A stretch of 64,000 nt of DNA from Bacterioplanoides sp. SCSIO 12839. Its GTDB lineage: Bacteria; Pseudomonadota; Gammaproteobacteria; Pseudomonadales; Oceanobacteraceae. The translations under genes were made by a program, and so were the position numbers. Shown here piece by piece: positions 1 to 64,000 of this stretch. Position 1 is the first letter of the stretch; each line of letters opens with the position of its first letter. The notes beneath the pieces were generated by a model that had not been told where the DNA came from, did no database searches, and worked only from the letters and a program-made list of their open reading frames with translations. The stretch is from assembly GCF_024397975.1 (NCBI RefSeq), contig NZ_CP073745.1, forward strand, positions 358,501 to 422,500, read 5' to 3'.

Positions 1-185
1 ATATGGGCATGAGTCAGCAGGATTTTACTGGCACTGGCGCCCATTTTATCCAGCTGTTGTTTTATTTTGCTGATATCACCACCGGGATCAATGATGGCGG
101 CTTGTTTGGTGTTGTTGCACATCAGAATGGTGCAGTTCTGGGCGAAGGCCGTTACTGGCACAACCGCTACGGATAACGCGGACAT
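1..185 (-). CDS. Metallo-beta-lactamase-fold hydrolase, YcbL/glyoxalase II type (partial)
   Basis: Only the first 61 codons are in the window; the gene runs off the left edge. Reading from the ATG at 185 the protein begins MSALSVAVVPVTAFAQNC, followed by an IDPGGD segment and LLTHAH at the edge. This matches the N-terminus of YcbL-type hydrolases, in which a PVTAFxQNC start and an (I/V)DPGGD strand precede the zinc-binding THxHxDH motif. The first histidines of that motif are just visible. Family members hydrolyse thioesters such as S-lactoylglutathione in the cytoplasm, but the substrate here cannot be told from this fragment. It is transcribed leftwards, away from the structured repeat at 281-365. 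Confidence 0.85.
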   Translation of the reverse strand, partial: MSALSVAVVPVTAFAQNCTILMCNNTKQAAIIDPGGDISKIKQQLDKMGASASKILLTHAH

Positions 186-280
186 GGCGCTCTCTTATTT
201 ATCATCTAATCACGGGAGTAGGGTACCCCTGCTTAAACTAAGAGCAAAGTATTTTGTTTTCTGCGAAGCCCGAAGAATGG

Positions 281-365
281 AATCTGTTTCGAGAGCAGCA
301 ACAGGATGTTGCGTCCGCCCGGCAGGCACAGGGATGTGCCTTCGGGGCGGTGGCAGAAACAGATT
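281..365 (+). repeat. Structured dispersed intergenic repeat, copy A
   Basis: One of three related elements (others at 3141-3224 and 12682-12786). Closing arms AATCTGTTTC (281-290) and GAAACAGATT (356-365) are perfectly complementary and differ in sequence from the arms of the other copies. Inside are hairpin 1 (298-312, arms GCAACA/TGTTGC, loop GGA), a middle stem (315-320 CCGCCC with 345-350 GGGCGG), and hairpin 2 (325-340, arms GGCACA/TGTGCC, loop GGGA). The shared linkers GGCA and TTCG are unchanged in all copies. Confidence 0.85.
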
Positions 366-394
366 CTGTTGTTTGGGCTGTTAGGAATACAAGC

Positions 395-1936
395 TTAAAA
401 TGGTTCTACTTTAGGGGCCTTACCCGCAAACTGCGGCATGGTCATGCCCGCGCTGGCATTGATATAGGTTGGATCAGCAACCACATAACGTTTGCCCCGA
501 TACTGCCAGGCATCACCATTGACCTTGCTATTAAAATTAACCGCTGTGGCAATGTGCCCGGGGTAATCCAGAATAATCACATCCAGCCCTAACAAGCTTT
601 CCGTCAGCCAGGCGAATAACGCCGCGCGGTCTTCACAATCGGAGTAAGGGTAATGCAGCGTCTCTAATGGGAAAAGATAGTTTTCCTGCTTAAATTGCTG
701 GTCATCGGTTTTATATTTAAAAGCGGTTTGGACAAACCGTAATAAACGATTAACAGCTTCCTGTTCGCTTTGCCCGTCAACGATTGGACGCAATTGCTGT
801 AACAGGGATTCTGCCGTGACGGCGGGTAAGCCAGCTTTAAAATAATTCGGCAGAGATAACTGCGGAAAACTGTTGAAATAGTCTACGTAACGTTTGGGAT
901 AACTGATCTCTAGTTGATAGTCACGGTTATCATATTGGAAAGACAGCGCCCGGTTTTCCGTTTTCCCCTGAGCAATAAATGCATTAGGTTGGCTGAAGTC
1001 TAATTGGCCGGAGCCTGCCCCGTGCTGCTTGTCATAGGTGAACACTTTGCCGGGTTTCAATGATTTACCATTCAGGTTAACGGCATAATAACGTGTGTTA
1101 TTCAGGTTGAAGAACGTGGTACCAAATAACTCCTGTTTGGATGGTAGCAGCAGAAATAAATTGTCGTTATAGGCTACACGCGCATCGTATCCCGCTTTTA
1201 CTAATAAGAACCAACTGGTTAAGCGGCGGCTGGTTTGTTGCCGTAAAATACTGCCAGAGAATTGATCAAACAGCAGCGCGGTTCCCCAATCATTCAGATT
1301 TAATTCTTGTGCCGTTGTCAGAAGTTGATTGATGGTCGGCTGATGTTCCTGAGCGGCCAGGTATTGCCAATAATCAGCAATTTTTTCGCCGCTGATTTTT
1401 CCTGAAAAATTACGCTTAAAACTTTTTGCATATTGAATTGTCACCGGGTTGCCAAAAAATCGAAATTTGGCCGTGCGGATATTCTTACTTTCGAGTTCGG
1501 TTACCAGGCCTGTATCCGTGTTATCCGGTTTTGGAACAGCCGGTTTTGGAGCCACAGGCTTCGTTGTTTGAGGTTTGGGAGTTTGAGGTTTAACTGGCAG
1601 TGGTTTTACTGGTGCTGGGGATTTGATAGGTTGAGGTTTGATAACAGGAGCGGGTTTTTCTGCCAGATCAGGCTGAACATCGGGTGCTGTTGGAAATACA
1701 TCAGGCTTAGGCGCCGGGTCGCGAATGGTTTCTGGTTTTACATCCACCGCTTGCCACTGTGCTTTGAGAAACTGAATAAAACTTTTGTCATTTTCATCCA
1801 GGTAACTCTGGAAGCTTTTCAGCTCTTGTTGACGCCATTTTTCATATTCACTCAGCTGCGTTTCTGCCATTAACAGTGAGCTGCTTAGCAGTGCTGCAGA
1901 AAACAGCAAAACGTTTTTAATCTGTGCCTTTTTCAT
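395..1936 (-). CDS. Exported transglutaminase-like cysteine peptidase family protein with a Pro-rich linker
   Basis: A 513-residue protein with a signal peptide (about residues 1-24, ending LLMA-E). A charged helical stretch follows (25-65), then a long low-complexity linker of KP/PVKP/PKP repeats (about 75-140) of the kind that spans the periplasm or cell wall. The C-terminal domain carries a transglutaminase/protease-type triad: Cys434 in SDCEDRA, His461 in YPGHIATAV and Asp488 in VVADPTY. The start is supported by AGGAGAA upstream of the ATG. The substrate is unknown; cell-envelope peptide or protein processing is a reasonable guess. The gene stands alone, with a lipoprotein gene behind it in the same direction across a terminator at 1985-2010. 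Confidence 0.75.
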   Translation of the reverse strand: MKKAQIKNVLLFSAALLSSSLLMAETQLSEYEKWRQQELKSFQSYLDENDKSFIQFLKAQWQAVDVKPETIRDPAPKPDVFPTAPDVQPDLAEKPAPVIKPQPIKSPAPVKPLPVKPQTPKPQTTKPVAPKPAVPKPDNTDTGLVTELESKNIRTAKFRFFGNPVTIQYAKSFKRNFSGKISGEKIADYWQYLAAQEHQPTINQLLTTAQELNLNDWGTALLFDQFSGSILRQQTSRRLTSWFLLVKAGYDARVAYNDNLFLLLPSKQELFGTTFFNLNNTRYYAVNLNGKSLKPGKVFTYDKQHGAGSGQLDFSQPNAFIAQGKTENRALSFQYDNRDYQLEISYPKRYVDYFNSFPQLSLPNYFKAGLPAVTAESLLQQLRPIVDGQSEQEAVNRLLRFVQTAFKYKTDDQQFKQENYLFPLETLHYPYSDCEDRAALFAWLTESLLGLDVIILDYPGHIATAVNFNSKVNGDAWQYRGKRYVVADPTYINASAGMTMPQFAGKAPKVEPF

Positions 1937-1984
1937 GATGTTCTCCTGCCAACGCTATTTAGGACGGGATATAACCGGATCAAT

Positions 1985-2010
1985 AAAAAAGCCGGCAAAC
2001 GCCGGCTTCT
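1985..2010 (-). terminator. Rho-independent terminator of the lipoprotein gene
   Basis: Stem AAGCCGGC/GCCGGCTT with a GTTT loop, followed on the minus strand by a run of T. It sits just after the stop codon of the gene at 2030-2611. Confidence 0.8.
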
Positions 2011-2029
2011 TTCATCGTATAACGACGAC

Positions 2030-2611
2030 TTATTCCATGTTGGCAATTTCAGAAGCCAGTTCGTCAAATGACTTCTCGGCCTGGAACTTTTGCCACAGAG
2101 CACGTTCGTTGTTCATCGATGTTTTTAACGCCTGCTCAGCCAGCTGGTTCAGGGTGTCAGCGTCTAAACCAACCAGAACCACCATGCCGCCGCTTGGGGT
2201 TGGCATCTGACGGAAGATTTTAGAACCCACCAGGGTTTCTTTGGTGATCTGCTTGGTAACAGAGGTGTTAACACGATCAACGGTTTCGCTGTCGCCAGCA
2301 CCGGTGGTTTCAGCGTACTGCTTGATCATGTTCTGAACTTCAACTTTCATGGTTTGTGCCAGTTCAACACGAGCCGCTGTCGCAGCCATTTGTTTCATGA
2401 AGTTAGGGCCAGCACCTGACTTGTCAGCATAACCAACAGCAGACAGATCAACGCCGTTAACCGGAGCGCCACATACCCACTCAGGAGCAGCCTGGCCAGA
2501 GCCGTCAGCAAAAACACAGCTGGCAACAGGTTGTTGTGGTGCAGGTTGGTTAGATGCACAAGCTACCAGTAAAGTCGCAGCGGCAGCAGCAAAAAGGTTA
2601 CGAACCATCAT
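2030..2611 (-). CDS. LPP20-family-like outer-membrane lipoprotein
   Basis: A 193-residue lipoprotein with a short signal sequence ending in the lipobox LVAC (Cys18), so it is probably lipidated and moved to the outer membrane. After a Gln/Pro-rich linker comes PEWVCG, then a domain rich in Ala and helices with 'GYADKSGAGPNFMKQMAATAARVELAQ'-type features, described here only by its key parts: a GYA strand, a helix with conserved ARxELA, and a GxxxLVGLD strand near residue 150. This is the pattern of the LPP20 lipoprotein family, whose molecular role is not known. The ribosome site AAGGAGAGG precedes tandem ATGs at 2611 and 2608. A smaller related lipoprotein is encoded divergently at 2720. Confidence 0.7.
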   Translation of the reverse strand: MMVRNLFAAAAATLLVACASNQPAPQQPVASCVFADGSGQAAPEWVCGAPVNGVDLSAVGYADKSGAGPNFMKQMAATAARVELAQTMKVEVQNMIKQYAETTGAGDSETVDRVNTSVTKQITKETLVGSKIFRQMPTPSGGMVVLVGLDADTLNQLAEQALKTSMNNERALWQKFQAEKSFDELASEIANME

Positions 2612-2719
2612 TTTCCTCTCCTTGAGTGAAGCGGCAGTTTATTAAGAATGTCTTATCGAGAATAGCGAATGCTATGGCAAAATGCCACACAGATCTCTGT
2701 CTTATAAAAGGACGCTCCA

Positions 2720-3121
2720 ATGCGCCAGAAGATGACCCGTTCTCTCATAAAAATTGCTTTAGTTTTAATCGCTTATATTGTCTCAGCGTGTACTCAGGTG
2801 CCAGTAAAGCAGGGGCAACCTGAATGGCTGCTGAACCCGGGGAATGGTGTTGTGGCGTCTTGTGGTTTCCACATCAAAGGACACTATGCACAGCAGGAGT
2901 GTGCGATCCAGCGTGCCCGTGAGCGATTGGCGGCCCGCCAGGGCGTCGAGGTGAGCAGTGTGTCGCAGCTAACCACCCGGGTACACAATGACCGGGAGAG
3001 TGTGACGCTGAACAAGGAAACACGGGAGAAGGTTAATCAAGTGACGGTTAAAGCAAGGGTCAGGGAAAGCTGGTATGACGCTCAGCGAGATGAATATTAT
3101 GTCTGGGTGTTTGCCGAATAA
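2720..3121 (+). CDS. Small LPP20-like lipoprotein
   Basis: A 133-residue protein with a signal sequence ending in VSAC (lipobox Cys near residue 24). The mature part has PEWLLNPG, a conserved-looking GxHIKGHYAQQ turn, an ARERLAARQG helix and a C-terminal SWYDAQRDEYYVWV strand. The order of a PEW motif, an Ala/Arg helix and a terminal YVW strand parallels the larger lipoprotein encoded divergently at 2030-2611, so the two may act together at the outer membrane. Function is unknown. The two genes share a 108 bp promoter region. The gene is followed by structured repeat copy B. Confidence 0.65.
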   Translation: MRQKMTRSLIKIALVLIAYIVSACTQVPVKQGQPEWLLNPGNGVVASCGFHIKGHYAQQECAIQRARERLAARQGVEVSSVSQLTTRVHNDRESVTLNKETREKVNQVTVKARVRESWYDAQRDEYYVWVFAE

Positions 3122-3140
3122 CTCAGACACCAATGAGCAT

Positions 3141-3224
3141 ATTAACGTTTAGCCGCCGCGCCGAAGGGCCATCCCTGGCCCTGCCGCGCTACCGAGGCAT
3201 CCTGCCTCTGCTTTAAACGTTAAT
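3141..3224 (-). repeat. Structured dispersed intergenic repeat, copy B
   Basis: Same element as copies A and C, here inverted. The closing arms ATTAACGTTTA (3141-3151) and TAAACGTTAAT (3214-3224) are perfect complements. On the minus strand hairpin 1 is GAGGCA-GGA-TGCCTC (3194-3208) and hairpin 2 is GGGCCA-GGGA-TGGCCC (3166-3181). Both stems differ from copy A but keep pairing. It lies between convergent genes. Confidence 0.85.
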
Positions 3225-3255
3225 ATCCCCATCGGCACTCATGTTCCATAAAGGA

Positions 3256-3759
3256 TTAGTGCTGATGGCCACCCACACCATGGGCGTGTTTATGCGCAAT
3301 TTCTTCCGGTGTGGCAGCACGCACATTCACAATATCCACATCAAAACGCAGCGCCTGACCGGCTAACGGATGATTGGTATCGACGTCCGCCATAAAACGA
3401 CCAACCTTCACCACGGTAACCTGACGTGTGCCTTGCTCAGTTTCTACCCAAGCTACCATGCCTTTACGCCAGTTCGGCTTTTTAGCGGTGCCCGCGCCTT
3501 GTAGGTGCTTCACCGGGATACGCTGTTCGTTACCTTCTTTTCGTTCACCGTAAGCGTCTTTGGGCTCCAGTGTGAAACTCTGTTGTTCACCAGCTTCCAT
3601 TCCTGTCACGGCCTTCTCAAAGCCCGGAATCATATTCTGGTGGCCCTGCAGATAAGCAACCGGGTCGCCGCCGGTCGATTGCGTACTTTCAATCAGATTG
3701 CCCTGGTCGTCGTACAGGCTGTAATGCAGTTGGACGACGGTATCTTTTGCGATTTTCAT
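3256..3759 (-). CDS. slyD: FKBP-type peptidyl-prolyl cis-trans isomerase, SlyD-like
   Basis: A 167-residue cytoplasmic prolyl isomerase/chaperone of the SlyD type. The FKBP half-domains (about residues 1-70 and 125-150) have the typical strand LHYSLYDDQG, the GHQNMIPGFEKAVTGM segment, and VTVVKV/MADVDTNHPLAGQ. The last of these (DxNHPLAG) is a SlyD signature. The insert-in-flap chaperone domain lies between them (about 70-125). The C-terminus has a short His-containing tail (HKHAHGVGGHQH), consistent with metal binding, but shorter than the long tail of E. coli SlyD. It is transcribed divergently from the hslVU operon. An AGGAGAT ribosome site precedes the start. Confidence 0.85.
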   Translation of the reverse strand: MKIAKDTVVQLHYSLYDDQGNLIESTQSTGGDPVAYLQGHQNMIPGFEKAVTGMEAGEQQSFTLEPKDAYGERKEGNEQRIPVKHLQGAGTAKKPNWRKGMVAWVETEQGTRQVTVVKVGRFMADVDTNHPLAGQALRFDVDIVNVRAATPEEIAHKHAHGVGGHQH

Positions 3760-3816
3760 AATGATCTCCTGTTTTCGGCGCGCAGTATCGGTGTTGGTCG
3801 AGGTTCTGGCAATGCT

Positions 3817-3842
3817 CTTGAACTCTCTGATCGCGTCCCCAT
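3817..3842 (+). promoter_or_regulatory. Sigma-32-type heat-shock promoter of hslVU
   Basis: CTTGAA at 3817-3822 and CCCCAT at 3837-3842 are separated by 14 bases, which fits the sigma-32 pattern CTTGAA-N13-15-CCCCAT. It lies about 49 bases upstream of the hslV start, as expected for a heat-shock operon. Confidence 0.75.
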
Positions 3843-3890
3843 ATCAGAACTACTAGATAAGTTTCAGGCTAACAGAATCAGGATTTAGCG

Positions 3891-4436
3891 ATGACAACAA
3901 TTGTATCCGTACGCCGTGGTGATGAAGTGGTAATTGGCGGCGACGGCCAGGTTTCTCTGGGTAATACCGTGATGAAAGGTAATGCCCGTAAAGTTCGCCG
4001 TTTGTACAACGGTCAGGTAATTGCTGGCTTTGCCGGTGGTACGGCGGACGCGTTTACACTGTTTGAAAAATTTGAAGCACAACTGCAAAAACACCATGGT
4101 CAGCTGACCCGCTCGGCGGTTGAGCTGGCCAAAGAGTGGCGCTCAGATCGAGCACTGCGCAAGTTAGAAGCCATTCTGGCGGTTGCCGATCACACGGCTT
4201 CTCTGATTATTACCGGTAATGGCGATGTGTTGCAGCCGGAAGATGACTTAATTGGTGTTGGCTCCGGTGGTAATTATGCATTGGCATCAGCACGTGCGCT
4301 GCTGGATAACACCGAATTAAGTGCCCGGGATATTGTTGAAAAAAGCTTAAATATTGCCGGTGAAATTTGTGTGTTTACCAACACCAATTTAACCATTGAA
4401 AGTTTAAATGCTAACGATGTAGCGGGAGCGAAATAA
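3891..4436 (+). CDS. hslV: ATP-dependent protease HslVU peptidase subunit
   Basis: HslV (ClpQ), 181 residues, the usual length for the family. It forms the double hexameric proteolytic core of the HslVU protease in the cytoplasm. The N-terminus [24 protein letters not shown] leaves Thr2 as the catalytic nucleophile after Met removal; the conserved GxGGNYA and AGEICVFTN segments are present. The residues at 10-12 read RGDE where many homologues have DG or GG, a minor variation. The stop codon overlaps the start of hslU by one base (TAATG), so the two are translationally coupled. A sigma-32-type promoter precedes the gene. Confidence 0.97.
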
Positions 4437-5782
4437 TGAGTCAGATGACCCCGCGTGAAATTGTTCACGAATTAGACCGCCATATTATTGGTCAGAATAA
4501 TGCCAAGCGTGCTGTCGCTATTGCCCTGCGTAACCGCTGGCGTCGTATGCAGCTGGACGCTGAGCTGCGCGATGAAGTGACGCCCAAAAATATTCTGATG
4601 ATTGGTCCAACGGGTGTGGGTAAAACTGAAATTGCCCGTCGTTTAGCCAAGTTGGCGAATGCACCTTTTATTAAGGTTGAAGCAACCAAGTTCACCGAAG
4701 TGGGTTACGTGGGTAAAGACGTGGAATCCATTATCCGTGATTTAGTGGAAACCGGCGTAAAAATGCTGCGTGAACAGGAGATGGAAAAAGTCTCTATGCG
4801 CGCGGAAGAAGCCGCAGAAGAACGTATTCTGGATGCCCTGTTACCACCGGCACGATCCACTTCAACCAGCTGGGATACTACCGAAGAACCTAAGCCGGAA
4901 GATTCCAGCACCCGCCAGATTTTCCGTAAAAAATTACGCGAAGGTCAGCTGGATGATAAAGAAATTGAAATCGATATCGCCCAGGCGCCGAATGTTGGCG
5001 TAGAGATTATGGCACCTCCTGGCATGGAAGAAATGACCAGCCAGCTGCAAAACATGTTCTCTAACATGGGTGGCGAGAAAAAAACCACACGTAAATTAAA
5101 AATCGCCGATGCCAAAAAACAGCTGCGTGATGAAGAAGCGGCCAAGCTGCTGAATATGGACGAAGTGAAAGCCAAAGCCGTTGAGCTGGTTGAGCAAAAC
5201 GGCATCGTCTTCCTCGATGAGATTGATAAGGTCGCCAAACGTCAGGAAAGTGGTTCTGGTGGTGATGTTTCCCGTGAAGGTGTACAGCGTGACCTGCTGC
5301 CATTAATCGAAGGCTGCACCGTCTCAACCAAATACGGCATGATCAAAACCGATCATATTTTATTTGTGGCATCCGGTGCGTTCCACCTATCGAAGCCATC
5401 CGATTTAATTCCGGAATTACAGGGTCGTTTACCGATCCGTGTGGAACTGGAAGCATTAACTCCGGGTGATTTTGAGCGTATTTTAACGGAGCCAAATGCC
5501 TCCCTGACACAGCAATATGTTGCCCTGATGGAAACCGAAGGGTTGGCTATTTCATTTGCCGATGATGCGATTAAACGTCTGGCAGAAATTGCCTTCGAAG
5601 TGAACGAAAGCACCGAGAATATTGGTGCTCGCCGTTTGCATACCATTATGGAGCGTCTGTTAGAAAAGATTTCTTTTGACGCAACCGATATGTCGCAAGC
5701 GGTAGTGATTGATGCCGCTTACGTTAACGAGCAGTTGGGTAATCTGGTGCAGGATCAGGATCTGAGTCAGTTTATTCTGTAA
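4436..5782 (+). CDS. hslU: ATP-dependent protease HslVU ATPase subunit
   Basis: HslU (ClpY), 448 residues, the AAA+ unfoldase partner of HslV. Walker [10 protein letters not shown] is near residues 57-65 and Walker B VFLDEID near 257-263. The variable I-domain lies between them (about 110-240), and the sensor/arginine region includes [11 protein letters not shown]. The C-terminus ends DLSQFIL, matching the family tail that docks into HslV and activates it. It overlaps hslV by one base and ends at a strong terminator shared with the convergent chemoreceptor gene. Confidence 0.97.
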
Positions 5783-5816
5783 GGCATTTTTTACTCTCAC
5801 TTACTCTACTTTGGCC

Positions 5817-5833
5817 CCCACGCTCTGCGTGGG
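5817..5833. repeat. Short hairpin repeat CCCACGC-TCT-GCGTGGG
   Basis: A 7-bp perfect stem. The same core occurs at 30043-30058 after ahpC. Small GC-rich stems of this kind recur after genes in many gammaproteobacteria. Confidence 0.55.
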
Positions 5834-5835
5834 AG

Positions 5836-5879
5836 CCAGACACAAAAAATGCCGCATTTGCGGCATTTTTTGTGTCTGG
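5836..5879. terminator. Bidirectional terminator between hslU and the chemoreceptor gene
   Basis: A 44-bp perfect palindrome. CCAGACACAAAAAATGCCGC is mirrored across a short loop, giving A/T runs on both flanks of the GC stem, so it can stop transcription from both strands. Confidence 0.92.
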
Positions 5880-5914
5880 TGACTTTTATCTGGTAATTGT
5901 TGCATCAATCGATA

Positions 5915-7549
5915 TCAGACTTTAAAGCGCTCGACTAACGTATTCAGTTCGCCACTGATATTTAACAGCTCGGCCGTTTGTGCTTCTGCCTTATCCATAA
6001 TCCGGTCAATCTCATTACTGGAATTCACCACCTGAATAATATTGCCGTTAATTTCATTGGCCGCAGCACTTTGTTGCTCGACGGCTGATGCAATCCCCAT
6101 GTTCATGGCTGAAATATTGGAGATTGAATCATGTATCCGGGCAATGGTTGCCGAGGCTTGTTGTGACTTTTCTGAGGTGGTTGAAGATGAAGCCGCGCTG
6201 CGCTCCATGGCCGATACGGCATCCGCAGCCTGATCCTGCAGGGCTGAAATCATTCGGTTAATCTCTTCGGTGCTTTCTTGAGTACGAGATGCCAGTGTTC
6301 TGACTTCATCGGCCACCACTGCAAACCCACGCCCTTGCTCGCCAGCCCGCGCCGCTTCAATAGCAGCGTTTAATGCTAATAAGTTGGTTTGTTCGGCAAT
6401 GCCGCGGATCACATCCAGCACCGAGCCAATATTATTGGTTTCGTTTCTCAGTGCCTCAATGACCTGCTGAGAACTCTTGATATCACTGGCCAGTTCACTG
6501 ATTTGTTGCTGGGTGCTTTGTATGATCGTCGTGCCGGATTTTGCATCATCATCGGCCTGACGTGCCGAATCCGCCGCTTGTTCCGCATTGCTGGCGACTT
6601 CGCGGATCGTTTGGGTCATTTCTTCGGAGCCGGTTGCGGCCATATCATTTTGTTGCAGCTGATGGCCGGTTTGTTTCTGAATGGTACCAGCGTATTCTGC
6701 GATTTGGGTGGCGCCGGCCGAAATGGTCTGGCTGGTATTTTTAACCTGACCGACCAGGTTCTGTATCTGCTCAACAAAATGATTAAAGGCTTTAGCGATG
6801 TGTGTGATTTCATCTTTGCCGTGGTCGGGTAATCGTTGTGTCAGGTCTCCTTCGCCACGGGAAATATCACGCATGGCATTTACTGCACTGGCTAATGGTT
6901 TGCGGATGCTGGCCGCAATCATCAGAATGCTAATGGTTAATAGCGCGATAATGATCAGGCTGGATGTAATCATGCCAGCAAGTCGTTTCTGAAACATGAC
7001 TTCAACATCATCGATGTAAATTCCGCTACCAACGACCCAGTCCCACTGTGGGAAATGTTTTACAAAGCTGATTTTTTCTAATGCTTTGTCTGATCCGGCT
7101 TTGGGCCAAAAATAAGGCACAAAACCTCCCTGAGCATTTTTCAGAGCGGTTTTCACAATTTCCTGATACACATACAGACCATTCGCATCCTGCAGGTTAC
7201 TCATGTTTTTGCCTTCCAATTCTGGCTTAGGGCCATGGGCAAGCACTGTGTGATCGGAATTATTGATCCAGAAATAATCATTATTGCCGTAGCGCAATTT
7301 TTTAACCGCAGCCATCGCATGCTGCTGAGCATCGGTTTGAGAGAGGCCAGTCGATTGTAGATCGTAATAGTGCTGAATCAGGCTGTATGCCGTTTCCACC
7401 TGTTGTTGCACCGTTTGTTGGCGGGCTTCAAGCAAGTGACTGCGGCTATTTGTAATATCAATGATTTGTACCGCGATAACACAACCGATAGAAACAGCGA
7501 GCAAAAACCAGAGCCTAGCCTGAATCGAAAAAGAACGTAACCAGTCCAT
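5915..7549 (-). CDS. Methyl-accepting chemotaxis protein with a Cache-type sensor domain
   Basis: A 544-residue chemoreceptor. There is an N-terminal membrane helix (about 11-30), a periplasmic single-Cache domain (about 35-190, with the typical [11 protein letters not shown] and GSGIYIDDV motifs), and a second membrane helix (about 190-213). A HAMP domain (about 214-267) and the cytoplasmic signalling coiled coil follow. Its hairpin tip [20 protein letters not shown] and the following [13 protein letters not shown] are the most conserved part of the family and bind CheA/CheW. The periplasmic domain type often senses small organic acids, but the ligand is unknown. It is a paralogue of the gene behind it (7707-9341), arranged in tandem. 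Confidence 0.93.
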   Translation of the reverse strand: MDWLRSFSIQARLWFLLAVSIGCVIAVQIIDITNSRSHLLEARQQTVQQQVETAYSLIQHYYDLQSTGLSQTDAQQHAMAAVKKLRYGNNDYFWINNSDHTVLAHGPKPELEGKNMSNLQDANGLYVYQEIVKTALKNAQGGFVPYFWPKAGSDKALEKISFVKHFPQWDWVVGSGIYIDDVEVMFQKRLAGMITSSLIIIALLTISILMIAASIRKPLASAVNAMRDISRGEGDLTQRLPDHGKDEITHIAKAFNHFVEQIQNLVGQVKNTSQTISAGATQIAEYAGTIQKQTGHQLQQNDMAATGSEEMTQTIREVASNAEQAADSARQADDDAKSGTTIIQSTQQQISELASDIKSSQQVIEALRNETNNIGSVLDVIRGIAEQTNLLALNAAIEAARAGEQGRGFAVVADEVRTLASRTQESTEEINRMISALQDQAADAVSAMERSAASSSTTSEKSQQASATIARIHDSISNISAMNMGIASAVEQQSAAANEINGNIIQVVNSSNEIDRIMDKAEAQTAELLNISGELNTLVERFKV

Positions 7550-7665
7550 TCAGAAATTCTCCATTAAAAAAGTATGGTTATATAAGTATAGGACGTTTTT
7601 ATGAGGTTTTTTGTCATTCCAGGCCATTTACGACCAATGCCTGATAACGCATAAGAGGGATTAAG

Positions 7666-7698
7666 AGAAAAAGCCAGGTTTTGATAAAAACCTGGCTA
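7666..7698 (-). terminator. Terminator of the upstream chemoreceptor gene
   Basis: Stem AGCCAGGTTTT/AAAACCTGGCT (7672-7697) followed by TTTTT on the minus strand, just after the stop codon of the gene at 7707-9341. The two chemoreceptors are therefore probably separate transcription units. Confidence 0.85.
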
Positions 7699-7706
7699 TG
7701 GTTTGA

Positions 7707-9341
7707 TCAGACGGTGAAACGACTGACCAGATTTTTTAATGTTTGGCTTACCGTAGATAACTCCGCCGTTTCAGCTTCAGCGGTTTGCATGGCGCTGTTG
7801 ATGCCCTGGGTGGAATGAACTACCTGGGCGATGTTGCCATTGATTTCATTCGCCGCCACACTTTGTTGCTCCACGGCTGAGGCAATGCTGAGGTTCATCT
7901 CGGTAATGGTTGATACCGCGCCACTGATGCTGGCAATCGTCTCTGCGGCTTGCTGTGACATGTCAGATGTTTTCTCTGAGCTTTGTGCGCTGTTTTCCAT
8001 GGAGGTAACGGCCTGAGCTGCCTGCTCTTGTAATCGGGAAATCATATTGTTGATTTCTTCGGTACTCTCCTGGGTACGTGATGCCAGTGTGCGAACTTCA
8101 TCGGCGACCACTGCAAAGCCCCGGCCTTGCTCGCCAGCCCGAGCCGCTTCAATCGCGGCATTCAGCGCCAATAAATTGGTTTGTTCGGCAATACCTCGAA
8201 TCACATCCAGTACCGAACCAATGCTTTCCGTTTCATTGCGCAGGCTTTCAATTACTTCCTGAGAATTGCGCATATCCTCAGCAAGACTGGTTATCTGTTG
8301 TTGTGCCTGCTGCATGATGTTGGTGCCTTTTTTTGCATGTTCATCGGCTTCCCGGGCTGAAGCGGCGGCGTTTTCTGCATTACTGGCAACATCACGGATT
8401 GTTTGTGTCATTTGTTCTGAGCCGGTGGCGGCCATGTCCGTTTGTTGTAATTGGCTGTCGGTCAAGGCACGAATTTCCTGGCTGCATCCAATGATGCGCT
8501 CACTGTTACCGGAAACATGGCTGCTGGTGTCCTGCACCTCGAGAACCAACTTCTGAATCTGTTCAACAAACTGATTAAAGGATTGTGCAATCGCGGTAAT
8601 TTCATCCTTACCGGCTGCCGGCAGTCGTTGTGTTAAATCGCCTTCTCCCTGAGCAATTTCATGCATGGCATTTGAAATACGGTATAAGGGTTTACGAATA
8701 CTGCTGGAAATCAGCATCATAATTGAAGCCAGTAAGGCGATAATTAACAGGCTGGTGATCACCATGGAGGTTAGATTTTCTTGAAATGCTACGGCGACGT
8801 CATCGATATAAATGCCGCTGCCAATGATCCAGTCCCACTGTGGAAAATGCATTACGAAGCTGAGCTTTTCAACCGGAATATCAGATCCGGCTTTAGGCCA
8901 GAAATAACTGACAAAATCACCGCCTTTATTACGTTTTGATGCCTTAACAATTTCCTGAAACAGATACAGGCCGTTCGGGTCCTGAATGTTGTTAACGTTT
9001 TTGCCCTCCAGGGATGGCTTTACGCCATGAACCACGACAACCGGGGTGGAGTCGTTAATCCAGAAATAATCGTTGTTGCCGTAACGCAGCTCACGAATAG
9101 CGTCTTTTGCCAGGCGTTGTGCTTCCAGCCGCGGCATACCTTGCTGTTCCAGCTTGTAGAAATGTTGTATCAGGCTATAACTGCTTTCGACCTGCTGCTG
9201 AACTGTGTGTTGTCGGGCTTCCAATAAGCGATCATTGTTATTGCTGATATCGATCATCTGTACCGCTAAGATGCACAGAACGGATGTTGCCAGTGATAGC
9301 CCCAGTCGTACGCGGATGCTAAAAGAGCGCAGCCAATTCAT
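7707..9341 (-). CDS. Methyl-accepting chemotaxis protein, tandem paralogue
   Basis: A 544-residue chemoreceptor, the same length as its neighbour at 5915-7549 and built the same way: membrane helix, single Cache domain with [12 protein letters not shown] and [10 protein letters not shown], second membrane helix, HAMP, signalling domain with the [15 protein letters not shown] hairpin. The start at the ATG at 9341 (MNWLRSFSI) is chosen because GGAGGAA precedes it and it aligns with the paralogue; an in-frame TTG further upstream would translate through the ribosome site. The sensor halves differ more than the signalling halves, as expected after duplication and change of ligand. Confidence 0.93.
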
Positions 9342-9480
9342 CTTAAAATTCCTCCACAAACTGTGTGTGGTTAAAAAGTAATCATTTCAGTGTAGTGTAT
9401 ATTTTTTGGACGAATTGCTGCCTGAGACTAAATAGTTAGAATTCATTAGAATATGCAATTCATTTTTTGGAGCTGAAATC

Positions 9481-9870
9481 ATGATTCCATCGTCAATCAA
9501 GGTGCGTAAAAGCAGTCGTTGCATCGAGCTGAGTTATCACGACGCAAAAGAGCACCAAGATAATACGTATCAGCTTAGCTTCGAATTGCTTCGCGTTTAT
9601 TCCCCGTCGGCAGAAGTGCGTGGCCATGGAGTTGGTAATGAAGTGCTGCAGTTTGGCAAAAAAGACGTGGTATTGCTGAGTATGGAACCTGCTGGCAACT
9701 ATGCCCTGAAGTTGGTTTTTGACGATGGGCACGACTCAGGGTTATATGATTGGAAATACCTCCATCATTTATGCCTGAATCAGGAAGAGCTGTGGGCGGA
9801 TTACCTGCAGCGCCTGAAAGAGGCCGGGCAAAGCCGGGAGTCGACCGCCATTAACTTTAGAGCACTATAA
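9481..9870 (+). CDS. DUF971 / gamma-butyrobetaine hydroxylase N-terminal-like protein
   Basis: A 129-residue protein of the DUF971 family, a small domain also found at the N-terminus of gamma-butyrobetaine hydroxylase. Recognisable parts are the FELLRVYSPSAEVRGHG stretch near residues 38-54, the GNYALKLVFDDGHDSGLYDW segment and the following YLHHL. Its function is unproven; roles in Fe-S cluster or iron handling have been suggested for relatives. In many pseudomonads this gene directly follows hslVU. Here two chemoreceptor genes lie between. GGAG precedes the start. Confidence 0.85.
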   Translation: MIPSSIKVRKSSRCIELSYHDAKEHQDNTYQLSFELLRVYSPSAEVRGHGVGNEVLQFGKKDVVLLSMEPAGNYALKLVFDDGHDSGLYDWKYLHHLCLNQEELWADYLQRLKEAGQSRESTAINFRAL

Positions 9871-9972
9871 ATCCTTTCTGGTTATACTGTAGCCATCATT
9901 CACCGGTCGGCTGTACGTACTTGTTGTTAAACGTCTGTTCCGGCCTACGGACATCTCCGAAATCAGGATTCC

Positions 9973-12636
9973 ATGACAAAAAAGTCAAAGCCTTCTCAAG
10001 CCTCCCAGGGCTTTAAAGACCCAAATGCCGCCGTCGAAGCGCAACGCTACGACAACCCGGTTGCCAGCCGTGATGCACTGCTGATGCTGCTGGAACAGCA
10101 GGGTCATCCAATGACACATTCCGATGTGTGTGCCGCATTAGGCGAAACCGATGAAGAGCGGGTTGAAGCCCTGCGTCGTCGTTTGATTGCGATGTCGCGT
10201 GACGGCCAGCTGATCTCCAACCGTCGTAATCAGTTTATGCCAATGAGCAAAGCGGATTTAGTGACGGGTATGGTGATGGGCCACCGTGATGGTTTTGGCT
10301 TTGTGCTGCGTGACGGTGGCGACGATGTGTATCTGTCGAATCGTCAGATGGGCAAGGTGTTTCACGGTGACAAAGTGGCGGTGCAGATTCTTGGCTTAGA
10401 TCGTCGTGGTCGCCCGGAAGGCAAAGTTGTTGAAGTGCTGGAGCGTAATACCCAGCAGATTGTTGGTCGTTATTTTGACCAGGCCGGTGTTGGTGTCGTA
10501 CAGCCAGATAACAAGCGCGTCAGCCATGAAATTTTAGTGCCTCCGGCAGGTAGAAACAAAGCTGAACACGGTCAGTTTGTGGTGGTTCAGATCACCCAAC
10601 AACCACGTCCGGGTGCCTTACCCATGGGTGAGGTGATTGAAGTGTTAGGCGAACATTTAGCGCCGGGCATGGAAATCGACGTAGCCATTCGCAGCCATAA
10701 TATTCCGGCGGAATGGCCAGAAGAAGTGGTGACCGAGGCGGAAAAATTACCGGAGCAAGTCAAAGCTGCGGATAAGAAAAATCGCATCGATTTACGTCAT
10801 CTGCCGTTTGTCACTATTGATGGTGAAGACGCGCGCGACTTCGATGACGCGGTTTATTGCGAGCCGAATAAAAACACCGGTGGTTGGCGTTTATTCGTGG
10901 CCATCGCAGACGTATCACACTACGTCAAAGTGAAATCAGCCTTAGATGATCACGCTTATGAGCGTGGTAATTCGGTGTATTTCCCGGGCTTTGTTGTGCC
11001 CATGTTGCCGGAAAAATTATCCAACGGTTTATGTTCATTAAATCCGGAAGTGGATCGTCTGGTGATGGTGTGTGAAATCACTATTTCGGCGGCCGGTAAA
11101 TTATCCGGCTACAAATTTATGGAAGGCCTGATTCATTCCCATGCACGGTTAACTTATAACAAAGTGTGGGGCATGTTGCAGAAGCCATTAACCGAAGATG
11201 GCAAAGCCTGGCGCAAGCATTATCGTCCGATTGTTCCGCATTTAGAAAATCTTTATAAGCTGTTTAAGCTGCTGCGCAAAACCCGTGAACAACGCGGTGC
11301 AATGGATTTCGATTCGGTCGAAACCCGCATCGTATTCGACGCCGAGCGTAAGATTCAGGAAATTGTGCCAACCGAGCGTAACGACGCTCACATGCTGATT
11401 GAAGAGTGTATGTTGGCGGCCAACGTGTGTGCGGCCGATTTCTTCCAGCGTTACGATATCCCGGCATTATTTCGGGTGCACAAAGGCCCGAGTCAGGAGA
11501 AGCTGGAAAATTTATACAGCTTCCTCGGCGAGTTAGGTTTGTCGCTGCATAAAGGCAAAGAAGTTTCGCCAAAAGATTATCAGGCGTTGTTGAAACAAAT
11601 TGAAGACCGTCCGGATTCACATTTAATTCAAACGGTATTATTACGCTCATTATCTCAAGCGGTTTATGATCCGGAAAACGAAGGCCACTTTGGTTTAGCC
11701 TATAAAGCCTATACGCATTTCACATCGCCGATTCGTCGTTACCCGGATTTATTGGTACATCGTGGTATTCGTCATGTGATTCGCAGCGAGATTGAATGTC
11801 GCCATGTGCGCCGTGTGGAAGACGCCAAACCGATGCAGAAATGGCGGATTTATCCATACGACACGGCGCGTATGATCAGCCTGGGTGAGCATTGCTCCAT
11901 CACCGAGCGTCGTGCTGACGATGCCACCCGCGATGTGATGGATTTCCTCAAGTGTGAATATATTCGCGATCATATTGGTGGTGAATACGAAGGTGTCATT
12001 TCTGCCGTCACCGGTTTTGGATTATTCGTCGAATTAAAAGATATTTATGTGGAAGGTCTGGTGCATATTTCCACGCTGCAAAACGATTATTACCAGTTTG
12101 ATGCGGTAAAACATCGGTTAGTGGGTGAACGCACCCGTCGTAGTTTCCGCTTAGGCGATAAGCTTTGGGTTCGCGTGGTGGATGTTGATCTGGATGATCG
12201 TAAAATCGACTTTGAATTAACCACTGCACCTATGAATAAAAACCGCCGGAGTGCGGCTGACCTGCCGACCCCGACACGGTTACCGCGTAGACGTGGTGCT
12301 GAGGGAGAAACTGAGGAGCTATTGCCTGGTAAAAAAGAGCCTGGTAAGAAAGATTCGGGTAATAAATCAGGTTCAAAACCACGCCGCTCACAGCGTGACA
12401 GCTTTAAAAAAGCACAGGCGGATAAAACTTCAGGTCGTCGTGCGGCGAATGACTCGGATGACGATGGCAAGCGTTCTGCGAAAAAGCCGGCGGCGAAAAA
12501 AAGCGCCAGCAAAAAGCCAAGCAAGCGTCAGAAGCTGAATGCTAAAAAAGCCGGTGCCAGCACCAAAGCTAAAACGGCTAAATCAAAGCCAAAAAGTGGC
12601 AAAAAGACGGCTCGTAAGCCCCTCAAGAAAAAGTAG
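9973..12636 (+). CDS. rnr: Ribonuclease R
   Basis: RNase R, a processive 3'-5' exoribonuclease that degrades structured RNA, 887 residues. An N-terminal winged-helix region (about 30-85) is followed by cold-shock OB domains (about 90-260). The RNB catalytic domain has the metal-binding motif DGEDARDFDDAV near residues 281-292, and the S1 domain (about 671-750) reads EGVISAVTGFGLFVEL. The last 120 residues are a Lys/Ala/Ser-rich basic tail (KKPAAKKSASKK and so on) typical of the family, probably binding RNA or ribosomes. An AGGA site precedes the ATG. Downstream lie structured repeat copy C and rlmB. Confidence 0.96.
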   Translation: MTKKSKPSQASQGFKDPNAAVEAQRYDNPVASRDALLMLLEQQGHPMTHSDVCAALGETDEERVEALRRRLIAMSRDGQLISNRRNQFMPMSKADLVTGMVMGHRDGFGFVLRDGGDDVYLSNRQMGKVFHGDKVAVQILGLDRRGRPEGKVVEVLERNTQQIVGRYFDQAGVGVVQPDNKRVSHEILVPPAGRNKAEHGQFVVVQITQQPRPGALPMGEVIEVLGEHLAPGMEIDVAIRSHNIPAEWPEEVVTEAEKLPEQVKAADKKNRIDLRHLPFVTIDGEDARDFDDAVYCEPNKNTGGWRLFVAIADVSHYVKVKSALDDHAYERGNSVYFPGFVVPMLPEKLSNGLCSLNPEVDRLVMVCEITISAAGKLSGYKFMEGLIHSHARLTYNKVWGMLQKPLTEDGKAWRKHYRPIVPHLENLYKLFKLLRKTREQRGAMDFDSVETRIVFDAERKIQEIVPTERNDAHMLIEECMLAANVCAADFFQRYDIPALFRVHKGPSQEKLENLYSFLGELGLSLHKGKEVSPKDYQALLKQIEDRPDSHLIQTVLLRSLSQAVYDPENEGHFGLAYKAYTHFTSPIRRYPDLLVHRGIRHVIRSEIECRHVRRVEDAKPMQKWRIYPYDTARMISLGEHCSITERRADDATRDVMDFLKCEYIRDHIGGEYEGVISAVTGFGLFVELKDIYVEGLVHISTLQNDYYQFDAVKHRLVGERTRRSFRLGDKLWVRVVDVDLDDRKIDFELTTAPMNKNRRSAADLPTPTRLPRRRGAEGETEELLPGKKEPGKKDSGNKSGSKPRRSQRDSFKKAQADKTSGRRAANDSDDDGKRSAKKPAAKKSASKKPSKRQKLNAKKAGASTKAKTAKSKPKSGKKTARKPLKKK

Positions 12637-12681
12637 TTCGTTTTAATTAACGAATTCAAAATAGCAGGGATCAAGTCGTAG

Positions 12682-12786
12682 AGAAGAAGTCAGTGTTTTT
12701 CAATAGCAGCAACAGGATGTTGCGGTAGCGCGGCAGGGCCAGGGATGGTCCTTCGGCGCGGCGGCTGAAAAATACTGGCTTTTTCT
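12682..12786 (+). repeat. Structured dispersed intergenic repeat, copy C
   Basis: Longest copy. The closing arms are CAGTGTTTTTCA (12691-12702) and TGAAAAATACTG (12766-12777), extended outward to about 21 bp with G-U pairs. It contains hairpin 1 GCAACA-GGA-TGTTGC, a middle stem GCGC (12728-12731)/GCGC (12756-12759), and hairpin 2 GGGCCA-GGGA-TGGTCC (12736-12751). It lies between rnr and rlmB, and a T-rich stretch follows the stem. Confidence 0.85.
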
Positions 12787-12837
12787 CGCTAAGAACAGAA
12801 TCAAGTTGGGCTATTGTTTGATAGCCGGAGAATTAAA

Positions 12838-13578
12838 ATGAAATTAGAAGCCGTTTATGGCTTACACGCCGTCACCACGTTATTACAACGCAGCGCCGAT
12901 CAGGTTGTTGAGGTGTGGGTATTAAAAGGCCGCCAGGACAAACGTATGCAACGTGTACTGGAATTGGCCGAAGAACAGGGTTTATTAATTCGTGAAGCCG
13001 ATAAAGGCTTAATGAACCAGAAGGTCGATGGCAATCATCAGGGTATTATTGCCCTGCGTAAGCCGGTACAAGGCATGAGTGAAAAACAACTGCCGGACGT
13101 GCTGGATAAAATCGAAGGTCATCCATTTATTCTGATTCTTGATGGCGTGACCGACCCACATAATCTGGGTGCCTGTATTCGTACGGCTGATGCCGCCGGT
13201 GTGCATCTTGTAATTGCACCAAAAGATAAATCCGCACCGCTTAATGCTACAGCGGCTAAAGTCGCTTGTGGTGCGGCAGAAACCGTTCCTTATATTCAGG
13301 TAACCAATCTGGCGCGTACCATGAAAGAACTTCAGGGGCGTGGCATCTGGATTGGTGGCACCGCCGGTGAAGCCGAGCAAAATATCTACCAGCAAAATAT
13401 GACTGGCCCATTGGCACTGGTAATGGGCGCGGAAGGCCCAGGCATGCGACGTTTAACACGCGAGCATTGTGACTTTTTAGTGAATATTCCAATGGCGGGT
13501 GAAGTCAGCTCGGTGAATGTTTCCGTGGCTACGGGGATTTGTTTGTTTGAAGCGGTAAGGCAGCGTGGCTCGCTGTAA
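12838..13578 (+). CDS. rlmB: 23S rRNA (guanosine-2'-O-)-methyltransferase RlmB
   Basis: A SPOUT-class methyltransferase that modifies the 2'-O of G2251 in the 23S rRNA P-loop using S-adenosylmethionine, 246 residues. An N-terminal RNA-binding substrate domain (about 3-75: [13 protein letters not shown]) precedes the knotted catalytic domain, which has the three SPOUT motifs: [34 protein letters not shown] and [15 protein letters not shown]. The ATG at 12838 is preferred over an upstream in-frame start because GGAG lies at the right distance and the family begins here. It follows rnr, as in many gammaproteobacteria. Confidence 0.96.
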
Positions 13579-13598
13579 GCTTCGAATTATCTATTCCT

Positions 13599-13626
13599 AA
13601 ATAGCGCCTTTCTGGCGCTATTTTTT
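13599..13626 (+). terminator. Terminator of rlmB
   Basis: Stem AATAGCGCC/GGCGCTATT with a TTTCT loop followed by T6. Confidence 0.92.
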
Positions 13627-13701
13627 ATATTTCGGGTTGGCGATCAATTAATATCAATATGCTTTCTCTATAAATTGATTATTATTAATTTAAAGGATGC
13701 C

Positions 13702-14418
13702 ATGGTTAAAATATCTATAATTTCAGTTCGATGCCCTGAATACGTATCTGAGGATGGAGATCTTATAAATTGTCTTGTGCGTTCAAGCCATATTAAAGGT
13801 GAGTATCCATTTACAGCCTACCGGTATGATTGCGAGGATCATGGGAGAGAAATTTGGCATCGATGCAATTCTGAAGAGTTCGGCCCCGTAAAGCCCTATG
13901 AGGCTGAAGCTAGTTTGTCAGTAGATGATTCGATATTTCAGCTGCCTGAAGAGTACAATGAATTTGCTAGATTTCTTGATAAGGTTAATGAAGAAAACTC
14001 AAAGAAATCATTTCTAAGTATGGGGATTTTGTGGGCATCTAAGCTGGATTATCTAATGTCAGAGTTGCTAGATGCCTATTTCAATATTAATCCTTCCAAA
14101 AAGAAAAGTTATAAAACTTTGAATGATAAGGTTGATGCTTGTGGTGATTTAAATCTTGGTATATTTCCAAGCTCTATGAAGCGAAGATTCGATAATATAA
14201 GGGTTGTTAGAAATAAATTGGCCCATGAGTGGGATTTATCTATAAAAGATAGAAAGTTTAAAGAAGCTCTTAAAGATTTGTATGAACAAGATCATTCTGC
14301 AACCTTCGAATTTATTGAAGATTTAGACTTTCTTCTGCAAATGATACTAAGTGGTTCTTGCTCTATAGCTGCTATGGAGATTAAGAATAAAATTGAGTAC
14401 TTTAAGTCCAAGGTTTAA
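13702..14418 (+). CDS. MltR/HEPN-like protein with an unusual N-terminal domain
   Basis: About 238 residues from the ATG at 13702, which has AAAGGATG upstream; an in-frame TTG at 13675 is less likely. The C-terminal half (about 95-230) looks like the MltR (mannitol repressor) family and related helical HEPN domains: a WASKLDYLMSELLDAYF helix, an LGIFP turn, then RFDNIRVVRNKLAHEW with an R-x4-H motif (Arg170, His175). R-x4-6-H is the catalytic signature of HEPN ribonucleases. The N-terminal 60 residues (PFTAYRYDCEDHGREIW, then EEFGPVKPY) resemble a short domain I associate with phage tail-related proteins, but I am unsure. The gene is clearly more AT-rich than its neighbours, suggesting transfer. 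Function unknown; it could be a regulator or an RNA-targeting protein. Confidence 0.5.
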   Translation: MVKISIISVRCPEYVSEDGDLINCLVRSSHIKGEYPFTAYRYDCEDHGREIWHRCNSEEFGPVKPYEAEASLSVDDSIFQLPEEYNEFARFLDKVNEENSKKSFLSMGILWASKLDYLMSELLDAYFNINPSKKKSYKTLNDKVDACGDLNLGIFPSSMKRRFDNIRVVRNKLAHEWDLSIKDRKFKEALKDLYEQDHSATFEFIEDLDFLLQMILSGSCSIAAMEIKNKIEYFKSKV

Positions 14419-14498
14419 TAAGTATGAGGTTGTTCAACCCAGTAGCTTACACCTCAAGCCCCAACGGTTATACTCCCCGCTTCATTCAAGGGGGCGCT

Positions 14499-15536
14499 AT
14501 GAAAATCTGGCTATTGCTACTGTGCTTTTTATTCTCGGGCGTACAAGCCGCTGAAGTTGACCAGTTTACCGGTATCAATCATCTGAAAGACAGCTCGGCG
14601 GTGATCGAAGCCGAAGTGAATCGCCGCATACAGCTGGCGATAGATAAAGCCAACTCACATTACCCTCAGCCACAACAAAAGAAAAAACTGCATCACCGCA
14701 TTCGCCCCCAATGTGACGTTGAACGATTATATGGCCAGCTCCAGGCACAACTGGCCCAGTCATTGGTCGGACAGGTCGAAATTTTTGCCGAAGAATCACC
14801 GCAGGTTGATAAGCGCCGGGTGACATTTCAGCAGTCGGTTTATCGGGATTTTGAACGCCTGGATGCCCCCAGCCTGGTGATGAGTGAACGGGTGGCAGCG
14901 GTCATTCGTGTTAATCATGTGTACCTGGGTACCGACAAGCTCGGGCACTTTTTTACCGAAGGCAATACCTACTTTGAAATCACAGATCGCATGAGTCGAG
15001 GTGTCGAAGCTGGGTTATTGTATGGCGAGTGGTCGGAATCGTTATATTTTGGTGCGCAAACCACCGGCGTGTATTCATACGCAGATCTGGTGGCAAACTT
15101 TAACGGCTTGCGTTTCTGGAATCGTATTTTAGCCACCCATGCGGATCCACTTAAAGGTGAGTATCAGGCACCTTATATTGCATGCAGCAATAAACGTTGG
15201 GTGTTTAACGAACGCTTCAGTTTTGATGATTACGTCGATTATGGCTGGGATGAGAGCATTAACTGCTCAGCAATGCGCACAGAAAAATTATTACAACAAT
15301 TCAAGCAATACCAGCCACAGTGTGATGGCGGCAAGGTACCGCGTCGATACGGCGATTATTCGCGTCGTATTATTAATCGTGATGATTTTAAAGTGCTGCC
15401 GTATGACCTTCAGCCTGAGATTATTGTCTCGAGGCGCTCTTATGTGCATGAGTGGAACTTGCCTGGCTGGGTAGCTGAAACCATTCATGAGATACGGTTA
15501 GATTTAGAAATCTGGCGGGAAGGCAGCCCGGACTAA
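14499..15536 (+). CDS. Exported protein of unknown function with a TDKLGHFF motif
   Basis: A 345-residue secreted protein starting at the ATG at 14499 (AAGGGGG upstream), where MKIWLLLLCFLFSGVQA gives a clean signal peptide. The longer frame from 14424 would bury the signal. In the mature part the notable segment is GTDKLGHFFTEGNTYFE, similar to the DK-GHF motifs of some membrane-associated families such as DUF2279. There are several Cys residues (QCDVERL, IACSNKRW, INCSAM, QCDGG) that may form disulfides in the periplasm. I do not recognise a named family. It stands alone, convergent with the outer-membrane protein gene at 15556. Confidence 0.55.
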   Translation: MKIWLLLLCFLFSGVQAAEVDQFTGINHLKDSSAVIEAEVNRRIQLAIDKANSHYPQPQQKKKLHHRIRPQCDVERLYGQLQAQLAQSLVGQVEIFAEESPQVDKRRVTFQQSVYRDFERLDAPSLVMSERVAAVIRVNHVYLGTDKLGHFFTEGNTYFEITDRMSRGVEAGLLYGEWSESLYFGAQTTGVYSYADLVANFNGLRFWNRILATHADPLKGEYQAPYIACSNKRWVFNERFSFDDYVDYGWDESINCSAMRTEKLLQQFKQYQPQCDGGKVPRRYGDYSRRIINRDDFKVLPYDLQPEIIVSRRSYVHEWNLPGWVAETIHEIRLDLEIWREGSPD

Positions 15537-15555
15537 TATCCGGGCGATGTTCTGT

Positions 15556-16527
15556 TTACCGGAAGCGTAGCTTGGCGGTTAACTGCAGGTAACCGCTGTC
15601 TTCCAATTCGAGCGTTCCCCGTTCTCCGCTTTCGTTGTCCAATTCCAGCTCCTGACCAAATTGCATACCCGCTTCGGCACCAAGCCACAGTGCTCGGAAA
15701 GCATTAAATTCAGCACCAAAGCCAAACCGGAAAGCTTGCTGCTCAAAGTCGAAGGTTTCGTCTTTATCCCCCTGATTGTAGACGTGCCAGCTACCACCCT
15801 CCGGGGTGAGTTTGGCAAAATAATGCTGGCGTGCTGTGGGCGCAAAACTCAGACGTGAATAAGGAAAACCTAATATCACGCTTAAATATTTACCGCTTTT
15901 GTAGCTGTAATTAACCAGAGGGACCAGCTTTCCTTCACCAAAACGGTGTGTGTAAGCTGCACCCAGGTTGTAGCCATGGCCTTCAACGCTGCTGGTATAT
16001 TGAATGGCTGCGTTCGCTGCCAGGTCGTCATTACCGATATATTCCAGAGATGACTTTACGCCGGGTGAGACATTAAACACCCAGCGGGAGTTATTATCGT
16101 TCTGGATTAAATAAGTAATCGGAACATTAATCTCATATAAGCGCTGTTTCAGGTGGTTATCGTCTGAGTTGCGTCTGACGGCTGCCGCCTCATCAAAACG
16201 GAATTCCCGTTCCTTTAATACAAAGTTATACACCCATAAGCCGCTATCGATTTCACCAGAGGTTCCCAGTGGCAGCTTTAAGCTGGTATCCAGTTGAACT
16301 GACTCTGGTGCCTCGACGGATGGAATATTGGTTATTTCGGATTTATCAAAATAGGTGAAAATTAAATGACCTGACGATGGCTTAGGTACAAAATTTTCAT
16401 CTTCGGATGTAATTGTCTGGGTCGTTCCCTTGGTGCTAGTTGCCTTTGTTGCTGGCGTGTCAGCCGTGACATAAGCAGCCTGAGTGATCAGCGTTAAGCA
16501 CAGTGAGGCGGTGGTAATGGCTTTCAT
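15556..16527 (-). CDS. Outer-membrane beta-barrel protein, DUF6268-like
   Basis: About 323 residues from the ATG at 16527, which follows AGGAAGA and gives a good signal peptide (MKAITTASLCLTLITQAAYVTA). The mature protein is a run of alternating strands such as YEINVPITYLI, GYNLGAAYTHRFG, LVPLVNYSYKSG and LGAEAGMQFG. It ends in a C-terminal aromatic-type strand YLQLTAKLRFR, as outer-membrane barrels do. The barrel resembles uncharacterised DUF6268-type proteins. No partner gene is evident; it faces away from the CoA-transferase gene. Confidence 0.6.
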   Translation of the reverse strand: MKAITTASLCLTLITQAAYVTADTPATKATSTKGTTQTITSEDENFVPKPSSGHLIFTYFDKSEITNIPSVEAPESVQLDTSLKLPLGTSGEIDSGLWVYNFVLKEREFRFDEAAAVRRNSDDNHLKQRLYEINVPITYLIQNDNNSRWVFNVSPGVKSSLEYIGNDDLAANAAIQYTSSVEGHGYNLGAAYTHRFGEGKLVPLVNYSYKSGKYLSVILGFPYSRLSFAPTARQHYFAKLTPEGGSWHVYNQGDKDETFDFEQQAFRFGFGAEFNAFRALWLGAEAGMQFGQELELDNESGERGTLELEDSGYLQLTAKLRFR

Positions 16528-16641
16528 GATTCTTCCTGCAATGAGTCGCTCCGCCGTCAGGATAACCACTGTCGGCGGATAAGTTAAGGTCTGGGCTTCG
16601 TGTCTGAGGCTTAGGTCAGAAGTTGAAGGCAGGAGTTCAGT

Positions 16642-17955
16642 TCAGAGCAACCCCAGCGCCTGAGCTTTAGCGCTTAACTCATCGCGGAATTGTGGATGTG
16701 CTATGCCAATTAAGGCTTTGGCGCGTTGCGGCAAAGACAGCCCTTTCATATCAACACAACCGTATTCGGTAACCACAAACTGAGTGTCCATACGTGGGTC
16801 CGTTACTGCACCCCCTTGTAACTGCGGCACAATTCGGCTGAGTGTTCCTTTTTTCGCGGTGGAATGCAGGGCAATAAACGAGCGGCCGCCGTTTGATGAA
16901 TAAGCGCCACGAACAAAATCCAGTTGACCGCCAGTGCCGGAGAAGGGATGCCCGGCTAATTGCTCGGCGTTAATCTGGCCGGTTAAATCGACTTCAATCG
17001 CCGCATTCACCGACACCATATTACGGTTTTTCTGAATGATATTCGGGTTATTCACCCAGGAAGCCGGGTAACCGACAATCGACGGGTTATCGTCCATAAA
17101 GTCATACATGGCTTTATCACCCAGTGCCAGAGTGAAAACATGTTTGTGTTGCATCCAGTTTTTTAATTTGCCATTCATTACGCCCGCTTTAATTAAATCT
17201 ACCATCGCCGGACTGAACAACTCAGAATGTAATCCTAGGTTTTTGTGCTGGGTTAAAAAACTGAGCACCGCATTCGGCACACCACCCACGCCCATTTGTA
17301 AGGTGTCGCCGTCGTGAATACGACCGACAATTTGTTCGGCAATTAACGCATCGGTACGGCTTGGCGGCTTAGCCGCAATTTCGATGAGAGGTGTATGATT
17401 TTCAACAATGGCGTCTACTTCGGAAATATGTACCGAACACTCGCCAAAAGTGCGCGGCATATTTTCGTTCACCTCAACAATCACACGTTTGGCTTTACGG
17501 ATGACGCTGGCGCCATAATCGGCATTGGTGCCCAGGCTGAAATAACCGTGTTTATCCATTGGCGACACCGTCACCATAAAACAATGCGGCTCAATGGTTT
17601 CGGTTAATAACCGGCCGACCTGATGAAAGGTGGCGGGGACAAATTCGAGCATATTGCGCTGCGGTAACTTTTTTAGTGCGGCGCGGTCATGGCCACTCAT
17701 AAACAGCGGACGTGGTGTCACCTGATCAGCCAGCTCCGGCACTAGTAAGGTGTCGCACAGCGCCTGAGTGCCATGCATATAATAAAGATTGATATGTTCC
17801 AGCTTGCGTTGTGTTAACGCGGTAGCAACCCCCTGCATCAGTGCTGGGGGCATGGCGACACTCATACCCAGAATCAGGTTGTCGTGGCTGTTAAGAAAAC
17901 TGGCCGCCTGTTCGGCTGAGGTGAGCTTTTGATCGTAGAGGCTGGCAATATCCAT
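16642..17955 (-). CDS. Acetyl-CoA hydrolase/transferase family protein
   Basis: A 437-residue class I CoA-transferase. Family members move CoA between acyl-CoAs and free acids (for example acetate with 4-hydroxybutyrate, propionate or succinate). Two Rossmann-like halves are visible: an N-terminal one with LILGMSVAMPPALM and YMHGTQ, and a C-terminal one with MGVGGVPNAVLSFL. GLHSELFSPAMVDL holds the expected catalytic Glu (HSE), and a C-terminal TEYGCVDMKGLSLPQRAKALIGIAHP block is the most conserved family signature. Exact acids cannot be told. The gene is alone, with a large inverted repeat (18012-18056) about 57 bases upstream. Confidence 0.85.
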   Translation of the reverse strand: MDIASLYDQKLTSAEQAASFLNSHDNLILGMSVAMPPALMQGVATALTQRKLEHINLYYMHGTQALCDTLLVPELADQVTPRPLFMSGHDRAALKKLPQRNMLEFVPATFHQVGRLLTETIEPHCFMVTVSPMDKHGYFSLGTNADYGASVIRKAKRVIVEVNENMPRTFGECSVHISEVDAIVENHTPLIEIAAKPPSRTDALIAEQIVGRIHDGDTLQMGVGGVPNAVLSFLTQHKNLGLHSELFSPAMVDLIKAGVMNGKLKNWMQHKHVFTLALGDKAMYDFMDDNPSIVGYPASWVNNPNIIQKNRNMVSVNAAIEVDLTGQINAEQLAGHPFSGTGGQLDFVRGAYSSNGGRSFIALHSTAKKGTLSRIVPQLQGGAVTDPRMDTQFVVTEYGCVDMKGLSLPQRAKALIGIAHPQFRDELSAKAQALGLL

Positions 17956-18011
17956 CTGCGGATTCCCGGTAACTGAGAGAGAAATTAATTAACTCCAGTC
18001 ACTTTAGCAGT

Positions 18012-18056
18012 ACCTCATGTACTGTCCATGAACACTGTGTGACAGTTTCATGAGGT
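18012..18056. promoter_or_regulatory. Long inverted repeat upstream of the CoA-transferase gene
   Basis: Arms ACCTCATGTACTGTC and GACAGTTTCATGAGGT around a 14-base loop, differing only by one inserted/substituted base. It lies in the promoter region of the gene at 16642-17955 and could be an operator or a leader hairpin. Confidence 0.45.
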
Positions 18057-18074
18057 GCATCAAGGGCGGTTCAG

Positions 18075-18107
18075 ATGGCTGACAAATTCAACATTGTTGT
18101 CAGCCAT
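18075..18107. terminator. Perfect 11-bp hairpin downstream of the LysE-type gene
   Basis: ATGGCTGACAA paired with TTGTCAGCCAT around an 11-base loop. There is no T tract, so it may be a weak terminator or a protein site between two leftward genes. Confidence 0.4.
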
Positions 18108-18148
18108 AGGCCTGAGTTATTGCTCAGTGTTAATACCCCTCAGTGCTA

Positions 18149-18775
18149 TTACAGTTTTTGTGCCATCAGCAAAGCAACCACCAATAAGCAAATACCGGTA
18201 AAGCTATCGAGCATCTGCCAGTGTTTCGGTTCACTGAGTTTCGGGCGTAATAATTTGGCCCCGGCGGCAATGGAAAAAAACCATAAAGCGGATGCACAAC
18301 CGGCACCCACAATAAACCAGCCGGGTAAGGTTTGTTGTGCGCCAACACTGCCAATTAATACCACGGTGTCCAGGTATACGTGCGGGTTGAGCAGGCTGAT
18401 CGCCAGCACCTGGCCGACGCTGCGCCACGGGCTGCCTAATTCGACCCCTTCGTTGGTGGTCAGGCTGCCGCCGCCTTGCCAGGCACGGTAAAACGACTGG
18501 CTGCTGAGCCACAATAAAAACACCACGCCCATCAGGGTGATCGCCGGAATCAGATCAGGCATCCATTGCTGAATGGTGCTGATGCTGTAAACGCCAATGG
18601 CAATCAACGAAATATCCAGCGACACACACACGCTGGTAATTACCCAGGGATGTTCACCCCGCAGGCTTTTATTCAGCACCCAGGCGTTCTGGGCACCAAT
18701 CGCCACAATCAAGCCGAGGGTGACTAAAAAGCCGGTGCTGAGAACAGTGATGATTTGGCTGAACTGAGATTCCAC
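18149..18775 (-). CDS. argO: LysE-family amino acid exporter, ArgO-like
   Basis: A 208-residue inner-membrane protein with about six hydrophobic helices. The N-terminal LGLIVAIGAQNAWVLNKSLRGEH is the LysE/ArgO signature (GAQNxxVL), and AISLLNPHVYLDTVVLIGSVG is the second conserved block (NPHVYLDT). Members export basic amino acids such as arginine and lysine. The gene is divergent from an ArgP-like LysR regulator, the same arrangement as lysE/lysG, in which the regulator activates the exporter when basic amino acids accumulate. The symbol is by similarity; true substrates are not shown. Confidence 0.85.
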   Translation of the reverse strand: MESQFSQIITVLSTGFLVTLGLIVAIGAQNAWVLNKSLRGEHPWVITSVCVSLDISLIAIGVYSISTIQQWMPDLIPAITLMGVVFLLWLSSQSFYRAWQGGGSLTTNEGVELGSPWRSVGQVLAISLLNPHVYLDTVVLIGSVGAQQTLPGWFIVGAGCASALWFFSIAAGAKLLRPKLSEPKHWQMLDSFTGICLLVVALLMAQKL

Positions 18776-18885
18776 GACGATGCCTTAGGGTTAGTTTTGA
18801 AGGGTTAGTGCTGAATTGCGTGAACAATAGGGTGAGCGCTATCATTAATCCAACTCATAAATTTAATGGGATATTAGTTAATCTT

Positions 18886-19791
18886 ATGATGGACTATCGC
18901 GCCCTTGAGGCACTGTCGGCGGTGATTGAACATGCCGGTTTTGAAAAAGCCGCTCAGGTGCTCAACATTTCACAATCGGCGGTCAGCCAGCGTATTCGTC
19001 AGCTGGAGTTTAAGCTGGGGCAGCCGGTGCTGTTACGTACATCGCCACCACGGTTAACTGAGCTGGGTCGTAAACTCAGTAACCATCTGCAGCAGGTGAA
19101 ACAATTAGAGCAGGGTTTGCAGGCCAGTGATGAGCCTGCAACGGAGCTGAATATTCGCTTAGCAGTGAATGCCGATTCGATTGATACCTGGCTGGCGCCG
19201 GCATTAGCCGCGTGTGCTGACAGTCAGAGGATGAATTTTGATCTGGTGATTGAAGATCAGCGAGTGGGCCTGAAACGTATGAAAAACGGCGAGGTGATGG
19301 CGTGTATCTGTGAGAGCGCTCAGCCCGTTAATGGCGGCCTGGCTCAGGCGTTAGGCACCTTGCGCTATCGTGCTCTGGCCAGCCCGGAATTTGTTGCGCA
19401 TTATCGCGATGCTGTGACACCCAGCAAGCGCCAATACTCTGATCAGCCTTATCAATGGTTACAGCAGGCACCGTGTTTACGCTTCAGTGGTGATGACCAA
19501 TTGCAGCATCAGTTTTTGAATACCCTGAACTTGCAGGCGCCGCGGCGGATGCAACGGGTGCCATCCAGCGGTGGTTTTGTGCAAATGGCGCTGGCCGGAT
19601 TAGGGTTCGGGATGATTCCTGAGATTCAGGTCAGAGAGTATCTGGCCAGTGGAGAGCTGGTGGATGTTGCACCGGAAACCGTGCTCGATATACCGCTGTA
19701 CTGGCATTATTGGCAAACTGAAAGCGATTACATGGCGCAGTTGCGCCATGCCATTGTTCAGCGGGCGGCTCAGCTGCTATTGCCGCTGTAA
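18886..19791 (+). CDS. argP: LysR-type regulator ArgP/LysG
   Basis: About 301 residues from tandem ATGs at 18886/18889, aligned to the ArgP/LysG start MDYRALEALSAVIEHAGFEKAAQVL. The winged helix-turn-helix occupies residues 1-60 (ISQSAVSQRIRQLE is the recognition helix), followed by a linker and the effector-binding domain (about 90-300). The GGFVQMALAGLGFGMIPE block is typical of ArgP. Family regulators sense arginine/lysine and control the divergently encoded exporter, here at 18149-18775. Its 3' end overlaps the convergent Crp/Fnr gene by 15 bases. Confidence 0.88.
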   Translation: MMDYRALEALSAVIEHAGFEKAAQVLNISQSAVSQRIRQLEFKLGQPVLLRTSPPRLTELGRKLSNHLQQVKQLEQGLQASDEPATELNIRLAVNADSIDTWLAPALAACADSQRMNFDLVIEDQRVGLKRMKNGEVMACICESAQPVNGGLAQALGTLRYRALASPEFVAHYRDAVTPSKRQYSDQPYQWLQQAPCLRFSGDDQLQHQFLNTLNLQAPRRMQRVPSSGGFVQMALAGLGFGMIPEIQVREYLASGELVDVAPETVLDIPLYWHYWQTESDYMAQLRHAIVQRAAQLLLPL

Positions 19792-20517
19792 TGGTGAGCC
19801 GTTATCGGTTAATTCTTTATACGGAGTCACAAAATTATCGTGGATAATATCTTTATGGTCGGCACGCATTTTATCCATGTGTGTCAGGTATACCCGGCCG
19901 TGGATAATATCCAGATAACCCGCCGCTTCTAACTTTTTTAACTCGCGGTTCAGGCTTTGGCGCGCGGTACCCAGCATGCGAGCCAGTTCATCTTGCGATA
20001 AATCCACATAACGTCCTGTCTGATCCTGGCCGGTGTGGGTGTGGTAGCCACGACACAAAATACTGATCAGGCGCTTAGACAACGGCATGGCGCGCGCTTC
20101 GACTAATAATTCGTAGAGGATTCGCACCTGCCGATTAAATTTATGGCACAACTCGTAAGCGTAAGCCGGGTACTCATCAAACAGGTTGGTAAATTCATCG
20201 CCGGGTAACACCCGAACCACACAATCGGTCAGGCACTCCACATTGTAGGCACTGGGCATGCCGTCGAGCATCGCTGTATCGCCAAAAATATCGCCAGGTG
20301 TGAGATTCGATAAAATAATCTCCCGGCCATCTTCGGTGTATGACGAGATTTTAGCTTTGCCCTGAGTAATCCGGTACACCTCACTGACGGTTCTTCCCTG
20401 AAAAATCACGATATCCCCGGCTTTGTAATGACGGGAAGAAGAGAGATGCCAAAGCCTTGCCTGATGTTCGTCATTCATTCCTGAAATCGGATCGTTCACG
20501 TGCAGAAGTGGTTTCAT
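19777..20517 (-). CDS. Crp/Fnr-family transcriptional regulator
   Basis: About 246 residues from the ATG at 20517 (MKPLLHVNDPISGM). The cyclic-nucleotide-binding-type beta-roll (about 25-140) includes HYKAGDIVIFQG, GREIILSNLTPGDIFGDTAMLDG and the long dimerisation helix (about 125-160). The C-terminal winged helix has LSQDELARMLGTARQSLNRELKKLEAAGYLD, the recognition helix being TARQSLNRELKKL. There is no N-terminal Cys cluster as in FNR and the cAMP-contact Arg/Thr pair of CRP is not evident, so the signal is unknown. It is divergent from the DUF1302/DUF1329 pair, with a palindrome between them, suggesting it controls them. Confidence 0.82.
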   Translation of the reverse strand: MKPLLHVNDPISGMNDEHQARLWHLSSSRHYKAGDIVIFQGRTVSEVYRITQGKAKISSYTEDGREIILSNLTPGDIFGDTAMLDGMPSAYNVECLTDCVVRVLPGDEFTNLFDEYPAYAYELCHKFNRQVRILYELLVEARAMPLSKRLISILCRGYHTHTGQDQTGRYVDLSQDELARMLGTARQSLNRELKKLEAAGYLDIIHGRVYLTHMDKMRADHKDIIHDNFVTPYKELTDNGSPLQRQ

Positions 20518-20619
20518 GATTTGGGCTCGCGGGTCAGTGACTGGAGCGGCGCTTATGCTGCTCTGTCGACTATTGATATTCGAATCATAACATGGCCCGA
20601 ATTGATACACCATTTGTCA

Positions 20620-20633
20620 GTCACAAATGTGAC
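20620..20633. promoter_or_regulatory. Crp/Fnr-type palindrome in the divergent promoter region
   Basis: GTCACA-AA-TGTGAC, a 14-bp inverted repeat nested in a wider TGTCA...TGACA pair (20615-20635). It is placed between the Crp/Fnr-like regulator gene and the DUF1302 gene, about 103 and 125 bases from their starts. Confidence 0.5.
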
Positions 20634-20757
20634 AGACGGTGTGCTTTGTTGTTTGCCATGATCGCGACCAAATTTGGTGGCCGTGTTGTCTGGCCGCCAG
20701 CCATAGATCATTTGGTGCACCCGCACCGGCATAAACATAACAAAGCAGGGTGAAAAA

Positions 20758-22659
20758 ATGGCTGTTAAAGCTTTTGCAAAATTGCCGCTGGTTCTGGCCA
20801 TCAGCAGCGCCGCTTCGGTGCAGGCTGTTGAGTTCAATTTCGGCGGTGTCCAGGCTCAATGGGATAACACCGTGAGTTACGGTATCGGCTGGCGTACAGA
20901 AAAGCCGTTGGACGAGCAGGTAACCGAGGGAAATGGCGAAGCACTGGGTCTTCGTGGTGAAGCCTCATCATACAACTTTGATGACGGTACGCTGAACTAC
21001 AAAAAAGGTGACGTCTACACTCACGTCGCTAAGTGGACCACCGAGCTGGAACTGCAATACGACAACTTCGGTGCGTTATTCCGTGGTCGTGCGTATTACG
21101 ACACCGCCATCATGGATGAAACTCCGGAATTCAAAGACTATATCGACGAAACCAAAGAAAAAGCCGGTAAAGACTTTGAGTTATTAGATGCTTACGTCTG
21201 GGGCGATTTTTATCTGGGCGATACTCCGGTGAATGTTCGTGTGGGTCGTCAGGTGATCAGCTGGGGTGAAAGCACCTTTATTCAGGGTGGCATTAACAGC
21301 ATTAACCCGGTGGATGCGTCGGCATTCCGTAAGCCAGGCGCTGAAATTAAAGAAGGTTTATTGCCGGTTGAGATGCTGTATACCTCGATTGGTTTAAGCG
21401 CTGACGTGAGCTTGGAAGCTTTCTATCAGCTGCGCTGGGAAAAAACCAAAGCCGATCCATGTGGTACTTTCTTCTCGACCGCCGATTTTGCCGCGGATGG
21501 TTGTGGCCCGGTTGTATTGAATATTACCGGTGATGAGCGTGATGCGCTGGCCGCTCACGAAGCTACTCAGGTGGGTACACCTGAGAATACCTGGCAGATT
21601 CCGATCGCTCAGCGCTTAAGTGACGAAGAGCCAAAAGACTCAGGCCAGTACGGTGTAGCCATTCGTTGGTACGAAGCAGAAGTGACCGATACCGAGTTTG
21701 GTTTTTATTATATGAATCTCCATAGCCGTTTACCGGTCATTGGTGGTGTGCTGGCTAACCGAGATTTAATTGGTGCGATCTACCAGCAAAGTGACTTATA
21801 CCCTAATCCAAATCCTGTCATTAATGGCAACTTCCCATCGTATCGTATGGAGTTCCCGGAAGATCAGAAAATCATGGGTGCCAGCTTTGCGACCTCGGTG
21901 GAAAGTGGCGCATCGATCTCTGGTGAAGTGAGTTATAAGCCGGATACGCCAGTGCAGTGGAACTCGCTGGAAACTCTGGTAGCAGGCCTGGGTGTTCCAA
22001 CGTCACGTTTGTACCAGCAGCGTCTTGCTGATCATGTTGCTAACGGCGGCGATAAAAGCAACTTCTTTGGTACCGAATTTGAGTCTTATGACCCGCTGGA
22101 TATCTGGCAGGCTCAAATGACTTATATCCAGACCATTGACCGTATTATGGCGGCCGATCGTCTGGCAATTGTTGCCGAAGTGGGTGTTAACTACATTCCC
22201 GATCTGCCAAGTCTGGATGAGGCGCGTTATGGCCGTAACGGTGCCTATGGCTTAGGTGATAACCAGGGTATCTGGACTGCAGAGCAAGGTAATCCGGATA
22301 CCGGTTTAGATAACTGTGTTGAGGGACCGGGTGGCAATGTGACGCCTAAGAACTGTAACGACGAAGGCTATACCGATAAGTGGTCTGGTGGTATTCGTAT
22401 GCGTTCAACTCTGAGCTATAACAATGCCTTTGCTGGCCTGAATGTTTTGCCTCGTTTGTCGGTCGCTTACGATCAGGGTAATGGCCCTGAACCAGGTTCT
22501 CAGTTTATCGACGATCGTTTAACAACAGGACTGGCGGTTGAGTTTGTTTACCAGAACACTCTGTCGGCAGAAATTGCCTACACCAACTTCAGCGGTGGTA
22601 AGTACAACGTGCTGAAAAACCACGACAACATTAACTTATCCGCTAAATATTCTTTCTGA
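20758..22659 (+). CDS. DUF1302 outer-membrane protein
   Basis: A 633-residue outer-membrane protein with a signal peptide (MAVKAFAKLPLVLAISSAASVQA). The mature N-terminus VEFNFGGVQAQWDNTVSYGIGWR is typical of DUF1302 proteins, and the barrel ends in strands such as VEFVYQNTLSAEIAYTNFSGG and NINLSAKYSF with a terminal Phe. The motif VNVRVGRQVISWGESTFIQGGINSINPVDASAFRKPG is a strong family marker (key parts GRQVISWGES and NPVD). Members are nearly always paired with DUF1329, as here 10 bases downstream, and are linked in the literature to lipid or hydrophobic-compound handling; the cargo is unknown. It is likely controlled by the divergent Crp/Fnr regulator. Confidence 0.88.
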   Translation: MAVKAFAKLPLVLAISSAASVQAVEFNFGGVQAQWDNTVSYGIGWRTEKPLDEQVTEGNGEALGLRGEASSYNFDDGTLNYKKGDVYTHVAKWTTELELQYDNFGALFRGRAYYDTAIMDETPEFKDYIDETKEKAGKDFELLDAYVWGDFYLGDTPVNVRVGRQVISWGESTFIQGGINSINPVDASAFRKPGAEIKEGLLPVEMLYTSIGLSADVSLEAFYQLRWEKTKADPCGTFFSTADFAADGCGPVVLNITGDERDALAAHEATQVGTPENTWQIPIAQRLSDEEPKDSGQYGVAIRWYEAEVTDTEFGFYYMNLHSRLPVIGGVLANRDLIGAIYQQSDLYPNPNPVINGNFPSYRMEFPEDQKIMGASFATSVESGASISGEVSYKPDTPVQWNSLETLVAGLGVPTSRLYQQRLADHVANGGDKSNFFGTEFESYDPLDIWQAQMTYIQTIDRIMAADRLAIVAEVGVNYIPDLPSLDEARYGRNGAYGLGDNQGIWTAEQGNPDTGLDNCVEGPGGNVTPKNCNDEGYTDKWSGGIRMRSTLSYNNAFAGLNVLPRLSVAYDQGNGPEPGSQFIDDRLTTGLAVEFVYQNTLSAEIAYTNFSGGKYNVLKNHDNINLSAKYSF

Positions 22660-22669
22660 GGCAGTATCA

Positions 22670-24016
22670 ATGGCTAAATTAAGCACATTTACAAAACTGA
22701 TTGCCGCCGCTTTGGTCAGCCAGAGCGTATTGGCAGCAACACCAGAGCAACTGGGTAACGAACTGACTCCCATTGGTGCTCCCAAAGCCGCTCAGGGTGA
22801 TATTCCTGCCTGGGACGGTGGTTTAACCACAGCGCCAGCAGGTCATAAACTGGGTGCTAACCTGCCGAATCCGTTTGCTGATGAAAAACCTCTGTTTGTC
22901 ATCACCGCAGAAACGGCTGAGCAATACCAAGAGAAATTAAGCGAAGGTCAGCTGGCGATGTTTAAGCGCTACCCTGATTCTTACCGCATTCCGGTATACC
23001 CAACTCACCGTACTGCCGCTTACCCACAAGCGGTTTATGATGCGACCAAAACCAATGCGACCAATGCCCGTTTAACCGAAGGCGGTAATGGCGTTGAAAA
23101 CATGGTTGAAGGTGGCGTGCCATTCCCGTTCCCGGAAAATGGTTTAGAAGCGATCTGGAACCACATCGTACGTTATCGTGGTGGCAGCCTGGTGCGTACT
23201 TCGGTACAGGTAACGCCACAGTCAGATGGTACTTACACCCCGGTTCGTTTCCGTGATGAATATACTTTCCGTCAGAATCTGGAAGGTCTGGACCCAACCA
23301 AAGATAAAAACGTACTGTTCTACTTTAAGCAGGATATTTTATCGCCAGCGCGTTTAGCCGGTAATGTATTGCTGGTACACGAAACACTGGATCAGGTAGA
23401 AGAGCCTCGTCGTGCCTGGGTATACAACGCCGGTCAGCGTCGTGTGCGTCGTGCGCCACAGGTTTCTTACGACGGTCCGGGTACGGCGTCTGATGGTATG
23501 CGTACCACCGATAACTTCGATATGTTTAACGGTGCTCCTGACCGTTATGACTGGAAGTTAGTCGGCAAGCAGGAAATGTACATTCCGTACAACTCTTACA
23601 ATATCAACAGCAGTGAACACAGCTATGACGACGTGGTGAAAGCCGGTCACGTGAATCAGGATCTGGCACGTTATGAACTGCACCGTGTGTGGAAAGTAGA
23701 AGCCACGCTGAAAGAGGGCAAGCGTCACATCTACGCCAAGCGTACCTTCTATATCGACGAAGATACCTGGCAAATTGCCGCAGTGGATCACTTCGATGGT
23801 CGCGGCGAGCTGTGGCGTGTTGCTGAAGCACACAACATGATGTTCTACGATTATGTGGTTCCTTACTTTGCGTTTGAAGCTCTGTATGACCTGAACTCTG
23901 GCCGTTATCTGGTATTGGGTCTGACCAACGAAGAAGAAAACGCTTATGACTTCGGTGTGAAGCGTAGCCACAAGCAATACACACCATCGGCTCTGCGTCG
24001 CTCTGGCCGTCGCTAA
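22670..24016 (+). CDS. DUF1329 LolA/LolB-fold-like exported protein
   Basis: A 448-residue exported protein (signal peptide MAKLSTFTKLIAAALVSQSVLA). The mature N-terminus TPEQLGNELTPIGAPKAAQGDIPAWDGG is the start of the DUF1329 family, and RAWVYNAGQRRVRRAPQVSYD and GKQEMYIPYNSY are internal family blocks. These proteins have a half-barrel fold like the lipoprotein carriers LolA/LolB and are thought to shuttle a hydrophobic ligand together with the DUF1302 barrel. The gene lies 10 bases behind DUF1302 in the same operon and ends at a strong terminator. No MMPL/RND transporter, common in other such clusters, is adjacent. Confidence 0.88.
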   Translation: MAKLSTFTKLIAAALVSQSVLAATPEQLGNELTPIGAPKAAQGDIPAWDGGLTTAPAGHKLGANLPNPFADEKPLFVITAETAEQYQEKLSEGQLAMFKRYPDSYRIPVYPTHRTAAYPQAVYDATKTNATNARLTEGGNGVENMVEGGVPFPFPENGLEAIWNHIVRYRGGSLVRTSVQVTPQSDGTYTPVRFRDEYTFRQNLEGLDPTKDKNVLFYFKQDILSPARLAGNVLLVHETLDQVEEPRRAWVYNAGQRRVRRAPQVSYDGPGTASDGMRTTDNFDMFNGAPDRYDWKLVGKQEMYIPYNSYNINSSEHSYDDVVKAGHVNQDLARYELHRVWKVEATLKEGKRHIYAKRTFYIDEDTWQIAAVDHFDGRGELWRVAEAHNMMFYDYVVPYFAFEALYDLNSGRYLVLGLTNEEENAYDFGVKRSHKQYTPSALRRSGRR

Positions 24017-24045
24017 GCTGGATGAAAAGATTTGACGATCTTTTG

Positions 24046-24071
24046 GCCGCCCTTATGGGCGGCTTTTTTTT
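24046..24071 (+). terminator. Terminator of the DUF1302-DUF1329 operon
   Basis: GCCGCCC-TTAT-GGGCGGC followed by T8, 30 bases after the stop codon. Confidence 0.95.
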
Positions 24072-24167
24072 GCCTGCCGTTTACTCAGGCTTCGTCATAA
24101 ACTTATGATGGCAATGCCTGCAAGCAGGTTCAAAATACGGGTATGACATGGCAAACAGGAGAACACA

Positions 24168-25241
24168 GTGGAATTTGCCTGGTGGAACGATTTATTAGCA
24201 CAGAATTACGATTGGTTCTGGGATGTCAGCATTGCGCTGACCATTACGCTGGCTGCCGGTTTGGCGTGGCGAATTGCCCGAAAGCGCATTTTATTGCTGG
24301 CGGAAAAAACCCGAAACCGCTGGGATGACGTGGTGATTGATGCCATTGGCATTCCCATTAACTGGATTATTTTTGCCATTGGTATGACCTGGGTGGCGGA
24401 TATTTCAGCTCGTCACTTCTCTTCAGAAATTGTCACCAGTATTCCGGTGGTGCGCCAATTATCGCTGATTATTCTGGTGGCCTGGGCCATCTGGCGGTTA
24501 ATTAACCGGGTCGAACATCGTCAGATTGATAAAGGCGCGGATCCAACCACGGTGCAGTTGGTGGGTAAGGTCGCTAAATTAACGGTCACCGTGCTGATTG
24601 TGCTGCCGGTTTTTCAACTGCTGGGCATTTCTATATCCGGCATTCTCGCTTTTGGTGGTGTTGGCGGTTTGATTGTGGGCATGGCCGCAAAAGATCTGCT
24701 GGCTAACTTTTTTGGTTCCATCATTGTTTATCTGGATCGTCCGTTTAAAGTTGGTGACTGGATTCGCTCTCCGGATCGCTCGATTGAAGGTACTGTTGAG
24801 AGTATTGGCTTTCGGGTGACGTTAATTCGTACGTTCGATAAACGCCCTTTGTATGTGCCGAACTCGGTGTTCACTAATATTTCGGTAGAAAACCCATCAC
24901 GCATGTTAAATCGTCGCATCTATGAAACCATTGGCGTGCGTTATCAGGATTCGAAAAAGCTGCCAGCCATTATTAAGGATGTTCAGCAGCACTTGCGTCA
25001 GCATCCGGATATTGATGCTGAGCAAACGCTGATTGTGAACTTCAACAGCTTTGGTGCTTCCAGTCTCGACTTCTTTGTTTATACCTTTACTAAAACCACT
25101 GACTGGATTGAGTATCATGAAGTGAAACAAAAAGTGTTATTGGAAATCCTCGATATTATTCATCAGCACGAAGCTGATTGTGCTTTCCCAACAAGAACCC
25201 TGCAGGTGGAAACATTACCACCTGAACTGTTGGCGAAATAA
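24168..25241 (+). CDS. MscS-family mechanosensitive channel
   Basis: A 357-residue inner-membrane channel starting at GTG 24168, with CAGGAG upstream. Four to five hydrophobic helices lead to the pore-lining helix ILAFGGVGGLIVGMAAKDLLANFFGSI (about residues 158-184), with the Gly/Ala pattern typical of MscS. The beta-domain FKVGDWIRSPDRSIEGTVESIGFRVTLIRTFDKR (key parts VGDW and GTVESIGFR) and the cytoplasmic alpha/beta cage follow. It is closest in length and layout to the YnaI-type channels. It opens on membrane tension to release solutes. The gene lies 12 bases upstream of an M32 carboxypeptidase gene and is probably co-transcribed. Confidence 0.9.
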   Translation: MEFAWWNDLLAQNYDWFWDVSIALTITLAAGLAWRIARKRILLLAEKTRNRWDDVVIDAIGIPINWIIFAIGMTWVADISARHFSSEIVTSIPVVRQLSLIILVAWAIWRLINRVEHRQIDKGADPTTVQLVGKVAKLTVTVLIVLPVFQLLGISISGILAFGGVGGLIVGMAAKDLLANFFGSIIVYLDRPFKVGDWIRSPDRSIEGTVESIGFRVTLIRTFDKRPLYVPNSVFTNISVENPSRMLNRRIYETIGVRYQDSKKLPAIIKDVQQHLRQHPDIDAEQTLIVNFNSFGASSLDFFVYTFTKTTDWIEYHEVKQKVLLEILDIIHQHEADCAFPTRTLQVETLPPELLAK

Positions 25242-25253
25242 GGAATTGATTTA

Positions 25254-26741
25254 ATGTCTGCTTTCGAAAAATTGATTAAACACTCGAAAAAAGTTTCTAA
25301 CTTCAGCCACTTGTCTTCGATTTGTGGTTGGGATCAGGCATCCATGATGCCTGCTGGTGGCGCACAAGCCCGCTCTGAAGCCATGGCGGAATTGTCGGTA
25401 CATATTCACGGTTTACAAACTCAGCCTCAGTTAGAAGAGTGGTTTAACGACGCTGAAAATGAAGCGTTAACTACCGAGCAACAAGCCACGCTGTGGGAAA
25501 TGAAACGCAGCTGGCAGCAGGCTAATGTTCTGCCGGAAGCTTTGGTTGAAGCACAATCATTAGCGGGTTCTAAGTGTGAACACGCCTGGCGTACTCAGCG
25601 TAAAGAAAATGACTGGGTTGGTTTTGAAAAGAACTGGGCTGAGGTCGTTAAGTTATCCCAGGAGGAAGCGCAGATTCGCTCTGATGCGACAGGCCTCTCT
25701 CGATATGACGCCATGTTGGAAATCTACGAACCGGGCACCAGCAGTGCATCATTAGATATCGTATTCGACGATGTGAAAAGCTGGCTGCCTGAGATGATTG
25801 ATCAGGCGATTGAAAAGCAAGCGTCAGAATCCTTTGTAGCACCGAGTGGTAACTATCCAACGGAACAGCAAAAAGCGCTGGGGCTGGATGTGATGAAGCT
25901 GCTGCAGTTCGATTTTAATCACGGTCGGCTGGATGAAAGTGTGCATCCGTTTTGTGGTGGTGTACCGAGCGATGTGCGTATTACCACGCGTTACAGCGAA
26001 GATGAGTTTGTTCAATCATTAATGGGCATTGTGCATGAAACCGGCCATGCCCGTTATGAGCAGGGGTTGCCAAAACATCTGGCGGGCACTGCCGCCGGTG
26101 AAGCGCGTTCGATGGGTATTCACGAATCCCAGTCGTTATTTTTTGAAATGCAGTTAGGTCGTAGCCCGGTGTTTATCGAACATTTGGCGAAGTTATGTGG
26201 CCAGCATTTCATAGGCAAAGATAGTTCTGTATTCGCAGTCGATAATCTTCAAAAGATTTATACCCGGGTGAAAAAGGACTTTATTCGTGTTGATGCCGAT
26301 GAATTAACCTATCCGACGCATGTGATTCTGCGCTACGAAATCGAGCGTGACCTGATGAATGGTGTGATCTCTCATAAAGACGTCCCGGAATTATGGGATA
26401 CAAAAATGCAGCATTATTTAGGCTTAAGCACGACGGGTAATTTCCGTGACGGCTGTATGCAGGATATCCACTGGACTGATGGTGCCTTTGGTTATTTCCC
26501 GAGTTACACCTTAGGTGCGATGTACGCAGCTCAGTTTATGGCCAGTATGCGTGAAACCGTTGATGTGGAAGCAGCGATTCGTTCTGGTGATCTGATGCCA
26601 ATCTTTAGTTGGCTGCAGGATAAGTTGTGGAGCAAAGGCAGCTTATTAACCACCGACGAGTTGGTAAAACAAGCAACAGGTGATGTGTTGAATGCCAAGC
26701 ACTTTAAAGCGCATTTGCAGCAAAGATATTTAAATAAATAA
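25254..26741 (+). CDS. Carboxypeptidase Taq (M32) family metallocarboxypeptidase
   Basis: A 495-residue cytoplasmic peptidase of family M32, which removes C-terminal amino acids except proline. The zinc-binding motif HETGH is at about residues 260-264 within GIVHETGHARYEQG, and the family blocks DVRITTRYSEDEF, GIHESQSLFFEMQLGRS and TYPTHVILRYEIERDLM are present. Length is typical (about 495). There is no signal peptide. It follows the MscS gene by 12 bases and is presumably in the same transcript. Confidence 0.94.
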   Translation: MSAFEKLIKHSKKVSNFSHLSSICGWDQASMMPAGGAQARSEAMAELSVHIHGLQTQPQLEEWFNDAENEALTTEQQATLWEMKRSWQQANVLPEALVEAQSLAGSKCEHAWRTQRKENDWVGFEKNWAEVVKLSQEEAQIRSDATGLSRYDAMLEIYEPGTSSASLDIVFDDVKSWLPEMIDQAIEKQASESFVAPSGNYPTEQQKALGLDVMKLLQFDFNHGRLDESVHPFCGGVPSDVRITTRYSEDEFVQSLMGIVHETGHARYEQGLPKHLAGTAAGEARSMGIHESQSLFFEMQLGRSPVFIEHLAKLCGQHFIGKDSSVFAVDNLQKIYTRVKKDFIRVDADELTYPTHVILRYEIERDLMNGVISHKDVPELWDTKMQHYLGLSTTGNFRDGCMQDIHWTDGAFGYFPSYTLGAMYAAQFMASMRETVDVEAAIRSGDLMPIFSWLQDKLWSKGSLLTTDELVKQATGDVLNAKHFKAHLQQRYLNK

Positions 26742-26777
26742 CCGACGAAAAAATTATTAAAGAAATCTGAGCCAGCG

Positions 26778-27617
26778 CTAAGCGCTGGCCAGGTATTTTT
26801 CGGTCTCTTCCCAAAGCTCTTTAGCCAACTTACGACTACGCGCTTTTTTACTGCAGCGATGCACTTTCTTTTTATAAAAGTATTTGCCGTTTAATGCTTT
26901 CACCGCTGGGTCTTCTGCCAGATACACAATGGTTTCAGCCGCTTTTGCGGGAGACAATAAATATTGTGAGATAAAATCAGCAACCCGCTGGTTTAAATCA
27001 CGGCCTAAACCAGTGTTCACCACGCCGGGATGGAAGCTGGTGATAGTAATGCCCGTGTTGGCATAACGCTTGGCAAACTCTCGGGCGAACAAAATATTGG
27101 CGAGTTTGGACTGCCCATACCCCCAAATAGTGCCGAAATAAGGCAATTTGGCGTATTTGGGATGAGTAAATGAGTCGGGCTTCATACCACCTGCCCAGTG
27201 CGCATCGGACGCGGTAACCACAATGCGTGGGTCTGCCGATTGTTTGAGGTTTTCCAGTAATAAATGGGTTAGCTGAAAATGCCCCAGATGAGTGGTGGCA
27301 ATCATGGATTCGTAACCACCGTGGGTCATGCGGTAATACCGGCCACTGAATAGGCCAGCATTTAACGCAAGAATATCAATGGTTGGCATCAGCTGCTGAA
27401 TTTCCGGAGCTGCAGCACGGACACTGGCAAAGTCACTGAGATCCAGCGCCAGGGCGAGGGCTTCACCGCTGCCGGTTTGGTTCAGCGAATCGACGGCCTG
27501 TTGCAGCTTTTCCGGATTCCGGGCAATAACCAGAACGCGATAACCTTTATTGCAGAAGTGCTGAGCCGCCGCCAAACCAATACCGCTGCTGCCACCGGTG
27601 ATAATCACATTTTTCAT
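26778..27617 (-). CDS. Short-chain dehydrogenase/reductase
   Basis: A 279-residue SDR oxidoreductase. Nucleotide-binding TGGSSGIGLAAAQHF is at residues 8-22, NAGL near 89, and the active-site YGQSKLAN (YxxxK) near 166-173. The layout is the retinol-dehydrogenase/WW-oxidoreductase-like group, which uses NADP(H) on lipophilic alcohols or ketones, but the substrate is not predictable. The C-terminal tail is Lys/Arg-rich (KKKVHRCSKKARSRK), which is unusual and may contact membranes or nucleic acid. It is convergent with the M32 gene and stands alone. Confidence 0.88.
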   Translation of the reverse strand: MKNVIITGGSSGIGLAAAQHFCNKGYRVLVIARNPEKLQQAVDSLNQTGSGEALALALDLSDFASVRAAAPEIQQLMPTIDILALNAGLFSGRYYRMTHGGYESMIATTHLGHFQLTHLLLENLKQSADPRIVVTASDAHWAGGMKPDSFTHPKYAKLPYFGTIWGYGQSKLANILFAREFAKRYANTGITITSFHPGVVNTGLGRDLNQRVADFISQYLLSPAKAAETIVYLAEDPAVKALNGKYFYKKKVHRCSKKARSRKLAKELWEETEKYLASA

Positions 27618-27797
27618 GCTTGCCCCCGTTTTTTATGATTGTTTTAAACGTTGAATATTGGGTTGAATATTTGAGTAGCAGGCTAGCACAGAAGTTTTTC
27701 AGCCCCTATTTTGCCCCCGGCGGTTAAGCACCTTTACCGGATAAGGGCTATATGATAAACCCTGTCGGTTTACTCATAATGTATAAGGCAATCAACC

Positions 27798-28253
27798 ATG
27801 GCCAATGATATACGCAGTGTGCTGCATACGTTTAACGAGGCGTTTTCGAACCAGCGCCTGGATGAAGTGATGGAATATTTTGCCGATAATAGTGAATTCC
27901 GTGAAATGAATGGTCACACGGCTCGTGGTAAAGACAAGGTACGTAAAGCCATTAAAACTGTGTTCAGTGGAACGTATGGCAAATTAACCTTTACCGAAAA
28001 AGCCATGCTGGTTGATGAGCAAAATAACACCGCAAGTTTTGCTTGGTATTGCCAACATGACATGCTGCCGGTTGAAGGTATGACATTTGCCCAAAAATGC
28101 ATTGCGGCATTCATTAAACTGCGGTTTGGCAAGTCGTTCCATTGGGAAGGCATGGATTATTTTGTATTTAACGACGACTTAAAAATTGTCAGCAAGCAGA
28201 GTTATGGCCGTGCTGCCATTCCTAAATTTATTCGTGGTTCTGCACCCCGTTAA
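27798..28253 (+). CDS. SnoaL/NTF2-like small protein
   Basis: A 151-residue protein with a cone-shaped NTF2/SnoaL-like fold pattern: a first helix VLHTFNEAFSNQRLDEVMEYF, then DNSEFREMNGHTARGKDKVRKAIKTVF, then strands TASFAWYCQHD and WEGMDYFVFNDDLKIVSKQSYG. Members include polyketide cyclases and isomerases, and many have no known role. The next gene (28275) follows by 21 bases in the same direction, so the two are probably one operon; the pairing with a lipid-type hydrolase hints at small-molecule metabolism. Confidence 0.72.
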   Translation: MANDIRSVLHTFNEAFSNQRLDEVMEYFADNSEFREMNGHTARGKDKVRKAIKTVFSGTYGKLTFTEKAMLVDEQNNTASFAWYCQHDMLPVEGMTFAQKCIAAFIKLRFGKSFHWEGMDYFVFNDDLKIVSKQSYGRAAIPKFIRGSAPR

Positions 28254-28274
28254 TGTGTTAAATATTGAGTGAAT

Positions 28275-29288
28275 ATGCCTGTGAATCGCGTTAAAAAACA
28301 TCACCTGCCAAACGGTGGTTTTCGCAATAACGACAATATGAAAATGCACCATAGGTCGTTATGGAAAATATTGAAGTGGAAATTATTCGAGAAACTGCCG
28401 GATAAAATTTCTATCCCGGTGGTGGATGATGACTATTCCGCCTTTAACGATTCTGAGCAATCGCTGACCAGCTGGATTGGCCATGCGACGTTTTTAATTC
28501 GCCATCAAGGCTTAAATATTATCACCGACCCGCATTTTTCCGAGCGTGCCTCACCCGTGCAATGGGTAGGGCCAAAACGGTATTCACCCGCAGCCATCAG
28601 CATTGATGAATTACCCCATGTGGATGTGGTGGTGATTTCTCACGACCATTACGACCATCTGGATCGTCATTCGGTATTAGCCATTCAGAAAAAGCAGCAA
28701 GATAATCCACCACTGTTTATGTTGCCGCTGGGGTTAGGGCGGTGGTTCAGTAAGCGAGGCATCGACAACTGGGTTGAACTGGACTGGTGGGAATCGCACA
28801 GCCATCGAGGCTGGACCTATACCGCCGTGCCGTGTCAGCACTTCAGTGGTCGCTCTGTTTTCCCGGATCGCACTTTGTGGTGTGGTTGGGTATTTGAAGC
28901 CGATAACGAGCCGGGTGCACCGAACGACTCTGGTATATCGAACGAGCCGGGCAAGCGCTTTTATTTTGCCGGAGATACGGGTTATAGCTCCGACTTTAAA
29001 GCCATTGGTGAGCACTTTGGTTATATGGACATGGCGATGGTGCCGATTGGTGCTTACGAACCGCGCTGGTTTATGAAAGAGATTCATGTGAACCCGGAAG
29101 AGGCGGTGCATATTCATAAAGACGTTGGCTCGCGCCTGTCGCTGGCGATGCACTGGGGCAGCTTTATGCTCACTAATGAACCTATGTTGCAGCCGCCGGA
29201 AGACCTTCAGCAGGCGAAGCAACAGCATGGTGTGGCCGATGACGCGTTTATTGTAATTAAGCCGGGTAAGATCACACCTTTGTTCTAG
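28275..29288 (+). CDS. Metallo-beta-lactamase-fold hydrolase, NAPE-PLD-like
   Basis: About 337 residues from the ATG at 28275; an in-frame GTG at 28269 is also possible. The MBL-fold metal-binding motif is SHDHYDHLD (HxHxDH), within VVISHDHYDHLDRHSV. The upstream strand WIGHATFLIRHQGLNIITDPHFSERASPV and later FYFAGDTGYSSDF and LAMHWGSF are typical of the N-acylphosphatidylethanolamine phospholipase D-like/UlaG-like group. It lacks a signal peptide. The bacterial substrate is unknown, though relatives hydrolyse phosphodiester bonds in lipids. It follows the NTF2-like gene. Confidence 0.83.
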   Translation: MPVNRVKKHHLPNGGFRNNDNMKMHHRSLWKILKWKLFEKLPDKISIPVVDDDYSAFNDSEQSLTSWIGHATFLIRHQGLNIITDPHFSERASPVQWVGPKRYSPAAISIDELPHVDVVVISHDHYDHLDRHSVLAIQKKQQDNPPLFMLPLGLGRWFSKRGIDNWVELDWWESHSHRGWTYTAVPCQHFSGRSVFPDRTLWCGWVFEADNEPGAPNDSGISNEPGKRFYFAGDTGYSSDFKAIGEHFGYMDMAMVPIGAYEPRWFMKEIHVNPEEAVHIHKDVGSRLSLAMHWGSFMLTNEPMLQPPEDLQQAKQQHGVADDAFIVIKPGKITPLF

Positions 29289-29314
29289 GGCCTGTGAGTC
29301 GGCATTGGGGTGGC

Positions 29315-29354
29315 GATTAAGAAAACTAATCACCACCTTTAAAAAGATCAATTT
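29315..29354 (+). promoter_or_regulatory. OxyR-like site upstream of ahpC
   Basis: A 40-bp sequence with the inverted repeat GATTA-N7-TAATC, then CACCACC, then TTTAAAAAGATCAATTT. It matches a sequence upstream of ahpF (30167-30206) over most of its length. The spacing of half-sites fits an OxyR-type site. Confidence 0.5.
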
Positions 29355-29457
29355 AACGGATAACTCTCAGATCTCTACTATAGTTCCTGTTCTTAATTAC
29401 TTATGTTTTTACTTAATCTGGCCTTCGGGCAAATGATTCACTTAATGGAGTTAAACC

Positions 29458-30015
29458 ATGATCAACACAGAAATTAAGCCGTTCAGCGCAACCGCTTTCA
29501 AACAAGGCGAATTTGTAGACGTAACTGAAGCAGACGTGAAAGGTAAGTGGGCAGTATTCTTCTTCTACCCAGCTGACTTCACGTTTGTATGTCCTACTGA
29601 ACTGGGCGACGTAGCTGACAAGTACGAAGAACTGCAAAAGCTGGGCGTTGAAGTGTACTCCGTATCTACCGATACTCACTTCACTCACAAAGCATGGCAC
29701 GATGCTTCTGAAACCATCGGCAAAATCAACTACTACATGCTGGGCGACCAGAACGGTAGCATCACCAACAACTTCGGTGTAATGCGTGAAGGCCAAGGCC
29801 TGGCAGACCGTGCTACTTTCCTGATCGACCCAGATGGCATCATTCAGGCAATGGAAATCACTGCTGAAGGTATCGGCCGTGACGCAGACGACCTGATGCG
29901 CAAAGTAAAAGCGGCTCAGTACGTTCGCAACAACCCAGGTGAAGTTTGCCCAGCTAAGTGGAAAGAAGGTGAAGAGACTCTGGCTCCTTCTCTGGACTTA
30001 GTAGGCAAGATTTAA
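29458..30015 (+). CDS. ahpC: Alkyl hydroperoxide reductase subunit C (peroxiredoxin)
   Basis: AhpC, a typical 2-Cys peroxiredoxin that reduces hydrogen peroxide and organic hydroperoxides, 185 residues. The peroxidatic Cys is in [12 protein letters not shown] (about residue 47) and the resolving Cys in [13 protein letters not shown] (about 164); the [10 protein letters not shown] block is also conserved. Electrons come from AhpF, encoded 313 bases downstream after a terminator and its own promoter-like region. It is highly expressed in most bacteria under oxidative stress. Confidence 0.97.
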
Positions 30016-30042
30016 TTCTGAAAGAATTGAATCCTGCTAGCT

Positions 30043-30058
30043 CCCACGCTCCGCGTGG
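30043..30058. repeat. Short hairpin repeat CCCACGCTCCGCGTGG
   Basis: Same core stem as at 5817-5833, here shortly before the ahpC terminator. Confidence 0.5.
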
Positions 30059-30069
30059 TCGCTAAACCG

Positions 30070-30100
30070 AAAAGCTCCGCTCTATAGCGGAGCTTTTTTG
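30070..30100 (+). terminator. Terminator of ahpC
   Basis: AAAAGCTCCGCT-CTAT-AGCGGAGCTTTTTT. Confidence 0.93.
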
Positions 30101-30166
30101 TTTCTGTCGTATGGCAATAGTGGTTTACAGCTCAATTGCAGTGATTAACTTTCTTAATAACCCATT

Positions 30167-30206
30167 GTTAGCAAATAACTATCACCATCTTTAAAAACAT
30201 TGATTT
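30167..30206 (+). promoter_or_regulatory. OxyR-like site upstream of ahpF
   Basis: GTTAG-N6-ACTATC, then ACCATCTTTAAAAACATTGATTT, closely matching the ahpC-upstream element base for base in the second half. It fits an OxyR-type half-site pattern and suggests ahpF has its own peroxide-controlled promoter. Confidence 0.5.
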
Positions 30207-30328
30207 CATATATTTCCCCTCGCTGGCTACTATAACTTCGTACTTTGAATTAAGCAGTGCACATCACTGAGTCGAACTTACATCAACGAACTCAGCCGCG
30301 CTGAAACAAATCTGATAAGGAGCTCGAT

Positions 30329-31882
30329 ATGCTTGACGCTACGATGAAACAACAACTGGGCGCTTACCTGGCCAATCTGCGTAATCCGATTGAGCTTCAG
30401 GTATCGGTCGATGGTTCTGACAAGGCTCGTGAATTAGAAGAGCTGGGTCGTGAGATTGCGGAATTACATAACGATATTGCGTTAACCGTTACCGAAGAGG
30501 CCATTAACGGTCGCTCTCCAGTAATGACGGTTGCCAAAGCAGGCCAACCAGCACGCGTTACTTTTGCCGGTGTGCCGCTGGGTCACGAATTTACCTCTCT
30601 GGTACTGGCACTGTTACAAGCGGGCAGCCACCCATCAAAAGAAGATCAGGCATTACAGGATCAGGCGAAAAGCCTGACTCGTGAGCTGAACTTTGAAGTG
30701 TACGTATCGCTGTCGTGCCATAACTGCCCGGACGTGGTTCAGGCAGTGAACTTAATCGCAGCGCTGAATCCAAACGTCACCGCAACCATGATCGACGGTG
30801 GTGTGTTCCAGCAGGAAGTGACCGACAAAACCATCATGGCGGTACCGGCGCTGTACTTAAACGGTGAGCCATTGGCAAACGGCAAACAAACGCTGGCGGA
30901 AATCCTCAATAAAGTGGATGACGACGCCGATGCCAAAGCCGCTGCGGCCGTGGCTGATAAAGATCCGTTTGATGTATTGGTTGTAGGCGGTGGCCCGGCG
31001 GGCGCATCAGCGGCAATTTACGCGGCGCGTAAAGGCATTCGTACAGGTATTGTGGCGGATCGTTTTGGTGGCCAGGTGTCTGACACCGTCGGTATCGAAA
31101 ACTTTATTTCGGTACCGTACACCGAAGGTCCGAAGCTGGTGGCCCATCTGGAAGAACACGTTAAAGAATACGACGTGGATGTGATGAAGGCACAGCAAGC
31201 GGTGGGTGTGCGTAAGACTGACTCTGGTTTGACCGAAGTCGAATTAGCCAACGGCGCAGTGGTCAGTGGTAAAACCGTGATTATGGCCACCGGCGCACGC
31301 TGGAGAGAAATGAACGTACCGGGCGAGCAGGAATACAAAGCCAAAGGTGTGGCGTACTGCCCACACTGTGACGGCCCGCTGTTTAAAGGCAAAAAGACCG
31401 CCGTCATTGGTGGTGGTAACTCCGGTATTGAAGCCGCGATTGACTTGGCGGGTATCGTGGAGCATGTAACCGTATTGGAATTTGCTGACACCTTACGTGC
31501 TGATGCCGTGCTGGTGAAAAAAGCGGAATCGCTGCCAAACGTCACCATCATTAAAGAAGCCATGACCACCGAAGTGATTGGCGATGGTGAGCGTGTAACT
31601 GGCCTGAAATACCAGGATCGTGCAACTGGCGAAGAAAAGACGCTGGATCTGGCGGGTATTTTTGTTCAGATCGGTTTAGTACCGAATACTGAATTCCTGA
31701 AAGACTCAGTGAACTTATCCGAACGTGGTGAAGTCGTAATTGATGAGCATGGCCAAACCAATGTACCGGGTGTATTCGCCGCCGGTGACTGTACTACCGT
31801 GCCGTACAAACAAATTATTATCTCCATGGGTGCAGGTGCTACCGCCGCACTGGGAGCATTTGATTACCTGATTCGTAACTGA
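30329..31882 (+). CDS. ahpF: Alkyl hydroperoxide reductase subunit F
   Basis: AhpF, a 517-residue flavoprotein that passes electrons from NADH to AhpC. The N-terminal double thioredoxin fold (residues 1-200) holds a CxxC at about 129-132 (SCHNCPD). The FAD-binding region begins [21 protein letters not shown], and the NADH domain holds [18 protein letters not shown]. The thioredoxin-reductase-type active site YCPHCDGP is at about 343-346, and [15 protein letters not shown] is the second FAD block. Start ATG 30329 follows AAGGAG. Expression likely follows the OxyR-like element upstream. Confidence 0.97.
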
Positions 31883-31916
31883 GTCAGAGTTTGATAAGAG
31901 CCTGATGAGAGGCCCG

Positions 31917-31947
31917 AAGGAACTTCTGAATAATTCAGAGGTTCCTT
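31917..31947 (+). terminator. Hairpin after ahpF
   Basis: AAGGAAC...GTTCCTT with inner TCTGAA/TTCAGA, forming a long stem. The T tract is poor, so termination here may be partial. Confidence 0.55.
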
Positions 31948-31961
31948 AATTAAAACAAATT

Positions 31962-32078
31962 AACAGCAGCACCCTAGGGTTTCACTGACCCGGCCCACAG
32001 GCTGTTAAACAGAAGTTTCGGCTTCTGATATTAGTGGGACTAAAAAGCCCGGCGATCATGAAGATCCCGGGCTTTTTT
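31962..32078 (+). ncRNA. Candidate structured small RNA
   Basis: This gene-free stretch can fold into a 5' stem AACAGC/GCTGTT enclosing GGGT-TTCACTG-ACCC, then a hairpin CAGAAG-TTTCGG-CTTCTG. An alternative stem is CCCAC/GTGGG. It ends in a strong Rho-independent terminator (AAAAGCCCGG/CCGGGCTTTTTTT, 32042-32078). It could be a stand-alone sRNA or a 3' part of the ahpF transcript. No family is recognised and no promoter is assigned. Confidence 0.4.
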
Positions 32079-32109
32079 TATGGTGTTTTTATTATTTCTT
32101 AGGACTATT

Positions 32110-32181
32110 TATAAACGCCTTGCTAAGCGGCGAGCGCTAGCGAGTCCAGCCCAAAGGGCAATGCTGCCTTTGCTTGTTACG
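32110..32181 (-). repeat. attC-like cassette recombination site 1
   Basis: Read on the minus strand it opens with CGTAACAAGC and closes with AAGGCGTTTATA, i.e. the paired R''/R' ends (TAACAAG ... GCGTT) of an integron attC site. The centre has GGACTCGC, also present in site 3. It follows the stop of the gene at 32189-32467. Confidence 0.7.
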
Positions 32182-32188
32182 TGAGATT

Positions 32189-32467
32189 TCACAGGCATTT
32201 ATAAGCTTGACCTGAGGCTTGGTTATCAGTTGATAGCCAAAGTATATGAGTAGCCCCTATTTTGCTAGCTTTTGTAAAAGCATCTTTTTTACAACGGTAA
32301 ACATAGTCTGGTCCAGGAATCATGCTTGAGCCGTTTACATTACCCAAAAATTCACATGCTTTTACCATTGTATGATTTGCTTCCCTGACTCCATCGAATG
32401 AGTTGATTTGTTTGGAAGCACAACCTGAAATTAATATTGTAGTTGTTACTAAAAATAATTTTTTCAT
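32189..32467 (-). CDS. Small lipoprotein, DUF4156-like (cassette gene)
   Basis: A 92-residue lipoprotein with signal sequence and lipobox ISGC (Cys16). The mature part has CEFLGNVNGSSMIPG, then KKDAFTKASKIGATHILWL and a final AYKCL. These Cys and GATHI(L)W features resemble the DUF4156 group of small envelope lipoproteins. Function is unknown. An AGGAGAGA site precedes the ATG at 32467. It is the last cassette of the array, followed by attC-like site 1. Confidence 0.7.
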   Translation of the reverse strand: MKKLFLVTTTILISGCASKQINSFDGVREANHTMVKACEFLGNVNGSSMIPGPDYVYRCKKDAFTKASKIGATHILWLSTDNQASGQAYKCL

Positions 32468-32487
32468 ATTTTATCTCTCCTAGTTCA

Positions 32488-32566
32488 CATAACGCCTCAA
32501 TAATGGGCAGAAGCACGCAGTGCGTAGGTCAAGCCCCAAAGGGGCGACATTAATTGGCTTGTTATG
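32488..32566 (-). repeat. attC-like cassette recombination site 2
   Basis: On the minus strand it runs from CATAACAAGCC to GAGGCGTTATG, with complementary ends CATAAC/GTTATG and a GC-rich imperfect stem between (GCCCCTTTGGGGC in the middle). It overlaps the stop codon of the gene at 32562. Confidence 0.75.
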
Positions 32567-33026
32567 AGTTTTTAATGTCAGATACATGCTTACTTATGCG
32601 CCAGAAAAGAAGCCCGTACCATATAGTGAATGGAAGGATATCTGCCGGTGTACTTACAACTGGCTCTTCACCTGGAAATGCATAAATGTAGTAAGCAACT
32701 AAAGCCGCAAAAATTGGAATCAGAAGCACCAAAAACCTAATGCTTACAACAAAACCAATACTGAAGTAACGACCGAGAAAATCCGTTCCAGTAGCTCCTC
32801 CGTTGGAGCGGTACACAAAAATGGTACCTATTAATGGAATGAGTATATTACCTAGTGAACCAATCGCATCCCATATATTTGGGTTTTCAATAGGAAGCCT
32901 CATCATTGCCTCCATGCCGGCAGCACATAGTACTATATAAATCAGACCGTATACGAATCGATCCTTTTCGGTAAATTGATCGTTTTTAATATCTTCTTTT
33001 AATGCTTCGATATTCCAGAAATACAT
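32562..33026 (-). CDS. Small membrane protein of unknown function (cassette gene)
   Basis: About 154 residues from the ATG at 33026; a TTG one codon upstream is the alternative. Four hydrophobic stretches fit membrane helices: VYGLIYIVLCAAGMEAMM, IGSLGNILIPLIGTIFVY, GFVVSIRFLVLLIPIFAALVAYYIY and ILPFTIWYGLLFWRI. I do not recognise a family. The stop codon lies inside attC-like site 2 and the start follows the cassette boundary by about 15 bases, so the reading frame fills nearly the whole cassette. Expression probably depends on read-through from upstream. Confidence 0.68.
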   Translation of the reverse strand: MYFWNIEALKEDIKNDQFTEKDRFVYGLIYIVLCAAGMEAMMRLPIENPNIWDAIGSLGNILIPLIGTIFVYRSNGGATGTDFLGRYFSIGFVVSIRFLVLLIPIFAALVAYYIYAFPGEEPVVSTPADILPFTIWYGLLFWRISKHVSDIKNS

Positions 33027-33040
33027 CAATACTCCTTACT

Positions 33041-33114
33041 CATAACGCCTGCCAGCAATGGCGAGTGAAACGAGTCCAGCCAGCTTGCTGGCGAATTGGC
33101 TGGCCTTGTTATGG
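33041..33114 (-). repeat. attC-like cassette recombination site 3
   Basis: On the minus strand it runs from CCATAACAAGGCC to GGCAGGCGTTATG. The ends CATAAC/GTTATG pair, the interior CCAGCAAGCTGG forms a stem, and GGACTCG is shared with site 1. Confidence 0.78.
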
Positions 33115-33120
33115 GGCTTA

Positions 33121-33597
33121 TTAGATTTCAAAAATTAACCCCTTTGTTAAAAATATTGACATCAGTAGCAATGGTATTGCATTTGATATTAAAGCTGTAA
33201 TAGATAATTTTGATTTGGAGACATAAATGCTTTTTATTGCAAAGATAATACCGCTGATACAGCCAATAGCTACCGCGATAGCAAGCAATATGACCTCAGC
33301 AAATCCCATCATTGCACCTGCTGTGCTATTCGAATCAGTAGCCCAAAAAGTAGAGTTTGAAAAAGCAAGATACGAAACGGCAAGTAGAATAATCACTACA
33401 GGACTAAGAAAAGCTAGGCTTGTATAAAATTTATTACTCACTTCCTTTGCACCATAACAGCTTATTCGTGTGCGTGCCTGATATCTTGGCGAGAATGTTT
33501 CGAGCTTGTAACTGCAACTAACTGATTTCACTTTGAAACCTTCCTTAGCAAGATAATTCCCTTCCAGAAAAGCGTGCGTGCACACTATTTCGGTCAC
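33121..33597 (-). CDS. Small membrane protein of unknown function (cassette gene)
   Basis: Open frame of 158 codons from GTG 33597. A GTG at 33531 after AAGGAAGG is an alternative start and would give about 136 residues. Three hydrophobic segments are visible: ASLAFLSPVVIILLAVSYLAFS-like, GFAEVILLAIAVAIGCISGIIFAI and ITALISNAIPLLLMSIFL. The N-terminal part has a C-x-Y and CYGA pair and looks soluble. No family recognised. The stop is just outside attC-like site 3. The frame also continues upstream of the GTG without a stop until about 33650, so the 5' end of the cassette is unclear. Confidence 0.55.
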   Translation of the reverse strand: MTEIVCTHAFLEGNYLAKEGFKVKSVSCSYKLETFSPRYQARTRISCYGAKEVSNKFYTSLAFLSPVVIILLAVSYLAFSNSTFWATDSNSTAGAMMGFAEVILLAIAVAIGCISGIIFAIKSIYVSKSKLSITALISNAIPLLLMSIFLTKGLIFEI

Positions 33598-33784
33598 GTT
33601 ATGCCTACTATCTTGTAAACCATATTCGCAACCTATTGATTCTATTAATGTTTAAAGTATCACCAGTAGAGAATACGGGCAAGCCCGAAAGTAAAGCGTG
33701 CCTGCTACTAAGGTATTGGCGTAAATCATACGGGTTACAAAGACAGTGTGTCTTAACAGAGAGTAATAATGATGAGAGCCATCA

Positions 33785-33816
33785 AAGCCGCTGATAACCA
33801 ACGCTACCAGCGGCTT
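33785..33816 (-). terminator. Hairpin after the GST gene
   Basis: AAGCCGCTG/CAGCGGCTT around a 14-base loop; on the minus strand it follows the GST stop codon. The gene-free 33598-33784 stretch before it shows no further features I can name. Confidence 0.55.
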
Positions 33817-33835
33817 GTATAGAGGTTTTCTAAAA

Positions 33836-34444
33836 TCAGCCGTGCGCAGCCGCTTTTTGATAAGCCTCCCGCTGCTGCACGGTTTGCAGATATTTCTGCG
33901 TATTTGGGCGATTATCCAGAATACCGTTGGCGGCAACGGCCTCGAGCATAAAGGTCATCATAATATCCGCCGCGCTGAATTCCTCGCCAGCAAAATAAGC
34001 CTGCTTGCTCAGCGTGTCTTCAATAAAGCTGAAATCCAGTTCAATTTCTTTACTAATGTAATGATCCATCGGCTGCTGACCAGAGCGTTCTTCCATGCCC
34101 ATAAACAGGTTGGTAATCACGGGCAGGCTCAGTGAGCCTTCAGCAAAGTGCATCCACTCCTGAAAGCGGTAGTAGGCTTGAGTACCACGAGCAGGACGCA
34201 AACGGTTTTGCGTATCCTGATCAAGAATGTATTCCACAATGGCACCCGACTCCGATAACAGAAACTCGCCGGTATCAATAATCGGCGCTTTTGACAGAGG
34301 GTGAATATCCTTCAGGCTTTGTGGCGCTAAATGGGTTTGTGGATCGCGCTGATGTTGAACCAGCTGGTAAGGCATATCCAGCTCTTCCAGTAACCATAAA
34401 ATACGCTTGGAGCGGGACTGGTTAAGATGATGTACGGTGATCAT
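33836..34444 (-). CDS. Glutathione S-transferase family protein
   Basis: A 202-residue cytosolic GST. The N-terminal thioredoxin-like domain reads VHHLNQSRSKRILWLLEELDMPYQL, with the Ser/Arg stretch where the catalytic residue lies, then the HPLSKAPIID cis-Pro loop and LLSESGAIVEYIL (the ESGAI glutathione-contact motif). The helical C-terminal domain carries GEEFSAADIMMTFMLEA. It is closest to the bacterial beta/theta-like groups; the substrate is unknown. It is a single gene next to the cassette array. Confidence 0.9.
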   Translation of the reverse strand: MITVHHLNQSRSKRILWLLEELDMPYQLVQHQRDPQTHLAPQSLKDIHPLSKAPIIDTGEFLLSESGAIVEYILDQDTQNRLRPARGTQAYYRFQEWMHFAEGSLSLPVITNLFMGMEERSGQQPMDHYISKEIELDFSFIEDTLSKQAYFAGEEFSAADIMMTFMLEAVAANGILDNRPNTQKYLQTVQQREAYQKAAAHG

Positions 34445-34494
34445 AAGTGTTTCCTGAAGAGGCTTAATGTCATTAACTATCGTCGTTAAGTTTG

Positions 34495-34548
34495 TGTCGT
34501 TGAGATATTGTCGTTGAGGTATTGTAGTTCAAGCTATTTTAGTTGAAC
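34495..34548 (+). repeat. Degenerate 14-bp tandem repeat
   Basis: TGTCGTTGAGATAT at 34495, TGTCGTTGAGGTAT at 34509, TGTAGTTCAAGCTAT at 34523 and a partial TTTAGTTGAAC. The last two units also form an inverted repeat GTTCAA/TTGAAC. It lies in the otherwise featureless 34445-34729 region. Confidence 0.6.
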
Positions 34549-34636
34549 TCAACAGCAGGAGTGAGCGTTACAACGCAAAAGACTATCCCTGTACTGCAAG
34601 AGTGCTCTGCCGTGTAATCTATCCGTTTGTATAAGT

Positions 34637-34655
34637 GAGGATGCTTATCATTTAA
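34637..34655 (+). promoter_or_regulatory. Fur-box-like site
   Basis: Matches 12 of 19 positions of the Fur consensus, including the intact ATCATT core and ATG on the other arm. It lies about 75 bases upstream of the DUF3649-PepSY-DUF3325 operon. Confidence 0.45.
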
Positions 34656-34729
34656 CCAGTGATGAAAATTGAGTATTATGCACCAGCCGTTCATAACCAA
34701 TTCTTCACTAGGCCTGTTAACACTCGATA

Positions 34730-35032
34730 ATGATGTTGAAAACCGTGTTTACCCCCGAACGAAACGCCGTGATATTCCGCGTGCTGGCTGCCCTGTTGCC
34801 CGCGTTTGTTCTGACCAATTCTCTCGGTATCTTGCTGGTGCTGATACTGCCATTTGATCGCCTGGCGGTTATTTCCTGGGCCTCGGTATTGGGCTTCCTG
34901 TTTTACAGTGTATTAGTAATGTGGATATTTCATGTTAGCTCGCTGAAGCGCATCTGGGGGCGGTTAATGCTGGCGATTCTACTGACTTCCGGTATCAGCG
35001 TGGTTTTGATTCTGTCCGGAGGTGGGTTATGA
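34730..35032 (+). CDS. DUF3649 membrane protein of an iron-uptake operon
   Basis: A 100-residue inner-membrane protein with about three hydrophobic helices. VFRVLAALLPAFVLTNSLGILLVLILPFDR and WASVLGFLFYSVLVMWIFHV (quoted in part) match the DUF3649 family, often annotated as an iron uptake protein because it sits beside PepSY-domain proteins and siderophore receptors. It overlaps the next gene by four bases (ATGA). Tandem ATGs at 34730 and 34733 are possible starts. Its biochemical role is unproven. Confidence 0.75.
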   Translation: MMLKTVFTPERNAVIFRVLAALLPAFVLTNSLGILLVLILPFDRLAVISWASVLGFLFYSVLVMWIFHVSSLKRIWGRLMLAILLTSGISVVLILSGGGL

Positions 35033-36570
35033 GACCGGCCTTTCATCCTGCAAACAGTATCCGACAGTCGATGAGTTGGGTGCACACCTGGTTTGGTTTG
35101 GTGTTGTGTTGGGTGATGTATTTTATGTTTGTCACCGGCACGTTGGGGTATTTTGATCATGAGATTGATCAGTGGATGAAACCGGAAGTACCGGTTAATC
35201 AGAACATCCCATTAATCGACAGTGTTCAGGCCGGTGAAAACTATTTAATCGAACACGCTCAGGGGGCTGATTCGTGGCAAATCTGGCCGGTACGAGAACG
35301 CAATAACACACTGCTGTATGTCTCCTGGCGCGGGCCAGATGGCAGAGACCATGCGGATATCGATGCGGCAACCGGAGAGCTGGTGGATACGCATATACGT
35401 GACACCGGCGGTGGCCAAACCCTGTATCGCATGCACTATATTCTGCATTATCTCGATGGTGATATTGCTTTTAAAATCATTGGCGTCATTACCGTGATGA
35501 TGTTTATTGGTGTGCTCAGCGGTATCGTTATTCACCGGAAAATATTCAAAGACTTTTTCACCTTTCGCCCACAAAAGGCCGGAAGCAAATGGCTGGATTT
35601 GCACAACCTGGCGAGCGTCTCGACGCTGCCGTTTCAGTTAATGATCAGTTACAGCGGATTACTATTTGCGGTAACCACCTTCTTGCCACTGATTGCAATT
35701 GGCGGGCTTGGGTTTAATGAGGACGTTATTCGTGAAGAAGTACCGAAAATATTCAATCGTATTGAAATCCCCCGTTCTGGCATCGATGCACCATTAATTC
35801 CGATGACGTGTATCGTTGAACAGCTGGAAGACATTGACCCAAACCACGTTCGTAATATCAATGTGTATGCACCGGGCGACCGCAATGCATTGGTCGTGGT
35901 GACACTTGCGGATTCAATCAGTACCCGCAGTGCTGATGTGATTCATTTTGATGGTGTCACCGGAGAATGGATTAAACGGGAATCAAGGGCCAGCAATACT
36001 GCCATTGTTTTTTACGCTGTATTAACCGGGTTGCATGAAGGGTTGTTTGCCGGGCCGCTGTTACGCTGGTTGTATTTTTTGTCCGGTATTTTAGGTGCCT
36101 TAATGATTGCTACGGGTGCGATTTATTGGTTGGAAAAACGTCGTAAGAAGTATCAAAAGCGGGTTGTTCCATCGGGTTTTAAGCTGGTGGAGAACCTCAA
36201 TATTGGCACTATCGTTGGGCTGATGACAGCCATTGGCGCTTACTTCTGGGCCAACCGTTTGTTGCCACTGGATGTCAGTCATCGCGCTGACTGGGAAGTG
36301 CATTGTATGTTTCTGGTCTGGTTAGTGTGCCTGATTCACCCATTTATACGGCGTAATAAGATGCGTGCCTGGGCGGAACAATGTTGGCTCGCCGCTGCGG
36401 TTTATTTGCCGTTACCATTGGTGAATTACCTGACCACAGGGCAAAGCATTCTGCATTATTTTCAGGATAATAATCGCGCATTGTTCGGCTTCGAGTTGGT
36501 GGTGCTGACGGTGGGGATATTCATGATGTATGCCGCAAAAACAATTCGCGCGAAGGACGTTGCGTCATGA
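35029..36570 (+). CDS. PepSY-associated membrane protein, iron-regulated (PiuB-like)
   Basis: A 513-residue inner-membrane protein of the PepSY-TM family, related to PiuB/FsqB-type ferric-siderophore reductases. Helix 1 has SMSWVHTWFGLVLCWVMYFMFVTG with conserved His, and a large periplasmic PepSY-type segment follows (about 40-150). Then come IIGVITVMMFIGVLSGIVIHRKIFKDFFTFRP and LDLHNLASVSTLPFQLMISYSGLLF with further His that could bind heme. It is probably involved in releasing iron from siderophores. ATGA overlaps link it to both flanking genes. A Fur-like box lies upstream of the operon. Confidence 0.85.
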   Translation: MRPAFHPANSIRQSMSWVHTWFGLVLCWVMYFMFVTGTLGYFDHEIDQWMKPEVPVNQNIPLIDSVQAGENYLIEHAQGADSWQIWPVRERNNTLLYVSWRGPDGRDHADIDAATGELVDTHIRDTGGGQTLYRMHYILHYLDGDIAFKIIGVITVMMFIGVLSGIVIHRKIFKDFFTFRPQKAGSKWLDLHNLASVSTLPFQLMISYSGLLFAVTTFLPLIAIGGLGFNEDVIREEVPKIFNRIEIPRSGIDAPLIPMTCIVEQLEDIDPNHVRNINVYAPGDRNALVVVTLADSISTRSADVIHFDGVTGEWIKRESRASNTAIVFYAVLTGLHEGLFAGPLLRWLYFLSGILGALMIATGAIYWLEKRRKKYQKRVVPSGFKLVENLNIGTIVGLMTAIGAYFWANRLLPLDVSHRADWEVHCMFLVWLVCLIHPFIRRNKMRAWAEQCWLAAAVYLPLPLVNYLTTGQSILHYFQDNNRALFGFELVVLTVGIFMMYAAKTIRAKDVAS

Positions 36571-36854
36571 TGACAGTGTTGGGTTACGTCCTGCTTCAGC
36601 TGGGCTGTGTGTGTTTATCTCTGGTACTGCCAAAACATCATCGTCAGTTTTTTGCGGATAAAAAACTGACCCAGAAAAAAAAGATCGCTTTTAATCTGGT
36701 TGGGTACAGCTTGTTAGTGGCTGGTTTATGCTGCTTTGCTCTGGATAGCCGCTTTAGTATCGCGTTGACGACGTTTTTTGCTGTTTTTACGGTGTGTATT
36801 TTAGTCTGGTCATTTTTTATGGCTTATCACAAACAAAAAACGAGCAGGCCCTGA
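36567..36854 (+). CDS. DUF3325 membrane protein
   Basis: A 95-residue inner-membrane protein with three hydrophobic segments (VLGYVLLQLGCVCLSLVLP, AFNLVGYSLLVAGLCCFAL, TFFAVFTVCILVWSFFMA), matching the DUF3325 family that accompanies PepSY-TM iron proteins. It starts inside the stop of the previous gene (ATGA). It is the last gene of the three-gene operon. Function unknown. Confidence 0.75.
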   Translation: MMTVLGYVLLQLGCVCLSLVLPKHHRQFFADKKLTQKKKIAFNLVGYSLLVAGLCCFALDSRFSIALTTFFAVFTVCILVWSFFMAYHKQKTSRP

Positions 36855-36901
36855 CTATCCCTAGTCTGGACTATCCCAGGCCCTAACTATCAAGAGTTTC
36901 C

Positions 36902-37162
36902 TTAACGGTGTTTATATTGTGTAGCGCAATAAGCACGACTGACATCCGGGCTACGCAGCTGAAGATGTTTGGTTGAACGGCCAGACACTCGTTTGCGCCA
37001 CATTTTAAAACTGCTGTTTTTCATTTCGTTGCGCATCAGTTTGATCACCTGAGATTCATTCAGGCCAAACTGTAGCTCAATGGCTTCAAAAGGAGTTCTG
37101 TCTTCCCAGGCCATTTCGATGATGCGGGATTGTTCTTCGGCAGTGAATGTGGTCATAAGCAT
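36902..37162 (-). CDS. TIGR03643/DUF2805 small protein
   Basis: An 86-residue basic protein of the TIGR03643 family. It opens FTAEEQSRIIEMAWEDRTPFEAIELQFGL, then NESQVIKLMRNEMKNSSFKMWRKRVSGR, as in that family, which looks like a small helix-turn-helix. It may bind nucleic acid, but no role is known. The ATG at 37162 overlaps the last A of the stop codon of the LysR gene, so the two are translationally coupled; an ATG at 37156 is the alternative start. Confidence 0.8.
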   Translation of the reverse strand: MLMTTFTAEEQSRIIEMAWEDRTPFEAIELQFGLNESQVIKLMRNEMKNSSFKMWRKRVSGRSTKHLQLRSPDVSRAYCATQYKHR

Positions 37163-38133
37163 TATTGCCCGTTCTGTGATTTTACCGATAATAACTCGGC
37201 CAGGCTTTTTTCATTTTCCTGAACATAATTAATAAATGCCTGAGTCGCCGGGCTCGGTTGTTTGGCAGAAGGGTACACCAGACACCAGGAGCGAATCAGC
37301 GGAAACCCGTCAACCGGCACGACTTCAAGCTGGCCGAGTTCGAGTTCAGCCTGCATTCCCAGTTTGGGAACGACCGATACCCCCAGCCCAGCGAGAATGG
37401 CATGTTTTAAGGCGTCACTGGAACCCAGTTCCATATAGGGTTTAAAGCTGAGCTTATTTTGCTGGCAGTGTATTTCCAATGCCAAACGAGTGCCGGAGCC
37501 TTGCTCACGCACCAGCTGAGGCAGATCGAGAAACTCCTGTGCCGTCAGCGCTTTGCCTGTTTTTTTAATCTGTTGCGCCAGTGGGTGATCGGTACGCCAC
37601 ACCGGTACCAGCTCGTTATCCATAAACGGCATGGAAATAAACGGTCGCTCACTGGGCACCATGCCCATAATCACCAGGTCATCGCGGTTGTCTTTCAGGC
37701 GTTCGATGGCGTTATGCCGGTTCACCACATGCACCTGGGTGGCAACGTTGGTGTGTTGCGCCAAAAACGGCTGCAGCAGATAGGGCACCACAAACTGAGC
37801 GGTATTAACCGCAGCGATGCGCAGATCACCGGAGATATTGCCTTCCAACGCGTGCAGATTGGCCTGCATATTTCGCAGTTCTTCAAATACTTCGCTGACA
37901 CTGTGCGCCACGATATCACCCGCTTCGGTGCGGTACAGCTTGCGGCCAACGTATTCGAATAATTTTTGCCCCAGGGCTTCTTCCAGCTGTTTGACCTGAG
38001 CACTGACGGCAGGCTGAGTGAGGCCTAATAATTCGGCTGCTTTGCCATAACCACCTTGATCATTCACGGCCTGAAACAGCTGCAGCTGACGCAGGCTGAG
38101 GCGGTTGACCAGTCGTTGAACCGTCAGTGGCAT
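37162..38133 (-). CDS. LysR-type regulator, CbbR/CmpR-like
   Basis: A 323-residue LysR regulator. The DNA-binding domain LSLRQLQLFQAVNDQGGYGKAAELLGLTQPAVSAQVKQLEEALG is the CbbR/CmpR-type start (recognition helix TQPAVSAQVKQLEE). The effector domain (about 95-305) includes VREQGSGTRLALE, which in this group contacts small anions or metabolites. It is divergent from an SbtA-type bicarbonate transporter and close to a carbonic anhydrase, which supports a role in inorganic-carbon response. The effector is inferred, not shown. Confidence 0.87.
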   Translation of the reverse strand: MPLTVQRLVNRLSLRQLQLFQAVNDQGGYGKAAELLGLTQPAVSAQVKQLEEALGQKLFEYVGRKLYRTEAGDIVAHSVSEVFEELRNMQANLHALEGNISGDLRIAAVNTAQFVVPYLLQPFLAQHTNVATQVHVVNRHNAIERLKDNRDDLVIMGMVPSERPFISMPFMDNELVPVWRTDHPLAQQIKKTGKALTAQEFLDLPQLVREQGSGTRLALEIHCQQNKLSFKPYMELGSSDALKHAILAGLGVSVVPKLGMQAELELGQLEVVPVDGFPLIRSWCLVYPSAKQPSPATQAFINYVQENEKSLAELLSVKSQNGQ

Positions 38134-38302
38134 AGTGAATATCTCATGTATAAGTTTTGGTTTATGGTATTTAGAAGCTGTATTTATTACAACTGATATA
38201 TCAACCTGAGTTACATTAACGCCGTTTGTCTGCCAGGCCTGCGCGCGACTTAAGGCCTGTTAGTCTGTAATTGCTGCTGAAAGTTGCCTGGGAGGAGCAA
38301 AA

Positions 38303-39238
38303 ATGCCGGATATTGTTGTAATGTTTTTCCTGCTGGGCCTGGTAGCCGGGGTATTACGTTCTGATCTGACCATTCCTAAAGCCGCCTACGATACCCTTAG
38401 CCTGCTGCTGATGCTGACCATTGGCCTCAAGGGCGGTATGGCGCTGCATGGCGCGATTAATACTTCACTGGTGCTCGAATTATTGGCCGTCGCCGCCGTG
38501 GGTGCGGTGATTCCTCTGATTATTTTGCCACTGCTGCGTTTATTGGGTGTGAACCTGTCTGACAGTGCCAGCCTGGCGGCGCACTATGGTTCGGTGAGCG
38601 CTGGTACCTTTGCGGTGGTGCTGGCTTATGCTGAGAGTAACGGGTTGGATTTTGGCCCACAAACCACCCTGTATCTGGTGATGCTGGAATTGCCCGCCAT
38701 CATTGTTGCGTTGGCATTGTACCGTCGTTTCAGCGAAGACACGGTCAGCGCCAGCCGTATCGAGCTCTGGCATGAAACTCTGACGAATCGAGGCGTTGTG
38801 CTGTTAACTGGCGGTGTATTAATTGGCTGGATGTATGGCCCGGTGGAAGGTGCGGGGGTGACCGAGTTATTCACCGGTGCTTTTAAAGCGGTATTGGCCT
38901 TATTCCTGTTAGAAATGGGATTAACAGCGGCTGAAACCTTACGTCCAATCCCGTGGAAACAGTGGCGTTTGTTAGTGTTCGCTATTGTTGCTCCCGTTAT
39001 TTTATCGCTATTTGGTATCGTCGTGGGTCTGCAGATGGGGCTGGAAAGTGGGTCCTTACTGATTCTGGCAACGCTGGTGGCCAGTGCGTCTTATATCGCC
39101 GCACCAGCCGCGGTGAGAACGGCGATTCCGTCCGCTGATATTGGCCTGGCGATGTTGCTATCGCTGGGTATTACCTTCCCGTTTAATGTGATGGTGGGGA
39201 TTCCGCTCTATCACGCTACGATTGAAGCATTGCTGTAA
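38303..39238 (+). CDS. sbtA: SbtA-family sodium-dependent bicarbonate transporter
   Basis: A 311-residue inner-membrane transporter of the SbtA/DUF897 family with about ten hydrophobic helices. LGLVAGVLRSDLTIPKAAYDTLSLLLMLTIGLKGG is the family start and HYGSVSAGTFAVVLAYAES (a Ser/Gly substrate-site motif) is conserved. A second repeat has LLEMGLTA and ASASYIAAPAAVRTAIP. Cyanobacterial SbtA takes up bicarbonate with sodium; no SbtB-type regulator is adjacent here. The gene is divergent from a CbbR-like regulator and 254 bases before a beta-carbonic anhydrase gene. GGGAGGAG is a strong ribosome site. Confidence 0.85.
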   Translation: MPDIVVMFFLLGLVAGVLRSDLTIPKAAYDTLSLLLMLTIGLKGGMALHGAINTSLVLELLAVAAVGAVIPLIILPLLRLLGVNLSDSASLAAHYGSVSAGTFAVVLAYAESNGLDFGPQTTLYLVMLELPAIIVALALYRRFSEDTVSASRIELWHETLTNRGVVLLTGGVLIGWMYGPVEGAGVTELFTGAFKAVLALFLLEMGLTAAETLRPIPWKQWRLLVFAIVAPVILSLFGIVVGLQMGLESGSLLILATLVASASYIAAPAAVRTAIPSADIGLAMLLSLGITFPFNVMVGIPLYHATIEALL

Positions 39239-39310
39239 CGCAGCTGCTCTCCGCTCTGGTGTTGTCAGGGGGCTGAAGTCTGGAGTGACTCAGTAAATAT
39301 CAACGCCAGT

Positions 39311-39326
39311 GGGCAAGGGATTGCCC
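39311..39326 (+). other. Hairpin GGGCAA-GGGA-TTGCCC in the carbonic anhydrase leader
   Basis: A 6-bp stem with a GGGA loop about 170 bases before the carbonic anhydrase start. The rest of the 39239-39492 region holds a CTCCTGAGGAG hairpin but no gene. Confidence 0.4.
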
Positions 39327-39492
39327 GCTTCTCCTCTGTTTTTGAAAGCCTTGTCCGACTTATGTCGCTGGGTTCAATGATATAAATCACGTATCCTTTG
39401 TTGTAGAGCTTGGTTGCAGAGCTGGATTGTAGAGCTAGCAGCGATAAAGAATCCTTCTCCTGAGGAGAGGGGCAGAATAAGAGGAGAGTGCT

Positions 39493-40170
39493 TTGGATCT
39501 TAAGATTATTGAAGGCGTGCTGAATTTCCGTGAGAACGTCTACCCGGAACGCAAAGATTTATTTGGTACTCTGGCCACCGGACAAAGTCCACATGTGTTA
39601 TTTATTACCTGCTCTGATTCCCGTATCGACCCGAACCTGGTGACCTGTGCCGACCCGGGCGACCTGTTTATCTGTCGCAATGCCGGCAATATTATCCCGC
39701 CTCACAGCAATGAAACCGGTGGCATGACGGCCTCTGTGGAGTACGCTGTGGCGGTATTAGGCGTCGACGATATTGTGATTTGTGGCCATACCGATTGTGG
39801 TGCAGTCAAAGGCGCGTTAAATGTCGACCAGCTCAAAGGTCTGCCACACGTAAAAGAGTGGTTAAGTCACTGCCGCAGCGCGATGGAAATTGTGCGCGAG
39901 CGTAATGGCATTGATTCGGAAGCCTGTATCGGCCACGAGCACCTGGATGAAGCCATCGAAGAAAATGTGCTGCAACAGCTTCAGCACTTACGGACTCATC
40001 CTGCGGTGGCTGCCAAGTTGGCAACCGGCAAAGTGCGGTTACACGGCTGGGTGTACGATATCGAAAAAGGTGAAATCCGTTGCAGTGACGGCGGGGCGTT
40101 TGTTGATTTCCGTGATCAGTATGCTGAAGAAATTGAAGCGGTGAATGAAAAGCGGTTTTTTACGGAATAA
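39493..40170 (+). CDS. Beta-class carbonic anhydrase
   Basis: A 225-residue zinc enzyme that interconverts CO2 and bicarbonate. The zinc ligands are Cys40 in ITCSDSRIDP, His99 and Cys102 in CGHTDCGA, with Asp42-Arg44 forming the catalytic dyad. The start is a TTG with GGAG at good distance; no closer ATG exists. It probably works with the SbtA transporter, keeping bicarbonate for carboxylases. It is convergent with an unknown outer-membrane-like gene and shares a terminator with it. Confidence 0.93.
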   Translation: MDLKIIEGVLNFRENVYPERKDLFGTLATGQSPHVLFITCSDSRIDPNLVTCADPGDLFICRNAGNIIPPHSNETGGMTASVEYAVAVLGVDDIVICGHTDCGAVKGALNVDQLKGLPHVKEWLSHCRSAMEIVRERNGIDSEACIGHEHLDEAIEENVLQQLQHLRTHPAVAAKLATGKVRLHGWVYDIEKGEIRCSDGGAFVDFRDQYAEEIEAVNEKRFFTE

Positions 40171-40175
40171 ATTAT

Positions 40176-40204
40176 CATGCCCCGAATTAAAAAATCGGGG
40201 CATG
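40176..40204. terminator. Terminator between carbonic anhydrase and the convergent gene
   Basis: CATGCCCCGA/TCGGGGCATG stem around an A-rich loop, followed by ATTTTC. Confidence 0.82.
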
Positions 40205-40224
40205 ATTTTCAATGCTGGTGCCAA

Positions 40225-40749
40225 TTACCAGTGATAGCCAAATGATAATCTAACTCGGCCAGTACTCTCTTCGCTGTAATCGTATCCCTCATCTTCCAGC
40301 TTATCTATCTCGTCATAGACGCCACTGGTAATAATGAACAGAACATCAATATCCCAACCTGATGCGCGACCACGAGAACCCCAGCCAAGGCCTAAGTTTA
40401 AGCCATGAAAATTTGTAATCTCTTCTTCACAGTTTCTAAAGAAACCTTCACATTTTAGCTCTTGAATGGCCGCGTTAGTTCCATAGATAGCGGAAAGTCG
40501 CGGGCCAGAATCTGAACCATCGTTTTGGGGGTAAAATCGCGCTCCCAATGCCCAGCCAAGGCCGAATGCTGCACCAACACCTGCTGTAAGGTCGACCTGC
40601 TCCGATATGGTGTGGTTGTAGTTAATACCGATACCACCATAGGGAATGCCTAAACCAATACCCAGCGAGCCGTTGTTAGAATCTTCAGCCCAGGACGAAT
40701 GGATTAAGAGGGTTGCGATAAATACGATAATTAAGCGTTGGTATGACAC
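40225..40749 (-). CDS. Small exported glycine-rich barrel-like protein
   Basis: A 174-residue protein with a signal peptide (MSYQRLIIVFIATLLIHSSWA). The mature part consists of short Gly-rich alternating strands (LGIGLGIPYGGIGINYNH, LTAGVGAAFGLGWALGARFYP, FHGLNLGLGWGSRG) and a terminal GRVRLSFGYHW strand with a C-terminal aromatic residue. This is the look of a small outer-membrane beta-barrel. Two Cys (CEGFFRNC) may form a disulfide in a loop. No family recognised. It is alone and convergent with the carbonic anhydrase gene. Confidence 0.6.
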   Translation of the reverse strand: MSYQRLIIVFIATLLIHSSWAEDSNNGSLGIGLGIPYGGIGINYNHTISEQVDLTAGVGAAFGLGWALGARFYPQNDGSDSGPRLSAIYGTNAAIQELKCEGFFRNCEEEITNFHGLNLGLGWGSRGRASGWDIDVLFIITSGVYDEIDKLEDEGYDYSEESTGRVRLSFGYHW

Positions 40750-40841
40750 TGAAATCTATCCTTGTGATCGAATGTTCAATTTATTGGTGCGCGAAATTAA
40801 CTTATATCAATCTCATTATCAATAATTACAGTCTTAGATTT

Positions 40842-41498
40842 TTATTTCTCCCGATATTCCGGCAATACCAGATTCCAGCGAATCGCCGCCAATCGGGAGA
40901 AGAAAATAAAACCAATGGTTACCCCTGCTGAAAGGGTATGGCTGATGCCCGCCTGATGTAAGCCAATTAATATCAGCGACCCGAGCCAGGCAACGGTGGC
41001 GTACAGTGTGTGTTCACGATGAAACACCACGGGAATTTCGTTCAACAGAATATCGCGCAAAATGCCTCCGGCAACCCCCGTCACAACTCCCATAAAACTG
41101 GCGACCAGCCAGCTGACTTCCAGCGATAATGCCGCTTGTGTACCGGCCACTGTGTATAAACCTAATGCGGCGGCATCCGGCACCATAAACCAGCGACTGG
41201 ATAAGTGAATCCAGCGTGCCAGATAAAACGTAAAAATGGCGGCCATCCAGGTGATGATTAAATAACTGTCGTCATAGACCCAGAATACATCCCGATCGAG
41301 CACCACATCGCGTAATGTGCCGCCGCCTAACGCGGCACAAAACGCAATAATCATCACACCAAATAAATCGAACTGTTTACCGCGGGCATCCAGCACACCA
41401 GCGGCAGCCGAAAAGACTGAGGCAAATAAGGTTGACCAATACAACACCTGATCGGTTGTCAGGTGTTGCTGATCTAACAACTGCCAGAACTCATTCAT
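40842..41498 (-). CDS. UPF0126/TRIC-family membrane protein
   Basis: About 218 residues from the ATG at 41498 (MNEFWQLLDQ). The UPF0126 (YadS/YicG) family has two repeats of three helices; here FDLFGVMIIAFCAALGGGTLRDVVL and AASFMGVVTGVAGGILRDILLNEIPVVF hold the paired GGGTxRD/GGILRD motifs. Relatives act as cation channels related to TRIC or transport small solutes such as glycine; the substrate here is unknown. It starts 7 bases downstream of the aminopeptidase stop and may be co-transcribed with it. Confidence 0.88.
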   Translation of the reverse strand: MNEFWQLLDQQHLTTDQVLYWSTLFASVFSAAAGVLDARGKQFDLFGVMIIAFCAALGGGTLRDVVLDRDVFWVYDDSYLIITWMAAIFTFYLARWIHLSSRWFMVPDAAALGLYTVAGTQAALSLEVSWLVASFMGVVTGVAGGILRDILLNEIPVVFHREHTLYATVAWLGSLILIGLHQAGISHTLSAGVTIGFIFFSRLAAIRWNLVLPEYREK

Positions 41499-41504
41499 GA
41501 ACAA

Positions 41505-42890
41505 TTAACTGCCGTAACGGTTCTGCAAATAAGCGAACACCGCGCGAATGCCCATGGCTTCACCGCCGGTTGGGCGGCCCGGTAATTTGCGGTTATTCCA
41601 TGCCATGACATCAAAGTGAACCCATGGGGTTTCATCAACAAAGTGCTCCAGATACAACGCCGCGGTAATGGCGCCGCCAAATGGCCCCGGAACTGAGTTG
41701 GTCATATCAGCGACGTCACTTTTTAACATGTCTTTGTAAGGTTTATGCAGCGGCAATTGCCAGACCGGATCGGTTACCTTGTTGCCTTGTTGCATTAAAT
41801 CACCGGCCAGTTGCAACTGGTTGGTAAAAAAGCCGGGCAGTTCGGTGCCCAGTGCCACACGACAAGCGCCAGTAAGGGTGGCAAAATCAAAAATAATCTC
41901 CGGCTGGTCGGTTACGGCTTCGGTTAAAGCGTCACACAACACCAGTCGGCCTTCGGCATCGGTGTTATCAATTTCGACCGTGGTGCCTTTACGGGTGGTA
42001 ATCACATCGCCGGGGCGGAAAGCATTGGAACTCACCGCGTTTTCAACCGCCGGAATTAATACCCGTAAATGAACCGGCAGCTGTTGTGACATAATTAAAT
42101 ACGCCAGCCCCAATACCTGAGCAGCACCACCCATGTCTTTTTTCATTAAACGCATCGCGGCTGAGGGTTTTAAATCCAGCCCGCCGCTGTCAAAACAAAC
42201 ACCTTTACCCACCAAGGTGATTTTAGGTGCCTGTGGATTGCCCCAGCGTAAATCAATTAACCGCGGCGCATGTTCGCTGGCACGGCCAACGGCATGAATG
42301 GTGGGGTAGTTCTGAGATAATAAATCGTCACCGATGACCTGAGTGACGGAAGCGCCAAACTGCTCAGCAATTTCTTCAGTTGCGGCAGCCAGATGTTGCG
42401 GCATCATATCGCCCGCCGGGGTATTAATCAGGTCACGAGTCCAGCGCACCGCTTGTACCATATCGTTGGCGGCTTTTAATACATCATCATCGGCCAGCAC
42501 CAATTGCGCTTGTGGCTTGTCGTTGCTTTTGTATTTTTCAAAGCGATAGGCACCGACGCCCCAGGCAAAGGCAATGGCGAGCAATGCATCCGCATCGGTG
42601 ATGTTGTGAATTTGATATTGGCCGGCAGGCAGCTGTGCGGATAAATCACCGGCGGCAAAAAAATCATCTAAAGATTCACACACAAACACGGCGCTGGCGG
42701 CACTGCCATCGGCGGCCGGTAATAATTGCGCTCCTGAGCTGAAGTTCATCGCGCTCAACCACGACTGAATGGTGGCTGGTTGGTTTTCCAGCCAGTGGCT
42801 GTAATCCTGTTTTTCCAGAACGGTTAATGCAATAACAGAGTTTGGAATAACTGAGCTGGCTTGAGCGGCACTTAATAAAACGGCAGACAT
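41505..42890 (-). CDS. M17 leucyl aminopeptidase family protein
   Basis: A 461-residue cytosolic aminopeptidase that releases N-terminal residues from peptides. The two-metal site is in LVGKGVCFDSGGLDLKPS (Lys and Asp ligands) and IDNTDAEGRLVLCDAL (Asp, Glu and the catalytic Arg). The N-terminal domain (1-160) is divergent, as in PepB/short PepA types. It is an independent gene with a downstream UPF0126 partner. A longer PepA with DNA-binding functions is less likely because of its size. Confidence 0.93.
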   Translation of the reverse strand: MSAVLLSAAQASSVIPNSVIALTVLEKQDYSHWLENQPATIQSWLSAMNFSSGAQLLPAADGSAASAVFVCESLDDFFAAGDLSAQLPAGQYQIHNITDADALLAIAFAWGVGAYRFEKYKSNDKPQAQLVLADDDVLKAANDMVQAVRWTRDLINTPAGDMMPQHLAAATEEIAEQFGASVTQVIGDDLLSQNYPTIHAVGRASEHAPRLIDLRWGNPQAPKITLVGKGVCFDSGGLDLKPSAAMRLMKKDMGGAAQVLGLAYLIMSQQLPVHLRVLIPAVENAVSSNAFRPGDVITTRKGTTVEIDNTDAEGRLVLCDALTEAVTDQPEIIFDFATLTGACRVALGTELPGFFTNQLQLAGDLMQQGNKVTDPVWQLPLHKPYKDMLKSDVADMTNSVPGPFGGAITAALYLEHFVDETPWVHFDVMAWNNRKLPGRPTGGEAMGIRAVFAYLQNRYGS

Positions 42891-42958
42891 ACTGTGTGAT
42901 CCTTAAAGCGGGTGCTTTGAATATCGATCAACACAGTATAGAGGATGGCGGGCGACGC

Positions 42959-44221
42959 TTAAAAGCGGAACGACTGCAGCAAGTGAATTTCCAGTTGGGC
43001 CGGGTAAGCATCCCAATCAGGCCCGTCGCTATAAATCATTTGTAATCTCTGCTGGCTGCTGCTGTTTTGATTGGTGTTGTGAGCCCCAAATAACCAGCTG
43101 GCCATCCAGCTGATGCGTTTTGGGGTCGCATCGTTATTATTCAGACGCGAGTCATCCAGCGAATTGTCGCTGGTGTTCGCCACTTCCACATCCGAATATA
43201 AATAATCATAACGCATCGCCAACTGCCACTGCTGTTGTGGACTGGTCCACCACAGTTGATGATATTGGCCGTTACTGGTCATGGACAGGTCGGCCAGATC
43301 TGAGCTGGCGCTGTACAAGAGGCCCTTTTCATCGCGCTGGGCATATTCCCCTTGATAATTAAAGTCACCGAATTCACTCGCATAACTCAGTTTTAAACCG
43401 GCTCCTAAATGCAGAATATCACCATCAAAAAATTCGGTGTAACCACTGTTGGTATGAACGTGAGTGTTATTACTTAAATCAAATAAAAATAGGCCGCGAT
43501 CAGATACGTTGGTGTAATAACCGTTAATTAATGCGGCGACTTGCAGCGCCCCCAACTGCTGGCTGGCTTCCAACTGATATAACGCAGCTAAGGTATTATC
43601 GTTGCTGTTCAGGTGATCGCCACCCAATATATTCAGTGAGTGGCGTAATTGTATGCCCATTAGCCGTTTACCCAATTTAGGCAACCACTCAAGGCGCACA
43701 CCCGCTTCGCTTAACTCATCTCCCCAATACACTTTGTTCATTAATGGTGATTGGATCAGGGTTTGGGCGTGCTGGTGTACGTGATTTAGAAAACCAATAC
43801 GGGGCAGATATTTGCCGGTGGTTAAACGCAGGTTGTTGGTATTCCAGCGATTCTCAATCCAGGCTTCGGATAATTCCACGTCATCACTGTGATACGACAA
43901 GGCGATGCGGCCAATTTGTTGGTCACTGATTTGGGTTCCGGAAAACTCGGTGGGTAAATTGGCCTGATAACTTAAATCCGCATGATTGAGTGATAATCCT
44001 GCCTGCTGCTGGTGGCTGTTGGTGGGTAGAAAGCCCAGCATATTTGGGCCGTTTTCTTCACGATAACTAAGGTTGATATCGGCTTGCCAACCGGAAGAAG
44101 CGCTGTCGCTGGAGATGTCGCTGGTGCCGTGTCCTGAACTGGCCTGCGCAGCCTGACTCATGAGTAGCAGAGATGGAGTGATCAATAACAAGGATAAATT
44201 GGATAGCGATAATTTCATCAT
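42959..44221 (-). CDS. Outer-membrane barrel protein linked to the MbnP/MbnH pair
   Basis: A 420-residue outer-membrane protein with a signal peptide (ends LLLMSQAAQA). The mature protein is almost entirely amphipathic strands (for example IQLRHSLNILGG, QVAALINGYYTN, LHLGAGLKLSYASE, WQLAMRYDYLYSD) and ends LEIHLLQSFRF with a C-terminal Phe. It resembles porin-like barrels but no specific family is recognised. It starts 15 bases after the stop of the MbnH-like gene, so it is the third gene of that operon and may give a route for metal or substrate across the outer membrane. Confidence 0.68.
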   Translation of the reverse strand: MMKLSLSNLSLLLITPSLLLMSQAAQASSGHGTSDISSDSASSGWQADINLSYREENGPNMLGFLPTNSHQQQAGLSLNHADLSYQANLPTEFSGTQISDQQIGRIALSYHSDDVELSEAWIENRWNTNNLRLTTGKYLPRIGFLNHVHQHAQTLIQSPLMNKVYWGDELSEAGVRLEWLPKLGKRLMGIQLRHSLNILGGDHLNSNDNTLAALYQLEASQQLGALQVAALINGYYTNVSDRGLFLFDLSNNTHVHTNSGYTEFFDGDILHLGAGLKLSYASEFGDFNYQGEYAQRDEKGLLYSASSDLADLSMTSNGQYHQLWWTSPQQQWQLAMRYDYLYSDVEVANTSDNSLDDSRLNNNDATPKRISWMASWLFGAHNTNQNSSSQQRLQMIYSDGPDWDAYPAQLEIHLLQSFRF

Positions 44222-44236
44222 AATAACAGCAACGGT

Positions 44237-45490
44237 TTAATTCAGGCGGGCATCACGCTCAATCAGCGCTTGAGGTTTGGCAAAACGTGGGTCGGTAATA
44301 AATTCCCGATCCGTTAAACTTTTCAGAAATGCGACTAAGTCGGCTTTTTCCTGTTCGCTGGCAACAAAACCAGAGACAAAGCCATTGGCTTGTTTGTTCG
44401 GATTATCCCGACCATCGCCCTGTAAATGGCTGATGGCATCGGCAGGCAGCCCCAGTGATTCATTAATAATGGCTAAATTATCGATGTCGTCACTGGATTG
44501 AATATGACGACCACCGTTAGCGTAAAACTCCACCACACCTTCCAGCGTGGCAATGCTGCCATCGTGCATGTAGGGCGCGGTTAATTCGACATTGCGCAAA
44601 GTAGGTGGGCGGAAGCTGCCTTTATCATTCACATTACCCGTCACACCAAAAGCACCCTGATTATTTTGTGGGTAGTCGCCGTCCTGGCTCAGATTATATA
44701 AACCGTTGTTAAAAAATCGCTGGCTGGGAATGGTCAGCGAATTAACATTTTTACTCGATTGTGAAAAATTAAAGCTGTCATGGCAGTGGAAACAATCGGC
44801 TTTTTCGCTAAAAAATAAATCACGGCCACGTTGGGCTGATTGGCTGAGGTCACCACGATCAAATGGCGAACGGTCTGAAATTAAAATCCGGTTAAACGAC
44901 GCTAATGCTTTGATCACATTCGCCAATGAAAACGGGTCGGCTTCTTCTGGAAAGGCGGCACTGAATAAATCCTGATACAGCAGCTGATCACGGAAGCGCT
45001 GCAGAATTTCATTTAAATTGGCATCGTTAATGCCAATTTCAATCGGGTCTTCTGCCGTCAGTGGAATTAAGATTTGTTGTTCCAATGTGGTTAAGCGGGG
45101 GTTGGCCCAGGTGTAATTAATGTTGTAGGCCACATTGGTCAGTGTTTGTGAATTACGGGCTAATAAATCCCCGGTGGTGCCGTGGGGCAGGGCAACACCA
45201 TCACTAAAGGCTTTATCTTGTTCGTGGCAAGACTCACAGCTCTGTTGCTGATTGGACGATAATTGTTTGTCGTAAAATAAGTGACGCCCCAGTTCAACTT
45301 TTGCATCTGTTAATGGATTTGTTTCGGGCACCACCGGCATTGCAAAACCAGCTGTTGGGTTTAACTGTAACAGGGTAATGCCTTCTGCCGGAGTGTCTTG
45401 CAAGCGTTGGTACTCAGACTCCTGACAGGCGCCTAAGAACGTGGCCAATAATGGCAGCATCAACTGAATGAAACGGGGCATAAAAACCAT
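44237..45490 (-). CDS. mbnH: MbnH-like di-heme cytochrome c peroxidase family protein
   Basis: A 417-residue exported lipoprotein (lipobox LGAC, Cys22) with two CxxCH heme-binding motifs: Cys85-Cys88-His89 in [12 protein letters not shown] and Cys233-Cys236-His237 in [51 protein letters not shown] (key parts [16 protein letters not shown]) is the bacterial cytochrome c peroxidase/MauG-superfamily block, and the spacing fits the 'di-heme enzyme' of the metallo-mystery pair. MbnH oxidises a Trp of its partner MbnP to kynurenine, making a copper site; the partner gene lies just upstream. Tandem starts (ATG 45490 or 45481) are possible. Confidence 0.85.
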   Translation of the reverse strand: [417 protein letters not shown]

Positions 45491-45514
45491 CTACAACAAA
45501 TAAAAAACAAGGCG

Positions 45515-45540
45515 AACCGACAACGTTAATGCTGTCGGTT
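45515..45540 (-). terminator. Hairpin between mbnP and mbnH
   Basis: AACCGACA/TGTCGGTT followed on the minus strand by a T-rich run. It may attenuate transcription so that MbnP is made in excess over MbnH. Confidence 0.6.
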
Positions 45541-45565
45541 TTGACCGGGAGGCTAGATAGACAGG

Positions 45566-46447
45566 CTATTTCTTTTCTACGCGCACCCATTCCTGAGTGT
45601 CACAATTATTGTTTAAGCATTGACCGGTGGCTAAATCCAGCCCCAGAGCTTTAAAAATTTCACCACACTCAGGATCAGTACCACCAGACATACAACCCGG
45701 TGGCGTCATTTCTGTATTCATGCTGACGTCCGAGTTATTTACCAGAGTAGCGTAATCAAACACAATCTTATCGGCGCTCAGGTCCATATTGTCCAGGGTG
45801 TAGGTTGGGCGGTTGTCATTGCTACAAATGGAATCAGGATCCTCTTTGCCTTCACCGCTGCAGTTGGTTGAACCCAGATGGATATTCCAGCCAGCAACAT
45901 CCATACGGATATGTTTATAACCCGCTGTCCAGTTCCAGTGCATAAAAATACTTTTTGCCAGGATGCCTTCGGTTTGTGTTGCATCCAGATGGTTATATTG
46001 CTCAGGGACACCCAGAGTAAAACGAACACGGGTGTAATCAGCAGACTCCGTCACAGTGCCCTGAATCTGGTTATACACTTTGGTTTCTTCAGACACGGCG
46101 TCCTGATTTCCACAGAAGGTAATCAGGCTGATACCACGTTCGACATCGCTATTTTCAGCACTGTTAAGAGTCACTTTCTGGAATTCACCGGTAGCGGTCG
46201 CCACTTCCAGCTCAGAAATATACGCACCAAAATATTTAATATCAGCTGGGGTTTGTGCACTGCCAACCGTTTCGCTGTTTAAACCACATTGCAATTCAGC
46301 GCTGTTTAATTGTGCCGCAAAGCTCAGGTTGATATCGGTTGTGCCTTGTTCTGTATCTGAATCACTGCTGCTACTGCCACCACAAGCGCTTAAGCCAGCG
46401 GCCAGCAGTGCTGCGAATGATAGATGGGAAATGGCTGAAAGTTTCAT
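45566..46447 (-). CDS. mbnP: MbnP-like copper protein (metallo-mystery pair, four-Cys)
   Basis: A 293-residue exported lipoprotein (lipobox LSAC, Cys22) with a Ser/Asp-rich linker. The body matches the TIGR04052 'four-Cys motif' partner of MbnH: PADIKYFGAYISELEV near residue 70, the LGVPEQYNHLDA block, and FMHWNWTAGYKHIRMD near 170-185 with a HWNW pair that is the best candidate for the oxidised Trp. NCSGEGKEDPDSIC and CMSGGTDPECGE hold Cys pairs. Homologues bind copper after kynurenine formation. It is the first gene of a three-gene operon with MbnH and an outer-membrane protein, and its promoter holds a palindrome shared with oprC. Confidence 0.83.
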   Translation of the reverse strand: MKLSAISHLSFAALLAAGLSACGGSSSSDSDTEQGTTDINLSFAAQLNSAELQCGLNSETVGSAQTPADIKYFGAYISELEVATATGEFQKVTLNSAENSDVERGISLITFCGNQDAVSEETKVYNQIQGTVTESADYTRVRFTLGVPEQYNHLDATQTEGILAKSIFMHWNWTAGYKHIRMDVAGWNIHLGSTNCSGEGKEDPDSICSNDNRPTYTLDNMDLSADKIVFDYATLVNNSDVSMNTEMTPPGCMSGGTDPECGEIFKALGLDLATGQCLNNNCDTQEWVRVEKK

Positions 46448-46527
46448 GATCGTCCTTACCAGAATAATATCGGCTAATTACCGTTTTAATAGTTGGCCGG
46501 ATCATAGCGGCGAGCACGATAAAATGC

Positions 46528-46546
46528 GTGCGACAGGTTGTCGCAC
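46528..46546. promoter_or_regulatory. Palindrome upstream of mbnP, shared with oprC
   Basis: GTGCGACA-GGT-TGTCGCAC, perfect 8-bp arms, about 81 bases from the mbnP start. The same pattern, including the following bases, recurs upstream of the OprC-type receptor gene (55572-55590). The region 46448-46730 lies between divergent mbnP and phoD and holds no other gene. Confidence 0.65.
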
Positions 46547-46730
46547 CAGGGAACTTTTGGGCAAAACCTCTAATGTTCTTGATATTCCTCAAGGTTATAG
46601 CCATACCGGATTTGTCATGGTTGTCATCATTGTGCAAAAAAACAGCAATAAACGGTTCAGAAAGCTGGCATCTAACTGTCATCAGCGCCGCGCTAAATAA
46701 CGGCTGAGTTCCGCTTATTCAGGCCTGTTT

Positions 46731-48443
46731 ATGCCGCTCTCTTCTGTTTCCGTCAGCCGTCGACAATTTATGCTTACCGGTGCCGCTTCGGCGTTGTCGT
46801 ATACCGCGTACAGTCGTTCTGACCGACAGCCCACTTATGCTGAACAAACGGATCATGCCGCCGATGGTTTTCCGTTTCAGCATGGAGTCGCCAGCGGTGA
46901 TCCGCTGCAGAATAAGGTCATTCTCTGGACCCGGATTACGCCACCGTCTGATGAGCTGGCTATTCATTACCGCTGGCGCATTGCAAGCGATCCGGAATTC
47001 CATCAGGTAGTGAATCAGGGGCAGGGGTATACCAATGCCGAGCGTGACTTTACGGTGAAGGTAGATGCAGATCTCTTAGTGCCGGGGCAAAGTTATTATT
47101 ATGTGTTTGAAGCGTTGGGCCAACGTTCGGACATTGGCCGCACCAAAACTCTGCCAGAAGGCGATGTCGATCATTTACGCATCGCCTTTACTTCCTGCTC
47201 TAACTACGCCCATGGCTACTTCAACGTTTACAAAGAAATCGCTCGGCGGGCGGATCTGGATGTGGTGTTGCACCTTGGGGATTACATTTACGAATACAGC
47301 AATCGCGAACAGAGCCTGGTTACCGGGCGTGTGCACCAGCCGCCGCATGTCACCCGCACGCTGGCTGATTATCGGCAGCGTCATGCTTGTTATAAAACCG
47401 ATCGCGATCTGCAGGAAGTGCATCGCCAGCACCCGTTTATTGTGATCTGGGATGACCATGAAGTGGCAAATAATGCCTGGGGTTCGGTTTCTGATGGCAA
47501 AGGAGGCGCTGATAACCATACGCTGGATGATGGTGAATGGCGTCAGCGGTTATCGGGTGCTGTGCGTGCCTATATGGAATGGATGCCCATTCGAGAGCAG
47601 GTGGATACGCTGGGCCAATACCAGATTTATCGCCAGTTTCGTTTTGGTGACTTGTTAGACCTGAATATGCTGGATACCCGTTTGGCAGGGCGTGATCAGC
47701 AGTCGGACGATCCACAAATTCGGGATGCGGAGTCACGCACTTTGTTGGGTTATGAACAAGAGCAATGGCTGGAAGATAACTTAGCGCAGGCCCAGCAAGA
47801 GGGCGTGATCTGGAAGTTGTTAGGGCAACAGGTGATGATGGCGCAGTTCAGTATTAATCAGTCACCGCTGAATCACGATCAGTGGGATGGTTATCCGGCG
47901 GCCCGTCAGCGGCTTTTTAATGCAGTGAAACAAGCACAAGTGGATAATTTTGTGGTGCTCACCGGAGATATTCACTCCAGTTGGGCGTTAGCACTGAACG
48001 AGGATCCGTTTGCCGATCAACCCGACGACAACCTGGGGGTGGAACTGGTCACACCCGCGGTCAGCTCTCCGGGTATCGAGAGTGAGGCCCGTGCTGCCGT
48101 GGCCGCTACGTCACTTGAATCGTTATTGCCTCACCTGAACTTTGTCGATTTTTATTTCCGCGGTTATGTATTACTGGATATTAATCCTCAGCGCATACAA
48201 GCAGAGTGGTGGGTGGTTGATAACGTCGAGCGTCCGCGGTACGCCAGTGAATGTTTACGGGCGTTGGTAATTCCGGCCGGACAGGCACAGTTGTCGCCTG
48301 CACACTCTTTAACTCAGGCAAAACCCAGCGCAGCTGCAGCACCGGCTTTCTCAGAAGAATTTGCCTACTTACGGCAATGGCGGCGCGATCATGGCCGTTA
48401 TCGGTTAGAGGGCGTGCTGGCAACTAACGCCGGGGTTCTTTAG
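46731..48443 (+). CDS. phoD: PhoD-type alkaline phosphatase/phosphodiesterase
   Basis: A 570-residue exported enzyme of the PhoD family with a twin-arginine signal (SRRQFMLTGAASAL). The N-terminal fibronectin-like PhoD-N domain starts FPFQHGVASGDPLQNKVILWTRITPP. The catalytic metallophosphatase region holds HLGDYIYEYSNRE, WDDHEVANNAW (the DDH/N metal motifs) and VVLTGDIHSSWA. It hydrolyses phosphomonoesters and diesters in the periplasm or outside the cell, using iron/calcium, to obtain phosphate. It is divergent from mbnP and overlaps the 3' end of the convergent M23 gene by 20 bases. No Pho box is evident. Confidence 0.9.
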   Translation: MPLSSVSVSRRQFMLTGAASALSYTAYSRSDRQPTYAEQTDHAADGFPFQHGVASGDPLQNKVILWTRITPPSDELAIHYRWRIASDPEFHQVVNQGQGYTNAERDFTVKVDADLLVPGQSYYYVFEALGQRSDIGRTKTLPEGDVDHLRIAFTSCSNYAHGYFNVYKEIARRADLDVVLHLGDYIYEYSNREQSLVTGRVHQPPHVTRTLADYRQRHACYKTDRDLQEVHRQHPFIVIWDDHEVANNAWGSVSDGKGGADNHTLDDGEWRQRLSGAVRAYMEWMPIREQVDTLGQYQIYRQFRFGDLLDLNMLDTRLAGRDQQSDDPQIRDAESRTLLGYEQEQWLEDNLAQAQQEGVIWKLLGQQVMMAQFSINQSPLNHDQWDGYPAARQRLFNAVKQAQVDNFVVLTGDIHSSWALALNEDPFADQPDDNLGVELVTPAVSSPGIESEARAAVAATSLESLLPHLNFVDFYFRGYVLLDINPQRIQAEWWVVDNVERPRYASECLRALVIPAGQAQLSPAHSLTQAKPSAAAAPAFSEEFAYLRQWRRDHGRYRLEGVLATNAGVL

Positions 48444-49404
48444 TACCCACATTTTGCAGAGACATGCCTTTTTCAGGAGTAAATATTTGATTTGTGTCTG
48501 AATTAAGAAATTTAAAAGGCACTGAAATCACATTCATATTCCGATTTCGCATGACTGCAAAGTGCAGATGAGGTCCTGTTGAATAACCACTATTTCCTGA
48601 TTGTGCGATTATCTGGCCCTGCACAACCTGATCTCCCTCTTTAACTCTCAGGCTACCTTCCAGTAGATGTACATAAAGACTATATGATCCATCTTCGTGT
48701 GCGATTTTTATGCTGTTGGATTTATCAAGAAAATATTTGCTTCGACCTGATAAAGCGAAGCCATCCCGTACCTGAAATACAGTACCGCCTTTTGCGGCTA
48801 AAATATTGGTTCCCATAGGCATGGCAATATCCACTGCGTATTTTGAACGGGGAGATTGGTGTGAGTACTTGCCATTAAAGCCCTGGGATATGACGAGTTG
48901 CTTGTAGTGGCTGAAAGGTAATGACCAACAACAAGGGTCATGTGGGGAGTTCATTTCACCAACAGACCATCTGTAGCGGTATTTAAGCTTATCTTTACCG
49001 CGGTAGAGGGTCTTTTCGGAGGTTTTGGCAACTACTTCACTATACAAAATTCGCCTTGGCTTACTTCTGCTCACAAGTTGAATATGGATTTCGGTGTGTA
49101 GCGGATTGTTTACTACGACGGAATATCCCCCATTATGTTTTGACTGTTTCACAGTGACAGATGGCTTTTTGGTATTACTACTTTGCAGCTCGAATGATTT
49201 GGCAGTGATCTGATTGTCTTCGGGTGGTTTGTCCCCAAAAACCCAGTTACCTGTTTTATCTTTGTATTTGTATACCTTTTGGGCGTCAGCCTGTTCTGTG
49301 ATGTAGAAGGGGGATAGCCATATAAGAAAGATAATAATGGAAGATAATTTCAAGCGATTGACCCTGATACCCCGGTTTGCTGATGATTTTATCTGCCAGA
49401 ACAT
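48424..49404 (-). CDS. M23-family LytM-type peptidoglycan peptidase with DUF4124
   Basis: A 326-residue exported or membrane-anchored protein. A hydrophobic segment LSSIIIFLIWLSPFYI near the start is followed by a DUF4124-type strand (KVYKYKDKTGNWVFGDKPP). The C-terminal M23 domain holds the zinc ligands: His and Asp in SHQSPRSKYAVDIAMP (H-x6-8-D pattern) and GPHLHFA (HxH). Members cut peptidoglycan crosslinks or activate amidases. ATG 49404 is the longest start; a TTG about 51 bases in follows AGGG and would give a more typical signal peptide. It overlaps phoD. Confidence 0.82.
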   Translation of the reverse strand: MFWQIKSSANRGIRVNRLKLSSIIIFLIWLSPFYITEQADAQKVYKYKDKTGNWVFGDKPPEDNQITAKSFELQSSNTKKPSVTVKQSKHNGGYSVVVNNPLHTEIHIQLVSRSKPRRILYSEVVAKTSEKTLYRGKDKLKYRYRWSVGEMNSPHDPCCWSLPFSHYKQLVISQGFNGKYSHQSPRSKYAVDIAMPMGTNILAAKGGTVFQVRDGFALSGRSKYFLDKSNSIKIAHEDGSYSLYVHLLEGSLRVKEGDQVVQGQIIAQSGNSGYSTGPHLHFAVMRNRNMNVISVPFKFLNSDTNQIFTPEKGMSLQNVGTKEPRR

Positions 49405-49486
49405 CGCTATCCAACTGCTTTAATCGGAGTGGCTGGAGATACAGCAAAAGCGACACCTGTTGAAATCGATAGTTTTCCACGCTTTC

Positions 49487-49761
49487 TGTGGATAAAAGTT
49501 TGGATAACTTTGGGGTAGTTGTCGCTAGCCCGCATTACTTGGCTCCTTTTGTTAAATTGATGAAAATTTAACCGTTCTGTCATATTCGCCAGCAACTCAT
49601 ACCCGCTCTGGTTTTACAACTGCTTTGCGTTATTTTTTTCAACAAAATCAATCACCTGAAATCACTCATTAAAAATGGTGAAAGATGAGCAAAAGGCAAA
49701 TTCAGCTGTGGATAAAAATGTGATTATCTTGCTGGTAAGCCGTGATTTAAGTTGTAGATAA
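49487..49761 (-). other. Cluster of DnaA-box-like sequences
   Basis: TTATCCACA on the minus strand appears perfectly at 49487-49495 and 49707-49715. One-mismatch copies are at 49499-49507 (TTATCCAAA) and 49753-49761 (TTATCTACA). All point the same way. This is most of a 527-base AT-rich region with no gene (49405-49931); the rest holds a Zur box (49853). Confidence 0.45.
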
Positions 49762-49852
49762 CTATTTCGCAACAGTGCGGAGAAAAATTTTCAGTCAGAC
49801 AGGCTGAGCAATTTGAGTTTTTTATCGATAACAACTTGTCAGGAAGTGTATT

Positions 49853-49865
49853 GTTATAATATAAC
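49853..49865. promoter_or_regulatory. Zur-type box upstream of the ZnuD-like gene
   Basis: GTTATA-A-TATAAC, identical to the box at 55644-55656 and matching the gammaproteobacterial Zur motif. It is 66 bases before the receptor start. Confidence 0.8.
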
Positions 49866-49931
49866 GTATTCCTTTAGAATACCGATCCCCCGATTTCTCA
49901 CCCTCGGGTTATTTTTCCAATAAGGGTTGTT

Positions 49932-52016
49932 ATGTTATATCGTCGTATTGCTGGTCTGTCTGTGATATCACTGGTCGCCTCTGTGGCGCTTCCTGCGTAT
50001 TCAATCGAACTTGATACTGTTGTTGTCAGCTCTGGAGATGATTCATCGCTGGCGGATGTGGCACAGCCGGTTTTGGTTCTTGATGAACAGGACTTAGCGC
50101 AAAATCCGGGTGCTTCTCTGGGCACGTTGTTGGAACAGCAACCCGGCATCAGTAATGCCTCATTTGGCCCTGGGGTTGGTCGTCCGGTGTTACGAGGTAT
50201 GAGCGGCAGCCGGGTGAAAATGATGGTGAATGGTCACGATACCGCCGACTTGTCGGCGATGAGTTCGGATCATGCCCCGATGGCGGAAGCCGCCAATGCG
50301 CATCAGGTTGAGGTGATTCAGGGGCCTGCGACTTTGATGTTTGGTGGCGGCGCCATTGGTGGTGTGGTGAATGTGCTGGATAACAAAATTGCCCGTCAGC
50401 CCCGCACCGAGCTCGAAGGCCATGTGACCGCCAGAGCCAGCAGCAATGACTCAGGGCGAGAACTCAGTGCCGAACTGAACGGTGGTAATGGCCGTTACGC
50501 CTGGCACATCGGTGGTTTTGATAAATCCTCTGACGATTACCAGGCCGCTGACTCAGAAACGGTGAACAACAGTGACACGGATGGCAAAGGGCTCAGCTTA
50601 GGTCTGAGTCGTACGGATGAAACCAAAGGGTTTATCGGTTTCAGCATTTTTCACAGTGAATATGACTACGCCGTTCCGAATGAAGAGGATGAACAAACCC
50701 GCGTTCGTCCAGAGCAAATCCGTTATGACCTTAAGTCCTCCTGGCTATCGCCGTTTTCCGGTGTTGCCAGCTGGGATAACGAACTGTCGTTTAATGATTA
50801 TGAACACGACGAGCTGACCCGACCCACCGTTGAAGGCCTGTTTGATCAGGAAACCTGGGAGTACAACAGCCGTCTGCGTCATCAGGAGCTGTTCGGTTGG
50901 CAAGGCCAGCTGGGCGTTAATGTGCGCTGGCAAACCATGAAGCTTTGTCATGATCACGATGGCTGCTCTGAGATACCCGATTACAGTGATCGTCCCTGGA
51001 ATGGTGGCCGTGGCAGTTTATTAAGAAATGACTTTCCGTTTGCCCACAATACGCCCATGCCCGAAGCGGAAACGCTGGATCTCGGTTATTACTTTATCGA
51101 AAAGACCCATTGGCAACATGAACAATGGGGTAACGGTAATATCGAACTGGGCGCACGGATGGATTTTCGCACCATCTCTCTGGATGAAAAAACGGTCGAT
51201 CCCAGCTGGCGCCAGCATGAAGGTTATTACGATGACGTGAACTTTGCGCCGCTGACGTTATCGGCAGCAGCAACCTGGAATATTTCTTCCTCACAACGTT
51301 GGGCAATCAGTGTCGCGCGTGCTCAGCGAGCGCCGGATGCACAGGAAATGTTCTGGAATGGTGACCATCACGCGACGTTTTCTTATCAACTCGATAACCC
51401 TGACCTGGTTGAAGAAACCGCTTACACCCTTGACCTGAACTGGATTCTTACCACGCAACGTTGGTTAACCCGGGTTGCGGTTTATCGTTACGCGTTTGAA
51501 GACTACATCTATAACGATTTAAAAGCGCTGGAAAATCCTTACCACCCGGATGATGCGGTGTATCGCTATGAGCAGGCTGATGCTGAGTTTTATGGTGGTG
51601 AGGCCAGTGTTGAATACGCCCTTACTGACAGCTTTCAGGTACTGGTACAAAGCGATTATGTCTCTGCACAGTTAACTGAAGCGGTTGATGGCAATAAAAA
51701 CCTGCCACGCACCCCGCCGGCAACGGCGTTATTACAGTTGGCCTGGCAGCACAATCAGTGGCAGGCCGAAGTGGAAAACCGCTGGGTGATGGCACAAAAC
51801 AAAGTCGCGTCTCAGGAAACACCGGCGGCTGCTTATCAACATTTTAATGTCCGCATGAATTACAACACGCTGCTGAATTCCCGCTATGAATTGCTGTTGG
51901 GATTGCAGGTGAACAATTTGTTTGATGCACCGGGGCAGAATCACGTTTCTTATTTAAAAGAATTTGCGCCATTACCCGGGCGAAACATCAGTTTAACAAC
52001 GTCGCTTAATTTTTAA
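49932..52016 (+). CDS. znuD: TonB-dependent zinc receptor, ZnuD-like
   Basis: A 694-residue outer-membrane receptor. Signal peptide (ends LPAYS), then a plug domain (about 25-150) with PGISNASFGPGVGRPVLRGMSGSRVKMMVNG and the ZnuD-like SAMSSDHAPMA. The barrel follows (about 160-694), ending TSLNF with C-terminal Phe. A loop has LCHDHDGCSEIPD, with Cys and His residues placed as in the zinc-binding loop of ZnuD; many further His/Asp-rich loops are present. It imports zinc with TonB energy when zinc is scarce. A Zur box lies 66 bases upstream and an AztD-like zinc chaperone gene follows by 6 bases. Confidence 0.88.
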   Translation: MLYRRIAGLSVISLVASVALPAYSIELDTVVVSSGDDSSLADVAQPVLVLDEQDLAQNPGASLGTLLEQQPGISNASFGPGVGRPVLRGMSGSRVKMMVNGHDTADLSAMSSDHAPMAEAANAHQVEVIQGPATLMFGGGAIGGVVNVLDNKIARQPRTELEGHVTARASSNDSGRELSAELNGGNGRYAWHIGGFDKSSDDYQAADSETVNNSDTDGKGLSLGLSRTDETKGFIGFSIFHSEYDYAVPNEEDEQTRVRPEQIRYDLKSSWLSPFSGVASWDNELSFNDYEHDELTRPTVEGLFDQETWEYNSRLRHQELFGWQGQLGVNVRWQTMKLCHDHDGCSEIPDYSDRPWNGGRGSLLRNDFPFAHNTPMPEAETLDLGYYFIEKTHWQHEQWGNGNIELGARMDFRTISLDEKTVDPSWRQHEGYYDDVNFAPLTLSAAATWNISSSQRWAISVARAQRAPDAQEMFWNGDHHATFSYQLDNPDLVEETAYTLDLNWILTTQRWLTRVAVYRYAFEDYIYNDLKALENPYHPDDAVYRYEQADAEFYGGEASVEYALTDSFQVLVQSDYVSAQLTEAVDGNKNLPRTPPATALLQLAWQHNQWQAEVENRWVMAQNKVASQETPAAAYQHFNVRMNYNTLLNSRYELLLGLQVNNLFDAPGQNHVSYLKEFAPLPGRNISLTTSLNF

Positions 52017-52022
52017 GGAAAG

Positions 52023-53408
52023 ATGATGAATATGAAATATTACGCCTTACCAGCACTGTTAACGTCGCTGGTTTTAACCGGTTGTGGCAGCGATAGCAGC
52101 AGTAATAACAACTCGGAATGTCATGATGAAAGCTGTTTTGATGTCAGTGATTCTGGTCGTCTGGTGATTTCGGATGCTGATAACGCCGCTGCCAGCGTGA
52201 TTAATTTAGAGAATAATTCTGTGATGGATACCTTCTCGCTGACCAATAAAGCCAGTGCGGTTTATGCTTCTCCCGGCTACCGCTATGGTCTTGCGATTCA
52301 GCGTCAGGATGATGGTTTGGTTCAGGTGATTGACGGTGGTCAGTACCAGGAAGATCACGGTGATCATTTACACCCTTATGAACAAGACCCAAGCCTGATG
52401 TCGTTTTCTGTTGCCGGTGCTAACCCAACGCATTATGAAACCCACGATGGTCACGGTGCTATTTTCTTCGATGGTACCGCAGGCGTGGTATCGAAGGTCG
52501 TTGAATTCAGTGATGAGATGCTGGCGGCAGGTAATGTGAATGCGTTTGAGCTGGCAACGTCTCATCATGGTACGGCAGAGCCACTGGGTGAACATATTTT
52601 AGTTTCGAACAAAGGGGATTCGACATCGTCATTGCCAGAAAAAGTGGAATTGTTCCATTTCCACGAGGGTGACGGTTTTGAATCGGACGAAGTGTTTGAT
52701 GCGGAATGTCCGAGTTTGCACGGCAGCTTCACCACGGAAGAAGGTACGGTGTTTGGCTGTAGCGATGGCATACTGGTGGTTGCTGAAGGTGAGAACCACG
52801 CTTTCACGGCGACCAAAATCGATAACGTTGCCGAAGTAGGTGACAGCCGTATTGGTTCTTTCTCTGGTTATGGTGAGTCACACTTTATAGCTGGCTGGGC
52901 AGGCGATAACCTGTTCGCGATTGACCTGGAAGATATGAGCATGGAGCTGGTGGACTGGAATGGTGACAGCGATGCGGAAAAGAATAATGCGCATATGGCT
53001 GCCACAGGTGAATTCTTATTAGTGCTGGATCGTACCGGTACGCTGCATATCTTATCTGGTGCCGGAGAGCATGAACATGAGCACGAGGGTGAAGACGAAG
53101 CCGCTCATGAAGAGGAAGAAGAACACGCGTTTGAAACCATGGCGAGTGTTAAGGTGATTGATACCATGCCTGCGCCGGTTCAGGGGCATGGTGGTTTGCG
53201 TCAACCGCGTGTCAGCATTACTTCGTCGCCATCGTCTGACTTTGCTTATATCGTGAATAGTGAAGCGAATGAAATGGTTGTTGTTCACCTGGAAGATGGT
53301 GAAGTGGAACAACGTATCGAGCTGAACTTTAAACCAGCCCAGGCTGCCTGGGTGGGTATCGCTGCTGCGGAACACGACCATGATGAAGACGGTCACGATC
53401 ATGAGTAA
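52023..53408 (+). CDS. AztD-like zinc chaperone lipoprotein
   Basis: A 461-residue lipoprotein (signal and lipobox LTGC, Cys21) with a Ser/Asn linker. The body is a beta-propeller-like series of blades (SGRLVISDADNAAASVINL, VYASPGYRYGLAIQRQ, FIAGWAGDNLFAIDL, LLVLDRTGTLHILSG). It is very His/Glu-rich: HGDHLHPYE near residue 115, a HEHEHEGEDEAAHEEEEE stretch near 345, and a C-terminal EHDHDEDGHDHE tail. This layout matches AztD, a periplasmic zinc chaperone. It probably passes zinc onward from the ZnuD-like receptor encoded 6 bases upstream. Confidence 0.8.
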   Translation: MMNMKYYALPALLTSLVLTGCGSDSSSNNNSECHDESCFDVSDSGRLVISDADNAAASVINLENNSVMDTFSLTNKASAVYASPGYRYGLAIQRQDDGLVQVIDGGQYQEDHGDHLHPYEQDPSLMSFSVAGANPTHYETHDGHGAIFFDGTAGVVSKVVEFSDEMLAAGNVNAFELATSHHGTAEPLGEHILVSNKGDSTSSLPEKVELFHFHEGDGFESDEVFDAECPSLHGSFTTEEGTVFGCSDGILVVAEGENHAFTATKIDNVAEVGDSRIGSFSGYGESHFIAGWAGDNLFAIDLEDMSMELVDWNGDSDAEKNNAHMAATGEFLLVLDRTGTLHILSGAGEHEHEHEGEDEAAHEEEEEHAFETMASVKVIDTMPAPVQGHGGLRQPRVSITSSPSSDFAYIVNSEANEMVVVHLEDGEVEQRIELNFKPAQAAWVGIAAAEHDHDEDGHDHE

Positions 53409-53460
53409 ATCATGAGTGGGTTTATCTTTAGCAGCTAAGCCCGCTGTTTGGGCTAATCGG

Positions 53461-53495
53461 AATGCCGTCTTTCTTAGCAGAAAGGCGGCATTTTT
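53461..53495. terminator. Bidirectional terminator
   Basis: AATGCCG-TCTTTC...GAAAG-CGGCATT with a long stem and T/A runs, between the AztD-like gene and the convergent oprC. Confidence 0.9.
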
Positions 53496-53514
53496 AGTGT
53501 TGATTGACGGGTGT

Positions 53515-55518
53515 TTAATTAAATCGCCACTGCGCTTTTAACCAAAAAGTACGGCCGGGTTCATTAATTCGGGTCGTGGTTTCGTAACCACTGATGTTGG
53601 CGCCATTGCGGGAAATATGTTCGGCATAGGTGCGGTCGAACAGGTTATCAATACCACTGCTCAGCGTCAGATCTGGCCACGGCTGGTAAGCGGCATTAAC
53701 CGAAAATACTGCAAACCCGGGCGTTTTCCCTAAATCCTGCCCTACGATATTGCCCTGACCCGGTGCAACCCGGTTTTGATCCTGCACTAAGCGCAAGATG
53801 CCTCCCGTGCTCCAGTGGCTGCCTTCATAAGTTAGCCCCAAGCGGCCTTCTAATGGCGGCATTTGCCCCAGTGCTTGTTTATCGCTGTCATTTTCTCCAT
53901 GTACCCAGGCCAGGGTGGTATTGCTGCTCCAGTTTTGGAGGAATGAATAACTCAGGTCAGCTTCGGTTCCCCAGGTTGTGGCTTGGATATTTCTGGCGTT
54001 GCTGGCAAAACGGTTCAGGGTTTCAATCAGAATATAGTCGTCGTGCTGCGCGTAGAATGCTGATACCGATGCCTGAATATGTTCGGATTGATAAATTGAG
54101 CCAACATCCAGTTGGGTCGTGCGCTCTGGTTTAATGTCAAAGGTACTGTCGCTGCCACGCATCATCATGGAGGTTGCCGCCGGGTTTTTCATACGCTCCC
54201 AGTAGTCCGGAGCACGTTCCGCATGACCAACACCGATATACCAGCGGTGATTAGTGTTTGGGTTGTTGTTGATGGCTTGTTCGTAACGAACAAATGCATT
54301 AGTCAGGGTGTTGTATTCTGTATCGCCGGATGTGGTCCGGCCAGCGCGCTCATCTTTTGCCTGGTCTTTATTCATTCGTAAGCCTGCATGAAAAGCGTCT
54401 TGCTCGAATTTCTGATGCCATTCTGCATACAGGCCATAATTACGGGCGCTCAGGTCTTTATTGCGTGGCTGATTTTTATAATCGACACCGCGGCGAATCG
54501 AATGCTCATCACTTTGCCAGTCTGCCCCGATGTTGAGCTCGATGTCGGCTGTGGGCGTTAAGGTTGATTGCAGCTTGGCACCGGTTACTTCTCGATCCGG
54601 ATTGTTCAGCATTTTCATGCCGTTGTTTGGTCGTAATGAAAAGTTATCCATCACATGATCAACGTAGCCCTGGTAAACCCTGGCTTCAATTTCACTGACT
54701 AATGACGAAATATCTCGCACCCGATAGTTCAGGCTGTGCTGCTCGCGTTCGAACTTAACGCCGTCCATTCCACGATCACCATAGCGTGCCTCGCCATCAC
54801 TGCGTGAGGTTGATAATTCAAGGTCAGTATCCATGGTTGGTGTCCAGCCGAGTGTGGCATCAACATTCCAGCGGTTATAAGCTGAGTGGACTTCATCACC
54901 GTTGCCATCCCGATAATTGTTAGCATCTGAGCGACTGCCATTGAGGCGCAGGTAGCCACTCTGGTTACCACTGATAATACTGCCAACCTGATCGTTACGG
55001 TCGGCGTTACCCAATAAGAGACTGGCATAGCCTCTGGTATCAGGCTGATGAAATTCAGGGCGCTCGCGCTTAAATAACACAGTTCCGGCCGAGCCTGCGC
55101 CAGCATGCTGAACCGATTGAGGGCCTTTTAATACAACCACTTCATCATAGGTTTCCGGATAAACATACGCTGTGGGTGGGTCCATGCGCATGCCGCATCC
55201 CCCTAATACCTGATCCCCATCTAACAGGATACCCAGGCGGGATGCCGCCATACCCCGGAAGACCGGATCACCATCGGTTCCGCCTTTACGGATGACACTA
55301 AAGCCAGGGATGTTTTTCAGCAGGTCAGCCCCATCGTGAGCGGGAATGGGTTGGCGCGGCGCTTTGGGGTCGGTTGTTACGGTCAGCACTTGCTCAGTTT
55401 GTGGTGCCGTCACGACGACAGGAGTGAGTTCGGGTGTGAGCTCGGTAGCGTTTTGAGCCTGAATCAGGCTGGCAGAAAACACGGCGGTACCCAGAACAGA
55501 AAAGCGCAACATCATCAT
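53515..55518 (-). CDS. oprC: TonB-dependent copper receptor OprC
   Basis: A 667-residue outer-membrane receptor of the OprC type. The plug holds ADLLKNIPGFSVIRKGG and DPVFRGMAASRLGILLDG, then GGCGMRMDPPTAYVYPE. The copper ligands known for Pseudomonas OprC (C-x3-M and H-x-M) are present as Cys108...Met112 and His288-Val-Met290. The spacing of 176 residues between Met112 and His288 equals that in OprC, which strongly supports copper import. The C-terminal strand ends WRFN. It is divergent from the COG0523 GTPase. A palindrome shared with the mbnP operon lies about 54 bases upstream. Confidence 0.93.
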   Translation of the reverse strand: MMMLRFSVLGTAVFSASLIQAQNATELTPELTPVVVTAPQTEQVLTVTTDPKAPRQPIPAHDGADLLKNIPGFSVIRKGGTDGDPVFRGMAASRLGILLDGDQVLGGCGMRMDPPTAYVYPETYDEVVVLKGPQSVQHAGAGSAGTVLFKRERPEFHQPDTRGYASLLLGNADRNDQVGSIISGNQSGYLRLNGSRSDANNYRDGNGDEVHSAYNRWNVDATLGWTPTMDTDLELSTSRSDGEARYGDRGMDGVKFEREQHSLNYRVRDISSLVSEIEARVYQGYVDHVMDNFSLRPNNGMKMLNNPDREVTGAKLQSTLTPTADIELNIGADWQSDEHSIRRGVDYKNQPRNKDLSARNYGLYAEWHQKFEQDAFHAGLRMNKDQAKDERAGRTTSGDTEYNTLTNAFVRYEQAINNNPNTNHRWYIGVGHAERAPDYWERMKNPAATSMMMRGSDSTFDIKPERTTQLDVGSIYQSEHIQASVSAFYAQHDDYILIETLNRFASNARNIQATTWGTEADLSYSFLQNWSSNTTLAWVHGENDSDKQALGQMPPLEGRLGLTYEGSHWSTGGILRLVQDQNRVAPGQGNIVGQDLGKTPGFAVFSVNAAYQPWPDLTLSSGIDNLFDRTYAEHISRNGANISGYETTTRINEPGRTFWLKAQWRFN

Positions 55519-55571
55519 ATTCCTAAGAATTTATATTGCCCGGCAGGTTAAAAAACTTGTTGCTGGAAAGG

Positions 55572-55590
55572 ATGTGACAGGATGTCGCAC
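55572..55590. promoter_or_regulatory. Palindrome upstream of oprC, shared with mbnP
   Basis: ATGTGACA-GGA-TGTCGCAC, nearly the same as GTGCGACA-GGT-TGTCGCAC upstream of mbnP, with similar following bases (CCGGAGGGACTT and CCAGGGAACTT). Confidence 0.65.
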
Positions 55591-55643
55591 CGGAGGGACT
55601 TTCGCTGATGCAGATCAACACATTTCATGATTTTCAAGTGGAT

Positions 55644-55656
55644 GTTATAATATAAC
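55644..55656. promoter_or_regulatory. Zur-type box in the oprC-COG0523 divergent region
   Basis: GTTATA-A-TATAAC, identical to the box at 49853-49865, 37 bases before the COG0523 GTPase start and about 126 bases before oprC. Confidence 0.8.
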
Positions 55657-55692
55657 AATAATAATGAGATAACTCAGCTTGAAGAGAATAAT

Positions 55693-56898
55693 ATGTCATC
55701 AGATGAACGCCTGCCGGTCACATTGTTGTCTGGCTTTCTGGGCGCTGGAAAAACCACGTTACTGAATCATATTCTTCATAACCGCGATGATCTGAAAGTC
55801 GCCGTGATTGTGAATGATATGAGTGAAATTAATATCGATGCGGCACAGGTTAAAAATGAAATTTCCTTTAGCCGTACCGAAGAAAAACTGGTTGAAATGA
55901 GCAATGGCTGTATTTGCTGCACCCTGCGTGAAGACCTGTTAGAAGAGGTCAGCCGTTTGGCCAAAGACCAGTGTTTTGATTATCTGGTGATTGAATCCAC
56001 CGGTATTTCAGAACCCTTACCCGTGGCCGAAACCTTTACCTTTGCCGATGAACACGGCACCAGCCTGGCGGATATTGCCCGTTTAGATACCTTAGTGACT
56101 GTGGTGGATGCGTTTAATTTTTTACGAGACTTTCGTGAAGCGAAGATGCTGCAAGACACGGGTGAGTCGCTGGGTGAAGAGGATGAACGCAGTGTGGCCG
56201 ATTTGCTGGTGGATCAGGTCGAGTTTTGCGACAAGCTGATCATCAATAAAACCGATCGGATTTCGGCACAAGATCTGGAAGAGTTGCAGAGCATCCTGGC
56301 ATCGCTGAATCCTGAGGCCGAGCAGATTACCGCAGAATTCAGCCGTATCGATACTAAAAAAATTCTGGCAACCCATTCCTTCAGTTTTGAAAAAGCGCAA
56401 CAAGCGCCGGGCTGGTTAAAAGAAATGCGTGGCGAACACGTTCCCGAAACTGAGGAGTATGGTATTGGCAGTTTTACCTATGAAGCACGCCGACCGTTTC
56501 ATCCTAAAAAGTTTTTTGAATTCCTCCATCAGGATTGGCCAGATGGCAAGCTCATTCGTTCCAAGGGTTTTTTCTGGTTAGCAACCCGGCCACAGTTTGC
56601 TGGCCAATGGAATCAGGCCGGCGGCATTGCTCATCATGGCTTTGGTGGCATGTTCTGGAAAGCGGTACCAGAAGAACGCTGGCCAGATGACGAAGAGTAT
56701 CTGCAATTTATTCGGGAAAAATGGGTCGAGCCATTTGGTGATATGCGCCAGGAGCTGGTGTTTATTGGCCAAAACCTTAACGCTGAAACCACGTGCGCGC
56801 AATTGGATGCCTGCTTGCTGACTGAAGACGAGTTATTAAAAGGCGCGGAATTTTGGCAAACACTGGAAGATCCATTCCCGGTTTGGGCGGAAGGCTGA
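55693..56898 (+). CDS. COG0523 metal-chaperone GTPase (ZigA-like)
   Basis: A 401-residue cytoplasmic GTPase of the CobW/COG0523 group. Walker [11 protein letters not shown] (residues 13-22), the Zn-binding CxCC in [10 protein letters not shown] (Cys73, Cys75, Cys76), then the [13 protein letters not shown] switch region and INKTD. The C-terminal CobW domain (about 255-390) has [12 protein letters not shown] and GFGGMFW. The length and C-terminal type match zinc-starvation members such as ZigA. These GTPases are thought to deliver zinc to proteins when it is scarce. The Zur box 37 bases upstream supports this. A shared bidirectional terminator follows. Confidence 0.9.
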
Positions 56899-57022
56899 TG
56901 ACCATTGGTATCGTATTCACACTTATATCACTGCGTGACTGAGTGGGAATCACTTCTTCTGACTTACGACCACGACCGTAACAGAGAGGAAGTGTTGGTC
57001 GGGATAATTCATTATCTCGGAC

Positions 57023-57061
57023 AAAAAATCCCCGCCAGATAAGATCTGGCGGGGATTTTTA
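57023..57061. terminator. Bidirectional terminator between the COG0523 gene and ilvC
   Basis: AAAAATCCCCGCCAGAT/ATCTGGCGGGGATTTTT with a 3-base loop. Confidence 0.95.
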
Positions 57062-57134
57062 TTTGTCTCAACTTCTTACTGAAAACGCTCAATCAGCGTT
57101 ATTGAAAAAGCTGAGACAAGGCGATGTAGACAGC

Positions 57135-58625
57135 TTACTTAGAAGCTTCTACGATACGCTTCATATCAGTCATGTAGCCACGCAGCTCCTGACCAACCCA
57201 CTCAACCGGGTGGTTACGAACCAGATCGTTAACTTCGATCAGGCGAGCGTTGTCGACAGAGTTAGACTTCAGGTCCAGGCCTTTACCGATGACATCAGTC
57301 GAGATGTGTGGCATGAACTTCTCGCGCAGCAGAGGCACTGCCGCGTGAGCGAACAGGTAGCAGCCGTATTCTGCAGTGTCAGAGATAACAACGTTCATCT
57401 CGTACAGTTTCTTACGAGCGATGGTGTTAGCAATCAGTGGAGTTTCGTGCAGAGACTCGTAGTAAGCAGACTCTTCAACGATGCCAGACTCAACCATGGT
57501 TTCGAATGCCAGCTCTACGCCCGCTTTCACCATAGCTACCAGCATTACGCCGTGATCGAAGTATTCTTGCTCATCGATTTCAACGTCAGAAGCCGGTGCT
57601 TTTTCGAAGCCGGTTTCTGCAGTTTCTTCACGCCATTTCAGCAGGTTAGCATCGCCAGCTGCCCAGTCTTCCATCATGGTCTTGGAGAAGTGACCCGTCA
57701 TGATGTCGTCCTGGTGCTTACGGAACAATGGACGCATCAGCTCTTTCAGCTCTTCAGCCATGTCGAAAGCAACCAGCTTAGCTGGGTTAGACAGACGATC
57801 CATCATGTTGGTGATGCCGCCGTACTTCAGTGCTTCAGTAACAGTTTCCCAACCGTATTGGATCAGCTTGGCTGCGTAGCCTTCGTCGATACCGTCTTCA
57901 ACCATTTTTTCGAAGCCCAGGATGGCGCCGGTTTGCAGCATGCCACACAGGATCGTTTGCTCACCCATCAGGTCAGACTTAACTTCAGCAACGAAAGAAG
58001 ATTCCAGAACGCCAGCGCGGTCGCCGCCAGTGGCAGAAGCCCATGCTTTCGCTTGGTCGTGACCTTTACCTTCAGGATCGTTCTCTGGGTGAACAGCCAT
58101 CAACGTTGGTACACCGAAGCCACGCTTGTATTCTTCACGTACTTCAGAACCTGGGCACTTAGGAGCAACCATGATTACGGTTAAGTCTTCACGGATCTGC
58201 ATGCCTTCTTCAACAATGTTGAAACCGTGGGAGTAACCCAGAGTGGCACCTTGCTTCATCAGAGGCATTACTGCTTCTACAACGCTGGTGTGCTGCTTGT
58301 CTGGCGTCAGGTTACAAACCAGATCTGCAGTTGGGATCAGCTCTTCGTAAGTACCAACGGTGAAACCGTTTTCAGAAGCGTTCAGGAAAGACTGACGCTT
58401 TTCATCGATCGCTGCCTGGCGCAGAGCGTAAGAAACGTCCAGACCAGAATCGCGCATGTTCATACCCTGGTTCAGGCCCTGAGCACCACAACCAACGATA
58501 ACTACTTTTTTACCTTTTAAAGCTTCACAACCGTTTGCGAATTCTTCACGGTCCATGAAACGACAACGACCCAGTTGGTCCAGCTGTTCACGCAGGTTCA
58601 GCGTGTTGAAATAGTTCTCACCCAT
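57135..58625 (-). CDS. ilvC: Ketol-acid reductoisomerase, class II
   Basis: Ketol-acid reductoisomerase (NADP-dependent), which converts acetolactate-type precursors in isoleucine and valine synthesis. About 496 residues, the long class II form found in enterobacteria and pseudomonads. ATG 58625 ([15 protein letters not shown]) is chosen because GGAGAAC precedes it and the upstream in-frame extension is unrelated. Nucleotide binding is at [21 protein letters not shown], and the Mg ligands lie in the [23 protein letters not shown] and E(S)GI(V/E)E blocks. It is alone at its 3' end by a terminator; its usual activator gene ilvY is 2.7 kb away. Confidence 0.96.
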
Positions 58626-58842
58626 GACAGGTTCTCCAATTAGTAGAGTGAATCCACCGGATGCTTTCCGATGAACAAAATCAAATCGGTGCGAATAATA
58701 GAAGAAGAAGGGTGTTGCGTAAAATGCTATATTTGCTAGAAGGTGTTGCATATTTTGCATTGACTGCTGGAAAGGATGTTTGCTCGTTACTTCTAGGCGG
58801 GTTATGTATAGTTATGTCAGGTGCTGCTAAAGGGAATCATTT

Positions 58843-60150
58843 ATGGCTGATATCGTACTTCTCGGCGGAAGTAATTCTGTTTTAAAAGATGAAGACTTAC
58901 AAACTCAGGCTCTTAAAGAAGGATTTGAGTCCTTACAGAAATCAAATAATGTATTGGAATTGGCACTCGGTGCCACTACGTCATTACAAAATTTATGTCA
59001 GGTTGTGAAGTATGGAGAGGTATTTGAAGACTATGACTTCGTTGTTTCGGAGTCGAATGCCAATGATATTCATGCACACAATCACGGTGGTCTGTCATTG
59101 GAGCATACATTATTGCAGATCGATGCTTATTATGAAGTGTTGTCCCAGTATGCATCAAGGGTCTTGGTTTTAATATTAGCAACCGAGCCCGCTCCTACGT
59201 TTAGAAATGTGGAGCAAATCAACCAGCGTCATATTGATAATTGTCAAAAGTATGGTTTTAAGCATTTTGACATGCAGAGCCTGGTGACCAAATATCGAGA
59301 TGACTTTCCTGTTCAGCATGATGATCTTCATCCGAATAGACAGCTCATGTTAAACCTTTGGGGAAATATCATTCAACTTAACCGAATTGACTTCCCCAGT
59401 ATATTAAAAAAACAACCTTCTGATTGGAGATATCAATATGTTCCAGTAGAACATTTACTGATTGGAGGTGAGGGGCTATTCGTTAAAAATAACTCTAAAT
59501 TTAAGGAAAGTCTTTTGAAGGTATCTTCCAAGACTAAAATCAGTGATGAATTTATTGGTTGGGAGCTGTTAGGGGTTGCTACTTGGTCTGATTCTTTATC
59601 AAAAATGTCCATGTCAAATCAGTCTAAAAGGATTATCAAAGGTTTTAATGAATTTAATTCATTCAATGAATTAAGGGAAAGCTTTTTTATTGATGGTAAT
59701 ACTTATATTGACTGCTGTAATGATTTAGAGGGGGTGACAGAGTCTTCATTAAATGTTCCGCGAGAGTTTGCGTCCTTATCGGATACAAACTTAGCTGGTG
59801 TGCTTCTTCGTAAAATTGATGTCAGCTGTAAGAATGAAATAGCTGATTTTTCAGGTGAAAATATATTTAATTTTATTTGTGAAAATTTTACTAACAGCTT
59901 TTATTCTCCTGTTACGCTCGACTCCATCAGGTCACTTATCGAAATCGGAGAGTATGATCAGGCAATTCAAATATCTGTGAGGCTGAAGTCTGAAGAACTT
60001 ACCAATTATATGAGAGATGTTTCTGTTGAAATTGAAAGCGAAGATTTGAAGAGTGCTTATCAGTTAATGAAGTGTGCTCATGAAAGAAGGCCAGAAGGCC
60101 CCTATATCAAGAAGAAATATGATGAAATGAGGATGCGTTTGATAGGCTAA
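58843..60150 (+). CDS. SGNH-hydrolase-like protein of unknown role
   Basis: A 435-residue protein. The first 180 residues look like an SGNH/GDSL hydrolase: LLGGSNSVLKD (block I with the nucleophile-type Ser), VVSESNANDI (block III-like Asn) and the terminal DDLHPNRQ (Asp-x2-His dyad). The remainder (about 185-435) has no recognised family and is rich in Ser, Asn, Lys and Ile. The gene is clearly more AT-rich than its neighbours. SGNH enzymes of this kind often remove or add acyl groups on polysaccharides. It is next to a convergent glycosyltransferase gene, which suggests glycan modification, but this is inference. Confidence 0.6.
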   Translation: MADIVLLGGSNSVLKDEDLQTQALKEGFESLQKSNNVLELALGATTSLQNLCQVVKYGEVFEDYDFVVSESNANDIHAHNHGGLSLEHTLLQIDAYYEVLSQYASRVLVLILATEPAPTFRNVEQINQRHIDNCQKYGFKHFDMQSLVTKYRDDFPVQHDDLHPNRQLMLNLWGNIIQLNRIDFPSILKKQPSDWRYQYVPVEHLLIGGEGLFVKNNSKFKESLLKVSSKTKISDEFIGWELLGVATWSDSLSKMSMSNQSKRIIKGFNEFNSFNELRESFFIDGNTYIDCCNDLEGVTESSLNVPREFASLSDTNLAGVLLRKIDVSCKNEIADFSGENIFNFICENFTNSFYSPVTLDSIRSLIEIGEYDQAIQISVRLKSEELTNYMRDVSVEIESEDLKSAYQLMKCAHERRPEGPYIKKKYDEMRMRLIG

Positions 60151-60184
60151 GTTTGATCTTCTAAGATTAGAGTTTGGCTAATTG

Positions 60185-60217
60185 AATGCCCATACGTTAT
60201 TTTTAATATGGGCATTT
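60185..60217. terminator. Bidirectional terminator between the SGNH and glycosyltransferase genes
   Basis: AATGCCCATA/TATGGGCATT around an A/T-rich loop with T runs on both sides. Confidence 0.82.
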
Positions 60218-60221
60218 TAGA

Positions 60222-61211
60222 CTATCTTACATAGTTTTTTATTAATCCACTTTTCTTAGCATTAACGATATTGAATATATCCAATAGTCTTTGTGCACTG
60301 ACAGTGTCGCTCATGTTTTCTAGAACCCAACTCCTTGGTGAATAATAATCTCGCTTATAGATGTAGAGTAGATTTTTAAGGTCTTCAATATTCCTCCATC
60401 TGTTGCCGGTTTGCTTCGTGATATAAGGACATGATGAGGTTGGAAGTAACGCGGCACCATTCATAAATGAGTGGAATGGGTCCCAGCAAAATGTTGGTAC
60501 GTTCATTGCCCATGCTTCAGCCAGGGCAATACCTTGGGTTTCTTTTTCTGAAACGAATACTGCAAAATCAACGGAAGCAAGTACTTTTTTGTACGTTTCC
60601 TTATTGTAGTGTCCATATTCTACCAGGGTGACGTCAATTCCTAAGGAGCGCAAAGCCTGATGTGCATTTTTAACAATGCCTGGATTGGTTTTGGCGTATA
60701 GCAAAGCGCGTTTAGGCTTTGGGGCTGTTTTGCCGTCCCAGAAGTCTGTATCAACGCCAGCAAACCATTCAAATGTTTTCATTCCAATCTCTGGTGCTGC
60801 AAAGCGCCATCCTTCTCTGGCCCATGATCCTGCCGTAAGCACGCCATCAACTTCTTTTCTGCTGAATAGAGTGTCCAGTTTGTCTAAGGTTGATAACGGA
60901 TTTTCTATATCTGGTCCTGTGATCAAGTCTTTAGCTCCCATGCTATGAGTGTCTTCAATTTCAAGAATGGGGCCAGCGAGAAGGTTAAAAGTGTTATTTT
61001 GCTTTTTCCTTTTATATATCTCTCTAAGTACCATGTGATCTGAAATTACCAAGACATTTCCTTCAGGCATAAAATCTAACGGTGGTTGATATAGAAATGG
61101 TACTCCAAGTTTTTCCAGGCCTGACTTAAGCCCTGATAGCCGACTAAATTGGACGATGCCTTGAAGTTTACTGTCATCACGTGAAGGGTGGTGTGTAAAA
61201 ATTTTTAACAT
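60222..61211 (-). CDS. Glycosyltransferase, GT4-like
   Basis: A 329-residue protein with a GT-B layout. The N-terminal half has LVISDHMVLREIYKRKKQN and GPILEIEDTHSMG, and the C-terminal half RALLYAKTNPG and EYGHYNKETYKKVLASVDFAVFVSEKETQGIALAEAWAMNVPTF. The E-x7-E-like stretch VSEKETQGIALAEAWAMNVP is the donor-sugar-binding motif of GT4 enzymes. It lacks a signal peptide, so it acts at the cytoplasmic face, probably in polysaccharide or glycoprotein synthesis. ATG 61211 follows GGGAGAA. AT-rich and convergent with the SGNH-like gene; both sit between ilvC and ilvY. Confidence 0.7.
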   Translation of the reverse strand: MLKIFTHHPSRDDSKLQGIVQFSRLSGLKSGLEKLGVPFLYQPPLDFMPEGNVLVISDHMVLREIYKRKKQNNTFNLLAGPILEIEDTHSMGAKDLITGPDIENPLSTLDKLDTLFSRKEVDGVLTAGSWAREGWRFAAPEIGMKTFEWFAGVDTDFWDGKTAPKPKRALLYAKTNPGIVKNAHQALRSLGIDVTLVEYGHYNKETYKKVLASVDFAVFVSEKETQGIALAEAWAMNVPTFCWDPFHSFMNGAALLPTSSCPYITKQTGNRWRNIEDLKNLLYIYKRDYYSPRSWVLENMSDTVSAQRLLDIFNIVNAKKSGLIKNYVR

Positions 61212-61331
61212 GTCGATGGTTCTCCCTAACCAAATAGAGTATGAATATTTTCTCTCTTATAGATCATATAAAAGTAAGCTTTTATATGCCAACATAGGAG
61301 AAACTGTTATCACTTCCACTTCATTCTTCAG

Positions 61332-62207
61332 ATGAACTACAAAGACCTTCAATCCTTTCTTAGCCTGTGCTCCCACCTTCATTTAGGCAAAGCCAGCGAA
61401 GAACTACATATGAGCCCGTCAACGCTGAGTCGTCGCTTGGCACGTATGGAAGAAGAAGTGGGCGCCACTTTATTAGTGCGTGAAACTTCACCGCTGTCGT
61501 TAACCAATGCTGGTGAGTTGTTTAAGCGTCATGCTGAAAGCACGCTCTCTGATTGGCAGCAGTTGCGGAACTCGGTATCGGGAGAGGTGAGCGACCTGCA
61601 AGGATCACTGACATTATTCTGTTCGGTAACCGCCAGCTATAGCTTCCTGGCTGATTTGCTGGCGCGTTTCCGTGAGCGTTACCCGCTGGTTGACCTGCAT
61701 ATTCACACGGGTGACGCGGCGGAGTCGATTCTGAAGGTTGAAAACGGAGAGGCTGATATCGTGGTCGCTGCACGGCCCGAGCAACTCAGTGAGGAATTGA
61801 CGTTTAAAACCATTATGCCTTCACCGCTTCTGTTTATTGCGCCGAAAAACGCTACCACGATATCTCAATTAAACCAGGCCGAAGTCGATTGGTCGGCGGT
61901 TCCTATGGTGCTATCCGAAACCGGTTTGGCCCGAACCCGTGTGAACCACTGGTTTGCTGCGCGCGATATTACGCCCAACATCTATGCTCAGGTTTCCGGC
62001 CATGAAGCGATTGTTAGTATGGTGGCGTTAGGTGCCGGAGTTGGCGTGGTGCCCGAGCTGGTATTAAAGAACAGCCCGATGGCGGCGCGGGTGAGGGTTT
62101 TAGCGATACAGCCAGAACTCGAGCCATTTGCTGTGGGGCTATGTGCTAAAACTCAGCGCATGCAGGAACCTCTGTTGCAAGCATTGTGGAAGACAGCCGC
62201 ACTGTAA
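61332..62207 (+). CDS. ilvY: LysR-type activator IlvY
   Basis: A 291-residue LysR regulator matching IlvY, which activates ilvC with acetolactate or acetohydroxybutyrate. The winged helix-turn-helix begins MNYKDLQSFLSLCSHLHLGKASEELHMSPSTLSRRLARMEEEVG (recognition helix SPSTLSRRLARMEE), and the effector domain has VSMVALGAGVGVVPELVL. In most relatives ilvY is next to ilvC and divergent; here two AT-rich genes lie between them. The ATG has no strong ribosome site. The gene precedes pssA by 46 bases. Confidence 0.85.
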   Translation: MNYKDLQSFLSLCSHLHLGKASEELHMSPSTLSRRLARMEEEVGATLLVRETSPLSLTNAGELFKRHAESTLSDWQQLRNSVSGEVSDLQGSLTLFCSVTASYSFLADLLARFRERYPLVDLHIHTGDAAESILKVENGEADIVVAARPEQLSEELTFKTIMPSPLLFIAPKNATTISQLNQAEVDWSAVPMVLSETGLARTRVNHWFAARDITPNIYAQVSGHEAIVSMVALGAGVGVVPELVLKNSPMAARVRVLAIQPELEPFAVGLCAKTQRMQEPLLQALWKTAAL

Positions 62208-62253
62208 TACCTCATAATGAAGTGTTAATGCGATATTTTGTAATGAGTTAAGA

Positions 62254-63045
62254 ATGAACCAAGAAGATAATAAGGTTGTTCCTTTGACTGAGACTTCCCA
62301 AGACAATCAGCCGGAAGGTGTTGATAAGCCTGCTAAGTGGCCAGGCCGAAAAGGCATTTATTTGTTGCCGAACCTGTTTACCACAGGCGCATTGTTCTCT
62401 GGCTTTTATGCGGTTGTTGCCAGTATGAACGGTCACTTTGAGAATGCGGCAATCGCCATTTTTATTGCCATGATTCTCGATGGTCTGGATGGTCGCGTAG
62501 CGCGTTTAACCAATACCCAGAGCGACTTTGGTGCTGAATACGATAGTTTGGCAGATATGGTCTCCTTTGGTGTTGCCCCTGCGTTGGTCGCCTTCAGTTG
62601 GTCAATGCAAAGTCTGGGCAAAATTGGCTGGGTGGCCGCTTTTATATATGTAGCTGGCGCTGCATTACGTTTGGCGCGTTTTAATACCCAGCTGGCGGTT
62701 GCCGATAAGAACTTCTTTACTGGCTTGGCCAGCCCAGCTGCCGCGGCGATTGTTGCAGGCACAGTTTGGGCATTCAGTGAAACCGGAGTTGCCGGATCGG
62801 ATATGGCTTGGCTGATGGCCCTGATTGTGCCGGGGGCGGGTTTATTGATGGTCAGCAACTTCCGTTACCACAGCTTCAAAGGGCTGGATCTGAAAGGCAA
62901 GGTACCGTTTGTGGCCATGTTGGCCGTGGTGATGGTGTTTGTTGTGGTCTCAATTGACCCGGCTAAGATTCTGCTGGGTGCTTTTATGGCTTATGCTCTT
63001 TCAGGTCCTGTTTATGAAGGCTGGACCCGCCTGAAAAATAAATAA
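62254..63045 (+). CDS. pssA: CDP-diacylglycerol-serine O-phosphatidyltransferase
   Basis: A 263-residue membrane-bound enzyme making phosphatidylserine from CDP-diacylglycerol and serine, the first step to phosphatidylethanolamine. The CDP-alcohol phosphotransferase motif is D-G-x2-A-R-x8-G-x3-D-x3-D, seen as LDGLDGRVARLTNTQSDFGAEYDSLADMVSFG. It has about six membrane helices and a charged N-terminal stretch. It is the type found near ilvC and msrP in Pseudomonas, and the same order (ilvC region, pssA, msrP) occurs here. Confidence 0.94.
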   Translation: MNQEDNKVVPLTETSQDNQPEGVDKPAKWPGRKGIYLLPNLFTTGALFSGFYAVVASMNGHFENAAIAIFIAMILDGLDGRVARLTNTQSDFGAEYDSLADMVSFGVAPALVAFSWSMQSLGKIGWVAAFIYVAGAALRLARFNTQLAVADKNFFTGLASPAAAAIVAGTVWAFSETGVAGSDMAWLMALIVPGAGLLMVSNFRYHSFKGLDLKGKVPFVAMLAVVMVFVVVSIDPAKILLGAFMAYALSGPVYEGWTRLKNK

Positions 63046-63068
63046 CAGGCGCACTGAATCTTTTAGCG

Positions 63069-63134
63069 ATAACCTGTCTAACCTTGGTATGTTAGTGGCT
63101 GATCTGGCCGCATTGCTGTTAGACAGGGTTATTG
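63069..63134 (+). promoter_or_regulatory. Long inverted repeat spanning the msrP ribosome site
   Basis: ATAACC-TGTCTAAC (63069-63082) pairs with GTTAGACA-GGGTTAT (63118-63132) with one bulged base. The right arm contains the probable ribosome-binding bases (AGGG) of msrP, 7 bases before its ATG, so it could hide them. Confidence 0.5.
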
Positions 63135-63135
63135 C

Positions 63136-64000
63136 ATGATCATCAAGCGCACAAAAAAATCCGACGCTTTATCTTCGGAAATCACTTCTCATAGTAGTTA
63201 TCTGAATCGCCGACAGTTTCTTGGTCAGAGTGCCGCTGTTGGTCTGGCCGCTGTGTCATTGCCAACTCAGGCAATTCAAACACACGACGCTTCCCGCAAT
63301 AAAAATCGTGGCCCTGAGTGGCTGACAGGGCAGGTCGCTGCTGCGAAGGAGACGGCCTGGGGGCGGGACGAAACCCTGACGCCGTATTCCAACGTAACGC
63401 AGTACAACAACTTCTACGAGTTTGGCACCGGCAAAGAAGACCCATATCGTTACGCATCCAAGTTTAAAGCGGACCCCTGGAGTGTTGAAATTGATGGTGA
63501 GTGTGAGGTTAAAGGCACATTCACACTGGAAGATATTCTCAGTCAGGTAGATCTGGAAGAACGTATTTATCGCCTGCGCTGTGTGGAAGCGTGGTCTATG
63601 GTCATTCCATGGATTGGCTTTGAACTGTCATCTTTACTGAAGCGCTTTAAACCCCTGTCTTCTGCTAAATACGTCGAATTCACCACTTTGCACGACCCGA
63701 AACAAATGCCGGGTCAGCGTTCTGTGTTCTCAACCATAGACTGGCCGTATGTAGAAGGTCTGCGCATGGATGAGGCGATGAATCCGCTGACTCTGATGGC
63801 CGTCGGCTTGTATGGTGAAGTGTTGCCGAATCAGAACGGTGCGCCTTTCCGTTTGGTTGTGCCCTGGAAATACGGTTTCAAAAGCATCAAATCGATCGTG
63901 AAAATCCGCTTCGTTGAAGAGATGCCAAAAACCACTTGGGCAGAACTGGCTCCGAATGAATATGGCTTTTATGCCAATGTGAATCCTCAAGTGGATCACC
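63136..64000 (+). CDS. msrP: Protein-methionine-sulfoxide reductase catalytic subunit MsrP (partial)
   Basis: The first 288 codons are in the window; the gene runs off the right edge. A twin-arginine signal [14 protein letters not shown] (residues 24-37) fits periplasmic export of a folded Mo enzyme. The molybdopterin-binding region includes [36 protein letters not shown] and [14 protein letters not shown], whose Cys is the molybdenum ligand. MsrP repairs oxidised methionines in periplasmic proteins with electrons from MsrQ, probably encoded just beyond the edge. It follows pssA by 90 bases, as in Pseudomonas. Confidence 0.93.

Follow-up and report, generated by a model that had tools for sequence, protein, structure and literature searches.

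About 85 intergenic TwoAYGGAY-type hairpins in one Bacterioplanoides genome likely work as scattered CsrA-binding RNA

Introduction

A repeat in the genome of Bacterioplanoides sp. SCSIO 12839 raises the question of what an intergenic hairpin does whose paired arms differ from site to site. The window analysed here (64,000 nucleotides of contig NZ_CP073745.1, positions 358,501 to 422,500) contains three copies, c1, c2 and c3, which the original prediction described as dispersed repeats that keep one RNA fold through compensatory changes. This observation is real and larger than first seen. The features of the three copies are as follows, in window positions (the hairpins of c2 and c3 are assigned from the sequence, and the c1 loop motifs are as in the available text of PMC7652899):

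270..376, + strand: c1, whole hairpin (fold, and model match at 279–367), antisense to both neighbouring genes
298..312, + strand: c1 hairpin 1, GCAACAGGATGTTGC, with loop motif CAGGATG at 302–308; predicted CsrA site 1
324..341, + strand: c1 hairpin 2, AGGCACAGGGATGTGCCT, with loop motif CAGGGATG at 329–336; predicted CsrA site 2
3130..3235, − strand: c2, whole hairpin (fold, and model match at 3139–3226), flanked by convergent genes ending at 3121 (+) and 3256 (−)
3194..3208, − strand: c2 hairpin 1, GAGGCAGGATGCCTC on the minus strand; predicted CsrA site 1
3166..3181, − strand: c2 hairpin 2, GGGCCAGGGATGGCCC on the minus strand; predicted CsrA site 2
12678..12789, + strand: c3, whole hairpin (fold, and model match at 12690–12778), sense; the preceding gene ends at 12636 (+) and the next starts at about 12840 (+)
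12709..12723, + strand: c3 hairpin 1, GCAACAGGATGTTGC; predicted CsrA site 1
12735..12752, + strand: c3 hairpin 2, AGGGCCAGGGATGGTCCT; predicted CsrA site 2

All three copies lie where they had been placed, with scores of 101.9 (c1), 91.3 (c2) and 101.8 bits (c3) against a covariance model (R1) built from 30 copies, these three among them. Each folds better than 200 of 200 dinucleotide shuffles (z-scores −6.58, −7.68 and −7.16 for c1, c2 and c3), and the stem changes that had been listed between them are seen in the alignment.

Copy number and family identity

The search of the genome and a relative with a covariance model, which had been proposed along with the prediction, yielded at least 88 matches with an E-value of 0.001 or better in the closed single-contig 3.9-Mb genome (150 of 1667 candidates scored), and the further copies keep the pairing; a DNA search alone found 42. 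The other genome of the genus that was searched (G001) has at least 38 matches (150 of 1549 candidates scored), and the model matched in 19 of 93 genomes drawn as relatives, the source genome included. The family amounts to about 85 copies in this genome, mostly just 3′ of genes. Counts of arms and gene context given below are based on 83 of the 88 matches (three without retrieved DNA and two under 37 bits were left out), counts of loops on 85 aligned model matches. The repeat is intergenic, as had been claimed: none of the 83 copies lies inside an open frame with at least 40 codons on both sides.

Neighbouring copies form inverted pairs, for example at contig positions 2241966 (−) with 2242079 (+) and 826402 (+) with 826521 (−); no direct pair within about 200 bp occurs among the matches listed. 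One copy (contig 3489052–3489157, −) is broken within hairpin 2 by sequence with two GGA hairpins, ATGCAGGATGCAT and GGTACATGGATGTACC, and another (1166885–1166999, −) has an extra GGA hairpin, three in total.

The element falls within the TwoAYGGAY type (RF01731) and is not a new family. RF01731 finds 38 matches in the genome down to an E-value of 10, with 16 over the gathering score of 43 bits, and 37 of the 38 coincide with element copies (the exception, at 490603–490735, has an E-value of 0.55). Within the window c2 reaches 42.0 bits, one bit below the gathering score, and c3 36.3 bits, so that both stay under it, and an Rfam scan of the window at gathering level found nothing; c1 has no RF01731 match, and an E-value Rfam scan of this copy gave an unrelated model as its best. 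In an order-wide search, which scored 9 candidates in each of 293 genomes, RF01731 matches at an E-value of 0.001 in 45 genomes and over the gathering score in 25, and none was found in G001. TwoAYGGAY was first obtained in a 2010 screen (PMC2864571). According to the available part of PMC4333381, its CsrA binding is predicted from motif matches, its outer stem is poorly conserved, and one of its stems has tandem GA pairs. The available parts of these two papers contain no mention that we found of a high copy number, and we found no description of such an expansion in the open-access literature on dispersed CsrA-binding repeats and on TwoAYGGAY/RF01731.

Pairing, strand and length of the stem

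Selection on the structure of the hairpin element is supported by several kinds of data. In the 30-copy alignment 94.5% of the cells are paired, compared with 80.3 ± 0.9% in shuffles and 38–53% when partners are slid by 1–3 columns, and the covariation test suggested with the prediction gave 130 cells changed on both sides with pairing kept, far above the 42.3 ± 5.4 of the shuffles; the structure used for these statistics came from the same alignment, which favours it. The outer stem was assessed by aligning the flanks of 83 copies with Watson-Crick pairs alone scored, so that G·U and A·C count equally as mismatches. True arms had a median score of 15 (minimum 2), arms of different copies a median of 2 (maximum 11). 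Stem positions 12–26 comprise 972 Watson-Crick pairs, 111 G·U, 12 A·C and 74 other mismatches, the corresponding numbers in G001 being 344, 52, 5 and 32; in randomly combined arms G·U and A·C occur at similar rates. Counted from arm index 12 outward, the G·U to A·C ratio is 39:8 in sense, 44:10 in antisense and 16:1 in convergent copies. Because G·U exceeds A·C whatever the gene orientation, the plus strand of the element is the strand selected to fold; this strand is also the more stable one in 76 of 83 copies (median difference 9.7 kcal/mol). Split by bit score, which includes some inner stem pairs, the ratio is 40:0 at 95 bits or more and 12:8 below 70 bits, and the low-scoring copies, which we take to be old, look as if they were decaying. 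The original view of a structure under selection rather than a decaying repeat holds for the fold on one strand and seems to fail for these low-scoring copies.

Without gaps and with G·U counted, 80–100% of the cells pair to about position 25 from the 3′ GGC (77% at position 25 itself), and at position 28 pairing is no higher than in shuffled arms. Pairing ends sharply after about 22–24 bp, and the stem length is fixed. Wobble pairs are commonest at stem positions 9–10 and 16–22, and the outer pairs tend to have A in the 5′ arm and T in the 3′ arm. We also considered that the element inserts into existing terminator hairpins, the target supplying the arms, and dropped this reading because the stem length is fixed and the wobble pairs follow the strand of the element and not that of the gene.

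The outer arms do not behave as a single ancestral arm altered one pair at a time among the copies of this genome: 13 pairs of copies with cores at least 95% alike have a median outer-arm identity of 0.54, the value for pairs with unlike cores being 0.50. Since arms at chance level accompany like cores, both arms seem to be swapped together as one complementary block, the best-supported reading of why the stem differs from copy to copy. We read the stem as one whose length and pairing matter and whose sequence, which differs from site to site, does not.

Loops, CsrA and a CsrB-like RNA

The most constant columns among the 85 copies are the GGA loops with their closing C–G pair and, less strictly, AGCAG ahead of hairpin 1. 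The loop columns of hairpin 1, C-A-GGA-(T/C)-G, and of hairpin 2, C-A-N-GGA-(T/C)-G, are nearly invariant, and the pairs just beneath them vary. Loops and linkers had both been reported as constant; this is confirmed for the loops, whereas linkers and middle stem vary over the 85 copies. Both GGA are present in 76 of the 85 matches. Hairpin 1 reads CAGGA(T/C)G, and hence AGGA(T/C), in 67 of the 85, and hairpin 2 reads CANGGA(T/C)G in 75. Set beside the two AYGGAY loops of RF01731, hairpin 2 has A-N-GGA-(T/C) in most copies, with T at N in no more than about 4 of every 10. C follows GGA in 11 copies at one loop and 14 at the other, which breaks an A–U closing pair and is allowed in CsrB repeats. 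Among the 76 copies with both GGA the loops lie 24 to 42 nt apart, and in 67 of them the distance is 25 nt.

The available text of PMC7652899 gives CAGGA(U/A/C)G for the CsrB repeats and RUACARGGAUGU as the consensus from SELEX. Most of the hairpins selected there carry a loop of six bases that AC/GU closes, stems in most ligands have four or fewer pairs, and one CsrA dimer bridges sites 10–63 nt apart. Measured against what is available of this source, the element has the GGA in a hairpin loop that a CsrA site requires, as CAGGA(U/A/C)G or ACARGGAUGU (both GGA in 76 of 85 copies), its hairpin 2 has a six-base loop like the SELEX ligands, and the spacing of its two sites (24–42 nt in 76 copies) falls inside the bridging range.

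The genome encodes one CsrA (a single PF02599 match, 90.6 bits). Over residues 1–52 it has the same sequence as the chain in PDB entry 1vpz, which is a homolog of the carbon storage regulator. A CsrB-like RNA lies at contig positions 3499445–3499804 (+); it scores 33.3 bits against RF00018 (gathering score 71) and contains 22 GGA. Its strings CAGGACG (3 times), CAGGATG (2) and CATGGATG (2) are in common with the element loops, and at its 3′ end a T run comes after a GC-rich hairpin whose loop is CAGGACG. RF01731 and CsrB both belong to Rfam clan CL00106.

Gene context and orthologous sites

Called with a simple open-frame caller, the 83 copies comprise 31 in tandem sense, 30 in tandem antisense, 16 convergent, 4 divergent and 2 unclassified; among 30 copies of G001 there are 10 sense and 14 antisense. 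With sense and antisense about equally frequent, roughly one copy in three would be present as the wrong strand in the transcript of its neighbouring gene. A promoter belonging to the element was not found (mean best score 4.94, and 4.76 on the control side).

Of these 30 copies in G001, 26 lie at the site of a copy in the source genome, two match flanks without a counted copy there (one of them beside the broken copy at 3489052), and two have no flank match in the sequence pieces compared. Of the 26 orthologous sites, 14 agree in orientation and 12 have it reversed; a clean comparison leaves 9 same and 7 flipped, with 10 of the 26 excluded for a second copy beside them or an offset of at least 60 nt. 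The sites of c1 and c2 have other sequence in G001 and no model match, and the counterpart of c3 is in the opposite orientation. The seven flipped one-to-one pairs have core identities of 0.62–0.78, close to what unrelated pairs show as background (median 0.68, 90th percentile 0.80), and simple in-place inversion is therefore not supported. Loss of different members of an inverted pair is a possible explanation. Five well-aligned orthologous pairs are plainly inherited (identity at least 0.83), and most others are no more alike than unrelated copies. With flank folds counted in, 33 stem pairs have changed in these five, 15 still paired and 18 having lost pairing, a count that by itself does not show compensation.

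Proposed role and alternative explanations

Because the loops match CsrA sites, we propose that the roughly 85 hairpins likely act as scattered CsrA-binding RNA, each RNA copy predicted to be held by one CsrA dimer, and we put the probability of this reading at roughly 0.6. Loops, spacing, the CsrA of the genome and the CsrB-like RNA together probably point to CsrA capture. The element strand would be transcribed and bound by CsrA, one dimer would bridge both loops 25 nt apart, and either CsrA would thereby be titrated or RNA ends would be protected locally; the long stem may serve as a support holding up the two loops. The equal use of sense and antisense orientation is the main difficulty for this reading: transcription of the element strand may come from elsewhere, turnover of copies may outpace selection on orientation, or the strand may be read as DNA. 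It also counts against CsrA capture that hairpins 1 and 2 have longer stems than most SELEX ligands in the available text of PMC7652899, that the genome already has a CsrB-like sponge, that c1 is without an RF01731 match, and that there is neither a detected promoter of the element's own nor retained pairing in 18 of the 33 changed stem pairs of the five orthologous pairs.

More tentatively, and with rather low confidence, we picture a stem-swapping element that captures CsrA, with conserved sites behind genes that are rewritten there repeatedly in either orientation, a 22–24-bp stem exchanged as a matched complementary pair, and a genome that would form a distributed CsrA reservoir of some 170 sites.

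A folded element of single-stranded DNA, in particular a mobile palindrome of the REP/RAYT or IS200/IS605 kind whose loops serve a transposase and not CsrA, would account for dispersed copies near the 3′ ends of genes, in both orientations and in inverted neighbouring pairs. Also in its favour, strand-specific pairing persists even where the element is antisense to its genes, and G·T is the better-tolerated mismatch in DNA as well. We nevertheless regard such an element as unlikely. A search for the Y1 transposase (PF01797) had no matches in the genome and was positive in 5 of 14 control genomes, and no strand bias by replication arm is seen (the positively skewed half has 23 plus and 23 minus copies and the other half 20 and 17, skew being computed from the retrieved pieces of sequence). 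Moreover, copies with near-identical cores differ in their arms, unlike copies of a transposed end, and a transposase would not predict the CsrA loop consensus.

Rho-independent terminators with a conserved tip, which would end the transcript of the preceding gene, would fit with the position of copies soon after stop codons, with the few copies between divergent genes (4 of 83) and with the tendency of the outer pairs to have A in the 5′ arm and T in the 3′ arm. Yet a run of at least four T at the 3′ base is rare (4 of 31 sense, 6 of 30 antisense and 4 of 16 convergent copies; 14 of 77), G·U stays in excess on the element strand also in copies antisense to their neighbouring gene (44:10), and the stem length is fixed; we consider terminators slightly less likely than a mobile element. 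The least probable of these alternatives in our judgement is a structured 3′-UTR or stabiliser of RNA ends, that is an RNase barrier or RNase III substrate, with loops of little importance: the fixed stem of about two helical turns, the concentration of wobble pairs at positions 16–22 and the location after genes would suit it, but the columns that vary least are those of the loops, and from antisense copies the mRNA would receive the strand that folds less stably.

Comparison with known systems

For the Rfam family TwoAYGGAY, CsrA binding is so far a prediction, made in the available part of PMC4333381; about 85 copies and a CsrA of its own in one genome make the proposal testable. Should it be true, a dispersed family of repeats would add to the one or two sponge RNAs in titrating CsrA. 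Two settings that look unrelated, this genus and another genome of the order (G286), have stems constant in length and pairing and not in sequence, and they raise the separate question of how a bacterium rewrites both arms of a palindrome together.

Like RF01731, the element consists of two hairpins with GGA loops on a little-conserved outer stem. Unlike it, the loop of hairpin 1 is one base shorter in most copies (CAGGAYG), and about 85 copies occur in this one genome, each with its own stem sequence. The CsrA-sequestering RNAs of the CsrB/RsmB type (CL00106) have identical loop strings (CsrB of E. coli K-12 has CAGGATG 6 times), but CsrB is a single transcript with about 20 GGA, whereas the element offers two sites per copy over about 85 places. 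Long dispersed repeats bearing RF01731 in three genomes (G286, G077 and G003) likewise have the two-loop tip on a long stem; their copies share sequence beyond the stem, and nothing beyond the stem is shared here. The eight copies in G286 have two stem types, with arm identities between types of 0.48 and 0.55, and the core (0.86) and outer flanks (0.85 and 0.97) are common to both. In G003 the RF01731-like hairpins lie within longer repeats that form head-to-tail arrays of about 311 and 330 bp. REP/RAYT systems resemble the element as extragenic palindromes near 3′ ends and differ from it in that the stems here are site-specific and the genome is without a Y1 transposase.
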